Shown in pieces: positions 1 to 53,408 of a stretch of DNA of 53,408 bases; within the stretch, counting starts at the first letter, position 1; each line of letters starts with the position of its first letter. Made by a program: the position numbers and the translations under genes. Under the pieces are notes generated by a model. The model ran no database searches and was not told the origin of the DNA. It saw only the letters and a program-made list of their open reading frames with translations. The stretch comes from Halorubrum californiense DSM 19288 (GTDB taxonomy: Archaea > Halobacteriota > Halobacteria > Halobacteriales > Haloferacaceae), in assembly GCF_000336875.1 (NCBI RefSeq), contig NZ_AOJK01000073.1, forward strand, positions 1 through 53,408, read 5' to 3'.

Positions 1-397
1 CCACGGTCTCGTGGTCCGCGGTGACCGCGGGGATGCCGAGCGACTTGCAGTTGTCGCGGAAGATTTCGGCGTAGGACTCGCCGACGACGCCGTCGACGCC
101 CCATCGCATCATCGCCTGCGGCGCGTGCTCCCGGGAGGAGCCGCAGCCGAAGTTGGAGTTGACGACCGCGATCGACGCGCCCTCGAAGCGGTTGAGGGGG
201 TGGTCGTTGAACTCCCCGTCCTCGTCGCGCCGGGCGTCGTAGAAGAGGTAGTCCGCCATGTTGTCGAACGTGACCTCCTTCATGAACTGCGCCGGCAGGA
301 TCTGGTCGGTGTCGACGTCGTCGCCCGGGATCGGGACGCCCGTGCCGGAGACCTCGGTGATGTGTTGATCCGTGCCCGCGTTGGCGTCGGGGGCCAT
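1..397 (-). CDS. leuD: 3-isopropylmalate dehydratase small subunit (partial)
   Basis: Small subunit of isopropylmalate isomerase, which with LeuC converts 2-isopropylmalate to 3-isopropylmalate in leucine synthesis. The first 132 codons are present; the C-terminus lies beyond the left edge. The LeuD signature NFGCGSSREHAP is clear, preceded by PGDDVDTDQILPAQF. The ATG at 397-395 overlaps the leuC stop as ATGA, so the two subunits are translationally coupled. No damage is seen in the visible part. Confidence 0.95.
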   Translation of the reverse strand, partial: MAPDANAGTDQHITEVSGTGVPIPGDDVDTDQILPAQFMKEVTFDNMADYLFYDARRDEDGEFNDHPLNRFEGASIAVVNSNFGCGSSREHAPQAMMRWGVDGVVGESYAEIFRDNCKSLGIPAVTADHETV

Positions 398-1857
398 CAG
401 TCGGCCACCTCCTCGACGCCGCCCGCGCCGCCGGTCGGCCCGTCTTCCAGGTAGTCGCGCGCGTCGACGACCTCGCCCTCGACGGCCGCGGCCGCGACCA
501 TCGCGGGGCTCATCAGCACCGTCCGCCCCTCCTTCGAGCCCTGTCGCCCGACGAAGTTGCGGTTCGACGAGGAGGCGCACACCTCGCCGGCGTCGAGCCG
601 GTCGTCGTTCATCGCGAGGCACATCGAGCAGCCGGCGCGCCGCCACTGGAAGCCGGCCTCGATGAACGTCTGGTCGATGCCGCGCGCCTCGCACTGCGCG
701 CGGACCGTCTCCGAGCCGGGCACCGCGAGCGCGCGCACGTCTTCGTCGACGCTGTGGTTCTCCAAGATCCGCGCCGCCTCTTGGAAGTCGGAGAGCCGAC
801 CGTTCGTACAGGTGCCGAGGAAGGCCACGTCGACGTCGTATCCGAGCATCGACTGGCCGGGCTCGACTTCCATGTGGTCGATCGCCTTCTCGGCGGCCTC
901 CCGGTCGGTCCGCTCGTCGAAGTCGTCCGGGTGCGGCACCGGCTCGTCGATCTCGACGACCTGGCCGGGGTTGATCCCCCACGTGACCAGCGGGTCGAGC
1001 CCGTCCGCGTCGACCGTGACCACGTCGTCGTACTCGGCGTCGTCGTCGGAGGCGACCGTCTCCCAGTACGCCTTCCGCTCCTCGAACGCCTCGCCATCGG
1101 GGACGTACTCGCGGCCCCGCAGGTACTCGTAGGTCGTCTCGTCGGGGTTGACGTACCCGGCGCGGGCGCCGCCCTCGATCGACATGTTACAGACGGCGAG
1201 CCGTCCCTCCATGTCGAGCGCCTCGATGGCGGGGCCGCCGTACTCGTACACGTGGCCGACGCCGCCGTCGACGCCGAGGTCCTTGATCACTTTCATGATC
1301 ACGTCCTTCGCGTAGACGCCCTCGCCGAGTTCGCCCTCGACCTCGATCCGACGCACTTTCTGCTTGTCGGCCGCGATGCAGCCGGTCGCGAGCACGTCGC
1401 GGATCTGGCTCGTGCCGATGCCGACGCCGATGGAGCCGAACGCGCCGTGGGTCGCCGTGTGGCTGTCGCCGCACGCGACCGTCATCCCGGGCTGCGAGAG
1501 CCCCAGTTCGGGCGCGACGACGTGGGTGATCCCCTGTTTCCCGGAGTCGAAGCCGAAGAAGGTGATCCCGCTCTCGCTCGTGTTGCGTTCGAGCGCCGAC
1601 AGCATCTCCTCGGCCTGGTCGTCGGCCAGCGGGCGCTCGCGCTTGTCGGCCTCCGTCGGCGCGATGTGGTCGGTGGTCGCGAACGTCTGATCCGGGTACG
1701 CGACGTCGAGGTCGCGCTCGCGGAGCATCCCGAACGCCTGCGGGCTCGTCACCTCGTGGACGAGGTGGAGCCCGATGAACAGCTGGTCCTGTCCGTTCGG
1801 GAGCTCCGTCACCTTGTGTCGCTCCCACACCTTGTCGTACAGCGTCCCCTCGCTCAT
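397..1857 (-). CDS. leuC: 3-isopropylmalate dehydratase large subunit
   Basis: A 486-residue aconitase-family large subunit carrying the [4Fe-4S] cluster that isomerises isopropylmalate. Visible motifs are CGDSHTATHGAFGS (about 129-142), LGTCTNGR with cluster Cys350, and AGCSMCLAMND with Cys410 and Cys413, so all three iron ligands are present. Length is normal for the family. Its ATG overlaps the stop of a 20-codon ORF upstream (ATGA) and its stop overlaps the leuD start. It is the fifth recognised enzyme gene of the leuA-ilvBNC-leuCD cluster. Confidence 0.96.
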   Translation of the reverse strand: MSEGTLYDKVWERHKVTELPNGQDQLFIGLHLVHEVTSPQAFGMLRERDLDVAYPDQTFATTDHIAPTEADKRERPLADDQAEEMLSALERNTSESGITFFGFDSGKQGITHVVAPELGLSQPGMTVACGDSHTATHGAFGSIGVGIGTSQIRDVLATGCIAADKQKVRRIEVEGELGEGVYAKDVIMKVIKDLGVDGGVGHVYEYGGPAIEALDMEGRLAVCNMSIEGGARAGYVNPDETTYEYLRGREYVPDGEAFEERKAYWETVASDDDAEYDDVVTVDADGLDPLVTWGINPGQVVEIDEPVPHPDDFDERTDREAAEKAIDHMEVEPGQSMLGYDVDVAFLGTCTNGRLSDFQEAARILENHSVDEDVRALAVPGSETVRAQCEARGIDQTFIEAGFQWRRAGCSMCLAMNDDRLDAGEVCASSSNRNFVGRQGSKEGRTVLMSPAMVAAAAVEGEVVDARDYLEDGPTGGAGGVEEVAD

Positions 1858-1916
1858 CGGACGTCACCCCGGACCATCGCGCCGTCGGAGGACCGACCGC
1901 TCACCGCTACGCCCAT
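1854..1916 (-). CDS. 20-codon bridging ORF between ilvC and leuC
   Basis: A 20-residue ORF ([20 protein letters not shown]) fills the gap between ilvC and leuC. Its ATG (1916-1914) overlaps the ilvC TGA (1918-1916) by one base, as TGATG in reverse order of reading, and its TGA (1856-1854) overlaps the leuC ATG as ATGA. It therefore chains the two genes into continuous stop-start coupling. I recognise no family. Chance is possible, because stops are rare in GC-rich DNA, but the fit at both ends is notable. It may serve only to carry ribosomes across. Confidence 0.35.
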   Translation of the reverse strand: MGVAVSGRSSDGAMVRGDVR

Positions 1917-2977
1917 CAGGCGGTCACCTCGGCGCTCTCCTCTTCCTCGTCGCCCTCGGCCGACTCCTCCCACGCGAAGAGGCCGCGGAGCTCGTCGCCG
2001 ACGGCCTCGATCTCGTGGTTCTTCTCCGCGTTCCGGAGCTGGGTGTAGGAGGGGCGTCCCGCCTGGTTCTCCGCGATCCACTCGCGGGCGAACTGGCCGT
2101 TCTGGACCTTCTCCAGCACCTCCTCCATGTTCTCACGGGCGTGCTCGTCGACGACGACGTCGCCCTGCGTGAGCCCGCCGTACTCGGCGGTGTCCGAGAC
2201 GGAGTCCCACATCTCGCCGAGCCCGCCCTCGTACATCAGGTCGACGATGAGCTTGAGCTCGTTGAGGCACTCGAAGTACGCCATCTCGGGGGAGTAGCCC
2301 GCGTCGACGAGCGTCTCGTACCCCTGCTTCACGAGCGAGGTGACGCCGCCACAGAGGACGGCCTGCTCGCCGAACAGGTCGGTCTCGGTCTCCTCCCGGA
2401 ACGAGGTCTCGACGACGCCGGCGCGCGTACAGCCGATCGCGGCCGCGTACGCGAGCCCCTCGTCGTGGGCGTCGCCGGTCGCGTCCTGATACACCGCGAG
2501 GAGGCCGGGGGTCCCCTGATCGTTCTCGTAGTTGCGGCGCACGAGGTGGCCCGGCGACTTCGGCGCGACCATCGTCACGTCGACGTCCTCGGGCGGCTGG
2601 ATCTGGTTGTAGTGGATGTTGAACCCGTGCGCGAACTGGAGCGTGTCGCCCGCGTCGAGGTTCGGCTCGATCGCGTTCTCGTACACGTCCGGCTGGACGG
2701 TGTCGGGGACGAGGACGCTCACCACGTCGGCCTCGCTGACCGCGTCTGCGGGAGTCTCCACGCGGAGCCCGTCGCTCTCGGCGGCGCTCCGGGAGGAACT
2801 GCTCTCGCGGAGGCCGACGATCACGTCGACCCCGCTCTCGGAGAGGTTCTGCGCGTGCGCGTGCCCCTGCGAGCCGTAGCCGAGGACGGCCACCGTCTTG
2901 TGGGCGATGGCCTCCTCGTCCGCGTCGTCGTCGTAGTATACTGTCGAATCGAACGTCTGTGTGTCGTCTTCGGTCAT
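1916..2977 (-). CDS. ilvC: Ketol-acid reductoisomerase
   Basis: A 353-residue class I ketol-acid reductoisomerase, which isomerises and reduces acetolactate or acetohydroxybutyrate with NAD(P)H and Mg2+ in valine and isoleucine synthesis. The Rossmann motif [12 protein letters not shown] lies near residues 33-44, followed by [23 protein letters not shown] and the metal-binding segment [20 protein letters not shown] with ELKLIVDL are present. Start is the ATG at 2977; a 43-base gap rich in CA repeats separates it from ilvN upstream. Confidence 0.96.
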
Positions 2978-3020
2978 GTGTATCGTGTTGGGTGTGTGTC
3001 CGCGTGCGTGTCTCCGCGCG

Positions 3021-3713
3021 TCAGTCGTCGTGCGTGGTCGGTTCGCCGGCCGTTCCGGGCTTCTCTCCGGGCGCCGTCGGGGTGTCGCCGCGCGCGAGGG
3101 CCGTCGGTCCGGTCCGCGCTATCTCGACGATGCCGAACCGCTCGAAGGCGCCGATCGCGTTGTCGATGCTCGCCTTGTCGCCGGTGAGTTCGACCGTGAT
3201 CGTCTCCGGTCCCGCGTCGACCGTCCGGCCGTCGTACATCTCGGAGACGGCGTGGACCGCGGCGGGGTCGTCGGCCTCGACCTTCAGCAGGACGAGCTCC
3301 GAGGTGACGGCGTCGCCGGCGACCTCGCCCACCGAGATGACCGGCTTCAGCTTCGCCATCTGCTTCTCGATCTGGTCGATGCCGGGGTCCGTCTCCTCGA
3401 CGACCATCGTGATCCGCGAGTGGTCGTCGACGGTCGTCGGCCCGACCGTGAGGCTCTCGATGTTGAACTGGCGGCGGGAGACGAGCCCGGAGACGCGCGC
3501 GAGCACGCCGGGCTCGTCCTCGACGAGCGCCGAGATGACCGCGCGCCGCGACTCGTGTTCGGCCTCGACGACGGGATCGATTCGGATCCCTTCGAGATTC
3601 CGGCGCCCCTCCGGGTGGTCGCGCTCGGCCGGCCCGGGCTGCTCGCCGGGGAGCGGCCGGGAGTCGGCGTCGGGGGTCGTTCGCTCGTCGCCGTCGGCGG
3701 CGTCACCGCTCAT
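3021..3713 (-). CDS. ilvN: Acetolactate synthase small (regulatory) subunit
   Basis: A 230-residue ACT-domain subunit that binds IlvB and normally confers valine feedback control. The ACT core reads [38 protein letters not shown] (given here only as a pattern: [10 protein letters not shown] then FNIESL), around residues 53-90, followed by a second half ending in [10 protein letters not shown]. The acidic N-terminal 45 residues and the loose C-terminal tail are typical halophilic extensions. Its ATG at 3713 overlaps the ilvB stop (ATGA), which supports this start over longer readings. Confidence 0.94.
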
Positions 3714-5521
3714 AGCTGGTCCTCCGCGGCCGCGAAATTCCCGTTCGCGCCGCCGCTCGGCACCATCGGCAGGACGTTCTCCTCGGGGTCGACGTGGAAG
3801 TCGATCACGGCCGGCCCCTCGTAGTCGAGCGCCTCCTCGACGGCGGGCGCGACCTCGTCGTAGTCGTCGACGCGCAGGCCGAGGGCGCCGAACGCCTCGG
3901 CGAGCTTGTCGAACTCGGGCATCCACGTGTAGTCGGAGGCCATGTGTCGGCCCTCGTAGAAGGCGTCCTGCCACTGGCGGACCATCCCGATGTACTCGTT
4001 GTTGAGCACCGCGATGGTGATGTCCAGCTCCTCGCGAACCGCGACCGACAGCTCCTGCATCGTCATCAGGAAGGAGCCGTCGCCGTCGAAGCACACCACG
4101 TCGCGGTCCGCCTCGCCCATCGTGTCGGCCGCGACGCGCGCGCCGACCGCGGCTGGCACGCCGTACCCCATCGTGCCGAGGCCGTGCGAGGAGACCCACG
4201 TCCGGGGCTCCGAGTACGACCAGAACTGGGAGGCCCACATCTGGTGTTGCCCGACGCCCGTGGTGACGATGGTGTCGTCGTCGGTCGCCTCGTCGAACGC
4301 CTCGACGACGAACTGCGGCTTCAGCGGCTCGTCGTCCGGCGTCGCGTACGTGAGCGGGTACGTCTCCTTCCACTCGGCGCACCGTTCGCGCCACGCCTCG
4401 GTGTCGGGCCCCTCGCGGACCGCCGCGGTCAGCTGGTCCAACACGCGCCCGGCGTCGCCGATGAGCGGGTAGTCGGCGTGGACGTTCTTGCTGATCTCCG
4501 CGGGGTCGATGTCGACGTGGATCACCTCGGCCTCGGGCGCGAACGTGTCGATCCCGCCGGTGAGCCGGTCGTCGAACCGCGTGCCGACCGCGATCAGGCA
4601 GTCGGTGTGGGTGATCGCGAGGTTCGCGTAGCCGGTGCCGTGCATCCCCGCCCACGAGAGGCAGAGGTCGTCGTCCTCGGGGAACGAGCCGATGCCCGGC
4701 ATCGTCGTCGTCACCGGGATCCCGTAGCTCCGAGCGAACGTCCGCGCCTCGGCGCTCGCGTCGGCCTTGATCACGCCGCCCCCGAACAGGCAGACGGGCC
4801 GCTCGGCAGACTCGATGGCGCGCGCCGCCTCCTCGACCGCGTCTTGGTCCGCGTTCGGGTCGGGGTCGGTCCCCGCCGGCGGCGTCGCCGGGCCGGGCGT
4901 CCGGTCCGTCTCGTCCTGCGTCACGTCTTTCGGGAGGTCGACCAGCGTCGGCCCGGGTCGCCCGGCCCGCGACAGTTCGAACGCCTCGCCGACGGTGTCA
5001 CCGACGGTGTCGGCCCCGCCCGCGAAGTAGTTGTGCTTCGTGACGGGACGGGTGACGCCGACCGTGTCGGTCTCCTGGAACGCGTCGTTGCCGACGAACT
5101 CCGTGGGGACCTGTCCGGTCAGCGCCAGCATCGCGTCCGAGTCCATGTCGGCGTCGGCGATGCCCGTGACGAGGTTGGTCGCGCCCGGCCCGGAGGTGGC
5201 CATACAGAGCCCGGGTTCGCCGGCGACGACGCCGTACGCGTCGGCGGCGTGCGCCGCGCCCTGCTCGTGGGCCATCGTCACGTGCCGGATCGAGGAGTCG
5301 TACAAGGCGTCGTAGACGGGCATGATCGCGCCGCCCTGAACGCCGAAGGCGGTCTTCGCGCCCGCGGCTTCGAGGGCGGCGACGACGGACTCGGCGCCGG
5401 TGGAAACGGCTCCGGCGCCCCGTTCCTCGTCCGGGTCGGTCGGCTCGTCGGTCGCGGCCTCGGTCGACGGGTCGTCGGACTCGTCGCCGTCGGATCGCGG
5501 CTGTGCTGCTGTGTCGCTCAT
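3710..5521 (-). CDS. ilvB: Acetolactate synthase large (catalytic) subunit
   Basis: A 603-residue thiamine-diphosphate enzyme that condenses pyruvate with pyruvate or 2-oxobutyrate, the first common step to valine and isoleucine. The cofactor-activating glutamate is E86 in MAHEQGAAHAADAYG. The C-terminal diphosphate/Mg2+ motif is FDGDGSFLMT followed by LNNEYIGMV. The first 40 residues are an acidic extension. No TATA-like box lies at leaderless distance from the ATG, so the mRNA probably has a leader of 100 bases or more starting at the promoters near 5670 and 5773. Confidence 0.95.
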   Translation of the reverse strand: MSDTAAQPRSDGDESDDPSTEAATDEPTDPDEERGAGAVSTGAESVVAALEAAGAKTAFGVQGGAIMPVYDALYDSSIRHVTMAHEQGAAHAADAYGVVAGEPGLCMATSGPGATNLVTGIADADMDSDAMLALTGQVPTEFVGNDAFQETDTVGVTRPVTKHNYFAGGADTVGDTVGEAFELSRAGRPGPTLVDLPKDVTQDETDRTPGPATPPAGTDPDPNADQDAVEEAARAIESAERPVCLFGGGVIKADASAEARTFARSYGIPVTTTMPGIGSFPEDDDLCLSWAGMHGTGYANLAITHTDCLIAVGTRFDDRLTGGIDTFAPEAEVIHVDIDPAEISKNVHADYPLIGDAGRVLDQLTAAVREGPDTEAWRERCAEWKETYPLTYATPDDEPLKPQFVVEAFDEATDDDTIVTTGVGQHQMWASQFWSYSEPRTWVSSHGLGTMGYGVPAAVGARVAADTMGEADRDVVCFDGDGSFLMTMQELSVAVREELDITIAVLNNEYIGMVRQWQDAFYEGRHMASDYTWMPEFDKLAEAFGALGLRVDDYDEVAPAVEEALDYEGPAVIDFHVDPEENVLPMVPSGGANGNFAAAEDQL

Positions 5522-5660
5522 TGTCGTGGTGGGTGTGGCATCTGGCGGATTGTCGTGTCGGTCGCTGCAAACGCGGGACGAACGGGAGAACCCTCCGTGC
5601 GTGGGAAACAGCCCGGACGCCGGCGTTCGGCGGTGCGTCGAGTCGGTGAGGAAAGGGTAG
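5522..5660 (-). other. ilvB leader region with a 7-codon ORF
   Basis: Probable 5' untranslated leader of the ilvBNC-leuCD transcript. It contains a seven-codon ORF (MPHPPRQ, 5541-5518) whose TGA overlaps the ilvB ATG as ATGA. The peptide has no Ile, Leu or Val, so it does not look like a classical attenuator peptide. A perfect 10-base palindrome ACGCCGGCGT lies in the middle of the leader. No longer gene is credible here. Confidence 0.35.
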
Positions 5661-5682
5661 TGTAGGGGGTTATACCCCTACA
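5661..5682 (-). promoter_or_regulatory. Palindromic operator overlapping an ilvB promoter TATA box
   Basis: Perfect 8-base inverted repeat TGTAGGGG (5661-5668) and CCCCTACA (5675-5682) around a 6-base spacer GTTATA. Read on the minus strand the centre is a TATA-like GGTATAAC. Transcription from it would start near 5645, about 120 bases before ilvB. The overlap suggests a repressor that blocks TBP; which regulator is unknown. Confidence 0.5.
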
Positions 5683-5769
5683 ATGATCGGCGCGACGGCT
5701 CCCGGGACGCTCGCGCGCGCCGCGGCCGTGGTGTGCCGTCGCATCTCGCCCGGAGCAACGCGGCCGGGG

Positions 5770-5777
5770 TATAAATT
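5770..5777 (-). promoter_or_regulatory. Second, distal TATA-like box upstream of ilvB
   Basis: Minus-strand AATTTATA followed by CCCC, a good haloarchaeal TATA-like element, about 250 bases before ilvB. Its start site would lie near 5745. It may be a tandem promoter with the palindromic one at 5661-5682. The rest of 5683-5903 holds no gene I can support. Confidence 0.35.
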
Positions 5778-5852
5778 CCTGTCGGGCCGCGCGCCGCGCC
5801 GCGCGGCGACGCACGCCGCGGGGTCGACGCGCTCCCCGGTCGGCGTTCTCCC

Positions 5853-5872
5853 GCGACCGCCCTCGCGGTCGC
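5853..5872 (-). terminator. GC hairpin downstream of leuA
   Basis: Perfect 8-base stem GCGACCGC (5853-5860) and GCGGTCGC (5865-5872) with loop CCTC, 32 bases beyond the leuA stop. There is no T-tract, so it may stabilise or pause rather than terminate. Confidence 0.3.
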
Positions 5873-5903
5873 TCGGGGGGCGCTCCGGTCGGGGAGGGGG
5901 TCA

Positions 5904-7125
<1,222 letters not shown>

Positions 7126-7147
7126 CGATTCACGACAAGGCGGTCGG

Positions 7148-7156
7148 GTACTTAAC
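7148..7156 (-). promoter_or_regulatory. leuA TATA-like box
   Basis: Minus-strand GTTAAGTAC centred 27 bases before ATG 7125, with an A/C-rich BRE-like CCAAACC just upstream. This is the spacing of a leaderless haloarchaeal promoter. It supports 7125 as the true leuA start and hence the frameshift. Confidence 0.55.
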
Positions 7157-7233
7157 GGTTTGGACGATCGCAAAATCGGAGCGGACCGGCAGTTCCGCGC
7201 GTCGCGTGGCGTGAACGGAAAAACGCCCGACAG

Positions 7234-7280
7234 CACCGGGATCTATACACCTTAAGGAGATTATACACACACCGGGGATC
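7234..7280. promoter_or_regulatory. Repeated TATACAC/CACCGGGATC elements upstream of leuA
   Basis: Direct repeats CACCGGGATC (7234-7243) and CACCGGGGATC (7270-7280) flank two copies of TATACAC (7244-7250 and 7262-7268) spaced 18 bases apart. They lie 110-155 bases upstream of the leuA start, with another AT-rich stretch near 7308-7315. They may be regulator sites or an upstream promoter. No gene is seen between 7126 and 7387. Confidence 0.3.
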
Positions 7281-7387
7281 GGACGCGTATTCCGATCCGG
7301 AACACGGTTAATAAGTCGAATCGACGTTCGTTTCGTTCGGACGCCGGCCAGCGCGCGGTGCGTGGCAGCTATCCGCATCGTCGGAGC

Positions 7388-7502
7388 GCGGACCACACTA
7401 CCACCGGAACGCAGACCGCGCTACCGCTCTGGCACAGACCGCGCTACCGCTCGGGCACAGACCGCGCTACCGCCCGGGCACGGACCGCGCTACCGCCCGA
7501 GC
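7388..7502. repeat. Five tandem 23-base repeats overlapping the 3' end of an ABC ATPase gene
   Basis: Units at 7388-7410, 7411-7433, 7434-7456, 7457-7479 and 7480-7502. The inner three are nearly identical (core ACCGCGCTACCGC); the outermost at 7388 is the most diverged. The last unit contains the stop codon and final codons of the ATPase gene (stop at 7490-7492, CTA on the plus strand), so the array looks like serial duplication of that gene's 3' end. There are no spacers, so it is not CRISPR. Confidence 0.8.
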
Positions 7503-8242
7503 ACCGCCGTCACTTCGCGTCGGAGCGCAACCAGTTCGGTGTCCGCCCGCTCGCGGGGGCGGTCGATGTCGACGTCGACGACCGACTCCACCGTGCCGGG
7601 CTGGCCGCCGAGGACGACGACGCGGTCCGCCAGGTAGACGGCCTCCTCGACGTCGTGGGTGACGAGGACGACGGTGGTGCCGCGCGCCTCCCACACGTCG
7701 AGCAGGTGGTCCTGCTGGTCCGCCTTCGTCAGCCGGTCGAGCGCCGAGAACGGCTCGTCGAGTAGCAGCACCGAGGGGTTATACGCCAGCCCGCGCGCGA
7801 GCGACACGCGCTGGGCCATCCCGCCGGAGAGCTCGTCCGGATGGCTGTCGGCGAACCCGCCGAGCCCGACGGTTTCGATCAGGTCGTCGACGCGCTCGCG
7901 GGCCGCCGGGGCGTCCGGATCGACGTCGGCCGGAAGCCCGACCGCAATGTTCTCGCGCACGTCCGCCCAGTCGAGCAGCCGCGGCTCCTGGAACACCATC
8001 CCGACGGCGTCGCTGCCGCCGTCGCAGACGTCGGTCCCGTCGACCGCGACGCGCCCGCCGAACTCCGCTTCGAGCCCCGAGAGCACGCGCAGCAGCGTCG
8101 ACTTGCCGCAGCCCGACGGGCCGACGACCGCGACGAATTCGCCGTCCGCGACCGCGAGGTCGACGCCGTCGAGCGCGACCGTGTCGTCGTACCGCTTCCG
8201 GAGGTCGTCGACCGCGAGGACGGGGTCAGCGCCCGACGACAC
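7490..8242 (-). CDS. ABC transporter ATPase, sulfonate/taurine/nitrate type
   Basis: A 250-residue ATP-binding subunit of the SsuB/TauB/NrtD group that powers import. Walker A is GPSGCGKST, the Q-loop is FQEPRLLDW, the signature is LSGGMAQRVSLARGL, Walker B is VLLLDEPFSALD and the H-loop is VTHDVEEAV. It starts at GTG 8242 and overlaps the permease gene by 17 bases, so it is the last gene of a binding protein-permease-ATPase operon. Substrate cannot be read from the ATPase. Its 3' end is embedded in a 23-base tandem repeat. Confidence 0.9.
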   Translation of the reverse strand: MSSGADPVLAVDDLRKRYDDTVALDGVDLAVADGEFVAVVGPSGCGKSTLLRVLSGLEAEFGGRVAVDGTDVCDGGSDAVGMVFQEPRLLDWADVRENIAVGLPADVDPDAPAARERVDDLIETVGLGGFADSHPDELSGGMAQRVSLARGLAYNPSVLLLDEPFSALDRLTKADQQDHLLDVWEARGTTVVLVTHDVEEAVYLADRVVVLGGQPGTVESVVDVDIDRPRERADTELVALRREVTAVLGR

Positions 8243-9095
8243 GGTCTCTCACCTCCTTCACCGCGACGTCCGAGCAGTTGCCGAGGAAGGCGAACAGCAG
8301 GATCGATCCCACGATGATGTCGGGCCGCGCGAGGGTCCGCCCGTCGCTGAGCAGGAACCCGATCCCCTGACTCGCCGCGATCAGCTCGGCGGCGACGACG
8401 AACATCCACGCCAGCCCGACGCCGCCGCGGATCCCGACGAGCAGATCGGGGAGCGCGGCCGGGAACACGACCCGGCGCAGCGACTCGACGCGCCCGAGGT
8501 CGTACACCTCGGCGACCTCCAGCAGTTCCTCGTCGACCGCCGCGATGCCGGTCGAGAGGTTGAGGTACACCGGGAAGAACGAGCCGACGGCGATGAGCAG
8601 CACCTTCGCGCTCTCGCCGATGCCGAACCAGAGGAGGAACAGCGGCACCCACGCCAGCGACGGGATGTTCTTCAGGCTCTGGAGCAGGGGGTCGAGCAGG
8701 TCGCTCGCCGTCCGCGAGAGCCCCGTAGCCGTCCCGAAGACGGTCCCGACGGCGATCCCGAGGCCGGCGCCGAGAACGACGCGCTGGACCGTGATCGCGA
8801 CGTGGCCCCACAGCTCGCCGGAGGCGCCCATCCCGTACAGCGTCTCCGCCACCCGCAGCGGGGTCGGCAGCTGGTACGCCGGGATGGTGCCGGTCGCAAC
8901 GATGAGGTGCCAGACGACGACGACCGCGGCAGGGACGAGCAGCCCGAGCAGGGGGCGGAACCGACTCGCGGCGGGGAGGGGCACCGGGCCGAGGCTGTGC
9001 GACTCGGCGTTGCCGGCCGACCCGCCCGCCGTCGACCCGCGGCCGGAGTCGGACTCGCGGGAGACGTCCGACTCCCGGCGGGTGTCGGCGGCCAT
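8226..9095 (-). CDS. ABC transporter permease, SsuC/TauC type
   Basis: A 289-residue inner-membrane permease. The first 45 residues are acidic and low in complexity. Several membrane segments follow (for example LLGLLVPAAVVVVWHLIVA and VLGAGLGIAVGTVFGTATG). The EAA coupling loop is EELLEVAEVYDLGRVESLRRVVFP in pattern, near residues 190-215, where the ATPase would dock. It starts one base after the binding-protein stop, which indicates co-transcription. Confidence 0.9.
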   Translation of the reverse strand: MAADTRRESDVSRESDSGRGSTAGGSAGNAESHSLGPVPLPAASRFRPLLGLLVPAAVVVVWHLIVATGTIPAYQLPTPLRVAETLYGMGASGELWGHVAITVQRVVLGAGLGIAVGTVFGTATGLSRTASDLLDPLLQSLKNIPSLAWVPLFLLWFGIGESAKVLLIAVGSFFPVYLNLSTGIAAVDEELLEVAEVYDLGRVESLRRVVFPAALPDLLVGIRGGVGLAWMFVVAAELIAASQGIGFLLSDGRTLARPDIIVGSILLFAFLGNCSDVAVKEVRDRVVGR

Positions 9096-9096
9096 C

Positions 9097-10074
9097 TCAG
9101 ACGACCTCGCTCGCGAACTCGGAGTCGATCAGGTCGTCGACGTTGCCCGCGGGGTCGGCGTCGTCGGTCACGAGGCCCTCGCGTTCGAGGATCGGCGAGA
9201 GGTCGGAGAGGAGCTCGCGGTGCGGCTCGCCCGGAATCGGCTCGGAGAGGTCGTTCCGCTGAGTGAACACGCGCTCCGCGACCGGCGCCGACATCTCGGA
9301 GGCGTCGGCGAGGATCCCCGCGGTCGCCTCGGGGTTCTCGACGGCCCACTGACGACCGCGCTCGTAGGCGTCGAGGACGCGCGTCGCGTCCTCGGTGCGG
9401 TCCGCGAGGAACCCGTCGAGGAAGTTCAGGAAGCCGTAGGTGTTGTACCGGGGCTCGCGGAAGAACAGCTCCGCGCCGTCGTGTTCGAGCTCCAGCTCCG
9501 CCATGTGGGGGTCGAGCCCGGCCCACGCGTCGACTTCGCCGCGGACCAAGGCAGACTGTCCCTCCGGGTGCTGGAGGTTGACGACCTCGACGTCCGCCTC
9601 GCTCAGCCCGGCGTCGTCGAGCGCCTGAAGCAGAAAGAAGTACGGGTCGGTTCCCCGGGTCGCGGCGACGCGGCTCCCCTCGAGGTCTGCCACCGACTCG
9701 ATGCCGGTCTCTTGGAAGGTGACTAAGGCGGTCCACTCCGGCTCCGAGTAGATGTACGGCGTCGTGATCGGCACGCCGTTCGTGCGGGCCATCAGCGCCG
9801 CGATCCCCGCTGTCGAGGAGACGTCGGCCTCGCCGCTCTGCGCGTACTCGTTCGCCTGATTGCTCCCGAGGCTCAACACCCACTCGACGTCGGTGCCGGT
9901 GTCCGCGAACGCCGCCTCGAGCCAGCCCTTCTCGCGCAACACGAGGCTGACCGGGTTGTAGTACGCGTAGTCGACCGTCACCGTCCCCGATTCGCTCCCG
10001 CCACCGACGCAGCCGGCGACGAGCGAGCCGCCGATCGCCGCGCCGGTACCGCGCAGGAATTTCCTTCGGTCCAT
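9097..10074 (-). CDS. ABC transporter substrate-binding lipoprotein, SsuA-like
   Basis: A 325-residue periplasmic-type binding protein, first gene of the importer operon. It begins MDRRKFLRGTGAAIGGSLVAGC: a twin-arginine motif and a lipobox with Cys22, so it is exported by Tat and anchored by lipid. RVAATRGTDPYFFLLQAL and VNLQHPEGQSALVRGEVDAWAG resemble aliphatic-sulfonate binding proteins, but nitrate, taurine or another small organic ligand cannot be excluded. The start at 10074 is chosen over an upstream ATG because of the Tat motif and a TATA-like CCTTAT about 28 bases ahead. Confidence 0.88.
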   Translation of the reverse strand: MDRRKFLRGTGAAIGGSLVAGCVGGGSESGTVTVDYAYYNPVSLVLREKGWLEAAFADTGTDVEWVLSLGSNQANEYAQSGEADVSSTAGIAALMARTNGVPITTPYIYSEPEWTALVTFQETGIESVADLEGSRVAATRGTDPYFFLLQALDDAGLSEADVEVVNLQHPEGQSALVRGEVDAWAGLDPHMAELELEHDGAELFFREPRYNTYGFLNFLDGFLADRTEDATRVLDAYERGRQWAVENPEATAGILADASEMSAPVAERVFTQRNDLSEPIPGEPHRELLSDLSPILEREGLVTDDADPAGNVDDLIDSEFASEVV

Positions 10075-10097
10075 CCTGACTCCTGCTACCGGTGCCA

Positions 10098-10129
10098 CGC
10101 ATAAGGCCATATGGCTATGGAGAATATTC
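10098..10129 (-). promoter_or_regulatory. Promoter of the ABC importer operon with two adjacent palindromes
   Basis: TATA-like CCTTATGCG (10098-10106, minus strand) is followed upstream by the perfect palindromes GCCATATGGC (10106-10115) and GAATATTC (10122-10129). The first covers the BRE position, so it could be a regulator site for nutrient-controlled expression. The regulator is unknown. Confidence 0.4.
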
Positions 10130-10407
10130 AACTCCGGCTATGATGTTCCATGGTTATTTATTTTCAATAGTGGGAGTCGTTCACACGGGCGTCGATCGTC
10201 GTGTTACCGTTCCTGCTGGCCCGTCGTCCTTCTCGGAGCTGCTTCGGACCATCGACGAAGCAGTTCGGCTCGCGTTCCGGGTGCCGGATCATGTTGCTGG
10301 TTGTTCGCGCCGACGGCGCCGCTGATCGCGAGAACACATCGGCTGCGCCGGCGCCGTAAGCCGCAAGGGATCACCGATTTCGCCGGGCGGGCGGTTCGCC
10401 GCCGCGG
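10130..10407. other. Intergenic region, no gene seen
   Basis: Starts with an AT-rich patch (around 10140-10170), unusual for this GC-rich DNA, then becomes GC-rich. The open frames here are short and lack conserved-looking sequence or promoters at a suitable distance. I see no RNA gene. Confidence 0.5.
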
Positions 10408-10686
10408 CTACATTCCCATGTCGGCCGCGGCGTCCGGTACCGGGAGGTCGGGGACATCGACGCCGAGCAGTTCGGCGGCGTGGTCGAGCGCCATGTCGAA
10501 CCCGTAGTACCGCTCCAGTTCGTCGCCGTCGGGGCCGGCCCGGACCTTCAGCATGGCGTACCCCTCGGCGTTCTGCGCGACCGTCGCCTCGCTGCCGTCC
10601 CGCGAAAAGGTGAGCAGGCGTTCGCCGTCCGTCTCCTCGTAGCGTGCCGCGACGCCGTTCGCCGTCGCGGTCTCCGTGTCGGTCAT
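10408..10686 (-). CDS. Conserved-looking haloarchaeal small protein, function unknown
   Basis: A 92-residue acidic protein starting MTDTETATANGVAARYEETDGE and ending DMGM. There are no membrane segments, Cys pairs or signal peptide. The alternation of charged strands (RLLTFSRDGSEATVAQ, YAMLKVRAG) suggests a small beta-rich domain followed by a helix (YYGFDMALDHAAELLG). A TATA-like CCCATACGG is nearer than usual, so the promoter is unclear. I do not recognise the family with confidence; it may be one of the haloarchaeal domains of unknown function. Confidence 0.65.
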   Translation of the reverse strand: MTDTETATANGVAARYEETDGERLLTFSRDGSEATVAQNAEGYAMLKVRAGPDGDELERYYGFDMALDHAAELLGVDVPDLPVPDAAADMGM

Positions 10687-10802
10687 ACGTGCCGTATGGG
10701 CCGATCCCTGTCGAACCTGTCGGTCGCCGAGGGGGGGGATTCGGGGCGCGTCCGTTCGGCGAGGGAGGAGTCGGACCGCGTCGGGTCGCGGTCGACGCCC
10801 GG

Positions 10803-11345
10803 CTACCGCGGGTCCCAGCCGTGGAGCTCGGTCCCCGACTCCAGTTCGAGGTCGAACGCGTCGATCATTCCGCCGAGCGCGTCGTACCCCCGCGCGGCCG
10901 CGGCGATGCCGACGACCGTCTCGTCGTCGTACAGCGCCGCGATCTCCTCGTGTGCGATCGCGTCGACCTCGCCGCGGGCGACCGCGAGCGCGTACTCGAC
11001 CAGCGTCGTCTCCGCGTCGCCGAGGGGCGCGGGGTCGCCGCGCCCGAGCGCCGCTATCTCGTCGTCGCTGATCCCGACGCCGCGGGCGACGTTGACGTGC
11101 TGGTGCCACTCGTAGCGGTTCCCGATATCGCTCGTGACCGCGAGGATGACGAGTTCGCGCTCCCGGTCGGTGAGGCCGCTGTCGGTCCACAGCGACCCGA
11201 GGAACGACCGGAGCCCCGCCAACACCTCGGGGTTGTTTCCGATCGACTGGTACACGTGGAGCGGTTTGCCCTGAAGCGACGACTCCAAGAGGTCCTCGTA
11301 CTCGTCCGGCACGTCCGACTTCTCGGCGTAGGGAACGCGGGCCAT
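10803..11345 (-). CDS. Carboxymuconolactone decarboxylase (AhpD-like) family protein
   Basis: A 180-residue all-helical protein of the CMD/AhpD superfamily. The core has LTDRERELVILAVTSDIGNRYEWHQHVNVARGVGISDDEI (pattern EWHQH..AR..G), near residues 75-115. AhpD peroxidases have CxxC at the equivalent place; here the sequence is EWHQHV, so thiol peroxidase activity is unlikely and the substrate is unknown. The ATG at 11345 has a TATA-like ACATATCC about 27 bases ahead, supporting a leaderless monocistronic mRNA. Confidence 0.85.
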   Translation of the reverse strand: MARVPYAEKSDVPDEYEDLLESSLQGKPLHVYQSIGNNPEVLAGLRSFLGSLWTDSGLTDRERELVILAVTSDIGNRYEWHQHVNVARGVGISDDEIAALGRGDPAPLGDAETTLVEYALAVARGEVDAIAHEEIAALYDDETVVGIAAAARGYDALGGMIDAFDLELESGTELHGWDPR

Positions 11346-11529
11346 AGCGGGCCGTCGCGCCGTCGGGGGATATGTGTACGCGACTCGGTACCGTTCGCCG
11401 CGATCGCTATCGTTCACCGCGACGGGTACCGGAGCCGACCGGTCAGACGGAGGCCGGGGCGCCGTCTGCGCGACCTCGCGGCGATCCGCGATGGCAAGGT
11501 TAAGGGACGCCACGCACCAACTATCGGCA

Positions 11530-12459
11530 ATGAGTATCGAGGTGACTCGGCGGCGCGCGTGGGTGATGGCCGCCCGGCCACAGACGCTCCCGGCCGCGGC
11601 CGCGCCGGTGGTCGTCGGCGTCGGGCTGGCGCTCGCCGACGGGGTGTTCGCCCCGCTGCCCGCGCTCGCGGCGCTCGTCGGCGCGGCGCTGATCCAGGTC
11701 GGCACGAACTTCGCCAACGACTACTACGACGCGATCCAGGGCGCCGACACCGACGACCGCGAGGGGTTCACCCGCGTCGTTGCGAGCGGCCTCATCGAGC
11801 CGCACGAGGTGAAGCGGGCGATGTGGCTCACCTTCGCGGCCGCGATCGGCGTCGGGACCTACCTCGTCGCCGTCGGCGGCGTCCCCATCCTCGTGATCGG
11901 GCTCGCCTCCGTCGCGGCCGGGATCGCCTACACCGGCGGTCCGTACCCGCTCGGCTACCACGGGCTCGGCGACCTCTTCGTGTTCGTCTTCTTCGGCGTG
12001 ATCGCGGTGACGGGGACCTACTACGTCCAGGCTGCGGCGCTCCTCTCCGGGTGGTTCCCGATGGGCGCCCCGGCGGAGACCATCACGCTCGCGGCGGTCG
12101 TCGCGAGCCTCCCGATCGCCGGGCTGTCGACGAACATCCTCGTCGTCAACAACCTCCGTGACCGCCAGGAGGACGCCTCGACCGGCAAGCGCACGCTCGC
12201 GGTCCGGTTCGGCTACCGCTTCGCCCGCGGCGAGTACCTCGCGATGCTCGCCGTCGCCTACCTCGTCCCGCTGTGGTTCGTCGCGCGCGGCGACGGCCTC
12301 GCGACGCTGCTCCCGCTCGTCACGCTCCCCCTCGCGGCGGCCGTCGCGCGGACGGTGCTGACCGAGACGTCCGGCGAGGCGCTCAACCCCGCGCTCGAAT
12401 CGACCGGGAAACTGCTCGCGGCGTACGCCGTCGCGTTCGCCGTCGGTCTCGCGGTGTGA
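11530..12459 (+). CDS. menA: 1,4-dihydroxy-2-naphthoate polyprenyltransferase
   Basis: A 309-residue UbiA-family membrane prenyltransferase that attaches the isoprenoid tail to dihydroxynaphthoate in menaquinone synthesis. The first Asp-rich motif is NFANDYYDAIQGAD (about residues 62-75) and the second is NNLRDRQEDASTGKRTLAVRFG (pattern NNxRDxxxDxxxGKRTL, near 205-225). About eight hydrophobic helices follow the family plan. A TATA-like GGTTAAGG lies 27-30 bases before the ATG. Its stop overlaps the GTG start of menC (GTGTGA), so the two are coupled. Confidence 0.93.
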   Translation: MSIEVTRRRAWVMAARPQTLPAAAAPVVVGVGLALADGVFAPLPALAALVGAALIQVGTNFANDYYDAIQGADTDDREGFTRVVASGLIEPHEVKRAMWLTFAAAIGVGTYLVAVGGVPILVIGLASVAAGIAYTGGPYPLGYHGLGDLFVFVFFGVIAVTGTYYVQAAALLSGWFPMGAPAETITLAAVVASLPIAGLSTNILVVNNLRDRQEDASTGKRTLAVRFGYRFARGEYLAMLAVAYLVPLWFVARGDGLATLLPLVTLPLAAAVARTVLTETSGEALNPALESTGKLLAAYAVAFAVGLAV

Positions 12460-13586
12460 CCGCCGACGATCCCCGCGGCGAGGAGCCGTTCGAGACGCTG
12501 CGACGCCGGCCGTTCGCGCTCGACCTAACCCGACCGCTCGGCACCGCCCACGGAGAGATCCGTCGCCGAGAGGGGTTCCTGATCGCGGTCGAGCGCGGGA
12601 GCGACACCGACGGCGCGGTCGGCCTCGGCGAGGCGACCCCGCTTCCGGGGTGGACGGAGTCGCGCGAGGAGTGCGCGGCGGCGCTCGACGGTCTTGACGA
12701 GCGGGCCGGAGCCGGAGCCGCGCCGGAGTCGCTCGACACGGGGGCGACGCCGGCCGCGCGACACGGCGTCTCCCTCGCGCTCGTCGACGTCGCTGCCCGC
12801 GACGCCGGCGCGTCGCTCGCGGAACACCTCTCTGACGAGGCCGGCGTGACCGCGACGCCCGCGGACGCCGTGCCGGTCAACGCGACCATCGGGGACGGCG
12901 AGCCGAACGAGACCGCCGCCGAAGCGAGGGGGGCGGTGGAGGCGGGGTTCGATTGCCTCAAGCTGAAGGTCGGCGCCCGCGACGTCGACGCCGACGTCGA
13001 GCGCGTCCGCGCGGTCCGCGACGCGGTCGGCGACGGGGTCGCGCTCCGCGCCGACGCGAACGGCGCGTGGGACCGGCAAGTGGCGCGCCGCGCGCTCGAC
13101 GCGCTGGCCGCGTTCGACCTCGCGTACGTCGAGCAGCCGCTCCCAGCGGACGATCTTAACGGGCTGGCAGCGCTTCGCGAGGGCGACCGCTCCGGGCAAC
13201 CGGACGACGGCGTCCCGATCGCGGCCGACGAGTCGGTCGCGGCTCGCGGGATCGACGCCGTCTTGGAGGCTGACGCGGCCGACGCGGTCGTCCTCAAGCC
13301 GATGGCGCTCGGCGGGCCCGACCGCGCGCTCGCGGCCGCGCTGCGGGCGCGGTCGGCCGGCATCGATCCCGTCGTCACGACCACGGTCGACGCGGTCGTC
13401 GCGCGGACGGCGGCCGTCCACGTCGCGGCCGCGATCCCCGACGCGGCGCCGTGCGGGCTCGCCACGGGGGAGATGCTCGACGAGGACCTCGCGCCCGATC
13501 CCTGTCCGATCGACGACGGGCGGATCGAAGTCCCGTCAGGTCCGGGGCTCGCTGGCGGCGCGTTCGACGATCTCCGGCGCGAGTGA
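12456..13586 (+). CDS. menC: o-Succinylbenzoate synthase
   Basis: A 376-residue enolase-superfamily enzyme that dehydrates SHCHC to o-succinylbenzoate in menaquinone synthesis. Catalytic elements in order are CLKLKVGA (Lys pair), RADANGAW (metal Asp), YVEQPLP (metal Glu), IAADES (metal Asp/Glu) and VVLKPMALGG (second catalytic Lys). The GTG at 12456 is preferred because it overlaps the menA stop; longer readings would run inside menA. The insertions around residues 75-105 are Ala/Gly/Glu-rich. Confidence 0.9.
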   Translation: MTADDPRGEEPFETLRRRPFALDLTRPLGTAHGEIRRREGFLIAVERGSDTDGAVGLGEATPLPGWTESREECAAALDGLDERAGAGAAPESLDTGATPAARHGVSLALVDVAARDAGASLAEHLSDEAGVTATPADAVPVNATIGDGEPNETAAEARGAVEAGFDCLKLKVGARDVDADVERVRAVRDAVGDGVALRADANGAWDRQVARRALDALAAFDLAYVEQPLPADDLNGLAALREGDRSGQPDDGVPIAADESVAARGIDAVLEADAADAVVLKPMALGGPDRALAAALRARSAGIDPVVTTTVDAVVARTAAVHVAAAIPDAAPCGLATGEMLDEDLAPDPCPIDDGRIEVPSGPGLAGGAFDDLRRE

Positions 13587-13604
13587 GTCGGCCGCGACTC
13601 CGGC

Positions 13605-14033
13605 TCAGGCCCCGTCGGAGACGACCTCGACGCTGCCGCGCATCCCCCGAGTCTGGTGTGGCGTACAGAGGTACTGGTGAGTCCCGGGCACCTCGAACGC
13701 ACGCTGGAAGGTGCTGCCCGCTCCGGCGAGGATGTCGGACGCGAACGAGCCGTCGACGGCGTACACGTCGTGGCCGCCGCCGCTCCCGGTCCACTCCCAG
13801 ACGACCGTCGTCCCGTCGTCGACCCGGATGTGCGCCGGCGCGTACGAGAACCCGCCGTTCGCTCCGACGGCGACCTCGACGGTCGGCTCGCCCGTCCGGT
13901 CGACCCGCTCGTCGCTCGGTGTCGCTCGGCCGTCCGTCCCCGACCCGGGGAGAGCGGCGTCGACACAGCCCGCGACGGCGGCGGTCGCGGTTCCCACGGC
14001 GGCGAGGAGGTCGCGGCGACTCCTGTCAGTCAT
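13605..14033 (-). CDS. Halocyanin (blue copper lipoprotein)
   Basis: A 142-residue exported plastocyanin-like electron carrier. The N-terminus MTDRSRRDLLAAVGTATAAVAGC combines a twin-arginine motif with a lipobox (Cys23). Copper ligands are His88 in GGGHDV, Cys123 and His126 in YLCTPH, and Met131 in RGMRG, all in the right spacing for type I copper. It probably moves electrons at the outer membrane face, for example to the terminal oxidase encoded elsewhere in the window. A TATA-like TTTATACC lies about 27 bases before the ATG. Confidence 0.92.
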   Translation of the reverse strand: MTDRSRRDLLAAVGTATAAVAGCVDAALPGSGTDGRATPSDERVDRTGEPTVEVAVGANGGFSYAPAHIRVDDGTTVVWEWTGSGGGHDVYAVDGSFASDILAGAGSTFQRAFEVPGTHQYLCTPHQTRGMRGSVEVVSDGA

Positions 14034-14157
14034 ACCCCGACGGAGGCGGTCCGCGGTATAAACTCCTCCGCGTCCCCTGCGTCCTCCGCGTCTCCCGCGT
14101 CCCGTCGCGCCGACCGGAGGGGGACGGACTTTTCACCGCGACCGGCGAACGAGGCGT

Positions 14158-14610
14158 ATGAGCGAGTGGACCGACGCCATCGTCGGCGAGCGCATGACCG
14201 TCGACAACCAGTTCAACGAGCGCGTCGCGGCGTCGCGCTTCTCCAGTCAGGAGTGGGGACTGATCATGACGGCCACGGAGTTCGAGATCGAGAACGCCGA
14301 CGACCCCGAGGCCGCTCGGGTCGTCGCGAACACGTCGAGCCTCCCCGCGATCATGCCCGAACTGGAGAACCTCCGGTCGCAGATGGCGGGGATGGGCGGC
14401 GCTCCCGGCGGCGACGCCGGGGGGTCGGACGGCGGGGTCGTCGACTCGATCAAGGGCGCGCTCGGGCTCGGCGGCGGCGGGTCGAGCGGCCCATCCGACG
14501 AGGAGTTGGAGGCCGCGGAGCGGCTGGTTCAGGAGTACGCCGACGAGCTACAAGCGCACTTGGAGGAAGTCGGCAAGTGGGAACAGGTCCGCGTCGCGTA
14601 TCAGGAGTAG
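14158..14610 (+). CDS. Haloarchaeal conserved protein, DUF5799-like
   Basis: A 150-residue acidic protein starting MSEWTDAIVGERMTVDNQF. It has a conserved-looking N-terminal half (SSQEWGLIMTATEFEIENA, DPEAARVVANTSSLPAIMPEL), a Gly-rich linker at about 80-115 and a C-terminal helix (ERLVQEYADELQAHLEEVGKWE). From memory this matches the haloarchaeal DUF5799 family, whose role is unknown. A weak TATA-like CTTTTCACC lies about 27 bases ahead. It is flanked by the halocyanin gene on one side and a small minus-strand gene on the other. Confidence 0.8.
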   Translation: MSEWTDAIVGERMTVDNQFNERVAASRFSSQEWGLIMTATEFEIENADDPEAARVVANTSSLPAIMPELENLRSQMAGMGGAPGGDAGGSDGGVVDSIKGALGLGGGGSSGPSDEELEAAERLVQEYADELQAHLEEVGKWEQVRVAYQE

Positions 14611-14653
14611 GACCGACTACCGGCGGCGGCCGCGAGCGGTCGGCCGACCGCCG

Positions 14654-14803
14654 TCACTCCACGTCGCTGCCGCGGAACAGCGTGAGCTCTTCCGCCTCGT
14701 AGATGCTGATGAGTTCGCTGACGATCTCGTCGTACTCCTCGTCGTCGATCCGGAGCGCGTCGAGCCGCTCGACCGTCTCTTCGTCGAGGTGGATCTGGGG
14801 CAT
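14654..14803 (-). CDS. Small conserved-looking protein, 49 residues
   Basis: A 49-residue acidic protein: MPQIHLDEETVERLDALR..., then DEEYDEIVSELISIYEAEEL and a short end. The pattern of a beta strand (MPQIHLDEET) followed by two helices looks like a short ribbon-helix-helix (antitoxin-like) DNA-binding fold, but no toxin gene is adjacent. A TATA-like TTTTTATGAATT sits about 25 bases before the ATG, which supports a real leaderless gene. It is too short for standard gene-length cut-offs and could easily be missed. Confidence 0.65.
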   Translation of the reverse strand: MPQIHLDEETVERLDALRIDDEEYDEIVSELISIYEAEELTLFRGSDVE

Positions 14804-14869
14804 GGGTGTGGATCCGTGACCAATTCATAAAAATCGGTGGGGAGTGAGACGGTTCGGAGGAACAGGCGC

Positions 14870-17077
14870 TTATTCGCCTCGATACTGTTCGTTCCGACAG
14901 CCGGCCAACTCGGCGTTTGACTGTCCCTCTCTTGCGACCTCGGTTACGTCTTCATCTGAAAGATCGTCGCTCCAGAGGACAATGTCGTTCGGGAACAAAA
15001 CGACCGGAGACTTCTCTGCGTGGATCTGAAGTATGTCCGAGATATCCGCATTTCCGAGGTCGACTTTTGTCCCCACCAGCGTCGATTTCAAGTCGTTGAA
15101 GACGTGGACGACTCGGAATTCCCCGCCGATCAGTACGCCAGTCGAAAGCAGCGACTGGACCGACACGCGGAACGTATCGTCCGAGAGCGGCCGACACGCG
15201 TACAGTTGCGTTGCACGTCCCCGGTCGTTGGCAACAGCAGTGGCCGGATCGCCAGCGTATCGGAGGTCCACGCCCTCATCGGGAAGTGCCAGTTTGGTTG
15301 CGACGCCGACCGGAAAGCTGGCGCTGAGAAGTCCGATCAGGGACCGAATCCGATCCGCGGAGACACGACCGTCGACGAGGAGGGCGCTTACCCCGCCCCG
15401 GTTGACCGCGTCGACGCCGACGGCGATGTCGACCGAATCCTCGAACAGCGTAAACACGGGGCTATCGTTCCGGGTCGCTTTCTCCGAGCGTGACACGTCG
15501 TCAATACCGTCAACCGAGTCGATTACGTCGTTTTGAACTGTGGCCCCGCAGTAAGCGATGTCGAGTTCAGGATCGGATAGCGTCTCCGCTACCTCGTCGG
15601 GAGACGGTGAAGCGAGAACGGTCAGGGATCCGATCCCGTCGAGGTCAGTTGGTTCGGAGAGCGATGCTCGGACGGTACGGGCCCGTTCGGAGTCACCGAA
15701 CAGGAGCGCGACCGCGACAGCCCCGCGCTCCGGGATTTGTCTTTGGATGCGATTCTCGTACGCCGCCGGTGTGAGTGCCGATACGCCGGTCTGTAGCGGC
15801 TCCGTGTCCGGGCTTGGAACGTCGCTCGTCGTCGGTCCACCAGGGGTTGCTACTGACCGCCGCTCCTGGTCGGCGATCGCTCCGCCCGACCTGTCGGAGC
15901 CCGGCAGTTCTGCCAGAGTCTGAGGTGATGTCGCAGCGGCCATCGGCGCGCCCGGTCGCGGAGAGTCCGAATCGCCGCGGACGCAGATCGGCGCGAGGAC
16001 GTGAGCGAGGTGCGGGAGCAGTTCCGCGGCCGCGGGCGCAGGCCGCAGAACCGCCTCCGTCGGCCACGCGGGCAAGTACGGGGCGACCGTCTCGGGGGCG
16101 ACCTCCAAGTACTCCATCAGCCGCTCGCTCATCGACCGGTCGGTGAGCTTCGGCGGATAAAAGGGGAGCACCGGACCGAGTTCCTCGTACGCGTACCGGT
16201 CGGACGGGATGTACCCCTCCGTCCGCGCGAGCGTGTCGAGGAAGAAGCACGTCTTGAACAGCTCCGTGACGCGCTCTTCGAGGGCCCGACCATCGGTCGG
16301 AAGCCGCTCCTCGTACCCGGTGTCCAGCCGGATCGCCGGGGCGTCGCCGGTCGTCATCCGGGCGCCGAGGTAGTACGACAGCGTCGAGAGCCGGAACACG
16401 TCCGCGTACGTCGGTCGGACGACGACCTCGACGCCGGTGTCGGGAACGGTGAGCGGGCTGGGGACCTCGAGCGAGTCGCCGCGCTCGATGCGCGGCGGGT
16501 AGCCGCGGAGGGTCGGCCACGAGCGCTCGGGCGTGAACTCCTTGATCGACGACCCGAGGACGGACACCGCTTCCGTCAGCGCGGTCGGGTCGTCCGGGAC
16601 CGTGATCGTCGCCTCGGGGCGCGTGTGGAGCGACCGCCCGCCGACCGAGACGGTTCTGGGGCGGTCGAACGAAAGCGTGACCGGGCCGGGTCCGGCCGCG
16701 CCGCCCGCGGATATCTCGGCGTCCGTCACCCGTACCAAGACTTTCGTCGCGCCGTTGACCTCGATACAGTACGAACCGCGCGGGAGGTCCATCGGCTCGT
16801 CGAGGCGAGCGACGTGATCGCCGTCGGCATCGCGGACGGCGATCGACGCGTACTCGGGGATCTCGAGCGACCCCGCCTCGAAGCTGACCGCCCGGTCGAT
16901 CGGGGCCGGGAACAGCTCCGGGAGCGCCGGCGAGAGTTCGGGCTCGCGGTCGACGCGGAGTCGAAGCTCGTCGCCCTCGATGGCGTCGCGCACCGTCAGC
17001 GCCGTCCCGTCGACCTCGAACCCGACGCGCCCGTCAGACAACCCATCCGTCACTGAACCTTCCTGATTCACCGACAC
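14870..17077 (-). CDS. Large protein with possible degenerate CHAT-like C-terminal domain
   Basis: A 735-residue protein starting at GTG 17077. Residues 1-375 form a beta-rich N-terminal part (RGSYCIEVNGATKVLVRV, RSLHTRPEATITVPDDP) and a helical part (SERLMEYLEVAPETVAPYLPAWP). After a low-complexity linker (375-435), residues 450-650 follow the order of a CHAT/caspase-like domain: a hydrophobic strand ending LDIAYCGATV where CHAT proteins have a Gly-His, a strand before VNRGGVSALLVDG, a helix SLIGLLSASFPVGVATKLA, and YAGDPATAV. The catalytic His and Cys seem absent, so it would be a pseudoprotease or a different fold. The C-terminal half is visibly less GC-rich. The gene is divergent from a phosphotransferase gene. 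Function unknown. Confidence 0.75.
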   Translation of the reverse strand: MSVNQEGSVTDGLSDGRVGFEVDGTALTVRDAIEGDELRLRVDREPELSPALPELFPAPIDRAVSFEAGSLEIPEYASIAVRDADGDHVARLDEPMDLPRGSYCIEVNGATKVLVRVTDAEISAGGAAGPGPVTLSFDRPRTVSVGGRSLHTRPEATITVPDDPTALTEAVSVLGSSIKEFTPERSWPTLRGYPPRIERGDSLEVPSPLTVPDTGVEVVVRPTYADVFRLSTLSYYLGARMTTGDAPAIRLDTGYEERLPTDGRALEERVTELFKTCFFLDTLARTEGYIPSDRYAYEELGPVLPFYPPKLTDRSMSERLMEYLEVAPETVAPYLPAWPTEAVLRPAPAAAELLPHLAHVLAPICVRGDSDSPRPGAPMAAATSPQTLAELPGSDRSGGAIADQERRSVATPGGPTTSDVPSPDTEPLQTGVSALTPAAYENRIQRQIPERGAVAVALLFGDSERARTVRASLSEPTDLDGIGSLTVLASPSPDEVAETLSDPELDIAYCGATVQNDVIDSVDGIDDVSRSEKATRNDSPVFTLFEDSVDIAVGVDAVNRGGVSALLVDGRVSADRIRSLIGLLSASFPVGVATKLALPDEGVDLRYAGDPATAVANDRGRATQLYACRPLSDDTFRVSVQSLLSTGVLIGGEFRVVHVFNDLKSTLVGTKVDLGNADISDILQIHAEKSPVVLFPNDIVLWSDDLSDEDVTEVAREGQSNAELAGCRNEQYRGE

Positions 17078-17199
17078 GTATGACGTTGTCGGTGATATCC
17101 CCGATTCTGGTAATTGACGCCGTGTTGGCTGCCGTCACGAGCCACGATAGTACATCTTTGACAACAATGTTAACATCGATCGGACTCGGAATGAAACCC

Positions 17200-18276
17200 A
17201 TGAACGGCGTCGAGTCCGGCCAGATCGATCGCGCGCTCGCGGCGGCGTTTCCGGATCGCCCCGTCGAGCGGCTGACCGGCGTCGGTCCCTCGTGGAACGG
17301 CGCCAACGAGACCGTCGGCGTGGTCTTCGCCGACGGAACGCGGGCGTTCCTCAAGGTCTCGCTCGCCGACGAGAGCCACCGGCTCGCTCGCGAGCGCACA
17401 GTTCTCCAATACCTGCTGACCCACGACCTCTTTCCGGTGCCCGAGGTGCTAGCAGCGGACCCGGGCGGCGACCCGGCGTACCTCGCGACCGCGCCGGCTC
17501 CGGGTCGCGGGCTCCTTGACCGCTATGCGACCGCGGGCGACGCGGAACGCGAGCGCCTGCTCCGGCGCGTCGGCGCCGCGCTCGCGGCGCTCCACGCCGA
17601 CCGGTTCGCGCGTCACGGGGAGATCGTCGGCCCGGGGACGGAGACTGGGAGCGCGGCAGAGGCGGCCGGAGGCGCGGCGGAGGCGAGCGAGGCCGCGCGG
17701 GGCGACGATGGGGACGCCCCGAGCGGCCTCTCGATCGAGTTCGCGTCGTGGACGGACGTGCTCCTCACGACGATCGAACGGACCCGCGAGATCGGCACCT
17801 CAGACCGGTTGTCGGACCACTACGATGCGGTGATCGACTGCGTCCGCGAGAACCGGGAAACGCTCGACGACGCGCCGGCCGCGCTGCTCCACGGCGACGT
17901 CACCAAACCGAACCTCTTCGTCGCGGGCGCGGGCGATGACCGGGACGCGTCCAGCCCGAGCGTGGCCGCGATAGATTGGGAGCTGTCCCACGTCGGCGAC
18001 CCCGTCCGCGACTTAGTGCGCGCCGAGGACCAACTGCTCAACGGCTTCGACTCGACAGGGCCGGAGCGGTTCGCCGCGGCCCTCCGGGAGGGGTACCGCG
18101 AGCGCGCCGGCGGCCTCCCGGCGGGATTCGAGCGTCGGCGCCCCGTCTACGAGGTCGTCAGGATGCTCGGGCGCTCCGGCTTCGTCGACCAGTGGACGAC
18201 GTACCTCGACGAGCCGCTCGACGCTTTGGTCGAGCGCGCGGACGCCGAGCTGCGGGCGCGGCTCGACGCGGTCTGA
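17200..18276 (+). CDS. Aminoglycoside phosphotransferase (APH)-family kinase
   Basis: A 358-residue kinase-like protein. The N-lobe has RAFLKVSLADESHRLARERTVLQYL with the ATP-binding Lys and helix-C Glu. The catalytic loop is LLHGDVTKPNLFV (Brenner motif HGDxxxxN) and the Mg2+ Asp is in AAIDWELSHVGDPVRDL. Such proteins phosphorylate small molecules (choline, homoserine, aminoglycosides); the substrate here is unknown. An Ala/Gly/Glu-rich insert lies near residues 145-170. The start at 17200 is chosen because TGTTAACA is centred 27-28 bases upstream; ATG 17191 is possible. It is divergent from the 735-residue protein gene. Confidence 0.85.
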   Translation: MNGVESGQIDRALAAAFPDRPVERLTGVGPSWNGANETVGVVFADGTRAFLKVSLADESHRLARERTVLQYLLTHDLFPVPEVLAADPGGDPAYLATAPAPGRGLLDRYATAGDAERERLLRRVGAALAALHADRFARHGEIVGPGTETGSAAEAAGGAAEASEAARGDDGDAPSGLSIEFASWTDVLLTTIERTREIGTSDRLSDHYDAVIDCVRENRETLDDAPAALLHGDVTKPNLFVAGAGDDRDASSPSVAAIDWELSHVGDPVRDLVRAEDQLLNGFDSTGPERFAAALREGYRERAGGLPAGFERRRPVYEVVRMLGRSGFVDQWTTYLDEPLDALVERADAELRARLDAV

Positions 18277-18337
18277 CCGGGAGAACGGGTCGACGGCGGA
18301 ACGAGGCCGGGACGGCGGTGGAACGGGGCCCCTCTCG

Positions 18338-19135
18338 TCAGCGGTTCCACGCCGCGTCGTCGGGGTCGATCTGCCGCTCGCCGGGGTCGAGCGCGTCGAT
18401 CTCGTCGAGATCGGCGTCGGGCAGGTCGACGTCGACCGCGCGGAGGTTCTCTCGCACGTGGTCGCCACGGGCCTTCGGGATCGGGACGATCCCGCGGTCG
18501 AGCGCCCACGCGAGCGCGGCGACCGCCGGAGAGCAGTCGTTGCGTTCGGCGATGTCGGCGATCGCCGGGTCGTCGAGGATCTCCCCGCGGCCGAGCGGCG
18601 AGTAGCCGACGAGGCGGTGGTCGAACTCCGCGGCGAGGGCGCGCAGTTCCGACTGTCGGAACCGAGGGTGACACTCGACCTGATGGGCCGCGATCGGCGC
18701 GTCGAGGACCTCTCGGGCCTCGCGCAGCAGGGCGGGGGTGAAGTTCGAGACGCCGACGTGATCCGTCACGCCCGCGTCGCGGAGGTCGTCGAACGCCGGC
18801 AGCGTCGCCGCCGCGTCGTACGCCCGGATCGGCCAGTGGACGTACAGGAGGTCGACGCGGTCGAGGCCGAGCCGATCGAGGCTCTCGCGCGCCGTCTCGC
18901 GGACGTCCTCGGGCGCGAGGTTCTCGGGGTGGACCTTCGTGGCGACGACCACGTCGTCGCGGTCGACGTCGCTCTCGGCGATCCCCGCGCCGACCGCGGC
19001 CTCGTTGTCGTACATCTGCGCGGTGTCGACGTGGCGGTAGCCGGCCTCCAGCGCCGCGGCGACGGTGTCGGTACAGGTCTCGGGGTCGTCGAGCCCGGAC
19101 GTTCCGAGCCCGATCGACAGGTCGAGCGGTGGCAC
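18338..19135 (-). CDS. Aldo/keto reductase
   Basis: A 265-residue NAD(P)H-dependent TIM-barrel oxidoreductase. The catalytic tetrad is Asp37 and Tyr42 (HVDTAQMYDNE), Lys67 (VVATKVHPE) and His100 (LLYVHWP). The nucleotide-binding end reads IVPIPKARGDHVRENL. The family reduces aldehydes and ketones; the physiological substrate cannot be predicted. It starts at GTG 19135, with a T-rich TATA-like TTTTTTATC about 25 bases ahead. It is convergent with the phosphotransferase gene and divergent from the TbsP-like regulator gene. Confidence 0.92.
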   Translation of the reverse strand: MPPLDLSIGLGTSGLDDPETCTDTVAAALEAGYRHVDTAQMYDNEAAVGAGIAESDVDRDDVVVATKVHPENLAPEDVRETARESLDRLGLDRVDLLYVHWPIRAYDAAATLPAFDDLRDAGVTDHVGVSNFTPALLREAREVLDAPIAAHQVECHPRFRQSELRALAAEFDHRLVGYSPLGRGEILDDPAIADIAERNDCSPAVAALAWALDRGIVPIPKARGDHVRENLRAVDVDLPDADLDEIDALDPGERQIDPDDAAWNR

Positions 19136-19255
19136 GCGTCCCCGTTCCGCCCGCGAGATAAAAAAGGCGCGCGAGCCGGCACGCCGCGGCCCGAGCGTCC
19201 GTGGACCCCTCGGCGGCCTACACAGTTAATCCGTCGCGCGCGCTATCGGGGGTCG

Positions 19256-20215
19256 ATGGCGACCGGTCCAGCACTCCCCTCGACCCCGGAGCCGCTCCCG
19301 CTGGGCGCGCTCTCGGACCCGATCCTCGTCGACCCTGGCCCGCGGCTGCTCCGCGCGGTCCTCGAGGCGTACCGCGAGGCCGCCCCGGCGCTCGTCGCCC
19401 CGAGCGTCGCGGACCTCGCGAGCGAGGCGGACGAAGGGGACGAGACCGACGAGGCGCGCGGAGACGACGACCTCGCTCCGTCCGAGCTCCCGTCGCTGCG
19501 CGTGTTCGCGGGCGAGGCCGCGGTCGACGCCGCGACCGCCGGGTTCCGTCCGGCGAGCCGACTCGCGGCGCTGCTCGACGCCGACGCGGTCGACCTGCGC
19601 GTCCTCGACGCGCCGCAGCCGAATCCGGTGCTGGCGGGGGCGGAGACGGGGTTCGCGCTGATCGGAACCGAGCGCGACGGGGCGGGCGGAGAGACGAGCG
19701 GAGAAACAAGCAGGGAGACGATCGGAGAGGTAGAGTGGCACCCTATCGGCGACGACGCCTCGCTGCGCGGGCGGTACGCGTCACGGTTCGCTGACGCCGA
19801 GCCGTACGGGCTCCGGACGCCGAGCCGGCGACGCGTGTACGAGGGGTTCGCGGCGCGGTGCGACGAGTCGGTCGCGGCCGCGGTGCTTCGGACGCTCGAC
19901 GCCGAGGTCGACTCGGAGACCTCGAAATCAATCGGTCCGGACTCGGAGGAGACCCGCCTCCGCGCCTACGCGGTCGGCGCCCGCGAGGGCGTCCTCGACC
20001 GGACCCTCCGGCGGGCCTGCGAGGACGCGGGGCTCGGGAGCCCGTCGACGTTCACGCGCATAAAGCGGCTCCTGCGGGAGGCCGACCTGATCGAGACGGT
20101 GTCAGAATCGCAGCCGGTCGGGCGTCCGCGGGAGCGGCTCGCGGCTCACACCGAACTCGCTGCGGCGGAGGCTCCCGAAGCGGTCGTCACGGCGGTTCGG
20201 AACGTGACGGAGTGA
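19256..20215 (+). CDS. TbsP-like transcriptional regulator (DUF5821-like)
   Basis: A 319-residue protein. The N-terminal part (DPILVDPGPRLLRAVLEAY, LRVFAGEAAVDAA, AGAETGFALIGTE) looks like a ligand-sensing domain, interrupted by two acidic low-complexity inserts near residues 60-80 and 140-155. The C-terminus has a winged-helix-like segment GLGSPSTFTRIKRLLREADLIET followed by GRPRERL. This layout matches, from memory, the haloarchaeal TbsP/DUF5821 regulators linked to sugar metabolism. A TATA-like GTTAAT lies 27-32 bases before the ATG at 19256. The exact family needs a profile search. Confidence 0.65.
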   Translation: MATGPALPSTPEPLPLGALSDPILVDPGPRLLRAVLEAYREAAPALVAPSVADLASEADEGDETDEARGDDDLAPSELPSLRVFAGEAAVDAATAGFRPASRLAALLDADAVDLRVLDAPQPNPVLAGAETGFALIGTERDGAGGETSGETSRETIGEVEWHPIGDDASLRGRYASRFADAEPYGLRTPSRRRVYEGFAARCDESVAAAVLRTLDAEVDSETSKSIGPDSEETRLRAYAVGAREGVLDRTLRRACEDAGLGSPSTFTRIKRLLREADLIETVSESQPVGRPRERLAAHTELAAAEAPEAVVTAVRNVTE

Positions 20216-20220
20216 GAAGG

Positions 20221-20326
20221 GCTCGAACGGCCGTCTTCGAGCGTCAGCCCGGCCGTTTCAGCATGATACAAGGTGGTGCCTCCGACCTCAAGGAGCGAGC
20301 GCAGCGAGCGAGTAGGCCGGGGTAGT
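20221..20326. other. Hairpin and purine-rich repeat between convergent genes
   Basis: Six bases after the regulator stop is a perfect hairpin GCTCGAA (20221-20227) and TTCGAGC (20236-20242). Further on, GAGCGAGCGCAGCGAGCGAG (about 20297-20316) is a short direct repeat of GAGCGAG type common in haloarchaeal intergenic DNA. It may help end both converging transcripts; there is no T-tract. Confidence 0.35.
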
Positions 20327-21847
20327 TTACTCGTCCTTCGTCTTGATGTCCGCCGAGAGCCCCTGCGCCATCTCGATCTCCTTCGAGTTGTTCAGGGTCC
20401 ACGCGGTGCGGTCGGTGACGGCCTCGATGGCCTCGCGGGCGGAGGGGTAGCCGTTGCCGGACTTCTTCACGCCGCCGAAGGGGAGCTGGACCTCGGCGCC
20501 GATGCACGGGAGGTTCCCGTACGCCAACCCAAGCTCGGCGTGGTCGCGGTAGTAGTTGATCTGCCGGTAGTTCTCGGAGATGATCGCGCCGGCGAGGCCG
20601 TAGTCGGTGTCGTTCTGGATCTCTACGGCCTCCTCGATGTCGCCGTCGTACTCCATGAGCGCGACGTGGGGGCCGAACACCTCCTCGCGAGTACAGGTGA
20701 GGTCGGCGTGGGGATCGGCCTCGTAGACGAACGGCCCGACCCAGTAGCCGTCCTCGTGGCCGTCGGGGATCTCCTCGTCGTCGAGCTCTGTCCGGTCAAC
20801 GAGGACGTTGACGCCCTCCTCGCGGGCCGCCTCGTTGTTCCGGGTGACCTTCTCGCGGTGTTCCGCCTCGATGAGCGGCCCCATGAAGGTGTCCTCGTCG
20901 AGCGGGTCGCCGACCGCGACCGACTCCGCCACCTCGACGAACCGCTCTTTGAACTCGTCGTACACGTCCGTGTGGACGATCAGGCGCTCGGAGGAGACGC
21001 AGCGCTGGCCGGTGGTCTTGAACGAGGACATCACCGCCGAGTGGACCGCGACGTCGAGGTCCGCCTCCTCGGTGACCACGATGGCGTTCTTCCCGCCCAT
21101 CTCGCAGGCCGCGCGCTTGCCGGCGACGCCGCCGAGCTTGTCCTGGATGTGGTGGCCGACCTCGGCCGACCCGGTGAAGATGACGGTCTCGACGTCCTCG
21201 TTCTCGACGATCGCGTTGCCGGCGTCGCCGAACCCTTGGACCATGTTGAACACGCCGTCGGGGATCCCGGCGTCGTCGAACATCTCCGCGATGATCTGCG
21301 CGCACCACGGCGTCTGCTCGGCCGGCTTGAACACGACGGTGTTCCCCTCGACCAGCGCGATGGCCATGTGCCAGTAGGGGATGGCGACCGGGAAGTTCCA
21401 CGGCGTGATACAGCCGGTGACGCCGCGCGGCTTCCGGCGCATGTACGCGTCCTTCGAGGGGATCTCCGAGGGGACGATGTCGCCCTTCGGGTGTCGGGCG
21501 TCGCCCGCGGCCCACTCGACCATGTGCGCGGCCTCGACCACGTCCGCTTTCCCCTCGCTTATCTCCTTGCCGCACTCCTTGGTGACGATCGCTCCGAGTT
21601 CGTCGGTGCGGTCGCGGAGCTCGTGGTACACGTCCCAGAGATACTCCGCGCGCTGGATCCGCGAGAGCTCGCGCCACTCCTCGAACGCCGCGTCCGCGGC
21701 GTCGACCGCGCGGTCGACGTCGTCGGGGGTCCCCTGTCGGAACTCCCCGAGCGTCTCCCCCGTCGCGGGGTTCTCGCTCTCGAACGTCTCGGACCCGTCG
21801 CCGTCGACCCACTCGCCGTCGATGTAATGCTGGTAGGGCTGCGCCAT
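20327..21847 (-). CDS. NAD(P)-dependent aldehyde dehydrogenase
   Basis: A 506-residue aldehyde dehydrogenase that oxidises an aldehyde to an acid. Catalytic residues are Asn151 (PWNFPV), Glu249 (CEMGGKN) and Cys283 (TGQRCVSS); the coenzyme turn is FTGSAEVG. Features such as TPWCAQI and EVQLPFGG resemble semialdehyde dehydrogenases (2-oxoglutaric or piperideine-6-carboxylate type), but substrate is uncertain. Start at MAQPYQHYIDGEW (21847) is preferred over longer readings because a TATA-like GTTATTTGG sits 27-33 bases ahead and the family begins here. Confidence 0.9.
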   Translation of the reverse strand: MAQPYQHYIDGEWVDGDGSETFESENPATGETLGEFRQGTPDDVDRAVDAADAAFEEWRELSRIQRAEYLWDVYHELRDRTDELGAIVTKECGKEISEGKADVVEAAHMVEWAAGDARHPKGDIVPSEIPSKDAYMRRKPRGVTGCITPWNFPVAIPYWHMAIALVEGNTVVFKPAEQTPWCAQIIAEMFDDAGIPDGVFNMVQGFGDAGNAIVENEDVETVIFTGSAEVGHHIQDKLGGVAGKRAACEMGGKNAIVVTEEADLDVAVHSAVMSSFKTTGQRCVSSERLIVHTDVYDEFKERFVEVAESVAVGDPLDEDTFMGPLIEAEHREKVTRNNEAAREEGVNVLVDRTELDDEEIPDGHEDGYWVGPFVYEADPHADLTCTREEVFGPHVALMEYDGDIEEAVEIQNDTDYGLAGAIISENYRQINYYRDHAELGLAYGNLPCIGAEVQLPFGGVKKSGNGYPSAREAIEAVTDRTAWTLNNSKEIEMAQGLSADIKTKDE

Positions 21848-21936
21848 GTTCGAGGCTTCTGGTCGGCACGTCCAAATAACCCACCCTACCATGGTCGGCA
21901 AGGTCTTTCTCATGCGGTGCCAAACATAACGGGCCA

Positions 21937-22176
21937 ATGGCGACAACCGACGCGGAAGTGGCGGGCGAGTGGGCCGGAACCAGGCTCACGCTCGATCTGT
22001 GGCATCCGAACTGCTGGGCGATCGAGGCGACGAGCAGGACCGACGGCGGCGTGCTCGCACACGCGATCTACAACTCACCGGTGGCCGAGAGCGAGGCGCC
22101 CAACATGGTGAACGGCCTGTTCACAGCGTTCGGAGACACGAACGAGGAGGTCTCGCAGCTGTACCTCGGCGGCTGA
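21937..22176 (+). pseudogene. N-terminal remnant of a Bat-like (HTH-10) regulator
   Basis: A 79-residue ORF. GTRLTLDLWHPNCWAIEAT followed by LAHAIYN and NGLFTAFGDTNEEV matches the start of haloarchaeal bacterio-opsin-activator-like regulators as I remember them. Those proteins continue for over 200 residues to a C-terminal HTH_10 domain. Here the match stops near residue 72 and the frame ends with QLYLGG. The following 140 bases show no continuation in any frame. It is therefore most likely a decayed fragment, although a functional short protein cannot be ruled out. Confidence 0.5.
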
Positions 22177-22315
22177 GTCGCCGCCGTCCCTTTTCGCCGT
22201 CCGAATCACATGACCGCCGGTATCGAACGCGACGCCTTCCCCTTCGCTCCGCTCACGTCAGCGAGCGCGCGGAGGCGCCCGACGGGTCGGCCGACCCGAC
22301 CGGGGAGAGCGCGTC

Positions 22316-23113
22316 CTATGCGGTCCGTTTCTCCAGCTCCCCTTTCAGCTCCGCCCCCCCGAAGTCGTGGTCGGGTCGGATCGCGACGAAGTCGAGGAAC
22401 CGACGCGCCGCGAGGAGCTCGTCGGCCGAGTAGCTCGACAGCGCGGCGTCGATCGTGTCCGACGCGCCGACGAGCGGCTCCAGCGCGGCGAGCGCGCTCG
22501 CGAGGTCGTACGCCCGGGCCGCCTCGCGGCCGTCCTCGCTCACGCGGGTCGCGTCGATGACGTACAGCTCCCCGTCGGCGACGAGGACGTTCTCGGCGCG
22601 GAGGTCGCCGTGCGCGAGCCCCGCGTCGTGGACCGTCCGCAGCGTCGCGAACAGGTCGGGCGCGAGCCGGGCGACCGCCTCGGGGTCCAGCTCGCCGAGG
22701 GTGCGGAACTCCGGGAGGTACTCCAACACGAGCACGCCGAGGTCGCCGACCTCGAACGCCTCGATCGGCTCGGGCGCGTTGACGCCGAGTTCGCGGACGC
22801 GCCGGGTCGCCTCCAGCTCGTGGCGCGCCATCTCGTAGGGGGTCTCGTGGCGCTCGAAGAACCCCCCCGTGCCGGCCGAGAACGCCCCGAGGTTCCGCCC
22901 CGTCGTGAACAGCGCGTGGACGAGCGTGTTCTGTCGGGTGATCACCTTCACGAAGAGGTCGTCGTCGACGACCATCGGCGTCGAGAGCCAGTTGTCGGCG
23001 TCGAGGAACCGCACGCGCATCTCGTCGCGGTCGTACCGGTCCGCCAGCTCGCGCGCGACCCGCTCGATGTCGGGCCAGTCGACGCGCCCGCGAACGAGCT
23101 GCCGGAACTCCAT
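22316..23113 (-). CDS. RIO-type serine/threonine protein kinase
   Basis: A 265-residue atypical protein kinase. The ATP-binding strand is DDDLFVKVITRQNTLVHALF (Lys in FVKV), the catalytic loop is GLAHGDLRAENVLV (HGDxxxxN) and the metal Asp is in YVIDATRV. The middle (GVLVLEYLPEFRTLGEL) is the hinge region. RIO-family kinases act in ribosome maturation or signalling; this one is a shorter haloarchaeal type with unknown target. A TATA-like ACTTATGAG is about 27 bases before the ATG, so it is leaderless and monocistronic. Confidence 0.85.
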   Translation of the reverse strand: MEFRQLVRGRVDWPDIERVARELADRYDRDEMRVRFLDADNWLSTPMVVDDDLFVKVITRQNTLVHALFTTGRNLGAFSAGTGGFFERHETPYEMARHELEATRRVRELGVNAPEPIEAFEVGDLGVLVLEYLPEFRTLGELDPEAVARLAPDLFATLRTVHDAGLAHGDLRAENVLVADGELYVIDATRVSEDGREAARAYDLASALAALEPLVGASDTIDAALSSYSADELLAARRFLDFVAIRPDHDFGGAELKGELEKRTA

Positions 23114-23226
23114 ACCGGCGGCACGCGGCGACGCCTCATAAGTCGTCGGCTCGCGGACCGCGCCCCGTGCCGCGGTCTGTCACGGACGTTCGCATCGTTT
23201 ATGCCGGCGGGTCGCAATTCTTGCCC

Positions 23227-24375
23227 ATGGACTTCGAGGTACCCGCGGAACACCGGATGATACGCGACACCGTTCGGGAGTTCTGCGAGGAGGAGATAGC
23301 GCCCATCGCGCAGGATATCGAGGACGAACACCGGTTCCCCGACGAGGTGTTCGACTCCCTCGCGGAGCTCGACATGATGGGGATCCCCGTCGCCGAGGAG
23401 TACGGCGGGCTCGGCGGCGACCAGCTGATGTACGCCCTAGTCACGGAGGAACTCGGGCGCGTTTCCGGTGGGATCGGCCTCTCGTACGCCGCGCACACCT
23501 CGCTCGGCGCGAAGCCGATCGACCTGTTCGGCACCGACGAACAGAAGGAAGAGTGGCTCCGCCCGCTCGCGGAGGGCGAGGGGATCGGCGCGTGGGCGCT
23601 CACGGAGCCGGGCAGCGGCTCGGACGCCTCCGACATGGACACGACGGCCGAGTACGACGCCGACGCGGGCGAGTACGTCCTGAACGGCACGAAGCAGTTC
23701 ATCACGAACGCGAACGTCGCGAACTCGATTCTCGTGAAGGCCGTCACCGACCCGGGCGCGGGATACGACGGCATCTCGACGTTCATCGTCGACCCCGAGA
23801 ACGACGACGGGTTCGAGGTGACGACCGTCTGGGACAAGATGGGGCTCAACAGCTCGCCGACCTGCGAGATCGCTTTCGATAACGTGCGGATCCCGGAGGA
23901 CCGACTGCTCGGCGAGGAGGGCGAGGGGTGGACACAGACGATGAAGACGCTCGACGGCGGCCGGATCTCCATCGCCGCGCTCTCCGTGGGGCTCGCGCAG
24001 GGCGCCTACGAGGCCGCGAAGGAGTACGCGGGCGAGCGCGAGCAGTTCGGCAAACCGATCGCGAAGTTCGACGCGATCCGCGACAAGGTGGTCCACATGC
24101 ACCGCCAGACCGAGCGCGCGCGCCTCCTCACGCACAAGGCGGCGACGAGGTACGACGCCGGCGAGTCGGTCACCCAAGAGTCGGCGCTCGCCAAGCTCGA
24201 CGCCAGCGAGGCGGCCCGCGAGGTGGCCGAGGAGGCGGTCCAGACGCTCGGCGGCTACGGGTACACCACCGACTTCGCGCCGCAGCGCTTCTACCGCGAC
24301 GCGAAGCTGATGGAGATCGGCGAGGGGACCAGCGAGATCCAACACGTCGTCATCGGGCGGGAACTGGGCCTGTAG
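23227..24375 (+). CDS. Acyl-CoA dehydrogenase
   Basis: A 382-residue FAD enzyme that introduces the alpha-beta double bond into acyl-CoA in fatty or branched-chain acid oxidation. Signatures are GAWALTEPGSGSDASDM (FAD contact), YVLNGTKQFITNA, and the catalytic base Glu366 in IGEGTSEIQ. Start at 23227 is supported by family length and a TATA-like GTTTATGCC about 27 bases ahead; the longer open frame upstream is not conserved-looking. A second paralogue lies at 50738-51883. Confidence 0.93.
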   Translation: MDFEVPAEHRMIRDTVREFCEEEIAPIAQDIEDEHRFPDEVFDSLAELDMMGIPVAEEYGGLGGDQLMYALVTEELGRVSGGIGLSYAAHTSLGAKPIDLFGTDEQKEEWLRPLAEGEGIGAWALTEPGSGSDASDMDTTAEYDADAGEYVLNGTKQFITNANVANSILVKAVTDPGAGYDGISTFIVDPENDDGFEVTTVWDKMGLNSSPTCEIAFDNVRIPEDRLLGEEGEGWTQTMKTLDGGRISIAALSVGLAQGAYEAAKEYAGEREQFGKPIAKFDAIRDKVVHMHRQTERARLLTHKAATRYDAGESVTQESALAKLDASEAAREVAEEAVQTLGGYGYTTDFAPQRFYRDAKLMEIGEGTSEIQHVVIGRELGL

Positions 24376-24417
24376 GCGGTCTCGCCGCCCGCTGCGGCCT
24401 CCGGTTTCCCCGCCGAC

Positions 24418-25008
24418 TCAGGGGAACTCCACGAGGTCGTCGTCGACCGCGCGCAGGCTCTCGGCGAGCCGCGAGTCCCCCGGGACCGCTCTTTTGAACG
24501 GATCTGATCCGAACGTCACCTCGCCGTTGACGGAGACGAGTCCGAGGTCGGCCGGGTCGCCGTCGAGGCCGGTCAGGAACGCCACGGTGCGGACCGCGGG
24601 CACGTCCCCCGCCCTCGCGTCCGGGTCGACGGAGCCGTACAGCGTGCGGTTGGTCGCGACGTGGTAGACGCAGGTCGGCGTCGGCGCGAAACAGAGCAGG
24701 TAGCGGGCGCCCGGCTCGGCTCGGCCGAGTTTGGGGCGGAGCGCGTGGCGCTCGTCGGCGTGGAAGTACCGCTCCATCCGACGGTACTGCCGGAGGACCT
24801 CGTTCGCGCCGGTGGCGCGGCGCACCGCGGCGTCCGCTTTGAGCTCGATCACGCGATCGACCGGCTCGGGCGTCCGCGTCCGGACGAGCAAGTCGACGAC
24901 CCCCTCCCGCCCGTCGGCGTCGTACGGCTCTTCGAGCCGGATCGCCGGGCCGTCGACCGTCGCCTCGTAGTGTTCGACGAGTCGGGTCGCCAGCGCGTCT
25001 TCGCGCAT
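24418..25008 (-). CDS. Hypothetical protein with PD-(D/E)XK-like signature
   Basis: A 196-residue protein. Near residues 30-70, GREGVVDLLVRTRTPEPV then DRVIELKADAAV gives the order Asp, about 15 residues, Glu-Leu-Lys seen in PD-(D/E)XK nuclease folds, with an upstream glutamate in the first helix. The rest (NEVLRQYRRMERYF, ARYLLCFAPTPTCVYHVA) fits the alternating strands and helices of that fold. Nuclease activity is inference only. Start at ATG 25008 has GTTTATCGC about 28 bases ahead. No partner methylase or defence gene is adjacent. Confidence 0.7.
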   Translation of the reverse strand: MREDALATRLVEHYEATVDGPAIRLEEPYDADGREGVVDLLVRTRTPEPVDRVIELKADAAVRRATGANEVLRQYRRMERYFHADERHALRPKLGRAEPGARYLLCFAPTPTCVYHVATNRTLYGSVDPDARAGDVPAVRTVAFLTGLDGDPADLGLVSVNGEVTFGSDPFKRAVPGDSRLAESLRAVDDDLVEFP

Positions 25009-25155
25009 TGCTCGCCGGGAGGGTCCGGAGCGCGATAAACCCGCCCCTCGCGCCGCGGCGTGACCGGCTTTCTTCAGGATCGTTCGGGAGTAATTCTTTC
25101 CCGCAAACCGAGAGCAGTCCGGGGGTTTGTAAGGCTCCAACCCCTACTATAGGTG

Positions 25156-25689
25156 ATGTCTGATAACCTGTCCAGACGGCGGTATCTCGCCGGAACCGGC
25201 GCCGCGCTGACCATCGGAACGCTCGCCGGCTGTTCCGGCGGCGACGGTGGTGACGGCGGCGACGGATCCGAGGGCTCTGACGGCTCCGACGGCGGCTCCG
25301 GCGGCGGGAGCGCCGTCGAGGACGTGCCCAGCGAGATCGACGAGTACCTCTCGGACGCCCGCATGTACGAGGGTACCATCATGGACTTCACCGGGCAGGA
25401 CGAGGTGACCGTTCAGGTAGGCGCCGGCGACGTCGGGTTCGCCTTCTCGCCGGCGGCGATCCGCATCGACTCCAGCACGACCGTCGTCTGGGAGTGGACT
25501 GGGACCGGCGGCGGGCACAACGTGGCCTCGGTCGAGGGGTCGGAGTCCGACTTCGACAACGGAGAGACCGTCGCCGAGGAGGGGTACACCTTCGAGCAGT
25601 CGTTCGACAACACGGGCATCCAGCTGTACCAGTGTACGCCCCACCAGGCGAACGGGATGCTCGGCGCGATCGAAGTCGTCGAGGCGTAA
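25156..25689 (+). CDS. Halocyanin (blue copper lipoprotein)
   Basis: A 177-residue blue copper protein. MSDNLSRRRYLAGTGAALTI...TLAGC gives a twin-arginine signal and lipobox Cys26, followed by a Gly/Ser/Asp linker to about residue 52. Copper ligands are His121 (GGGHNV), Cys160 and His163 (YQCTPH) and Met168 (NGMLG). It is probably anchored to the outer face of the membrane as an electron carrier. It lies one gene from a small oxidase subunit, suggesting a link to respiration. TATA-like TTTGTAAGG about 27 bases ahead; a T5 tract follows the stop. Confidence 0.93.
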   Translation: MSDNLSRRRYLAGTGAALTIGTLAGCSGGDGGDGGDGSEGSDGSDGGSGGGSAVEDVPSEIDEYLSDARMYEGTIMDFTGQDEVTVQVGAGDVGFAFSPAAIRIDSSTTVVWEWTGTGGGHNVASVEGSESDFDNGETVAEEGYTFEQSFDNTGIQLYQCTPHQANGMLGAIEVVEA

Positions 25690-25725
25690 GCGGGCCGCTG
25701 CGGGCCGTTCGGACGCGATGCGTGC

Positions 25726-25730
25726 TTTTT
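25726..25730 (+). terminator. T-tract terminator after halocyanin
   Basis: TTTTT 37 bases after the halocyanin stop, preceded by the direct repeat GGGCCGCTGC/GGGCCGTTCG. Short T-runs end many haloarchaeal transcripts. Confidence 0.4.
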
Positions 25731-25743
25731 CGGCGTGACGGCG

Positions 25744-26262
25744 TTAGGAGAGGTACGACCAGCGGACGTCGACGATCCGGTCGTGTTCGCTGGTGACCGT
25801 CGGCCGCGCGAGGTGGTCGTTGGCGTTGGCCCCGACGTCGGCGAGGTGCGAGAGCGCCGCTTCGAGGGTGCGGTCCGAGCGCTCGACGGCGGAATCGCGC
25901 TCGTAGGGGGCGTCGATCGGGTTCTCTCGGGAGTTCGCGATCGCGATCTCGTCGGTGAGGTCGCCGCCGATCGCATGCGGCGGCTGGTGGAAGTGCCAGT
26001 CGCCGACGGTGAGGAACAGCCACACGTCGCCGTTGATGGCGTGGTACTCGCCGGTGACCCGGTCGGCGTCGTACGCGACGACGCGGGAGAGGACCGCGGT
26101 CTTGAGCCGGTAGAGGGCGTCCTTCCGCGCCGAGCGGACGTTGCTCTCGGTGACGTCGCCGCGCTCGTAGGCCGCGGTGGCCTCGTCGGCGAACTGCTTC
26201 GCGACCTTGTTGACGACGTACAGCGATTCGAGCAGGTCGTCCGTCGGTTCGAGCGGAGTCAC
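25744..26262 (-). CDS. Conserved-looking haloarchaeal protein, function unknown
   Basis: A 172-residue acidic protein starting at GTG 26262 (MTPLEPTDDLLESLYVVNKV). The N-terminal half is helical (VAKQFADEATAAYERGD, SARKDALYRLKTAVLSRVV). The middle carries WLFLTVGDWHFHQPPHAI with several aromatic residues and histidines (GDWHFHQPPH), which might bind a metal or RNA. No Cys, signal peptide or membrane segment. A TATA-like CCTATACG lies about 50 bases upstream, implying a short leader. I do not recognise the family. Confidence 0.7.
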   Translation of the reverse strand: MTPLEPTDDLLESLYVVNKVAKQFADEATAAYERGDVTESNVRSARKDALYRLKTAVLSRVVAYDADRVTGEYHAINGDVWLFLTVGDWHFHQPPHAIGGDLTDEIAIANSRENPIDAPYERDSAVERSDRTLEAALSHLADVGANANDHLARPTVTSEHDRIVDVRWSYLS

Positions 26263-26420
26263 GGAAGTATCGGTCGCGTGCTGCGACTGGAGATGAGTCC
26301 GGTCGTCTGGCGTATAGGCGTTTCGGGATTCGAGCGGCCGATCACTTCTCGTCTCTCCCCCGACGCGGAGTACCCCCGGATGGTTAATTCTTTAAGCGCA
26401 GGGACGAAGTAGAGTGTAAG

Positions 26421-26696
26421 ATGGCGCACGACTCCGTGAAACTGTATTCGGCGATATACGTCGCCCTCCTCGTCGCGGCGACGCTGAACTTCGCGCTCTT
26501 CGAGACGTCGTTCGTCGAGTTCACGTACGCGCAGGCGCTCGGCGGCACTCTGGTGATCGCGACGGTCAAGACGCTGCTCATCGTCGCGTACTTCCAGCAC
26601 CTCAAGTGGGAGAACCGCTCGCTGACCTACCTGATGGGCCTCGCGCTCGCGCTGACCATGCTGCTGATGGCGGCCGCGACGTACTCCATCTCGTAA
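26421..26696 (+). CDS. Cytochrome c oxidase subunit IV-family protein
   Basis: A 91-residue integral membrane protein with three hydrophobic segments: YSAIYVALLVAATLNFALF, LGGTLVIATVKTLLIVAYF and YLMGLALALTMLLMAAATY. The central AxVKxxLIVAYFQHLKWE is typical of small subunit IV/CoxD-like proteins of haem-copper oxidases. It probably stabilises the terminal oxidase whose main subunits are at 34916-38187. TATA-like CTTTAAGC sits about 27 bases before the ATG. The 217 bases after it contain an AT-rich block but no gene. Confidence 0.82.
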   Translation: MAHDSVKLYSAIYVALLVAATLNFALFETSFVEFTYAQALGGTLVIATVKTLLIVAYFQHLKWENRSLTYLMGLALALTMLLMAAATYSIS

Positions 26697-26856
26697 GCCG
26701 ACTGCGCTACCGCTTTCCGACCGCTCTTCTCGCCGAACCTTCCGCCGCCTCCGAGGCGCTTCCGTCCCCGTCTCCGAAGCGTCTCCGCCGCCATCTTCGC
26801 GATGAGACGCCAGTGTCTCGTTCGGGTTCCGCGACCTCGACCGGAGCCAGTCGAAG

Positions 26857-26888
26857 TAATTACTAAGTGATATTAGTTAGTTATATTT
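26857..26888. promoter_or_regulatory. AT-rich imperfect palindrome at the tenA promoter
   Basis: TAATTACTAA (26857-26866), a 6-base spacer GTGATA, then TTAGTTAGTTA (26873-26883), running into the TATA-like TTATATTT about 27 bases before the TenA start. An operator for a thiamine-responsive repressor such as ThiR is plausible, since no TPP riboswitch is visible. This is inference. Confidence 0.3.
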
Positions 26889-26913
26889 GGGTGCGGGACG
26901 ACGGACCGACGAG

Positions 26914-27573
26914 ATGGGCTTCAGCGATACCCTCCTCGACGCCGGATCGGAGATCTGGGACGCACAGAAGGAACCCCCGTTCGTCGTCGAACTCGCGGAG
27001 GGCAGCCTCGACGAGGGCGCGTTCCGTCACTGGGTGAAACAGGACTACCGGTACCTGCTCGACTACGCGAGGGTCTTCGCGCTCGCGGGAACGAAGGCGG
27101 ACGACGAGGAGACGACCCGGCGGCTGACGGCGACCGCACACGCGACACTCGACGACGAGATGGACCTCCACCGCTCGTTCGCCGCCGACTACGGGATCTC
27201 ACCCGAGGACCTCGAAGCCGTCGAGAAGGCGCCGACCTGCGCCGCCTACACCGACTTCCTCGTCCGCACGGCACACGAGGGGTCGATCGCGGAGATCGCC
27301 GCGGCCGTCTACCCGTGCGGACAGGGGTACCTCGACGTGGCGGACCACATGGCCGCCCTCGCGGCCGAGGACCACCGGTACACCCCGTTCATCGAGAAGT
27401 ACACGAGTGACGCGTTCCGCGAGACGGTCGGGTGGATGCGCGACCTCGTCGACCGGTACGGCGAGGCGTACCCGGGCGAGCGCGACGCGATGCGGGCGGC
27501 GTTCCTGCGGAGCGCCCGGCTCGAACACGCGTTCTGGGAGATGTGTTACGCCCGAGAGACGTGGGAGGTTTAG
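26914..27573 (+). CDS. tenA: TenA-family aminopyrimidine aminohydrolase (thiaminase II)
   Basis: A 219-residue all-helical TenA protein that salvages thiamine by hydrolysing aminopyrimidine breakdown products. Active-site residues match the family numbering: Asp44 and Tyr47 (VKQDYRYLLDY), Cys135 (YPCGQGY), Tyr139 and a C-terminal Glu near 204 (LEHAFWEM). All key residues are present, so it should be active. The start at 26914 is chosen from homology and the TTATATTT box about 27 bases ahead. It stands alone, not in a thi operon. Confidence 0.92.
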   Translation: MGFSDTLLDAGSEIWDAQKEPPFVVELAEGSLDEGAFRHWVKQDYRYLLDYARVFALAGTKADDEETTRRLTATAHATLDDEMDLHRSFAADYGISPEDLEAVEKAPTCAAYTDFLVRTAHEGSIAEIAAAVYPCGQGYLDVADHMAALAAEDHRYTPFIEKYTSDAFRETVGWMRDLVDRYGEAYPGERDAMRAAFLRSARLEHAFWEMCYARETWEV

Positions 27574-27615
27574 AGGGGGTGAGAGCGCCCGCCGAGACCG
27601 TGTGGTCCCCCGCGT

Positions 27616-29088
27616 TCAGAACGGGTACTCGCGCGGCTCGTGCTGGATCGAGATCCACTTCGTCTCGGTGATCTCGTCGAGGAACGCGTCGCTGTTGTAG
27701 CGGCCGACGCCGGACGCGCCGATGCCGCTGAACGGGACGTGCGCCTCGTCGTTGATCGGCTGGTCGGTGATGTGGACGTTGCCGGTCTCCATGCGCTCGG
27801 CTATCTCCTTCGCGGTGGCGAGGTCGCCGAAGTGGACCGCTCCGGAGAGGCCGTACTCGGTGTCGTTGGCGATCGCGACCGCCTCGTCCACGTCGGAGAA
27901 CGAGATCACCGGCGCGATCGGTCCGAAGTGTTCGTTCGCCGCGGCGGGCATGTCGTTGGTGACGCCCGAGAGGACCGTCGGGGCGACGACGAGCGAGTCG
28001 TCGACGGTGTGGCCGCCGGTCTCCAGCGTCGCGCCCGCGTCGACCGTCTCCTCGACGTAGCCGAGCATCTCGTCGCGCTGCGACTCGTCGATGATCGGGC
28101 CGACGATCGTCTCGGGGTCGTGGACGCCGCCGGTCGGCAGCGACTCGGCGCGCTCGACGAGGCCGGCAACGTACTCGTCGTACACGCCCTCGTGGACGAC
28201 GTGGCAGTTGATCGAGATACACACCTGTCCCTGGTGGACGAAGGAGCCGAAAGCGGCCGCGTCGAGCGCGCGGTCGAGGTCGGCGTCCGCGGTGACGACG
28301 TGCGCGTTGTTGCCGCCGAGCTCCATCGCCGGGACGGCGAGGTTCTCGCCGGCGAGGCCCGCGACCCGCTTGCCGACGCTCGTCGAGCCGGTGAACGCGA
28401 CGACGTCGCTCTCGGGGTGGCTCGCGACGCGGTCGCCGATCGCCGAGCCGCGACCGGTGACGACGTTCAGGACGCCCTCGGGGAGGTCGGTCTCCTCGAA
28501 CAGCGTCGCGAACAGCAGCCCGCCGGTGATCGGGGAGTTCGTCGCGGGCTTGAGCACGACGGCGTTCCCCGCCGCGATGGCGGGCGCGACCGCCCGTATC
28601 GAGAGGTTCAGCGGGAAGTTCCACGGCGAGATCACCGTGACGACGCCCTTCAGGCCGACCTGAAGCTGGTTCTCCTTGCCAGGGATGTTGGAGGCGGCGT
28701 GTTTGCCCTTCATCCGGCGCGGGAGGGTCGCGGCCTCGCTCGCGTGGTCGGCCGCGATCTGGATCGACGTCTCGCCCATGATGGCGGAGCCGCCGACCTC
28801 GTACTCCAGCAGCTCGATTATCTCCTCGCTGTGCGCGTCGAGCGCGCCGAGGAACTGCCGGACGACCTCCTGCCGGTGTGCGGGGGGCTGTTCGCCCCAC
28901 GCCTCCTGCGCCTCGGCGGCGGCCTCGTAGGCCGCGTCCACGTCGCCCTCCGTCGCGGCCGCCACCTCGGTCACCGTCTCGCGGGTCGAGGGGTCCTCGA
29001 CGGCGATGGTCTCGCCGCTCTCGCTCGCGCGCCACTCGCCGTCGACGTAGAGTTCGTCCCACGCCGCGTCGATCGATAGGTCACTCAT
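27616..29088 (-). CDS. NAD(P)-dependent aldehyde dehydrogenase
   Basis: A 490-residue aldehyde dehydrogenase. Asn157 (PWNFPL), Glu256 (MELGGNN) and Cys290 (GQVCISI) form the active site; the coenzyme loop is FTGSTSVGK. The FSGIGASGVGRYNS end and GQVCISI context resemble benzaldehyde/vanillin-type and lactaldehyde-type enzymes, but substrate is open. Start MSDLSIDAAWDELYVDGEW (29088) is favoured by family length and a TATA-like TTTCTACC about 27 bases ahead; the frame stays open far upstream only because the DNA is GC-rich. Confidence 0.9.
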   Translation of the reverse strand: MSDLSIDAAWDELYVDGEWRASESGETIAVEDPSTRETVTEVAAATEGDVDAAYEAAAEAQEAWGEQPPAHRQEVVRQFLGALDAHSEEIIELLEYEVGGSAIMGETSIQIAADHASEAATLPRRMKGKHAASNIPGKENQLQVGLKGVVTVISPWNFPLNLSIRAVAPAIAAGNAVVLKPATNSPITGGLLFATLFEETDLPEGVLNVVTGRGSAIGDRVASHPESDVVAFTGSTSVGKRVAGLAGENLAVPAMELGGNNAHVVTADADLDRALDAAAFGSFVHQGQVCISINCHVVHEGVYDEYVAGLVERAESLPTGGVHDPETIVGPIIDESQRDEMLGYVEETVDAGATLETGGHTVDDSLVVAPTVLSGVTNDMPAAANEHFGPIAPVISFSDVDEAVAIANDTEYGLSGAVHFGDLATAKEIAERMETGNVHITDQPINDEAHVPFSGIGASGVGRYNSDAFLDEITETKWISIQHEPREYPF

Positions 29089-29232
29089 TGCGTTTTGCCA
29101 AATGGTAGAAACAGGGAAAGGCGTTAGATAGCGGAGATGCCCACCGGATCGGGAGCGACGGGCGCTCTCGAAAAGCGCCGGCGCGGCGCCCGCTCCAACA
29201 GACTTTACCGAGTGGTCAACAACGGATGACGT

Positions 29233-30195
29233 ATGAGCCAGTTCGATCGGACCGGCGGCGTCGCCTCCGACGGGGAGCGGACGGACCGCGTCGACGGCGC
29301 CGACGCGTCTGCCGCGACCCCGCGGACCGAATCGCGGATCCCGCCCGCCGAGGTGTTCTCGGTCCTCGGCAACGAGACGCGGGTCGAGGCGCTCCGCGCG
29401 CTGCTCGACCTCGGCGGCGACGAGTCGCCCGTGAGCTTCACCGACCTGTTCGAGCGGGTCGACGCGACGGACAGCGCGAACTTCAGCTACCACCTCGACC
29501 GGCTCGCCGGCCACTTCGTCCGCCGGGGCGACGACGGCTACGAGTTCCGCCCGCCGGGGCGGAAGGTGGTCAGCTCCATCTTCACCGGCACGCTGACGGA
29601 GCGGGCGCAGCTGGGCTTCTTCCCCGCGGAGGGATCGTGTCACGCCTGCGACGGCGACCTCCACGCCTGGTACGTCGACGACACGCTCTCCGTCGGCTGC
29701 GCCGACTGCGGGGCGATCCAAGTGAGCTACCCGTTCCCGGCGGGCGCGCTCGACGGCCGCTCGACCGACGACCTGCTGGACGCGTTCGGCCACTACGTCC
29801 GCCACCACTACTGTCTGGCCGCGGACGGCGTCTGTCCCGAGTGTACCGGGACCGTCGAAACCAGCCTCGTGCGCACCCCCGACGAACCCGATCAGGAGGT
29901 CGCGGTCGAACACGCCTGTCGGCGCTGTCGCTACGACCTACGCTCGACAGTCGGCCTCCTGCTGCTCGACGACGCGGACGTCATCCGGTTCCACGCGGAC
30001 CGCGGCGTCGACCTGAGTTCGGTGCCGTTCTGGACGTTCGACTGGTGCGTGAGCGACGCCGCGACGACGGTCGTCTCCGAGGACCCGCTCCGCGTTCGGC
30101 TGACGATTGCCTGCGCCGGCGACGAGATGCGCGTGGGCGTCGACGAGACCGGAACGGTCGTCGAGACCGACGCGCCCGAACTCGACGCTCGGTAA
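29233..30195 (+). CDS. ArsR-like winged-helix regulator with zinc-ribbon-like C-terminal part
   Basis: A 320-residue protein. Residues 38-110 form a winged helix (PPAEVFSVLGNETRVEALRAL, FSYHLDRLAGHFVRR, DGYEFRPPGRKVV). Residues 135-245 carry two pairs of CxxC: CHAC with CADC and CPEC with CRRC, probably binding zinc. The C-terminus is a beta-rich domain. This layout is common in haloarchaeal ArsR-type regulators of unknown ligand. It is divergent from the aldehyde dehydrogenase gene, which it may control. TATA-like CTTTACCG lies about 27 bases before the ATG. Confidence 0.85.
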   Translation: MSQFDRTGGVASDGERTDRVDGADASAATPRTESRIPPAEVFSVLGNETRVEALRALLDLGGDESPVSFTDLFERVDATDSANFSYHLDRLAGHFVRRGDDGYEFRPPGRKVVSSIFTGTLTERAQLGFFPAEGSCHACDGDLHAWYVDDTLSVGCADCGAIQVSYPFPAGALDGRSTDDLLDAFGHYVRHHYCLAADGVCPECTGTVETSLVRTPDEPDQEVAVEHACRRCRYDLRSTVGLLLLDDADVIRFHADRGVDLSSVPFWTFDWCVSDAATTVVSEDPLRVRLTIACAGDEMRVGVDETGTVVETDAPELDAR

Positions 30196-30243
30196 CCACC
30201 CAACCCTGAACGATCGCCGCTCGACGAACGGGGGTCGCGAGGA

Positions 30244-30489
30244 TTATTTATAAACAGACGCGGTGGCGCGTGCCTGCGAGCGCCCGAAGGGCGCGAGTAG
30301 CACGCGCGAGGGAGTCAGTCGCCGGAGCGAAGCGACGGCGACTGACGAGGCTGGGGAGGTGTGAGGTGCTGTGCGGGGCGGGACACAAAGGGGCAGTCGC
30401 GAGGCGGGCGCAGGCGACGCAAGCACTGGAAGGAGCGAACGGAGTGAGCGACTGAAGCGCGCAGCGAGCGTGCGCCCGCCTCGCGACTG
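30244..30489 (+). ncRNA. Hairpin-rich intergenic element with a strong TATA-like box (candidate ncRNA or dispersed repeat)
   Basis: A TTATTTATAAAC box (30244-30255) is followed by nested inverted repeats. The first is GCGCGTG/CACGCGC (30266-30272, 30301-30307) enclosing GCGCCC/GGGCGC (30280-30285, 30289-30294). The second is an 11-base perfect stem (30314-30324, 30336-30346). The third is a 19-base perfect stem (30394-30412, 30471-30489). No credible ORF is present. It could be a structured RNA transcribed from about 30278, or one copy of a palindromic repeat family; I recall similar blocks in Halorubrum intergenic DNA. The remainder to 30688 holds no gene. Confidence 0.45.
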
Positions 30490-30688
30490 GGGCTTTGGAG
30501 GTGTTCGCCGCCGATCTCCAGTCTACGATTCAAAAGCAAACGCTGTTTTCGGGCGAGAGAATCGCCAAAGAAGCCACCTTCCGGAGCCGAAGAGAGAAAG
30601 AAGCCGCCGAGACTGCCCACAGCATCGCTCCGTCGCCGGCGGCGGGCGCGCGGAGGTCGGACCGGACGTTCAGTCGACGACGCGGCGC

Positions 30689-31288
30689 TTACTCGAACAG
30701 TTCGACGGCCTGCTCGTAGCGGTCGGACGGCTCGTCCCAGTCGACGACCTCGAAGAAGTTGTCGACGAACTCGCCGCGAGCCGGGCCGTAGTCGTGGTAG
30801 TAGGAGTGCTCCCAAACGTCGAGCGCCAGAATCGGGTGACCGCCCCAGACCGCGCCCTGGTCGTGCTTGTCGACCACGACGTTGCGAAGCTGGTTCGAGA
30901 ACGTGTCGTACACCAGGAGCGCCCACCCGCTGGCCGCGGAGGCCGCGGCCTCGAACTCGCCCTTCCAGGCGTCGTACGAGCCGAAGTCCTCCTCGATGCG
31001 GTCCGCGAGGGCTCCTTCCGGCTCGTCGCCGCCCTCGGGGGACATGTTCTGCCAGAACAGGTCGTGGAGGATGTGGCCCGAAGAGTTGTGGGTCACGTTG
31101 CGGATTGCGCCGCCGGACGAGGAGAAGTCGCCCGCGTCGCGGTTCGCTTCGAGCGTCTCTTCGGCGGCGTTCCAGCCGTTGACGTACCCTTGGTGGTGGG
31201 TGTCGTGGTGCCATTCGAGCACCTGCTCGGAGATATGCGGCTCAAGCGCGTCGTACTCGTACGGCAGCGGATCGAGTTCGTAGCTCAT
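30689..31288 (-). CDS. sod: Superoxide dismutase (Mn/Fe family)
   Basis: A 199-residue iron/manganese superoxide dismutase. Metal ligands are His27 (EWHHDTHHQGYV), the second His of SSGHILHDLFW, and Asp and His of ALDVWEHSYYHDYG. The GAVWGGHPILALDVWEH block suggests the manganese type usual in haloarchaea. It detoxifies superoxide in the cytoplasm. The start at 31288 is chosen from the family N-terminus; a TATA-like CTTCTTACC lies about 30 bases ahead. The AT-rich stretch 31340-31440 upstream has no gene. Confidence 0.95.
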   Translation of the reverse strand: MSYELDPLPYEYDALEPHISEQVLEWHHDTHHQGYVNGWNAAEETLEANRDAGDFSSSGGAIRNVTHNSSGHILHDLFWQNMSPEGGDEPEGALADRIEEDFGSYDAWKGEFEAAASAASGWALLVYDTFSNQLRNVVVDKHDQGAVWGGHPILALDVWEHSYYHDYGPARGEFVDNFFEVVDWDEPSDRYEQAVELFE

Positions 31289-31489
31289 TGTTGCGTCCCT
31301 GCCTACTCGCGCCACGGGTAAGAAGATTCCCTGTAGCGCGTTCCAGTAAAATATCCGTTATTCCTGTATCCGTTCGAATAAGGCTATTAGGCCTTCTAAA
31401 ACAACTTTGAACAAATTAGATACGTAAACTGTCTATTTCACGGTTCCGTAATCGGGATGCTTATCGGCTGTGGGCGGCACCCTTCGAAC

Positions 31490-32257
31490 GTGACTGAAAA
31501 CGAGTCGAGCGCGACCCGGACGAAGCCCCTCTCGGGCCAGACCGTCCGCCACGGCACCGGGGTGAACTCGAACCGGGCCTTCCCGACCGAGGCGCACCCG
31601 CAGCATCTCGATCCGTTCGCCCTCTTCGAGCGGTTCTACATCGAGCCGGATCAGGGATTCCCGATGCACCCGCACCGCGGGTTCGAGATCGTCTCCTACA
31701 TGATCGAGGGCGGCATGGACCACGAGGACAGCCTCGGGGTGGCGAACACCGCCCGCGAGAACGAGGCGATGCACATCACCACCGGCGGCGGGATCCGACA
31801 CTCCGAGTTCCCCGCCGACGGCGCCGACTGTAACGGGCTCCAGCTCTGGGTGAACCTCCCGCGCGAGGACAAGGAGATGGAGCCGGACTACTCGGACGCC
31901 GAAGCCGAGGAACTCCCGACCGAGGAACTCGACGGGGCGACGGTCACCACGGTCGTCGGCGACGGCTCGCCCCTGTCGACGCACACGCCGCTGGAGTACC
32001 TCAACGCCGAGGTCACCGACTCCTGGCGGTGGGAGCTCCCGGAGGAGCGGACGGGCTTCCTCTACGCCGTGGACGGTGCGGGGACGGTGACCGTCGACGG
32101 GGCGGAGAGCTCCGACGCGTTCGCCGAGGGCGAGGTCCTCCCGGTGACGGACGCGGGGACGGTCGATGTCACCACCGACGAATCGCTCCGCTCGGTGGCG
32201 GTCTCGGGGCGCCCGCACGGGGAGCCGATCCGCCAGCAGGGTCCGTTCGTTCTCTGA
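31490..32257 (+). CDS. Pirin family protein
   Basis: A 255-residue bicupin. Metal ligands are in MHPHRGFE (His-x-His) and in GGGIRHSE with a further Glu in ENEAMHITTGG, so the N-terminal cupin should bind iron or another metal. Some pirins have quercetinase activity and others are redox-sensing regulators; the role here is not known. The GTG at 31490 is preferred because a TATA-like GCTTATCGG is about 27 bases ahead; ATG 31457 would add 11 non-conserved residues. Confidence 0.88.
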   Translation: MTENESSATRTKPLSGQTVRHGTGVNSNRAFPTEAHPQHLDPFALFERFYIEPDQGFPMHPHRGFEIVSYMIEGGMDHEDSLGVANTARENEAMHITTGGGIRHSEFPADGADCNGLQLWVNLPREDKEMEPDYSDAEAEELPTEELDGATVTTVVGDGSPLSTHTPLEYLNAEVTDSWRWELPEERTGFLYAVDGAGTVTVDGAESSDAFAEGEVLPVTDAGTVDVTTDESLRSVAVSGRPHGEPIRQQGPFVL

Positions 32258-32346
32258 GTGCCGCCACACCGCGGTGCGGGACGACCCGGCCGGGCGCGAC
32301 GGGAATTCCGACCGAGTTTTTTGTAGACGGAGTGGTACCTATCCGC

Positions 32347-33096
32347 ATGGACCTACGCGAAGCAACCGCCGCCGACGTCGACGCGGTCCGGTCGGTCGCC
32401 CGCGAGTCGCTCGTGGCGTCGTACGGACACGCGGTCGACGAGGAGCTGTTGGACGAGGCCGTCGAGGAGTGGTACGACGCCGGCGACCTCGGCGACGACG
32501 TCGAGAACGACGACGCGGTGTTCCCGGTCGCCGCCGTAGACGGGGTCGTCGTCGGGTTCGCGGAGAGCTACGTCGTCGGGCGCCGCGAGCGCGTCGGCGA
32601 GATCGACTGGCTCCACGTCCACCCGGACCACCGGGAGTCGGGGATCGGCTCCGCCCTCCTCGAACGGGTCGAGTCCGCGCTCCGCTCGGCCGACGTCGAC
32701 CGGATCGAGGCGCGCGTCCTCGTCGACAACGAGGCCGGCACGGCGTTCTACGAGCGCGAGGGGTACGAGCTCGCCGGCGAGCGCGACGTCGACATCGGCG
32801 GCCAGACGTTCGCGGAGCGGGAGTACCGGAAGCAGGTCGGCCGGCTCACGGGCATCTCCGAGGCGACCTACGAGACCGAGGAGGGCGAGACCGTTCACGT
32901 CGCCTTCGACGAGAGCGACCGCGGCTCGCAGGCCCCGTTCTACGTCGCGTACGCCGACCCGGACCACGAGCGCCGGTACGGCTACCTCTGTGGCAACTGC
33001 GAGGGGACCGACGTCGCAATCGACACGATGGACCGGATGGAATGTCGCGACTGCGGGAACCGCCGGAAGCCGACGCGGTGGGACGCGGCCTACTGA
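32347..33096 (+). CDS. GNAT acetyltransferase fused to a DUF5816-like zinc-ribbon domain
   Basis: A 249-residue two-domain protein. Residues 1-165 are a GNAT N-acetyltransferase: IDWLHVHPDHRESGIGSALLE contains the acetyl-CoA pyrophosphate loop, and NEAGTAFYEREGYEL is the C-terminal motif. Residues about 170-249 match the haloarchaeal DUF5816 pattern: SQAPFYVAYADPD, GYLCGNCEGTD and MECRDCGNRRKP, with two CxxC pairs that likely bind zinc. DUF5816 usually stands alone, so the fusion may link acetylation to a target or nucleic acid. TATA-like GTTTTTTGTAG about 27 bases ahead. Confidence 0.88.
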   Translation: MDLREATAADVDAVRSVARESLVASYGHAVDEELLDEAVEEWYDAGDLGDDVENDDAVFPVAAVDGVVVGFAESYVVGRRERVGEIDWLHVHPDHRESGIGSALLERVESALRSADVDRIEARVLVDNEAGTAFYEREGYELAGERDVDIGGQTFAEREYRKQVGRLTGISEATYETEEGETVHVAFDESDRGSQAPFYVAYADPDHERRYGYLCGNCEGTDVAIDTMDRMECRDCGNRRKPTRWDAAY

Positions 33097-33132
33097 CGCG
33101 GGTCGCCGGCGTTCTCGTCGCGACCGCCGTCC

Positions 33133-34125
33133 TCAGAGCGTCTCCTTCACGCCGATGACGCGCTCCTCGGCCTCGCGGCCGGGGTCCCACTCGCTCCCGT
33201 CGCGGTCCGACTCGCGGTGTTCCTCGACGGTCCGCGCCATCGCCTCGGCGACCGGCGTCGACTCCCAGCCGAGGTCGGCGAGCGCGCAGGTGTCGAGCAG
33301 GTGCGGGTACTCGCGGTAGAGGACGAAATCGTCGGGGTCGAGCCCGCCGGCCGCGAGCGCGTCCTCGCTCGCCGGGACGACCTCGCAGTCGACGTCCGCG
33401 ACGTCGGCGATCGTCTCCAGCGTCTCCCGCAGGGTGAGCGCGCGCCGGTCGCCGACGTTGTACGCCGCGCCCGGTTCGCCGCGCTCGGCGACGGCCCGCA
33501 GCGCGCTCGCGACGTCCTCGACGTACGCCCGGTGCCAGAGGTTCTGCCCGTCGCCGGGGACGACCACGCGGTCCTGCGTGAGCACGCGGTCGATCCAGTA
33601 GTCGAGCCGCTCCGTGTAGTCGTAGGGGCCGTAGACGATACACGGGCGGACGGCCATCGCAGAGACGCCCGCCTCGGCGGCCGCGAACACCGCGCGGTCG
33701 CCCTCGGCCTTCCGGTTGCCGTACGTCTCGTGGGTGTCGTCGGTCGCCTGCGCGTCGGTACACGGCTCAAGCGGCGTCTCGCCCTCTCGCTTGGGGATCT
33801 CCTCGGCCGCGTAGCTGGAGCCCGACGAGATGTACACGTAGCCGTCGACGTCGGCGAATATCTCGGTCGCGGTCTCAACGTCGGCCGGCTGATAGGCGAC
33901 GCAGTCGATGACGATATCGGGCTCGACCGACAGCTTCGCGGCGCGTAACGCCGTCTCGTCCTTCCGGTCGCCCTCGACGTGCGTCACGCGGTCGTCGCCC
34001 GCGAAGGGGTTCTCGTGGTTCCCGCGGTTGAACATCGCGACCTCGTAGTCGTGCGCCAGCAGTTCCTCGACCGTGTGTCGGCCGATGAAGCGGGTCCCGC
34101 CGACGACGAGCGCCGTGTCTGTCAT
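33133..34125 (-). CDS. NAD-dependent epimerase/dehydratase (extended SDR)
   Basis: A 330-residue extended short-chain dehydrogenase/reductase. The nucleotide motif is VVGGTRFIGRH (residues 7-17), and the catalytic YxxxK is in TYGNRKAEGD, with IVYGPYDYTERLDYW downstream. Members act on nucleotide sugars or bind RNA; this GGTRFIG group is often annotated as nucleoside-diphosphate-sugar epimerase. No glycosylation genes are adjacent, so substrate is open. A TATA-like CTTTTTACC is about 27 bases before the ATG at 34125. Confidence 0.9.
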   Translation of the reverse strand: MTDTALVVGGTRFIGRHTVEELLAHDYEVAMFNRGNHENPFAGDDRVTHVEGDRKDETALRAAKLSVEPDIVIDCVAYQPADVETATEIFADVDGYVYISSGSSYAAEEIPKREGETPLEPCTDAQATDDTHETYGNRKAEGDRAVFAAAEAGVSAMAVRPCIVYGPYDYTERLDYWIDRVLTQDRVVVPGDGQNLWHRAYVEDVASALRAVAERGEPGAAYNVGDRRALTLRETLETIADVADVDCEVVPASEDALAAGGLDPDDFVLYREYPHLLDTCALADLGWESTPVAEAMARTVEEHRESDRDGSEWDPGREAEERVIGVKETL

Positions 34126-34198
34126 ACCGGGGATCGGACGAGCGAGGTAAAAAGCGTGGCCGAATCGGAAGCAGCGTCGACCGGCGCGGGCGGTCGAC

Positions 34199-34339
34199 TC
34201 AGTCGTCACCGCGCGGGCCGTCGCCGCGCCACCGCCGGTAGAGGAGATACGCGACGCCGAGGCCGATGAACCACGTTCCGACGCCGAACACCGCGAACGC
34301 GACGCCGTAGAGGAACTCGCCGAGCGGAACGCCGAACAT
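34199..34339 (-). CDS. Small membrane protein, 46 residues
   Basis: A 46-residue protein (MFGVPLGEFLYGVAFAVFGV, then GTWFIGLGVAYLLYRRWRG and an Asp-rich end). It has one or two hydrophobic helices and a positively charged C-terminal turn, so it should sit in the membrane. A TATA-like CGTTTATG is centred about 27 bases before the ATG, the usual leaderless spacing, which supports it as a real gene despite its size. It is divergent from the zinc-ribbon membrane protein gene. Function unknown. Confidence 0.65.
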   Translation of the reverse strand: MFGVPLGEFLYGVAFAVFGVGTWFIGLGVAYLLYRRWRGDGPRGDD

Positions 34340-34416
34340 ACCCGAGTTCGGCGCGTCCGGCACATAAACGCTCCGAGAGAGGTAGCTTCTCGGGGCGGGA
34401 ACCCGTACGGGCGCTC

Positions 34417-34872
34417 ATGACAGACCACACTCGTCGGCGACCCTGGCTCGCCGCCCTGCTCGCGCTCGTCGTCTCCGGGCTCGGCCACGCATACCTCCGC
34501 CGGTGGGCCCGCGCGCTCGGCTGGTACGTCGCGGTCGCCGCGGCGGTGTTCGTGTTCGTCCCCGAGTCGGCGATTTCGGGCGCGTTCGCCGGGAACCCGC
34601 CGGCGATCGGCGAGGTCGCGCCCGCCGCCGCGGTCGTCGGCGCCAGCGTGATCGACGCGTACGTCGTGGCACGTCGCAACAACCGGGCGTACGAGCGGGA
34701 GCGTGAGGCGGCGCGCGCGACCGCCTCGGAGGGCCCGGGAGGCGATGCCGACGGGGCGGGCGCGGACCCGTCGGCGGAGACCGTCCGCTGTCCGGCGTGC
34801 GGGAAGGAGACGGATCCGACGTTCGACTTCTGTCAGTGGTGCGCGGAGCCGGTGAGCGAAGACGGCGCGTGA
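34417..34872 (+). CDS. Membrane protein with C-terminal zinc ribbon
   Basis: A 151-residue protein. Two or three hydrophobic segments occupy residues 10-85 (LAALLALVVSGLGHAYL, WYVAVAAAVFVFV, AAAVVGASVIDAYVVA). A charged linker follows, then a zinc ribbon VRCPACGKETDPTFDFCQWC at about 122-141 with four Cys. The SGLGHAYLRRWARALGW start resembles TM2-like membrane proteins. Function unknown; the zinc ribbon probably faces the cytoplasm. It is convergent with coxA, whose T-rich terminator lies between them. Confidence 0.75.
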   Translation: MTDHTRRRPWLAALLALVVSGLGHAYLRRWARALGWYVAVAAAVFVFVPESAISGAFAGNPPAIGEVAPAAAVVGASVIDAYVVARRNNRAYEREREAARATASEGPGGDADGAGADPSAETVRCPACGKETDPTFDFCQWCAEPVSEDGA

Positions 34873-34886
34873 GGACGAACGCGCGT

Positions 34887-34898
34887 GAGAAAGAAAAA
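34887..34898 (-). terminator. T-rich terminator after coxA
   Basis: Minus-strand TTTTTCTTTCTC about 20 bases after the coxA stop, following a GC-rich CGCGGCTCGG. Likely the end of the coxB-coxA transcript. Confidence 0.45.
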
Positions 34899-34915
34899 CC
34901 GAGCCGCGAACTACC

Positions 34916-37414
34916 TCAGAAGAGGTAGAACAGCGGGAAGATGAACACCCAGACGATGTCGACGAAGTGCCAGTAGAGGCCGAAGTACTCGATCGGCCGC
35001 TCGTCGTCCAGGTAGTGACCCTGGTACGCCCGGACGAACAGGAAGATGGCGATCACGAGCCCGAGCAGCACGTGGATCCCGTGGAGCCCGGTCGTGACGT
35101 AGTAGATCGACGCCTGGATCGGGTCGCCGTGGGCGTTCGCGGAGATGGTCACGCCGCGGTCGAATATCTCGTGGTTCCACTCCCACAGCTTGATCGCCAT
35201 GAAGGTGAACCCGAGCAGGATAGTCGTCCCGAGCGTCGCCAGGAGGCCCTGCCGGCTCTTCCGGCGGGCCGCGACCAGCGCGAGGATGACGGTGAACGAG
35301 GAGGTGATCAGCACGAAAGTGTTGATCAGCCCCGGCAGCGACTCCGTCAGCGGCGACCACGTCATCCAGCCCGCGTTGTAGCGGACGAAGATGGCCGCCG
35401 AGAGGAACGCGCCGAAGACGATCACGTCGGAGGCCAGGAAGAACCACATCCCCAGCTTCACCTTCTCGACGCCGTTGAACGGCCAGCGTTCGGCGAACTC
35501 GGACGGTGGCGCGTAGAAGTCCTCAAGTCCCCACTTCACGCCGGTGTAGAGAAGCCCGACGAGCCCGGCCACGATCGCGATCGGGTACATCGCGTTGGAG
35601 ACGACGACGTTGCTCTGCATGGCCGTCTCGCCCAGCTCGACGGTGACCGCGTCCGCGAAGCCGGAGAAGCCGAACAGCGTGACGCCGAGCGCGAGGGAGA
35701 GCGCGAACGGCCAGATGCTGGCGTGGCTCGGGGGTTTGTCCCAGTACGGGTACTCGGAGATGTGCGCCGAGTGGCTGTCGCCGCCGTCGGTGGCGACGTC
35801 GCCGTTGTCGTCGGTCTTCATCGCGGGGCCGCCGTCCGGCACGTAGTCTTTCACGAACTCCAGTTTGCCGGAGGCGTACGACGGCCGGTCGGGCCAGTTC
35901 TCAAGCGGCGGGGGCGAGGAGACCGCCCACTCCGCGGTCCGCGAGTAGTCCCACGGGTTGTCGCCGGCGGGGTCGCCGGAGACGTAGGACTTCGCGAAGT
36001 TGTAGAACATGATGAAGAAGGAGAACCCGAGCACGAAGGCTCCGATCGTCCCGAACTGGTGGTAGATCTGGAACTCGGGGTTATACTCGAACACCCGACG
36101 GGGGGTCTCCCAGCCGAGGAACATCGAGAAGTAGACGGCGTTGAAGCCGATGAAGAAGATCACGAAGTGGAGCTTCCCGAGGAACTCGTCGTACATCTTC
36201 CCCGTGATCTTCGGGAACCAGTAGTAGGCCCCGCCGAACAGCGCCGTCGCCCCGCCGAACATCACGTAGTGGAAGTGCGCGACCACCCAGTAGGTGCCGC
36301 GGAACTCGTAGTCGAGCACGATGGCGCCGAGGAACACCCCCGTGATGCCGCCGAGGATGAACAGCAGGAGCGCGCCGAACGCGAACAGGAACGGCGTCGT
36401 GAACTGGATCCGCCCCTTGATCAGCGTGTAGATCAGCGCGAAGACGACCAGGTCGAACGGGAGTGAGATCCCGATGGTCGTCGCCATCATCAGCGTCTTT
36501 ATCTCTAGGTTGATCGTCGTCAGGAACATGTGGTGCATCCACACGAGGAACGACTGGACGGAGATCAGACAGATGGAGATGATCACCCACTTCCGACCGA
36601 CGAGGCGACGCCCGGAGAACGTCTGGAACAGTTCCAACATCACGCCGAGCGCCGGGAAGAAGACGATGTACACCTCCGGGTGACCGAAGAACCAGAACAG
36701 GTGGCCCCAAAGCAGGGAGCCGCCTTCGGTCGCCGAGAAGTAGACGCTGCCGAGGACGCGGTCGGCGGCGAGGATGAGGCCGACCGCGAGCAGCGCGGCG
36801 AACGCGAACAGCATCATCCACACGGTCGCGAGCATCGACCAGGTGAACATCGGCATATCCATGATACCCATTCCCTCAGCGCGGGAGTGATGGATGGACG
36901 TGAGGAAGTTCACCGTCGACGCCGTGGTGCCGGTGACGAACATCGCGAGCGCGAGCACCGCACCGGTCGAGCCGATGCTCGGCGTGTACATCGGCACGTT
37001 GAGCGGGGCGTATATCGTCCACCCCGCAGACAGCGTGCCGCCCTGGAAGAAGCTCACCGCGAGCAGGAGGCCCGAACCCAGGTACAGCCAGTAGGACAGG
37101 GCGTTGAGCCGCGGGAACGCCAGGTCGTCCGCGCCGATCTGAAGCGGCACGAAGTAGTTCGCGAAGCCGAACGCGAACGGCGAGAGGAACCAGAACACCA
37201 TTATCAGCCCGTGGGCGGTGACGGCCTCGTTGTACGCCAGCCCGGAGAGGATCTGGCTCGTCGGGTCCCACAGCTGGAGGCGGATGAGCAGCGCCATCAC
37301 GCCGCCGAACAGCAGGAAGAACAGCGCGGTGATCGTGTATAAGATCCCGATGTCCTTGTGGTTGGTCGTCACGAACCATCGCTTGACGGAGGTCGTCGGC
37401 GGGAGTCCGCTCAT
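34916..37414 (-). CDS. Haem-copper oxidase, fused subunits I and III
   Basis: An 832-residue membrane protein joining CoxA and CoxC. In the subunit I part, haem ligands are His68 and His382, haem-copper and CuB ligands are His380, His245, His294 and His295, and the Tyr249 of GHPEVYI can form the His-Tyr cross-link. Glu247 in that motif marks an A-type D-channel oxidase. An acidic linker (about 515-560) leads to the subunit III part (640-832; KLGMWFFLASDVIVFGAFL, GLHGIHVLLGL, YWHFVDIVWVFIFP). It reduces O2 to water and pumps protons. ATGA overlap with coxB. Confidence 0.95.
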   Translation of the reverse strand: MSGLPPTTSVKRWFVTTNHKDIGILYTITALFFLLFGGVMALLIRLQLWDPTSQILSGLAYNEAVTAHGLIMVFWFLSPFAFGFANYFVPLQIGADDLAFPRLNALSYWLYLGSGLLLAVSFFQGGTLSAGWTIYAPLNVPMYTPSIGSTGAVLALAMFVTGTTASTVNFLTSIHHSRAEGMGIMDMPMFTWSMLATVWMMLFAFAALLAVGLILAADRVLGSVYFSATEGGSLLWGHLFWFFGHPEVYIVFFPALGVMLELFQTFSGRRLVGRKWVIISICLISVQSFLVWMHHMFLTTINLEIKTLMMATTIGISLPFDLVVFALIYTLIKGRIQFTTPFLFAFGALLLFILGGITGVFLGAIVLDYEFRGTYWVVAHFHYVMFGGATALFGGAYYWFPKITGKMYDEFLGKLHFVIFFIGFNAVYFSMFLGWETPRRVFEYNPEFQIYHQFGTIGAFVLGFSFFIMFYNFAKSYVSGDPAGDNPWDYSRTAEWAVSSPPPLENWPDRPSYASGKLEFVKDYVPDGGPAMKTDDNGDVATDGGDSHSAHISEYPYWDKPPSHASIWPFALSLALGVTLFGFSGFADAVTVELGETAMQSNVVVSNAMYPIAIVAGLVGLLYTGVKWGLEDFYAPPSEFAERWPFNGVEKVKLGMWFFLASDVIVFGAFLSAAIFVRYNAGWMTWSPLTESLPGLINTFVLITSSFTVILALVAARRKSRQGLLATLGTTILLGFTFMAIKLWEWNHEIFDRGVTISANAHGDPIQASIYYVTTGLHGIHVLLGLVIAIFLFVRAYQGHYLDDERPIEYFGLYWHFVDIVWVFIFPLFYLF

Positions 37415-38187
37415 GCGCTCACCCCGCTGGGCGCGGCGAGTCCGGCGCCGGGGGCCTGAATACTGGCGCTCTCGGAGCTGTTGCCGGTGCTATTGTACCA
37501 CTGTTCCCACTCGTCTTGCGGGAGGACCGTGATCTGTCCCTTCATTTGTGAGTGACCCGGACCGCACAGCTCGAAGCACTCGACGCGGTAGGTCGCCTCC
37601 CCGCCTTGTGCCTCGACGTCCTCGGAGCTCACAGCGAACCACGTCTCGCTGTAGTCTCCGGGGATGGCGTCGGACTTTATCCGTAAGTCCGACGAGCCGA
37701 AGTTGTGCCACACGTCCCTCGACGTGATGTTGAGGTCGACCCGCTGGTCGGCCGGCACGATCAGTTCACCCCGTTCGGTGTGACCGTTCGGGTACTCGTA
37801 GGCCCAGCCGTACTGGTAGCCTTCGACCATGATTTCGATGTCTCCCTCGGCGCCAGTGTCGGGCCCCTGCTCGACGTAGAGGAGGAGTCCGTACGCGTAC
37901 ACGACGAGGCTGATGACGACGATCGCGCTCAACCCGAACGAGAGGAAGAGCTTCTTGGCTTTCGGACCGCCCTGTCCCGTGGGGAGCTCGCCGACGACCG
38001 GTGCGTCGAACTCCTCGTCCGACCGGTTTCCGTCGTCGCGGTACTTGTACACGTTCCACAGCGTGTACGCCACGACGATGGTGCCGACGAGGGTGCCGAG
38101 CGCGAGGAAGACGAAGAAGATCTCGTCGAAGACCTCCGCCTGTGCGCGCCAGTCGCTCCCTTGTTGTAGGATAACTGGATCTATCAT
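37411..38187 (-). CDS. coxB: Cytochrome c oxidase subunit II (CuA)
   Basis: A 258-residue subunit with two N-terminal membrane helices (about 23-45 and 83-105) and an external CuA domain. CuA ligands are His161 (DVWHNF), Cys204, Glu206, Cys208, His212 and Met215 (CFELCGPGHSQM). It accepts electrons, probably from halocyanin, and passes them to the CoxA part. First gene of the coxB-coxAC operon, with ATGA coupling to the next. The aromatic YQYGWAYEYPNG region that guides electron entry is present. Confidence 0.94.
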   Translation of the reverse strand: MIDPVILQQGSDWRAQAEVFDEIFFVFLALGTLVGTIVVAYTLWNVYKYRDDGNRSDEEFDAPVVGELPTGQGGPKAKKLFLSFGLSAIVVISLVVYAYGLLLYVEQGPDTGAEGDIEIMVEGYQYGWAYEYPNGHTERGELIVPADQRVDLNITSRDVWHNFGSSDLRIKSDAIPGDYSETWFAVSSEDVEAQGGEATYRVECFELCGPGHSQMKGQITVLPQDEWEQWYNSTGNSSESASIQAPGAGLAAPSGVSA

Positions 38188-38344
38188 GTTCGTCTGTCTG
38201 CTCTTGTATCACCCTTAGCGATGGTACACTTATCTCTTGTGTAGCGGGGCGCGCGATCGGGGGGTCGAAGCGCGGATCTCCCGCGCCGGACGCGACCCCA
38301 ACGACCGGTCGATCGAGGCGTCGAGCGCGGGACCGCCGTTCGGT

Positions 38345-38413
38345 GCGGAGTCCTCGCGTCGAACAGGGCGGAGTCCTCGCGTCGAACGGGGCGAAGACCG
38401 CGCGTCGAAGGGT
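38345..38413. repeat. Three tandem 23-base repeats between divergent genes
   Basis: Units at 38345-38367, 38368-38390 and 38391-38413. The first two are nearly identical (GCGGAGTCCTCGCGTCGAAC plus AGG or GGG); the third is diverged. They lie between the coxB promoter and a membrane protein gene. The unit length equals that of the array at 7388-7502, although the sequence differs. Confidence 0.75.
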
Positions 38414-38452
38414 ATTTGTACGCGCGAACGGAGCCCCTAACAACGGATATCC

Positions 38453-38908
38453 ATGACATCACTCACCCTCTTGAGTACGGGGCTGATGGGCCTCCTCGTC
38501 GTCGCCACGTTCGTCGCGGTCGCCGAAATCGGGGCGAAGCGAGTCGCTCCCGGCAGCGACGAGTCGGGCGGACGCTACGAAGCGGTCGTCGGGACGCTCG
38601 GCGACATCGCCCGGACGCCGGCCGTGTGGGCGATCTCGTTCGTCGGCATCACCGTCCTCGTCGGCGGGAGCATCCTCCTCGGCGTCGGGAGCTTCGGGAT
38701 CCCCGAGGGGCTCGCCGGGACGCTGGTGACCGTCGCGTACCTCGCCGTCGGGCTGCTCCTCGTCGGCTTCGTCTTCCTGGGCGCCTACTTCGCGACGCGA
38801 AGCCGCGGACTCGGCAACGCCCACGGCGTCGCCGCCGGAACGCTGGCGACCGGCGCCGCGTTCCTCGTCCTCGTCACCGTCCAGCTGGTCGTCGGCGTCA
38901 TCGGCTGA
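38453..38908 (+). CDS. Membrane protein of unknown function next to coxB
   Basis: A 151-residue protein with about four hydrophobic helices (LLSTGLMGLLVVATFVAVA, WAISFVGITVLVGGSILL, TVAYLAVGLLLVGFVFLGAYF, GAAFLVLVTVQLVVGVIG) and a short polar loop after the first. No cofactor-binding His or Cys is seen. Divergence from coxB suggests a role in oxidase assembly or biogenesis, but this is only context. A TATA-like GGTATTTGTA lies 31-42 bases upstream, implying a very short leader. Confidence 0.7.
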   Translation: MTSLTLLSTGLMGLLVVATFVAVAEIGAKRVAPGSDESGGRYEAVVGTLGDIARTPAVWAISFVGITVLVGGSILLGVGSFGIPEGLAGTLVTVAYLAVGLLLVGFVFLGAYFATRSRGLGNAHGVAAGTLATGAAFLVLVTVQLVVGVIG

Positions 38909-38957
38909 CTCGACCCTCTCTCTCTTTCCGCGGACAGTAAAACGAGCGCCCCGCTGG

Positions 38958-41456
38958 TCAGCGCCCGCTCTCGGCGCCGGACTCGCGGAGCCCGTCGTCG
39001 AGACCGAGACCGACCAGCCCGGCGTATCGGTCCCACACGACGACGAGCGACGGGACGAGCAGGATCGAACAGAGGTACGCGTAGAACACGCCAAGCGCGA
39101 GCAGGACGCCGAAGTCGCGGAGCAGGGGGATCACCGCGAGCCACAGGACACCGAGCCCGGAGACCGTGGTGAGCATGCTGCCGGTGAGCGCGCCGCCCGT
39201 CCCGGCGATGGTGACGTCGAGCGCCTCGTCGATCGGGAGCCCCTCTTGGTACTCGTCGACGAACCGGTGGACGAAGTGGACGGTGTAATCGACCCCGAGC
39301 CCGATCGACACGGAGAGGATCGGCGCGTTGATCGGCGTCAGCGGAATCTCGAACAGTCGCATGGAGCCGACGAGCAGGCCGACAGTCACGAGGACGGGGA
39401 CGAGGTTGAGGAGGCCGTAGACGGCCTTCCCTTCGAGGTACGCGTACGACAGCGCCAAGAACAGCGCCGTGAGCCCGAACGCGGCGAACAGGCTCCGGAT
39501 CGCCGACTCGGTCAGTAAGTCGATCACGGCCTCGTTGACGACGAGCGAGCCGGTCGGCACGGCTTCGAGCGGGGTGCGTTCGGCGAGGTCGCGCACGTCC
39601 GCGACCGCCTCGGAGTTGTCGACGCCCGGTCGGATCGTGTAGTCGATCCGCGCGCTGCCGCGGTCGGCGGCCACGTAGCCGCGCGCCTGCCCCTCCGCGG
39701 AGGAGTCCAAGAGCGCGTCGTACACCTCGTCGACGTTCCGGTCGGGCACGCCGTTGCCGAGGCGGTCGTTGCGTTCGACGAGCGCCGCGAACTCGGGGTC
39801 CCGCTCCGCGCGGTCCTCGATCACGGTGACGACGCTCGTCGCCTGCGCGCGACGCTTGTCGGTCGTCGCGAATGTGGCGGGCGGGTTCCGCGTGGTCCGG
39901 TCGATCAGCTCCAAGGCGTCGTCGTCTCTGACCGACTGGTCGACGTACAGCGTCACCGACCCCACGAAGCTCTGTTCGAACTCGTCCTCGAAGATGTTCA
40001 ACACGTCGAGGAACGTGTACTCCGTCGGCGCGAACGGCTCCGGGAGGTTGGCGTACGTCTCCAGCCGGTCCTGGTCCGGGAAGAACGCCTCCTCCGAGAA
40101 CTCCGTGTTCACGCCGGTGCCGTAGGCGCCGCCGACGGCGCCGCCGACGAGGAGGAGGGCGACGACCGCGACGGGGGCGATCCGCGAGAGGTCGACGCCG
40201 ACGTGGAGGACGCGTGCGATCCGCGACCCGCCGGCGCCGAGCGCGCTCGTGCCGAATTCCGGGATTGGGAGGCGCTTGCGCCACCGATCCGAGAGCACCT
40301 TCGCGGCCGGGAGGAAGACGCCGAAGATGACCAGCGTGAACGTGATCCCGACGGCCGCGACAATCCCGAAGTCGCGGTTCGGGTCGAACGGGCTCACCAC
40401 GTTGGAGACGAGGCTGAACACCGTGGTGATCGTCACGAGCAGGAACGCGATGAGCAGCTGGTCCGTCGTGGTTCGCATCGACTCCTCGATTCCGGTCCCG
40501 GTCGCCCGTTCCTCGCGGTAGCGGTTGACGATGTGGATCCCGAAGTCGATCCCGACCGCGAGCAGGAGCGGGAACACCGTCACGAGCGAGTCCGAGAACG
40601 GGATGCCGGCGTAGCCCATGAAGCCGAAGGTCCACAGGAGCGACAAGAGGAGGGCGCCGATCCCGATCGCCATGTCGAACGGGTCCCGGTACGAGAAGAT
40701 CAGGAACCCGACGATCAGGATGAGCGCCGCCGGGAAGACGATGATCGCGGTGTCCGTCAGCAGCGCGGTGATCTCCGACTGGAGGACGCCGTCGCCGAAG
40801 AGGATCGCGTTCTCGCCGGCGACGTTGCCCGGGACGGAGTCGACGACGTCGACGCTGCGGGTCTGAAGCTCCGTCACCCGCGTCGTCGTCGCCGCGTCCG
40901 GCAGGTCGTAGGTGATCCCCACGATCGCGGTGTCGGCAGCCTGCGCGGTGGGGTTGTAGTCGACGGACACCTGCGCCGCGATCGCGCCCGTCGCGTCGGC
41001 GTCGGCGATGGCGGTCCGCAGTTCCGCGGGCGTCGCCTCGGCCACGGCGTCGCGCCGCTCCGCCGCGTTCGCCGCGTCCGGGTCCAACTGACGCGCGATC
41101 GCGTCCGCGTGACTCGACGTCGACGCGACCCGGAGCGTCGAGCGCGACTCCAGTCGGTGTTGGGTCTCCAAGGTCCGGACCAAGGCGTCGCGGGAGAGGA
41201 CGTTGTCGTCGGAGACGATCACCTGCGCCGAGGTCGGGGAGCCGCCGATCGACGTCTCGAACTCCTCGTCGATGTTGTCGAGCGCCTGCTGGGCGGGGAT
41301 GTCCTGCGTGAACTGGTCCGCGCCCGCGCTCGTCTCGATGCCGGTCAGCCCGCCCGCGAACACGACGGTGACGAGGAGGAAGACCGCGATGACCGCCAGC
41401 GGTCGCTCCGTGACGACGCGGTCGATCTCCTCGATCAGCCGGTCAGCCGCGGTCAC
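38958..41456 (-). CDS. RND/MMPL-family transporter
   Basis: An 832-residue exporter with two similar halves. Each has a first helix, a large external domain and a bundle of helices. Characteristic elements are FPLLLAVGIDFGIHIVNRYREE in the first half and SVSIGLGVDYTVHFVHRFVDEY in the second, both with the Gly-x-Asp/His pattern of MMPL proton-relay helices. Substrate may be lipids or toxic compounds. Start is taken as GTG 41456. It follows the exported CARDB protein gene and is probably under TetR control from the divergent gene. Confidence 0.9.
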   Translation of the reverse strand: MTAADRLIEEIDRVVTERPLAVIAVFLLVTVVFAGGLTGIETSAGADQFTQDIPAQQALDNIDEEFETSIGGSPTSAQVIVSDDNVLSRDALVRTLETQHRLESRSTLRVASTSSHADAIARQLDPDAANAAERRDAVAEATPAELRTAIADADATGAIAAQVSVDYNPTAQAADTAIVGITYDLPDAATTTRVTELQTRSVDVVDSVPGNVAGENAILFGDGVLQSEITALLTDTAIIVFPAALILIVGFLIFSYRDPFDMAIGIGALLLSLLWTFGFMGYAGIPFSDSLVTVFPLLLAVGIDFGIHIVNRYREERATGTGIEESMRTTTDQLLIAFLLVTITTVFSLVSNVVSPFDPNRDFGIVAAVGITFTLVIFGVFLPAAKVLSDRWRKRLPIPEFGTSALGAGGSRIARVLHVGVDLSRIAPVAVVALLLVGGAVGGAYGTGVNTEFSEEAFFPDQDRLETYANLPEPFAPTEYTFLDVLNIFEDEFEQSFVGSVTLYVDQSVRDDDALELIDRTTRNPPATFATTDKRRAQATSVVTVIEDRAERDPEFAALVERNDRLGNGVPDRNVDEVYDALLDSSAEGQARGYVAADRGSARIDYTIRPGVDNSEAVADVRDLAERTPLEAVPTGSLVVNEAVIDLLTESAIRSLFAAFGLTALFLALSYAYLEGKAVYGLLNLVPVLVTVGLLVGSMRLFEIPLTPINAPILSVSIGLGVDYTVHFVHRFVDEYQEGLPIDEALDVTIAGTGGALTGSMLTTVSGLGVLWLAVIPLLRDFGVLLALGVFYAYLCSILLVPSLVVVWDRYAGLVGLGLDDGLRESGAESGR

Positions 41457-41579
41457 CGGCGCCCCGCTGTCCGGCGGTCCGCCGTCTGTCGTGCCGTCCG
41501 GAAGCCCGCCGTCCGGCGTCCCGTCGCCGGGGGGCCGCCTGACGGCCGGCTCGGAGCGGTGAAGCGTCCCCTCATCCGA
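41457..41579 (-). other. Low-complexity spacer, in frame between CARDB gene and transporter gene
   Basis: The stretch between the CARDB gene stop and the transporter GTG is open in the same frame on both sides and would read as a Gly/Pro/Asp-rich linker. In the +1 frame a 40-codon ORF (ATG 41575) ends in TGA overlapping the transporter GTG (GTGA). The DNA contains repeated GCCGTCCGG-like units. It may be an untranslated spacer, a coupling ORF or a former fusion linker. Confidence 0.4.
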
Positions 41580-43283
41580 TCACCGCCGTCGGTACCAGAC
41601 GGCGCCGCCGACCGCGGCGGCGACGAGGAGGACGACGACGGCGATCAGCCCGGTCGGCGTGCCGTCGTCGTCGACGGGTGCGGTCACGGTGACCGGCACC
41701 TGCGTGACGTCCGAGATGCGGTCGTTGCCCCGCTCGTCGTCGTACCGGAAGTCGAACTCGATCGGGTGCTCCTCGACGCTCGCGCTCGAGGCGGCAGCCA
41801 CCTCGAACCAGATCCTCGCGGACTCGCCGGGTTCGAGCTCGTCGACGAACGCCTCGTCGTTCACCGCCGTCAGCGGGCTGTCGGCGTAGAGCCCGGCGTT
41901 GATAGAGGAGAGGGTCTCTGGACGCCGGTTGGTGATCGTCGCGTTGATCCGCCGGGTCTCGCCAGCCGAGACGGTGGCGTTCTCGACGTCGAGTTCGAAC
42001 TCGGACTGCCGGGGGGCCACCTCGACGCGGCGGGTCTCCTCGACCGCGAGCGTCGCGTCGCCGCTCTCGTACTCGGTCGTGAAGCGGAACTGCCGCGGGC
42101 CGGGGTCGGCGCTCCCGCTCACGTCGGCGTCGAAGCTGAACTCCGCCGACTCACCCGCTGGGATCGACGGGAGCGCGTACCGGCTCTCGCCGAGGCTCAC
42201 GCGGTTGCTCCCGGAGTCGGCGACGAGGACCGCGTCCTCGACGGGGAGCGGCCCCTCGTTCGTCAGCGTGCCGGACACCGTCCCGGAGTAGCCGACTTCG
42301 AGCGTGCCGGAGACGTCCTCCAGCGAGAACGACTGCTCGCGGATCGGGACGACGCCGGCGCGGGCGGGCGCCGCGGTCTGGTTGACGCCGTTCGGGTCGC
42401 GGTAGTCGACGGTCGAGGAGAGCGCGTACGCGCCGCCGGCGAACGCCTCGCCGACCGTCGAGTCGAAGGTGACGGTCCGGTTCTCGCCGGGGGCCCAGTC
42501 GCCGACGAACGACTGCCCGCCACCCTCGCCGAGGCGGACGCCGGGCGCGGTCGTGCTCCCGGAGACGACCGCGTCGCGGGCGGTCTCGTCGCCGACGTTC
42601 GACAGCGTGACCGTCACGTCGCCGCCCCCGCCGACCTGGGCGTCAGTGTCCGTCTCCACCACCGCGAACCGCGCGCCGTCGTCGACCACGATGGTCAGGT
42701 CGAAGTCGTCGATGCCGCGCCGGTCCTTGTGCTCGTTGAACTCGGGGATGATCTCGAAGGTGTAGCGGTAGCGGGCGGTCGCCTCCACCTCGTACCTGCC
42801 GTCGGGCACGTCGTCGGGCACGGTCACGTCCAGCGGCACGGCAACCGGGCTCGCGGCCGTCGGGACGTCGCCGACCGGGATCTCGCCGTCCTCGACGTCG
42901 ATCGGGACGTCGCCGTCGTCGATTTCGAGCGTGAGCCCGCGCGCGGTCGTGACCCGGGAGTCGAGCTGGTTGCCGATCTCCATCTCGCCGGTGTTGACGA
43001 TGTCGATCGTGACGGTCGACTCGGCGCCGCTCGGCACCGTCCGCTGGGTTGCGAAGAGTTCCAGAACCGGCGACCCGCGAACCTGACGGGGCGTCGGGTC
43101 GTCCGACTGCGCGACGGCGCCGTCGGCGATCGGACCGCCGATCCCGGACAGCGCCTGAGCGCCACCGCCGTCCGCCGTTCCCGCGCTCGGGGCCGCGGCG
43201 CCGGCGAGCGAGACGCCGACGAGGAGCGCGGTCACCGCGACGGTGGCGAGCGCGGCGGTCGCGAGCCGCGCCGACCGACTCAT
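41580..43283 (-). CDS. Exported CARDB-type (COG1361-like) surface protein
   Basis: A 567-residue secreted protein. MSRSARLATAALATVAVTALLVGVSLAG (given as pattern: RSxRLAT then a hydrophobic run) is a Sec signal, and the C-terminus has a membrane helix followed by YRRR, so it is anchored outside. In between are several Ig-like CARDB/NEW3 repeats: STVTIDIVNTGEMEIG, DVTVTLSNVGDETARD, GTVSGTLTNEGPLPVED, RRINATITNRRPETLS. Such proteins commonly precede MMPL transporters and may help assemble or brace the pump. Its ATG overlaps the stop of a 27-codon leader ORF. Confidence 0.85.
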   Translation of the reverse strand: MSRSARLATAALATVAVTALLVGVSLAGAAAPSAGTADGGGAQALSGIGGPIADGAVAQSDDPTPRQVRGSPVLELFATQRTVPSGAESTVTIDIVNTGEMEIGNQLDSRVTTARGLTLEIDDGDVPIDVEDGEIPVGDVPTAASPVAVPLDVTVPDDVPDGRYEVEATARYRYTFEIIPEFNEHKDRRGIDDFDLTIVVDDGARFAVVETDTDAQVGGGGDVTVTLSNVGDETARDAVVSGSTTAPGVRLGEGGGQSFVGDWAPGENRTVTFDSTVGEAFAGGAYALSSTVDYRDPNGVNQTAAPARAGVVPIREQSFSLEDVSGTLEVGYSGTVSGTLTNEGPLPVEDAVLVADSGSNRVSLGESRYALPSIPAGESAEFSFDADVSGSADPGPRQFRFTTEYESGDATLAVEETRRVEVAPRQSEFELDVENATVSAGETRRINATITNRRPETLSSINAGLYADSPLTAVNDEAFVDELEPGESARIWFEVAAASSASVEEHPIEFDFRYDDERGNDRISDVTQVPVTVTAPVDDDGTPTGLIAVVVLLVAAAVGGAVWYRRR

Positions 43284-43363
43284 CGATCCCCTCCGTCGGG
43301 CCGGTGGGAGGGTCTGGTCGCGCGCGGCGACCGGCCGTACCGTGACGCGTCGGGTCGAGTCAT
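43280..43363 (-). CDS. Leaderless 27-codon ORF coupled to the CARDB gene
   Basis: A 27-residue, Arg/Pro-rich ORF (MTRPDASRYGRSPRATRP...DGGDR). Its ATG lies 26-27 bases from the TATA-like GCTTATGTT (43385-43393), so it would be the first codon of the leaderless transcript. Its TGA overlaps the CARDB ATG (ATGA). Ribosomes would thus reach the main gene only after translating it. The peptide itself may be unimportant. Confidence 0.4.
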   Translation of the reverse strand: MTRPDASRYGRSPRATRPSHRPDGGDR

Positions 43364-43396
43364 ACGTTCCTGTCAGGGGCCCGTAACATAAGCGTG

Positions 43397-43412
43397 TTGA
43401 ATGAACGTTCAA
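43397..43412. promoter_or_regulatory. TetR-type palindromic operator
   Basis: TTGAATGAACGTTCAA, whose centre TGAACGTTCA (43402-43411) is a perfect 10-base palindrome. It sits just upstream of the minus-strand TATA-like box (43385-43393) and about 10 bases before the plus-strand box GATAAGTACC (43421-43430). It is the obvious candidate site for the adjacent TetR protein to control both directions. Confidence 0.6.
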
Positions 43413-43449
43413 TCAGGGGCGATAAGTACCGCACTCGTCTACGCGGCGT

Positions 43450-44166
43450 ATGAACGACCCGTTCGCGGAGCCGTCGGACACCCGACAGGCGATCCTCGGC
43501 GCGGCGTTCCGCGCGCTCTGTGAACACGGGTACGCGAACGTCACGATCCAGCGGATCGGTGACGAGTTCGACAAGAGCCCGTCGCTGGTGTACCACCACT
43601 ACGACGGGAAAGACGACCTGCTGATCGACCTCCTCGGGTTCCTGCTCGACGAGTTCGAGGCGTCCATCGCCGACGGCCCCGTCACGGGGCCGCCGGCCGG
43701 AGACGACGTGCCGGAGGTGGCGCCGGAGGAGGCCTTCGACCGCTCGGCGCGGGAGCAGCTCGACGGCTACCTCACGGCCGCCGTCGCTCCCGCGTCGCTG
43801 GACGACGAGTACGCGCCCGACGCGCGGTTCGTCACGGTGATGACCGAGCTGCGCTCGCAGGCCGCGAGCGAGGAAGCCTACCGCGACCACTTCGACCGCA
43901 GCGACCGCGTCTTCGGCGAGTACCTCGAACGGCTCGTCCGCGAGGCGGCGGCCGACGTCTCCGGCGACGGCGCCGACCCGGCGGGCGACGAGCGGACCGT
44001 CGCCGCGTCGGCGGTGGCCGCGACGCTCCAGACGTTCGCGACCGGCGGGATGTTCCGCTGGGCGACGACGAACGACGGGGCGTGGGTTGAGGAGTCCCGG
44101 GCCGGGATCGACCGCTACTTGGAGGCGATGCTGCCGCTCGTCGAGACGACCGATTCGGAGGAGTAG
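43450..44166 (+). CDS. TetR/AcrR-family transcriptional regulator
   Basis: A 238-residue repressor. The N-terminal HTH reads RQAILGAAFRALCEHGYANVT, then RIGDEFDKSPSLVYHHYDGKDDLLIDLL, the normal TetR pattern (residues 12-60). The C-terminal helical domain (about 100-230) should bind a ligand. It is divergent from the CARDB-MMPL operon with a palindrome in between, so it probably represses that export system and itself. TATA-like GATAAGTACC is about 27 bases before the ATG. Confidence 0.93.
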   Translation: MNDPFAEPSDTRQAILGAAFRALCEHGYANVTIQRIGDEFDKSPSLVYHHYDGKDDLLIDLLGFLLDEFEASIADGPVTGPPAGDDVPEVAPEEAFDRSAREQLDGYLTAAVAPASLDDEYAPDARFVTVMTELRSQAASEEAYRDHFDRSDRVFGEYLERLVREAAADVSGDGADPAGDERTVAASAVAATLQTFATGGMFRWATTNDGAWVEESRAGIDRYLEAMLPLVETTDSEE

Positions 44167-44171
44167 GGGTC

Positions 44172-44228
44172 GGAGGCGCCCTCAGAGAACGGAGACGCCC
44201 GCAGAGAACGGAGGCGCCCTCAGCGGTC
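44172..44228. repeat. Three tandem 19-base repeats at the 3' end of the HD-domain gene
   Basis: Units at 44172-44190, 44191-44209 and 44210-44228 (partly diverged), core GGAGGCGCCCTCAGAGAAC. The last unit contains the stop codon of the minus-strand HD gene (TCA at 44220-44222). The array lies between two convergent genes. Confidence 0.7.
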
Positions 44229-44912
44229 GGTGACGCCTTCGGCGTCCATCCGGGAGACCTCCTCTTCGAGCCACTCGCGGATCCACTTCACGCGTTTGAT
44301 GCGCTGGTGGGCGATGCTCTCGGCGGTGTCAGAGACGACGCGTTCGGTGTGGTCGTGGGCGCGCTGGAGCACGCGGTCGACCATCTTCGCGGCGTCCATG
44401 TGCGTGCGCGACTCGTACCCCATCCGCAACAGCATGAGGACGGCGCCGTTGGCGCCGACCTTGTCGAGCACGTCGGCCTCGATCAGACACCGGCTCTCCA
44501 GGGGCACGTCGTCGAGGTCGCCGGTGTAGGAGTGGTCGACGACCGCCCCGCACACCTCCTCGATGAACGACTCGGGGTAGTTGCCGCGGCTCTGGAGGTA
44601 CTCGCGGGTGACGCGCGCGCCGGCCTCCGCGTGGACGTCCTGTTCGGCCTCCAGCTTTGCGACGTCGTGGAAGGCGGCCGCGACGCGGACGACGTCCACG
44701 TCGGCCCCCTCGGCCTCGGCGATGTCCGTCGCGAGGTCGACGACGTTGAGGATGTGGTTGAACCGGTACGACGCCGAGTGCCAGGGGTACCAGCGCATCC
44801 GTCCGCCGTCGTCCTCGCTCTCGACGCTGGCCGCGAGGTAGTCGCGCACGAACCCCTTCATCTCCTCGAAATCCTCGTCGCTCACCTCCGTTTCCTTAAT
44901 TTCGACGCCCAC
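44220..44912 (-). CDS. HD-superfamily hydrolase
   Basis: A protein of about 230 residues with an HD phosphohydrolase domain: FNHILNVVDLA (first His), AAAFHDVAKLEAE (His-Asp pair), VVDHSYTGD and EADVLDKVGANG (final Asp). It should bind divalent metal and hydrolyse a phosphate ester, possibly a nucleotide; the target is unknown. Both GTG 44921 and GTG 44912 are possible starts; the second is nearer to typical spacing from a T-rich GATCTTTTCG box. The C-terminal helix is rich in charged residues. Confidence 0.85.
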   Translation of the reverse strand: MGVEIKETEVSDEDFEEMKGFVRDYLAASVESEDDGGRMRWYPWHSASYRFNHILNVVDLATDIAEAEGADVDVVRVAAAFHDVAKLEAEQDVHAEAGARVTREYLQSRGNYPESFIEEVCGAVVDHSYTGDLDDVPLESRCLIEADVLDKVGANGAVLMLLRMGYESRTHMDAAKMVDRVLQRAHDHTERVVSDTAESIAHQRIKRVKWIREWLEEEVSRMDAEGVTDR

Positions 44913-45092
44913 CGGGACCACCTCGGGCGAAAAGATCGTGATTCATTACCGTCACCGAGGAGCGTTTCGGTCTTAGGCGTTACGACGGAGCCTTCGGGCG
45001 CGAGACGACCGGGGTAGCGGTCGCCTTCCCGCGACGCGGCAGCGGCGACGCGACGCGGGACGCTTAACAGGGTCGCGGGCGCACCGGTATCC

Positions 45093-46016
45093 ATGCTGAG
45101 CCCCTTCGGGGACGACGACCGCGCTCGGTTCCAGCGGGCCGCGGCGGTCAACGTCGCCGGCAACGCCGTGAAGATCGCAGTCGTGGGGGCGACGGGGCTC
45201 GCGTTCAACAGCGTCGCGCTGCTGGCCGACGCCGCCCACTCCGTCGCCGATCTCGTCGCCAGCGCGGTCGTGTTCGTCTGGGGAGGATCGCGGTACGAGA
45301 GCGCCGACGAGACGCACCCGCACGGCCACCAGCGGATCGAGCCCCTGACGGCGCTCTTCGTCGGCGCGACGGTGGCGGTCCTCGGCCTGCTCCTGTTGCG
45401 CGAGTCGGTGCTCGGGTTCGTCGGTCCGGTCGAGGTGCGGGCGAGCCCCTTCCTCGTCGGCGCGCTGCTGTTCGCGATGGTGGACATGTACCTGCTGTAC
45501 CGGTACACTGAGGCGGTGAACGCCGACCTCGGATCGACCGCGCTCACCGCGCTCGCGGTCGACTGCCTCAACGACATCTACACCACGGTCGCCGCTATGA
45601 TCGGCGTGATCGGCGTGTTCCTCGACGTCCCGATCCTCGACCCGGTCGCCGGCGCGCTCGTCAGTGTCCTCGTCGTCTACCAGGGAGTCGAGATCGGCCG
45701 CGAGAACGTCACGTACCTCGTCGGGGGCGCCCCGCCACCGGGCGACCGCGAGCGCGTGGTCGCCGCGCTCCGCGATCACCCCGCCGTCGAGGGGGTCCAC
45801 GACCTCACCGTGTTCTACGACGGGACTGATCTGGAGGTCGAGGTCCACGTCGAGGTCGACGGCGAGATGACGCTCCGTCAGGCGCACAGCGTGGAGACGC
45901 ACCTCGTCACATCCCTCCGCGCGCTGGAGGACGTGGGCGACGTCCACGTCCACCTCGACCCCTCCGGACTCGGGGAGTGGAAGGACGCGCCCGAGGGATC
46001 GGACACTGCGAGGTGA
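45093..46016 (+). CDS. Cation diffusion facilitator (CDF) metal transporter
   Basis: A 307-residue exporter of Zn2+, Fe2+, Mn2+ or similar ions. Six membrane helices are followed by a cytoplasmic domain (from about 215). The transport site is His49-x3-Asp53 (ADAAHSVADL) with Asp157-x3-Asp161 (AVDCLNDIYTT). A His-rich ETHPHGHQRIEP lies between helices 2 and 3. The C-terminal domain has VHDLTVFYDGTDLEVEVHVEVD. Starting TATA-like CGCTTAAC lies about 27 bases ahead. Confidence 0.92.
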   Translation: MLSPFGDDDRARFQRAAAVNVAGNAVKIAVVGATGLAFNSVALLADAAHSVADLVASAVVFVWGGSRYESADETHPHGHQRIEPLTALFVGATVAVLGLLLLRESVLGFVGPVEVRASPFLVGALLFAMVDMYLLYRYTEAVNADLGSTALTALAVDCLNDIYTTVAAMIGVIGVFLDVPILDPVAGALVSVLVVYQGVEIGRENVTYLVGGAPPPGDRERVVAALRDHPAVEGVHDLTVFYDGTDLEVEVHVEVDGEMTLRQAHSVETHLVTSLRALEDVGDVHVHLDPSGLGEWKDAPEGSDTAR

Positions 46017-46085
46017 GACCGCACACACCGGTCCGAAACCGCCGGCGGCGTGCGGGTTTTGTCCGTCCGTCCCCTAGCGTTCGTC

Positions 46086-46838
46086 ATGCTCGGTCGCCGC
46101 TGGCTGGAGATGACGTGGCGGGACGGACTGTTCGCCCACTGGCCAGTCGACCCGGCGACCGTCGCCGCGGCGCTGCCCGACGGCCTCTCGGTCGCCACCT
46201 ACGACGGCGACGCGTACCTCGGCGTCGTCCCGTTCGTGATGGACGACATCCGGCCGCGCGGGGTGCCGACGGGGCTGTCGTTCCCCGAACTCAACCTCCG
46301 GACCTACGTCGAGGGGCCGAACGGCCCCGGCGTCTACTTCCACAGCCTCGACGCCGACGATCGGATCGGCGTCGCGGTCGCCCGCGGGCTGTTCCGGCTC
46401 CCCTACTACCGCGCCGAGACCGACGTTCGGGGCACCGCGGCGAGCGGCGACCCCGATGGCGGCGTCGAGGCGGGAGAGAAGAGCGGCGACGCGGACGCGA
46501 GCGACGCGGTCCGATTCGCGAGCCGTCGCGTCCACAGGGGCGCCCCGCACGCTCGGTTCGACGCGACCTACGCGCCGACCGGCGAGGCGTTCACGCCCGA
46601 GTCGGGGTCGCTGCCGGCCTTCCTGCTGGAGAACTACCGCTTCTACACCGCCGGCTCGGGCGGGCGGCTGTACGTCGGCGAGATAGACCACGAGCCGTGG
46701 ACGCTGCGCCCGGCCGAGGCGGAGATCCGGGCGAACACGCTGTTCGCGGCGAACGGGTTCGAGGCGCCCGACGGCGAGCCGATACTCCACTACGCCGAGC
46801 CGATCGCGGTCACCGCGGACCGGATCCGCCGGGCCTGA
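46086..46838 (+). CDS. DUF2071/YqjF-family protein
   Basis: A 250-residue cytoplasmic protein. MTWRDGLFAHWPVDPATVAAALPDGL, LGVVPFVMDDIRPRG, PELNLRTYV and GVYFHSLDADD are the family pattern of beta strands. The family is uncharacterised. An acidic insert lies near residues 120-145 (GDPDGGVEAGEKSGDADAS). Start at 46086 is supported by GGTTTTGTC about 27 bases ahead; an earlier in-frame start would add 12 weak residues. No neighbour gives a functional clue. Confidence 0.85.
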   Translation: MLGRRWLEMTWRDGLFAHWPVDPATVAAALPDGLSVATYDGDAYLGVVPFVMDDIRPRGVPTGLSFPELNLRTYVEGPNGPGVYFHSLDADDRIGVAVARGLFRLPYYRAETDVRGTAASGDPDGGVEAGEKSGDADASDAVRFASRRVHRGAPHARFDATYAPTGEAFTPESGSLPAFLLENYRFYTAGSGGRLYVGEIDHEPWTLRPAEAEIRANTLFAANGFEAPDGEPILHYAEPIAVTADRIRRA

Positions 46839-46904
46839 GCCCCACCGTTCTGAAAAGCGTCGGCGAGGGGAATGCCGGCGAGGAGTACGCCCGCGAGCGA
46901 CGCG

Positions 46905-48200
46905 CTACGGGAACAGGCCGCGATACTCGTGGGCCTTCGCGGTGCGTTCCAAGGCGAGCGTGTACGCGGCGGTCCGCAGGTCGGGCAGTTCCTTGGTGTC
47001 GTACTGCTCGATGGTCTTGTCGAACGCGCTCCCGATGCGGCGCTCCAGTTCGGCGTTGACCGTCTCCAGCGGCCACGAGAACTCTTGCGCGTTCTGGACC
47101 CACTCCAAGTAGGAGACGATGACGCCGCCCGCGTTCGCGAGAATGTCGGGCACGACCTGGATGTCCCGTTCGGTGAGCGCCTCGTCGGCGGCGACCGTCG
47201 TCGGACCGTTCGCGGCCTCGACGACCGCCGACGCGCGGAGGTCGTCGACGTTGTCGGCGGTGATCACGCCCTCGACGGCGGCGGGGATGAGCACGTCGAC
47301 GTCGAGAGTAAGCAGCTCCGCGTTGGTGATCTGGTCCGGGTCGTCCCAGCGGGAGTCGGCCGTGCTCGCGCCGCCGCGGATCTCCCCCGCGACGTACTCC
47401 TCGATCAGTCCGCCGGCGTCGACGTGGGCGCCGAGCGCCGCCACGTCGAGGCCGTCCGGGTCGTACGCCGCGCCCGTCACGTCGGAGGTGGCGACGACGT
47501 TGGCCCCGGACTCGTCGAGGAGCCGGGCCGCGTTCGACCCGACGTTCCCGAACCCCTGAATCGCGACGGAGGCGTCGGAGAGGTCGCGGTCCAAGTACTC
47601 GAACAGCCGCTCGGTGACGAGCGAGACGCCGCGGCCCGTCGCCTCGACGCGCCCGGGCGTCCCGCCGATCTCCAGCGGCTTGCCCGTGACGACCTGCGGG
47701 ACGGAGTACCCCTCGTACATCGAGTAGGTATCCATCATCCACGCCATCGTCTGCGGGTTCGTGTTCATGTCGGGCGCGGGGACGTCGATCTCCGGGCCGA
47801 TCATCCGGCGGATCCCTTCGGTGTACCGGCGAGTGAGCCGTTCGAGGTCACGATCGGTGAGGTCCTTCGGCTCGCAGATCACGCCGCCCTTCGCGCCGCC
47901 GTAGGGGAGGTCGACCAACGCGGTCTTCCAGGTCATCCACCCGGCGAGGGCCTCGACCTCGCGCTGGGTGACCGAGGGGTGGAAGCGGACGCCGCCCTTG
48001 AACGGGCCGCGGGCGCTGTCGAACTGACAGCGGTACCCTTCGAACACCTCGACCTCGCCGGACTCCAGTTCGACGGGGAGCGTCACCTTCAGCGTGCGCT
48101 CCGGATGTTTCAGCCGCTCGAATACCCCGTGGTCCACGTCTGCGTACTCTTCGGCGCGGTCCATCTGGGCGAGCATGTTCTCGAACGGGTCGTCGGCCAT
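46905..48200 (-). CDS. gdhA: Glutamate dehydrogenase
   Basis: A 431-residue amino-acid dehydrogenase interconverting glutamate and 2-oxoglutarate plus ammonia. The substrate and catalytic region has Lys68 (GPFKGGVRFHP), Lys92 (WMTWKTALVDLPYGG) and Lys104 (GGAKGG), with PAPDMNTN following. The coenzyme domain has AIQGFGNVGSNAA. Length and motifs fit the hexameric small GDH; coenzyme preference (NAD or NADP) cannot be read with certainty. ATG 48200 has a TATA-like GATATGACG about 26 bases ahead; an in-frame earlier start is less likely. Confidence 0.93.
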   Translation of the reverse strand: MADDPFENMLAQMDRAEEYADVDHGVFERLKHPERTLKVTLPVELESGEVEVFEGYRCQFDSARGPFKGGVRFHPSVTQREVEALAGWMTWKTALVDLPYGGAKGGVICEPKDLTDRDLERLTRRYTEGIRRMIGPEIDVPAPDMNTNPQTMAWMMDTYSMYEGYSVPQVVTGKPLEIGGTPGRVEATGRGVSLVTERLFEYLDRDLSDASVAIQGFGNVGSNAARLLDESGANVVATSDVTGAAYDPDGLDVAALGAHVDAGGLIEEYVAGEIRGGASTADSRWDDPDQITNAELLTLDVDVLIPAAVEGVITADNVDDLRASAVVEAANGPTTVAADEALTERDIQVVPDILANAGGVIVSYLEWVQNAQEFSWPLETVNAELERRIGSAFDKTIEQYDTKELPDLRTAAYTLALERTAKAHEYRGLFP

Positions 48201-48337
48201 GGGTGGCACGACTCGATCACCCGTCATATCGGTTTCGGCAAGTATCTCCTTCGAGAGAGAATGTGTATCACGATCTTTTTACTTTTTCTCGTCCGTTTCC
48301 GACCGGACTTATACGTCGGGGCCGTCAATCGCCGGCC

Positions 48338-48373
48338 ATGACACACGGACACGCTGCGGGGGTCCGTCGATGA
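48338..48373 (+). CDS. Leaderless 11-codon ORF coupled to a PH-domain gene
   Basis: MTHGHAAGVRR, whose ATG (48338) is centred 27 bases from the TATA-like CTTATAC (48308-48314) and whose TGA overlaps the ATG of the next gene (ATGA, 48370-48373). The promoter position fits this ORF better than the main gene, which would otherwise have a 32-base leader. It probably matters for translation of the downstream gene rather than as a peptide. Confidence 0.4.
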   Translation: MTHGHAAGVRR

Positions 48374-48834
48374 CGGCACAGACGCTTCACCCCCGAGTCC
48401 AGATCGTGTGGGTCCTCCGCGCAGTGCTGCTCTCGGCGCTCGTCACCGCCCCGTTCGCCGGCGCCGCGTACCTCGAGTACCTCCCGCGGTGGGCGCCGGT
48501 CGCCGTCGGGACCGTCGCCCTGACGCTCACGGTCGCACACGCGCTGCTCCGCTATCGCCGCTGGAGCTACGAGATCCGCGAGGACGCGATTTACCTCGAC
48601 CGCGGCGTGATCACGCAGGTGCGGACGACGGTGCCGCTGGTGCGGATCCAACACGTCGACTCCCGCCGCGGCCCGATCGAGCGGACCGTCGGGCTCGCCT
48701 CCTGCGTGGTGTACACCGCCGGGTCGCGCGGCGCCGACGTGCGGATCCCGGGGCTGACGCCGGGCGGCGCGAGCGACCTCCGCGAGGAACTGAAGCGGCT
48801 GGCGATCCGCGCCGACGGGGAGGACGCGGTGTGA
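48370..48834 (+). CDS. PH-like (bPH2/DUF304) membrane protein
   Basis: A 154-residue protein with two membrane helices (AVLLSALVTAPFAGAAYLEYL and APVAVGTVALTLTVAHALL) and a C-terminal bPH2 domain: SYEIREDAIYLDRGVITQVRT, VPLVRIQHVDSRRGPIERTVGLA, VVYTAGSRGADVRIPGL. This is the YdbS pattern. Together with the next gene (GTGA overlap) it forms a pair as seen in YdbS/YdbT systems, which affect the membrane and stress resistance in bacteria; the archaeal role is unknown. Confidence 0.85.
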   Translation: MTAQTLHPRVQIVWVLRAVLLSALVTAPFAGAAYLEYLPRWAPVAVGTVALTLTVAHALLRYRRWSYEIREDAIYLDRGVITQVRTTVPLVRIQHVDSRRGPIERTVGLASCVVYTAGSRGADVRIPGLTPGGASDLREELKRLAIRADGEDAV

Positions 48835-50720
48835 AACTCGCGCCGCAGTCGGTCCCGTACCGCGCGCTCCAGAAGGCGGCCGGGACCGCCGTCGCGCTGT
48901 TCGTGATCGTGAACAGCGGCGGGTTCGGCCTCCCGCTCGCGGTCGGCGGCGGGGCCGCCATCCTCCTTGTCACCTTCGCCTACGAGGTCGCGTACTACCG
49001 TCGGTTCGAGTACGTCCTCACGGAGGACACGCTCGATATCTCCTCCGGCGTCATCTCCCGCCGCGAGCGGGAGATCCCGTACCGGCGGATCCAGAACGTC
49101 GACGTGAGCCGCGGCGTGCTCCAGCGCGCCATCGGCGTCGCGGCGGTCGATCTGGAGACCGCCGGCGGCTCCAGCACGGAGGGATCGATCCGATACGTCA
49201 CGCCCGAGGAGGCGACGCGGCTCCAGCGCGAGGTCCAGCGCCGGAAGTCGGGGGCCTCCAGGTCGGACGACGCCGGCGAGGGGACGGCGACCGACGCCGA
49301 CGCGATCGAGGGCGGCCGCGACGACGCGTTCGCGCCCGCCGAGGAGGAGCTGTTCGCCATCTCGCCCGGCGAACTCGCGCTGGTGGGAGCGCTGTCGTTC
49401 GACGGGCGCCTGATCGGCCTCTTGGCGTTCCTGAGCTCCGGGTCGTTCCCGGTGCTGTCGAGCTTCTTGCCGGAGACGTCGGCCGCCGCGCTCACCGCGA
49501 CGGCGTTCGTCGGCGTCGCGGCGCTGTTCATCGCGTCGTGGCTCATCGGGGCGGGCGTCGCCTTCTCGAACTACTACGGCTTCCGGCTCTCGCGGGCCGG
49601 CGACGAACTGCGCTACGAGCGCGGGCTGTTCCGCCGATACAGCGGGTCGATCCCGACCGAGAAGGTCCAGACGCTCCGGATCACCGACAACCCCGCCAAG
49701 CGCGCGCTCGGCTACGCGAGCCTCTCCATCGAGACCGCGGGGTACGCCCCGGGTCAAGACTCCGATTCAGGCAACCAGTCCGCGGTGCCGATCGCCGCGA
49801 CCGAACGCGTCTACCGGCTCGCACACGAGATCGAGTCGTTCGGCACGCCGGAGTTCAGTCGGCCGCCGAAGCGGATCCGGTGGCGGTACGCCATCCGGTA
49901 CGCGCTGATCGTCGGCGTCCTTACCGGCATCGCGTACGGCGTGAACTGGTACGTCTCGCCGTCGCTCCCGTGGTACGGCGTCGCCGCGCTCCTCGCCGTC
50001 GTCCCGCCCGCGGCGCACCTGAAGTGGAAACACCGCGGCTACTGGGTCGGGGAGGACCACCTGCTCACGCGCAACGGGTTCTGGAGCCGGACCGTCGCCG
50101 TCGTCCCGTACTATCGGATCCAGAACGTGATCGACAGCCGGACCGTGTTTCAGCGCCGCTGGGGCGTCGCGACGATCGTCGCCGACACGGCGGGCACCAG
50201 TTCGCTGACCGGCAGCGACGCCGCGGCCGTCGACTTCGAGGTCGACGAGGCCGAGGCGCTGAAGGAGACGCTCACCGAGCGCCTCGCAACCGCCGTTGCG
50301 GAGCGGCGGAACGCCGGTTCCGACTCCTTCGAGTGGATCGACGACGAGGCAACAGGGAGCAGAGATGACGACGACGAGGCGACCACGGGGAACGATGACG
50401 GCGGCGACGAACCCGAGGACGTGGTCGCCGACGCGGAAGCGGACGACGCGACGACCGAGGTGCCTCCCGACGACGAGACGGAGATCCCCGACGACGGCGT
50501 CGTCCGTCCGGACTTCTCGCCGAGCGACCGCGACTACTCCGAGCCCTCGGAGCGGATCGACACGGGCGGGTACGCGGTCGACCAGAACCCGTCGGACGCC
50601 GACATCGCTCACGGTCCGGGTTCCGACGGCGACAGCGAGGAAGCGGAGACGGCGGCGGACGCGGGTTCCGAGAGCGACGGCGGCGACGCGTCCGACGACG
50701 ACACCGATCCGCGGACCTGA
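48831..50720 (+). CDS. Multi-PH-domain (YdbT-like) membrane protein
   Basis: A 629-residue protein with paired membrane helices and three bPH2 units: EYVLTEDTLDISSGVISRRER/PYRRIQNVDVSRGVLQRAIG near 60-100, GFRLSRAGDELRYERGLFRR/PTEKVQTLRITDNPAKRALG near 245-290, and GYWVGEDHLLTRNGFWSRTV/PYYRIQNVIDSRTVFQRRWG near 400-445. The last 150 residues are a highly acidic, probably disordered tail. It starts at GTG 48831 overlapping the stop of the previous gene. Function unknown beyond the YdbS/T comparison. Confidence 0.85.
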   Translation: MKLAPQSVPYRALQKAAGTAVALFVIVNSGGFGLPLAVGGGAAILLVTFAYEVAYYRRFEYVLTEDTLDISSGVISRREREIPYRRIQNVDVSRGVLQRAIGVAAVDLETAGGSSTEGSIRYVTPEEATRLQREVQRRKSGASRSDDAGEGTATDADAIEGGRDDAFAPAEEELFAISPGELALVGALSFDGRLIGLLAFLSSGSFPVLSSFLPETSAAALTATAFVGVAALFIASWLIGAGVAFSNYYGFRLSRAGDELRYERGLFRRYSGSIPTEKVQTLRITDNPAKRALGYASLSIETAGYAPGQDSDSGNQSAVPIAATERVYRLAHEIESFGTPEFSRPPKRIRWRYAIRYALIVGVLTGIAYGVNWYVSPSLPWYGVAALLAVVPPAAHLKWKHRGYWVGEDHLLTRNGFWSRTVAVVPYYRIQNVIDSRTVFQRRWGVATIVADTAGTSSLTGSDAAAVDFEVDEAEALKETLTERLATAVAERRNAGSDSFEWIDDEATGSRDDDDEATTGNDDGGDEPEDVVADAEADDATTEVPPDDETEIPDDGVVRPDFSPSDRDYSEPSERIDTGGYAVDQNPSDADIAHGPGSDGDSEEAETAADAGSESDGGDASDDDTDPRT

Positions 50721-50737
50721 GCGCGCGGCGGGCGGCG

Positions 50738-51883
50738 CTACTCGTCGAGTAACTGCTGGGCGATCGTGTTGCGCAACACTTCGCTGGTCCCCTCGTAGAT
50801 CTCCGAGAGCTTGGCGTCGCGGTAGAAGCGCTCCGCGGGGAAGTCCTTGGTGTAGCCGTAGCCGCCGTGGATCTGGATCCCCTCGTTGGCGACCTCGCGG
50901 GCGATCTCAGAGGCGTACAGCTTCGCCTGCGCGGCCTCCTTGATGTAGTCCTCGTCGCGCATCTTCAGGTCGGCCGCCTCGTGCATCAGCAGCTCCGCGG
51001 CGCGCGCCTTCGTGTCCATGTCAGCGAGCTTGTGCTGGATCGCCTGGAAGTCGGAAATGGGGCGGTCGAACTGCTCGCGCTGTTGAGCGTAGGACTTCGC
51101 CTCGTCGAGCGCCGCGCGGGCGATCCCGACCGAGCGGGCGGCGATGGTGATGCGCCCGCCGTTGAGCGTCTTCAGCGCGTGGACGAACCCGTCACCCTCC
51201 TCGCCGAGCCGCCGGTCCTCGGGGATCCACATGTCGTCGAACCGGAGTTCCGCGGTGGGACACCCCTTGTCGCCGAGCTTGTCCTCCGTCCCCTCCACGA
51301 TGAACCCGTCGTCCGCCTCGGGGCGCACGACGAACGACGAGATGCCCTTCCGGCCCGCGTCCGGGTCCGTCTTGGCGAACAGCGTGACCGTGTCCGCGAC
51401 GGAGCCGTTCGAGATCCAGAGCTTCCCGCCGTTGACGACGTAGCCGTCGCCGTCGCGCTCCGCGGTGGTCGACATCGCGGGCACGTCCGAGCCCGCCTCG
51501 GCCTCCGAGAGCGCGAACGCGCCGATGTCCTCGGCGGTGTTCAGGGCGGTGAGGTACTCCTCCTTCTGGGCCTCGTCGCCGAACTCGTAGAGCATGTTGC
51601 CGGCCAGCGACGTGTGGGCCGCGACGACCGTCCCGAGTCCGCCGGAGCCGCGTGAGATCTCTTCGAGCCCGATCGCGTAGCTGTGGTAGTCGAGGCCGGC
51701 GCCCTCGTACTCGACCGGGAACGGCATGCCCATGAGGCCGAGGTCGGCCATCTCCTGGACGAGGTCCGCGGGGAACTCGTCGGTCTCGTCGATCTCGGCC
51801 GCGCGCGGGACGACCTCCTCGTCGACGAACTCCGCGACCGTGTCGCGGATCTGACGCTGCTCTTCGGTGAGCGTGAATTCCAT
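50738..51883 (-). CDS. Acyl-CoA dehydrogenase
   Basis: A 381-residue FAD-dependent enzyme oxidising acyl-CoA to enoyl-CoA. FALSEAEAGSDVPAMSTTA and YVVNGGKLWISNG contact FAD, and catalytic Glu364 is in IYEGTSEVLRN. The IHGGYGYTKDFPAERFYRDAK region matches short-chain or branched-chain types. TATA-like GGCTAAGTCC about 27 bases before the ATG shows a leaderless start. It is convergent with the PH-domain gene and has a paralogue at 23227-24375. Confidence 0.93.
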   Translation of the reverse strand: MEFTLTEEQRQIRDTVAEFVDEEVVPRAAEIDETDEFPADLVQEMADLGLMGMPFPVEYEGAGLDYHSYAIGLEEISRGSGGLGTVVAAHTSLAGNMLYEFGDEAQKEEYLTALNTAEDIGAFALSEAEAGSDVPAMSTTAERDGDGYVVNGGKLWISNGSVADTVTLFAKTDPDAGRKGISSFVVRPEADDGFIVEGTEDKLGDKGCPTAELRFDDMWIPEDRRLGEEGDGFVHALKTLNGGRITIAARSVGIARAALDEAKSYAQQREQFDRPISDFQAIQHKLADMDTKARAAELLMHEAADLKMRDEDYIKEAAQAKLYASEIAREVANEGIQIHGGYGYTKDFPAERFYRDAKLSEIYEGTSEVLRNTIAQQLLDE

Positions 51884-52060
51884 GTCGGTGGGTTCGGCCG
51901 GGCGGACTTAGCCGTTTTCACACGGTTGTACACGGGTCAGCGGTTCGTCGGACCGGGCGGGGCCCGTGTCGTGCGGTTTCGCGCCCCCGCATGGCGAACG
52001 CCGGCCGGCCGCCGTTCCACGAGACTTTTTATGCGTTGTGCCGTAAACACTGCTAACTGA

Positions 52061-53122
52061 ATGAGCGGACGAAAACACGCCCCCGCCGAGGCCGACCTCG
52101 CGTGGTGCCACGAGGCGGTCCAAGGGGTCTCGCGGACCTTCGCGCTGACGGTCGACGTGTTGGAGGAACCGATGGCCTCGCAGATCTGCGTCGGCTACCT
52201 CCTCTGTCGCGTCGCCGACACGGTCGAGGACGCCGGGCACATCCCGCCGGACGCCCAGAGCGACGTGTTGCGGACCTACCGGCGAGCGATCGACCCGGAC
52301 CACGAGACCGACATCGGCGAGTTCCGCGAGGCCGTCGACGAGTGGCTGCCCGACGAGCGCGACGACGACTGGACCGTCGTCGCCGAGGCGCCCACCATCG
52401 CCGCGACGTTCGAGGACCTCGACCCCGAGGCCCAGAAGGCCATCGTCCCGCCCGTGTTGGAGATGGTCGACGGGATGGCGATGTTCGTCGACCGCCACGC
52501 CACGGAGGGCGGGCTCCGCATCGACGACCGCGACGAGCTGGAGCAGTACTGCTACTACGCGGCCGGCACCGTCGGCAACCTCATCACGAACCTCCTCACC
52601 CGCGGCGACGTCGGCGAGGAGCGCGCGGAGCGCCTGCGGGAGACCGCCGAGGAGTTCGGGCTCCTCCTCCAGCTCGTGAACGTCTCGAAGGACGTGTACG
52701 ACGACTACACCGAGGAGAACAACGTCTACCTCCCCGCCGAGTGGCTGGAGGCCGAGGGGGTCGAACAGGAGCGCGTCGTCCATCCCGAGAACCGCGAGTC
52801 GTCCGCGCGCGTCGTCGACCGGACCGCCGACTACGCCCGCTCGTTCCTCGACGACGCGCAGGCGTACCTGGAGACGATGCCGCTGTCGAACGGCAACACG
52901 ATGGAGGCGTGGACCGTCCCGTACCTGCTCGCGGTCGGCACCCTCCGCGAACTCGGGACCCGTCCGGAGGACGCGCTCACCGAGACCGGGGTGAAGGTGT
53001 CCAGAGAAGAGGTGTTCGCGGTGATGTCCGCCGCGAGCGACGTGGGCCGCGACTCGCTCGCGGAGCTGCGACAGACGATCGCCCGGACCCCGTTCCACCG
53101 CGCGGTCGGCTCGGCGGACTGA
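52061..53122 (+). CDS. Squalene/phytoene synthase family prenyltransferase
   Basis: A 353-residue head-to-head prenyl synthase. The two Asp-rich motifs are VADTVED (Asp53 to Asp57) and NVSKDVYDD (Asp211 to Asp215); SRTFALTVDVL is the start pattern and YCYYAAGTVGNLI follows the substrate pocket. It should make squalene (from farnesyl-PP) or phytoene (from geranylgeranyl-PP); the VYDDYTEENNVYLP region leans to squalene synthase, but this is not certain. Leaderless TTTTTATGCG lies about 27 bases before the ATG. Confidence 0.88.
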   Translation: MSGRKHAPAEADLAWCHEAVQGVSRTFALTVDVLEEPMASQICVGYLLCRVADTVEDAGHIPPDAQSDVLRTYRRAIDPDHETDIGEFREAVDEWLPDERDDDWTVVAEAPTIAATFEDLDPEAQKAIVPPVLEMVDGMAMFVDRHATEGGLRIDDRDELEQYCYYAAGTVGNLITNLLTRGDVGEERAERLRETAEEFGLLLQLVNVSKDVYDDYTEENNVYLPAEWLEAEGVEQERVVHPENRESSARVVDRTADYARSFLDDAQAYLETMPLSNGNTMEAWTVPYLLAVGTLRELGTRPEDALTETGVKVSREEVFAVMSAASDVGRDSLAELRQTIARTPFHRAVGSAD

Positions 53123-53159
53123 GCCGACGCGCGCCGCCGCCGATTTTGTCCTCTCCTAC

Positions 53160-53380
53160 TCACAGCCGCGACCGCGCCCGTGACACCGCCGGAACGGACA
53201 CGCCGATCGTCTCTCCGAGCGCCTCGGCCGCGCTCAGCAGCCACTCCGCGCGCTCGACGCGCGAGTCGAGGTCGCCGGGGCCGATCCGGTAGCGCTCGAC
53301 GAGCTCCTCGACGGTCGCGCCGCCGATCCACTCGTCGAGGATGCGCGCCGTCTTCACCGACTCCAGCCACCCCCCGAAGT
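53160..53380 (-). CDS. Hel308-type DNA helicase, C-terminal fragment
   Basis: The last 73 codons of a helicase, truncated at the contig end. VKTARILDEWIGGATVEELVERYRIGPGDLDSRVERAEWLLSAAE (patterns ERYRIGPGDL and AEWLLSAAEAL) matches, from memory, the C-terminal helical region of the Hel308/Ski2-like replication-restart helicase. The motor domains would lie to the right of the window. It is convergent with the prenyl synthase gene. Assignment rests on this short segment only. Confidence 0.6.
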
Positions 53381-53408
53381 CTGTCTCTTATACACATCTC
53401 TGATGGCG
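53381..53408. other. Sequencing adapter at contig end
   Basis: ctgtctcttatacacatct (53381-53399) is the reverse complement of the Tn5/Nextera 19-base mosaic end. The following CTGATGGCG is the reverse complement of CGCCATCAG, the 3' end of the 454 FLX adapter A. This is untrimmed library sequence, not genomic DNA. Confidence 0.95.

Follow-up and report, generated by a model that had tools for sequence, protein, structure and literature searches.

Among described systems, the closest to the protein considered here are the CHAT proteases (PF12770), including SAVED-CHAT (8tl0) and Csx29/TPR-CHAT of Craspase, with which it has a predicted caspase-like core in common. Like the CHAT proteases, the intact relatives of this protein have the His and Cys columns of the active site, and a few of them pass the Pfam CHAT cut-off. 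Unlike the CHAT proteases, the protein itself lacks both catalytic residues and has no Pfam family, and its N-terminal part is, as far as compared, unlike those of SAVED-CHAT and Csx29/TPR-CHAT. The predicted fold of its C-terminal domain is also common to separase (Z of about 10), which is an active protease. A further parallel is c-FLIP(L), an inactive relative of caspase-8: c-FLIP acts on caspase-8, and there too the cell has an active paralogue beside the protein with the dead caspase fold. The predicted C-terminal domain matches the c-FLIP structure at Z 6.8; unlike c-FLIP(L), the present protein has no Pfam match to a death-effector domain.

Caspase-fold proteins that likewise lack the His-Cys pair are the bacterial pseudo-orthocaspases; these are of the p20 type and commonly have Tyr/Ser replacements, whereas the family described here is CHAT-like and archaeal and has variable replacements (PMC6426788). 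The same p20-type survey reports that no pseudo-orthocaspases were found in Archaea and that 93 archaeal p20 homologues all have an intact pair (PMC6426788), and another study gives p20-type metacaspases for 5 of 114 archaeal genomes (PMC3501461). Haloferax volcanii has been described as showing strong caspase-like activity that a pan-caspase inhibitor blocks; the authors give no gene for it and call for the proteins behind it to be identified, and their introduction mentions caspase-like activity in Methanosarcina, Pyrococcus, and Sulfolobus as well (PMC3615174). Our search of the literature outside subscription papers and preprints found no paper on a haloarchaeal CHAT-like family.

Fold and family membership of the window protein

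The window is a stretch of 53,408 nucleotides from Halorubrum californiense DSM 19288, and the gene under study is an ORF at 14870-17077 on the minus strand that has a GTG start and encodes a product of 735 residues. Judging from the ORF, its homologues, the alignment, and the tree, the protein is almost certainly a dead paralogue (that is, one without the catalytic pair) within a haloarchaeal CHAT-like family. It opens with an N-terminal module of residues ~18-360 (15998-17026, minus strand), delimited by family-wide conservation and the structural model, in which residues 17-148 are modelled as a beta-sandwich and the rest is poorly predicted. A variable linker of low model confidence (residues ~361-430; 15788-15997, minus strand) leads to a CHAT/caspase-like core of residues ~443-620 (15218-15751, minus strand), assigned from structure and profile matches. 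Searches of Pfam, NCBIfam, and PADLOC with the window protein returned no family at E ≤ 1, which agrees with the original prediction that the family is uncharacterised. The Pfam CHAT model PF12770 did not match it at E ≤ 1, nor did Peptidase_C14 p20 in Pfam, and a PDB sequence search with it gave nothing convincing.

Structure prediction and comparison with CHAT and caspase folds revealed the caspase-like core. The full-length protein was modelled with AlphaFold2 together with ten named Halorubrum relatives, and although the model is poor overall (mean pLDDT 52.5) and unreliable in the middle, most of residues 17-148 and 452-720 is predicted with confidence. Residues ~443-617 of this model superimpose on SAVED-CHAT 8tl0 with a Z of 11.9 (rmsd 3.4, 166 aligned residues), and the other structural matches were DdvA (Z 11.2), separases (9-11), gingipain, and Craspase, with caspases lower at about 7. 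When the C-terminal part was modelled alone (residues 427-735; mean pLDDT 70.3, pTM 0.75), the Z values were 10.8 for 8tl0, 10.5 for RgpB, 10.3 each for separase 5fc2 and DdvA, 9.3 for Csx29, and 6.8 for the protease-like domain of c-FLIP. Foldseek gave no match at or below 0.001, its best E being 6.5e-3 for the full model (to an unrelated enzyme) and 3.1e-3 for the C-terminal domain, and its lists contain unrelated enzymes too. Since Foldseek alone is weak, the assignment relies on the matches with Z ≥ 8 being consistently caspase-like. A profile of the C-terminal domain of the dead proteins also aligned with that of the intact CHAT-like proteins in hhalign (probability 99.2, E 2.4e-19, 273 columns). 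Against the PDB, the intact full-length profile found one unrelated chain (E 0.83) and the intact C-terminal profile found only 8tl0, at an E of 0.21 that is not significant alone. The C-terminal domain is thus predicted, with moderate model confidence, to be a CHAT/clan CD caspase-like fold, and the CHAT-like fold that had been surmised for it is borne out by Z values of 9-12 against structures of CHAT proteins and separases.

The family is widespread in haloarchaea. Searched with the window protein, the class Halobacteria yielded matches in 179 of 194 genomes and 58 of 65 genera, and the 15 genomes without one include all three sampled members of one genus (code g3). When 148 genomes of the phylum were searched with a profile of intact members, 23 matched, 19 of them from the order of the window; the remaining four come from one distant family (code f18; G201, G210, G219, and G228). 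Relatives are carried by the ten named Halorubrum loci (all named loci being Halorubrum) and by 25 haloarchaeal plasmid records, and among the plasmid relatives listed one is annotated as "CHAT domain-containing protein" and one as "caspase family protein". In three loci (L079, L099, and L102) family members lie side by side in tandem. The genome of the window holds one more relative, a protein of 715 residues that is 38% identical over the N-terminal part; the intact and dead genes of this genome are not adjacent but lie on contigs C41 and C73. Scans with short conserved patterns, which could miss distant relatives, found none in viruses.

Common descent over both the N-terminal module and the C-terminal domain is supported by full-length homologues, the tree, and the profile match. 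PF12770 gave 16 matches in 59 genomes, all within this haloarchaeal family and three above the Pfam cut-off; in a set of 54 intact members, 14 matched it at E ≤ 1, the best at 2.2e-5. Of ten relatives compared with the CHAT model, two intact ones matched, though below the cut-off, and the other eight, two of them intact and six dead, had no match. Among 14 control genomes PF12770 matched only in Methanosarcina acetivorans, and its failure to match in the control Haloferax volcanii is uninformative on membership because most family members score below the model. The families listed for those 54 proteins included no C14 model, and an NCBIfam search of intact members gave nothing coherent.

The catalytic columns and the dead clade

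An alignment was made of 120 distinct family proteins, from which exact duplicates and rows shorter than 560 residues had been dropped beforehand. The catalytic-type pair, namely the His of H[YF][IV]GH and the Cys of LN[AG]C.S, is present in 71 of the 120 and missing in 49, the window protein included; 48 of these 49 lack both residues. Because the rows were taken closest to the window protein first and not as a random sample, the ratio of 71 to 49 is no frequency. The suspicion that the Gly-His and Cys positions had been replaced around YCGATV (residues 509-514) and FTLFED (residues 542-547) was correct: compared with intact relatives, the column of the invariant His holds T513 (codon 15539-15541, minus strand) and that of the invariant Cys holds S548 (codon 15434-15436, minus strand), the residue directly after FTLFED. 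Predicted strands at 507-510 and 542-546 precede T513 and S548.

Among the dead proteins, the His column contains Pro in 35, Ser in 4, Gly in 4, Ala in 3, Thr in 1, Arg in 1, and a gap in 1, and the Cys column is scattered over 11 residues and gaps. Neither column has a conserved catalytic-type residue, and there is therefore no obvious substitute pair. A second Cys column of the intact members is still Cys in 20 of the 49. Three structural glycines of the paralogue are nevertheless retained in the dead proteins: its G617 in 49 of 49, its G659 in 48, and its G563 in 44. In a maximum-likelihood tree built from N-terminal columns only, thus excluding the active site, the 49 dead proteins fall on one side of a branch with an SH-aLRT of 100 (a quick method with midpoint rooting; some branches are long). 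The dead proteins form one clade, for which a single loss suffices and which has persisted for long alongside intact paralogues. This clade spans 11 sampled genera and four family codes, and the domain is near-complete in nearly all of its members.

Exchange of the C-terminal cassette between lineages

The window and the H. coriense locus (L004) are similar in DNA (identity 0.77-0.96, about 0.87) up to about codon 360, after which identity falls to 0.32-0.59 (about 0.45) from codon 376 to the stop; starting some 90 bases beyond the stop, the 3' flank is again at 0.81-0.94 (about 0.9). The L004 sequence has unread bases inside the dissimilar segment. Fourfold-site differences at identical residues climb from 35/131 to 21/34. 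DNA identity and trees thus delimit a fast-diverging cassette that begins near codon 361-376 and ends some 90 bases beyond the stop (14780-15990, minus strand; edges approximate). Comparable breaks occur in the pairs L006/L018 and L024/L016, the latter including a frame-broken copy, and there is none in L013/L014. The N-terminal tree groups the window with L004 (98/90), and the C-terminal tree groups L004 with L017, L019, L021, and L022 (100/99). AU tests rejected the grouping of each half on the data of the other (p = 2e-8, 0.005, 0.009, and 0.004); the groups tested were named after the trees had been seen, and only the window-L004 sister pair was known before the C-terminal tree. The dead domain in Halorubrum is a cassette that lineages have exchanged, whereas the N-terminal module has remained constant. 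The G+C content of the window cassette is 0.62, against 0.71; intact proteins, too, have less G+C in their C-terminal part (mean 0.596 versus 0.645).

Dead pairs have a far lower C-terminal identity than intact pairs of the same N-terminal identity; in the N-terminal interval 0.65-0.70 it is 0.327 for dead proteins (137 pairs) and 0.615 for intact ones (4 pairs). The dN/dS of the dead domain is 0.25-0.43 in 34 close pairs, compared with 0.06-0.22 for the intact C-terminal domain in 12 pairs, and although dN/dS is meaningless across swapped pairs, the unswapped pair L013/L014 gave 0.31. Purifying selection persists in the dead domain and is looser than in intact ones. Intact proteins have a similar variable block that is mostly confined to about codons 600-700, after the core. 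It appears as a hypervariable block at codons ~600-680 in the pairs L047/L049, L098/L112, and L094/L097, and the flanking DNA is conserved in several pairs.

Genomic company and possible roles

A DUF7504 gene (PF24336) occurs within 4 kb of the intact gene in 25 of 50 loci (a count with one duplicate, as L042 and L050 are apparently the same molecule) and near the dead gene in 0 of 24 loci, neighbouring genes having been called by a simple ORF score. For 17 of 56 intact genes it is the immediate upstream neighbour, in the same orientation; examples near the intact gene are L043:5206-5955 and L047:4219-4935. Since a genome has only about 2-12 DUF7504 copies (21 genomes), this closeness is far above the expectation for scattered copies, with the proviso that related loci are not independent. 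DUF7504 is likely a partner or signal input of the intact putative protease. Fifteen loci share a HalX-type response regulator family close to the intact gene (one member scanned; L047:7399-7989). We found no literature, outside subscription papers and preprints, on DUF7504 or on DdvA with an anti-sigma factor.

What might the dead protein do? Of 38 genomes that carry a dead copy, 37 have a strong intact C-terminal hit, and the window genome has an intact copy too, although this carries little weight by itself, since some family member is present in most (179 of 194) of the haloarchaeal genomes sampled. The sole exception, G072, is a lone suggestive case: it has no intact C-terminal hit, and its dead copy (L033) is frame-broken. 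A broken frame is also seen in the dead copy of G006 (L016), though an intact paralogue is present in that genome. That an intact relative is nearly always present and that the dead domain is swapped suggests a role as regulator or decoy and not as enzyme, and we tentatively infer that the dead protein may be a non-enzymatic partner or regulator of the intact paralogue, a role that we consider quite possible though not yet probable. The shared N-terminal module could bring the same upstream signal to both paralogues or allow joint assembly, and the dead domain might then set the threshold of the active protease, compete with it, or offer it binding surfaces, in a manner analogous to the action of c-FLIP on caspase-8. 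The exchange points to a binding target of the dead domain that is itself changing rapidly.

Alternatively, the protein may be a stand-alone decoy or sensor in conflict, presenting bait or a recognition surface to foreign proteins such as viral protease inhibitors, diversified by cassette exchange and needing no contact with the active paralogue. The exchange between conserved flanks, the AU tests, and the low C-terminal identity of dead pairs at matched N-terminal identity are in keeping with this reading. However, haloarchaea are known to recombine freely, as the abstract of one study also states (PMC3988388), so exchange alone is no proof of conflict. PADLOC matched neither the window protein nor two neighbours, the virus scans found no relative, and no defence genes were recognised among the few neighbours scanned beside the dead gene; we regard a free-standing decoy as somewhat unlikely. 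It is also rather unlikely that the C-terminal domain is a drifting relic of an enzyme, kept mostly for folding while the N-terminal module alone is used. The looser constraint and the frame-broken copies L016 and L033 fit such drift, but dN/dS is well below 1, the structural glycines are retained, a caspase-like fold is predicted, and the domain has stayed near-complete across the breadth of the clade.

Two further explanations appear far less credible than these. Catalysis might persist through other residues, for instance with S548 as nucleophile, or the alignment might miss the true active site; a Ser does occupy the Cys column of the window protein and the second Cys column keeps its Cys in 20 of the 49 dead members, but the absence of both residues from nearly every dead protein, with neither column conserved as catalytic in the clade, makes this very improbable. 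The original prediction had also paired the protein, in sensing or regulation, with the divergent kinase-like gene (APH-type, PF01636; 17191-18276, plus strand). That gene adjoins the dead gene, in divergent orientation, in all ten named Halorubrum loci (with a partial match in L007). The same ten loci, however, also keep DUF5799 and most other neighbours, and the kinase-like gene is absent from 14 of 14 dead-clade loci outside Halorubrum. The arrangement is mere Halorubrum synteny, the gene is placed outside the system, and we have rejected the pairing, which as a functional unit seems very improbable. The DUF5799 gene of the window (PF19113; 14158-14610) is highly conserved beside the dead gene in Halorubrum.

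The dead branch would be an archaeal pseudo-caspase, whereas the p20-type survey had found none among archaeal homologues (PMC6426788). The swapping of its inactive domain is unusual in evolutionary terms and raises the question of what this domain binds. In a broader and rather speculative picture, haloarchaea would hold a class-wide, unrecognised CHAT protease family together with an ancient dead branch in which the sensor module is constant and the inactive protease domain following it is a swappable cassette. This archaeal pseudo-caspase might then act, in variable form, as decoy or inhibitor where proteases govern the fate of cells under stress or viral attack. Although not the whole answer, because 15 of 194 genomes have no match and such activity is reported in Methanosarcina, Pyrococcus, and Sulfolobus too, the intact family, with its invariant His-Cys pair and its presence in most sampled haloarchaea, is a candidate for the unexplained haloarchaeal caspase-like activity, and one that can be deleted and assayed.
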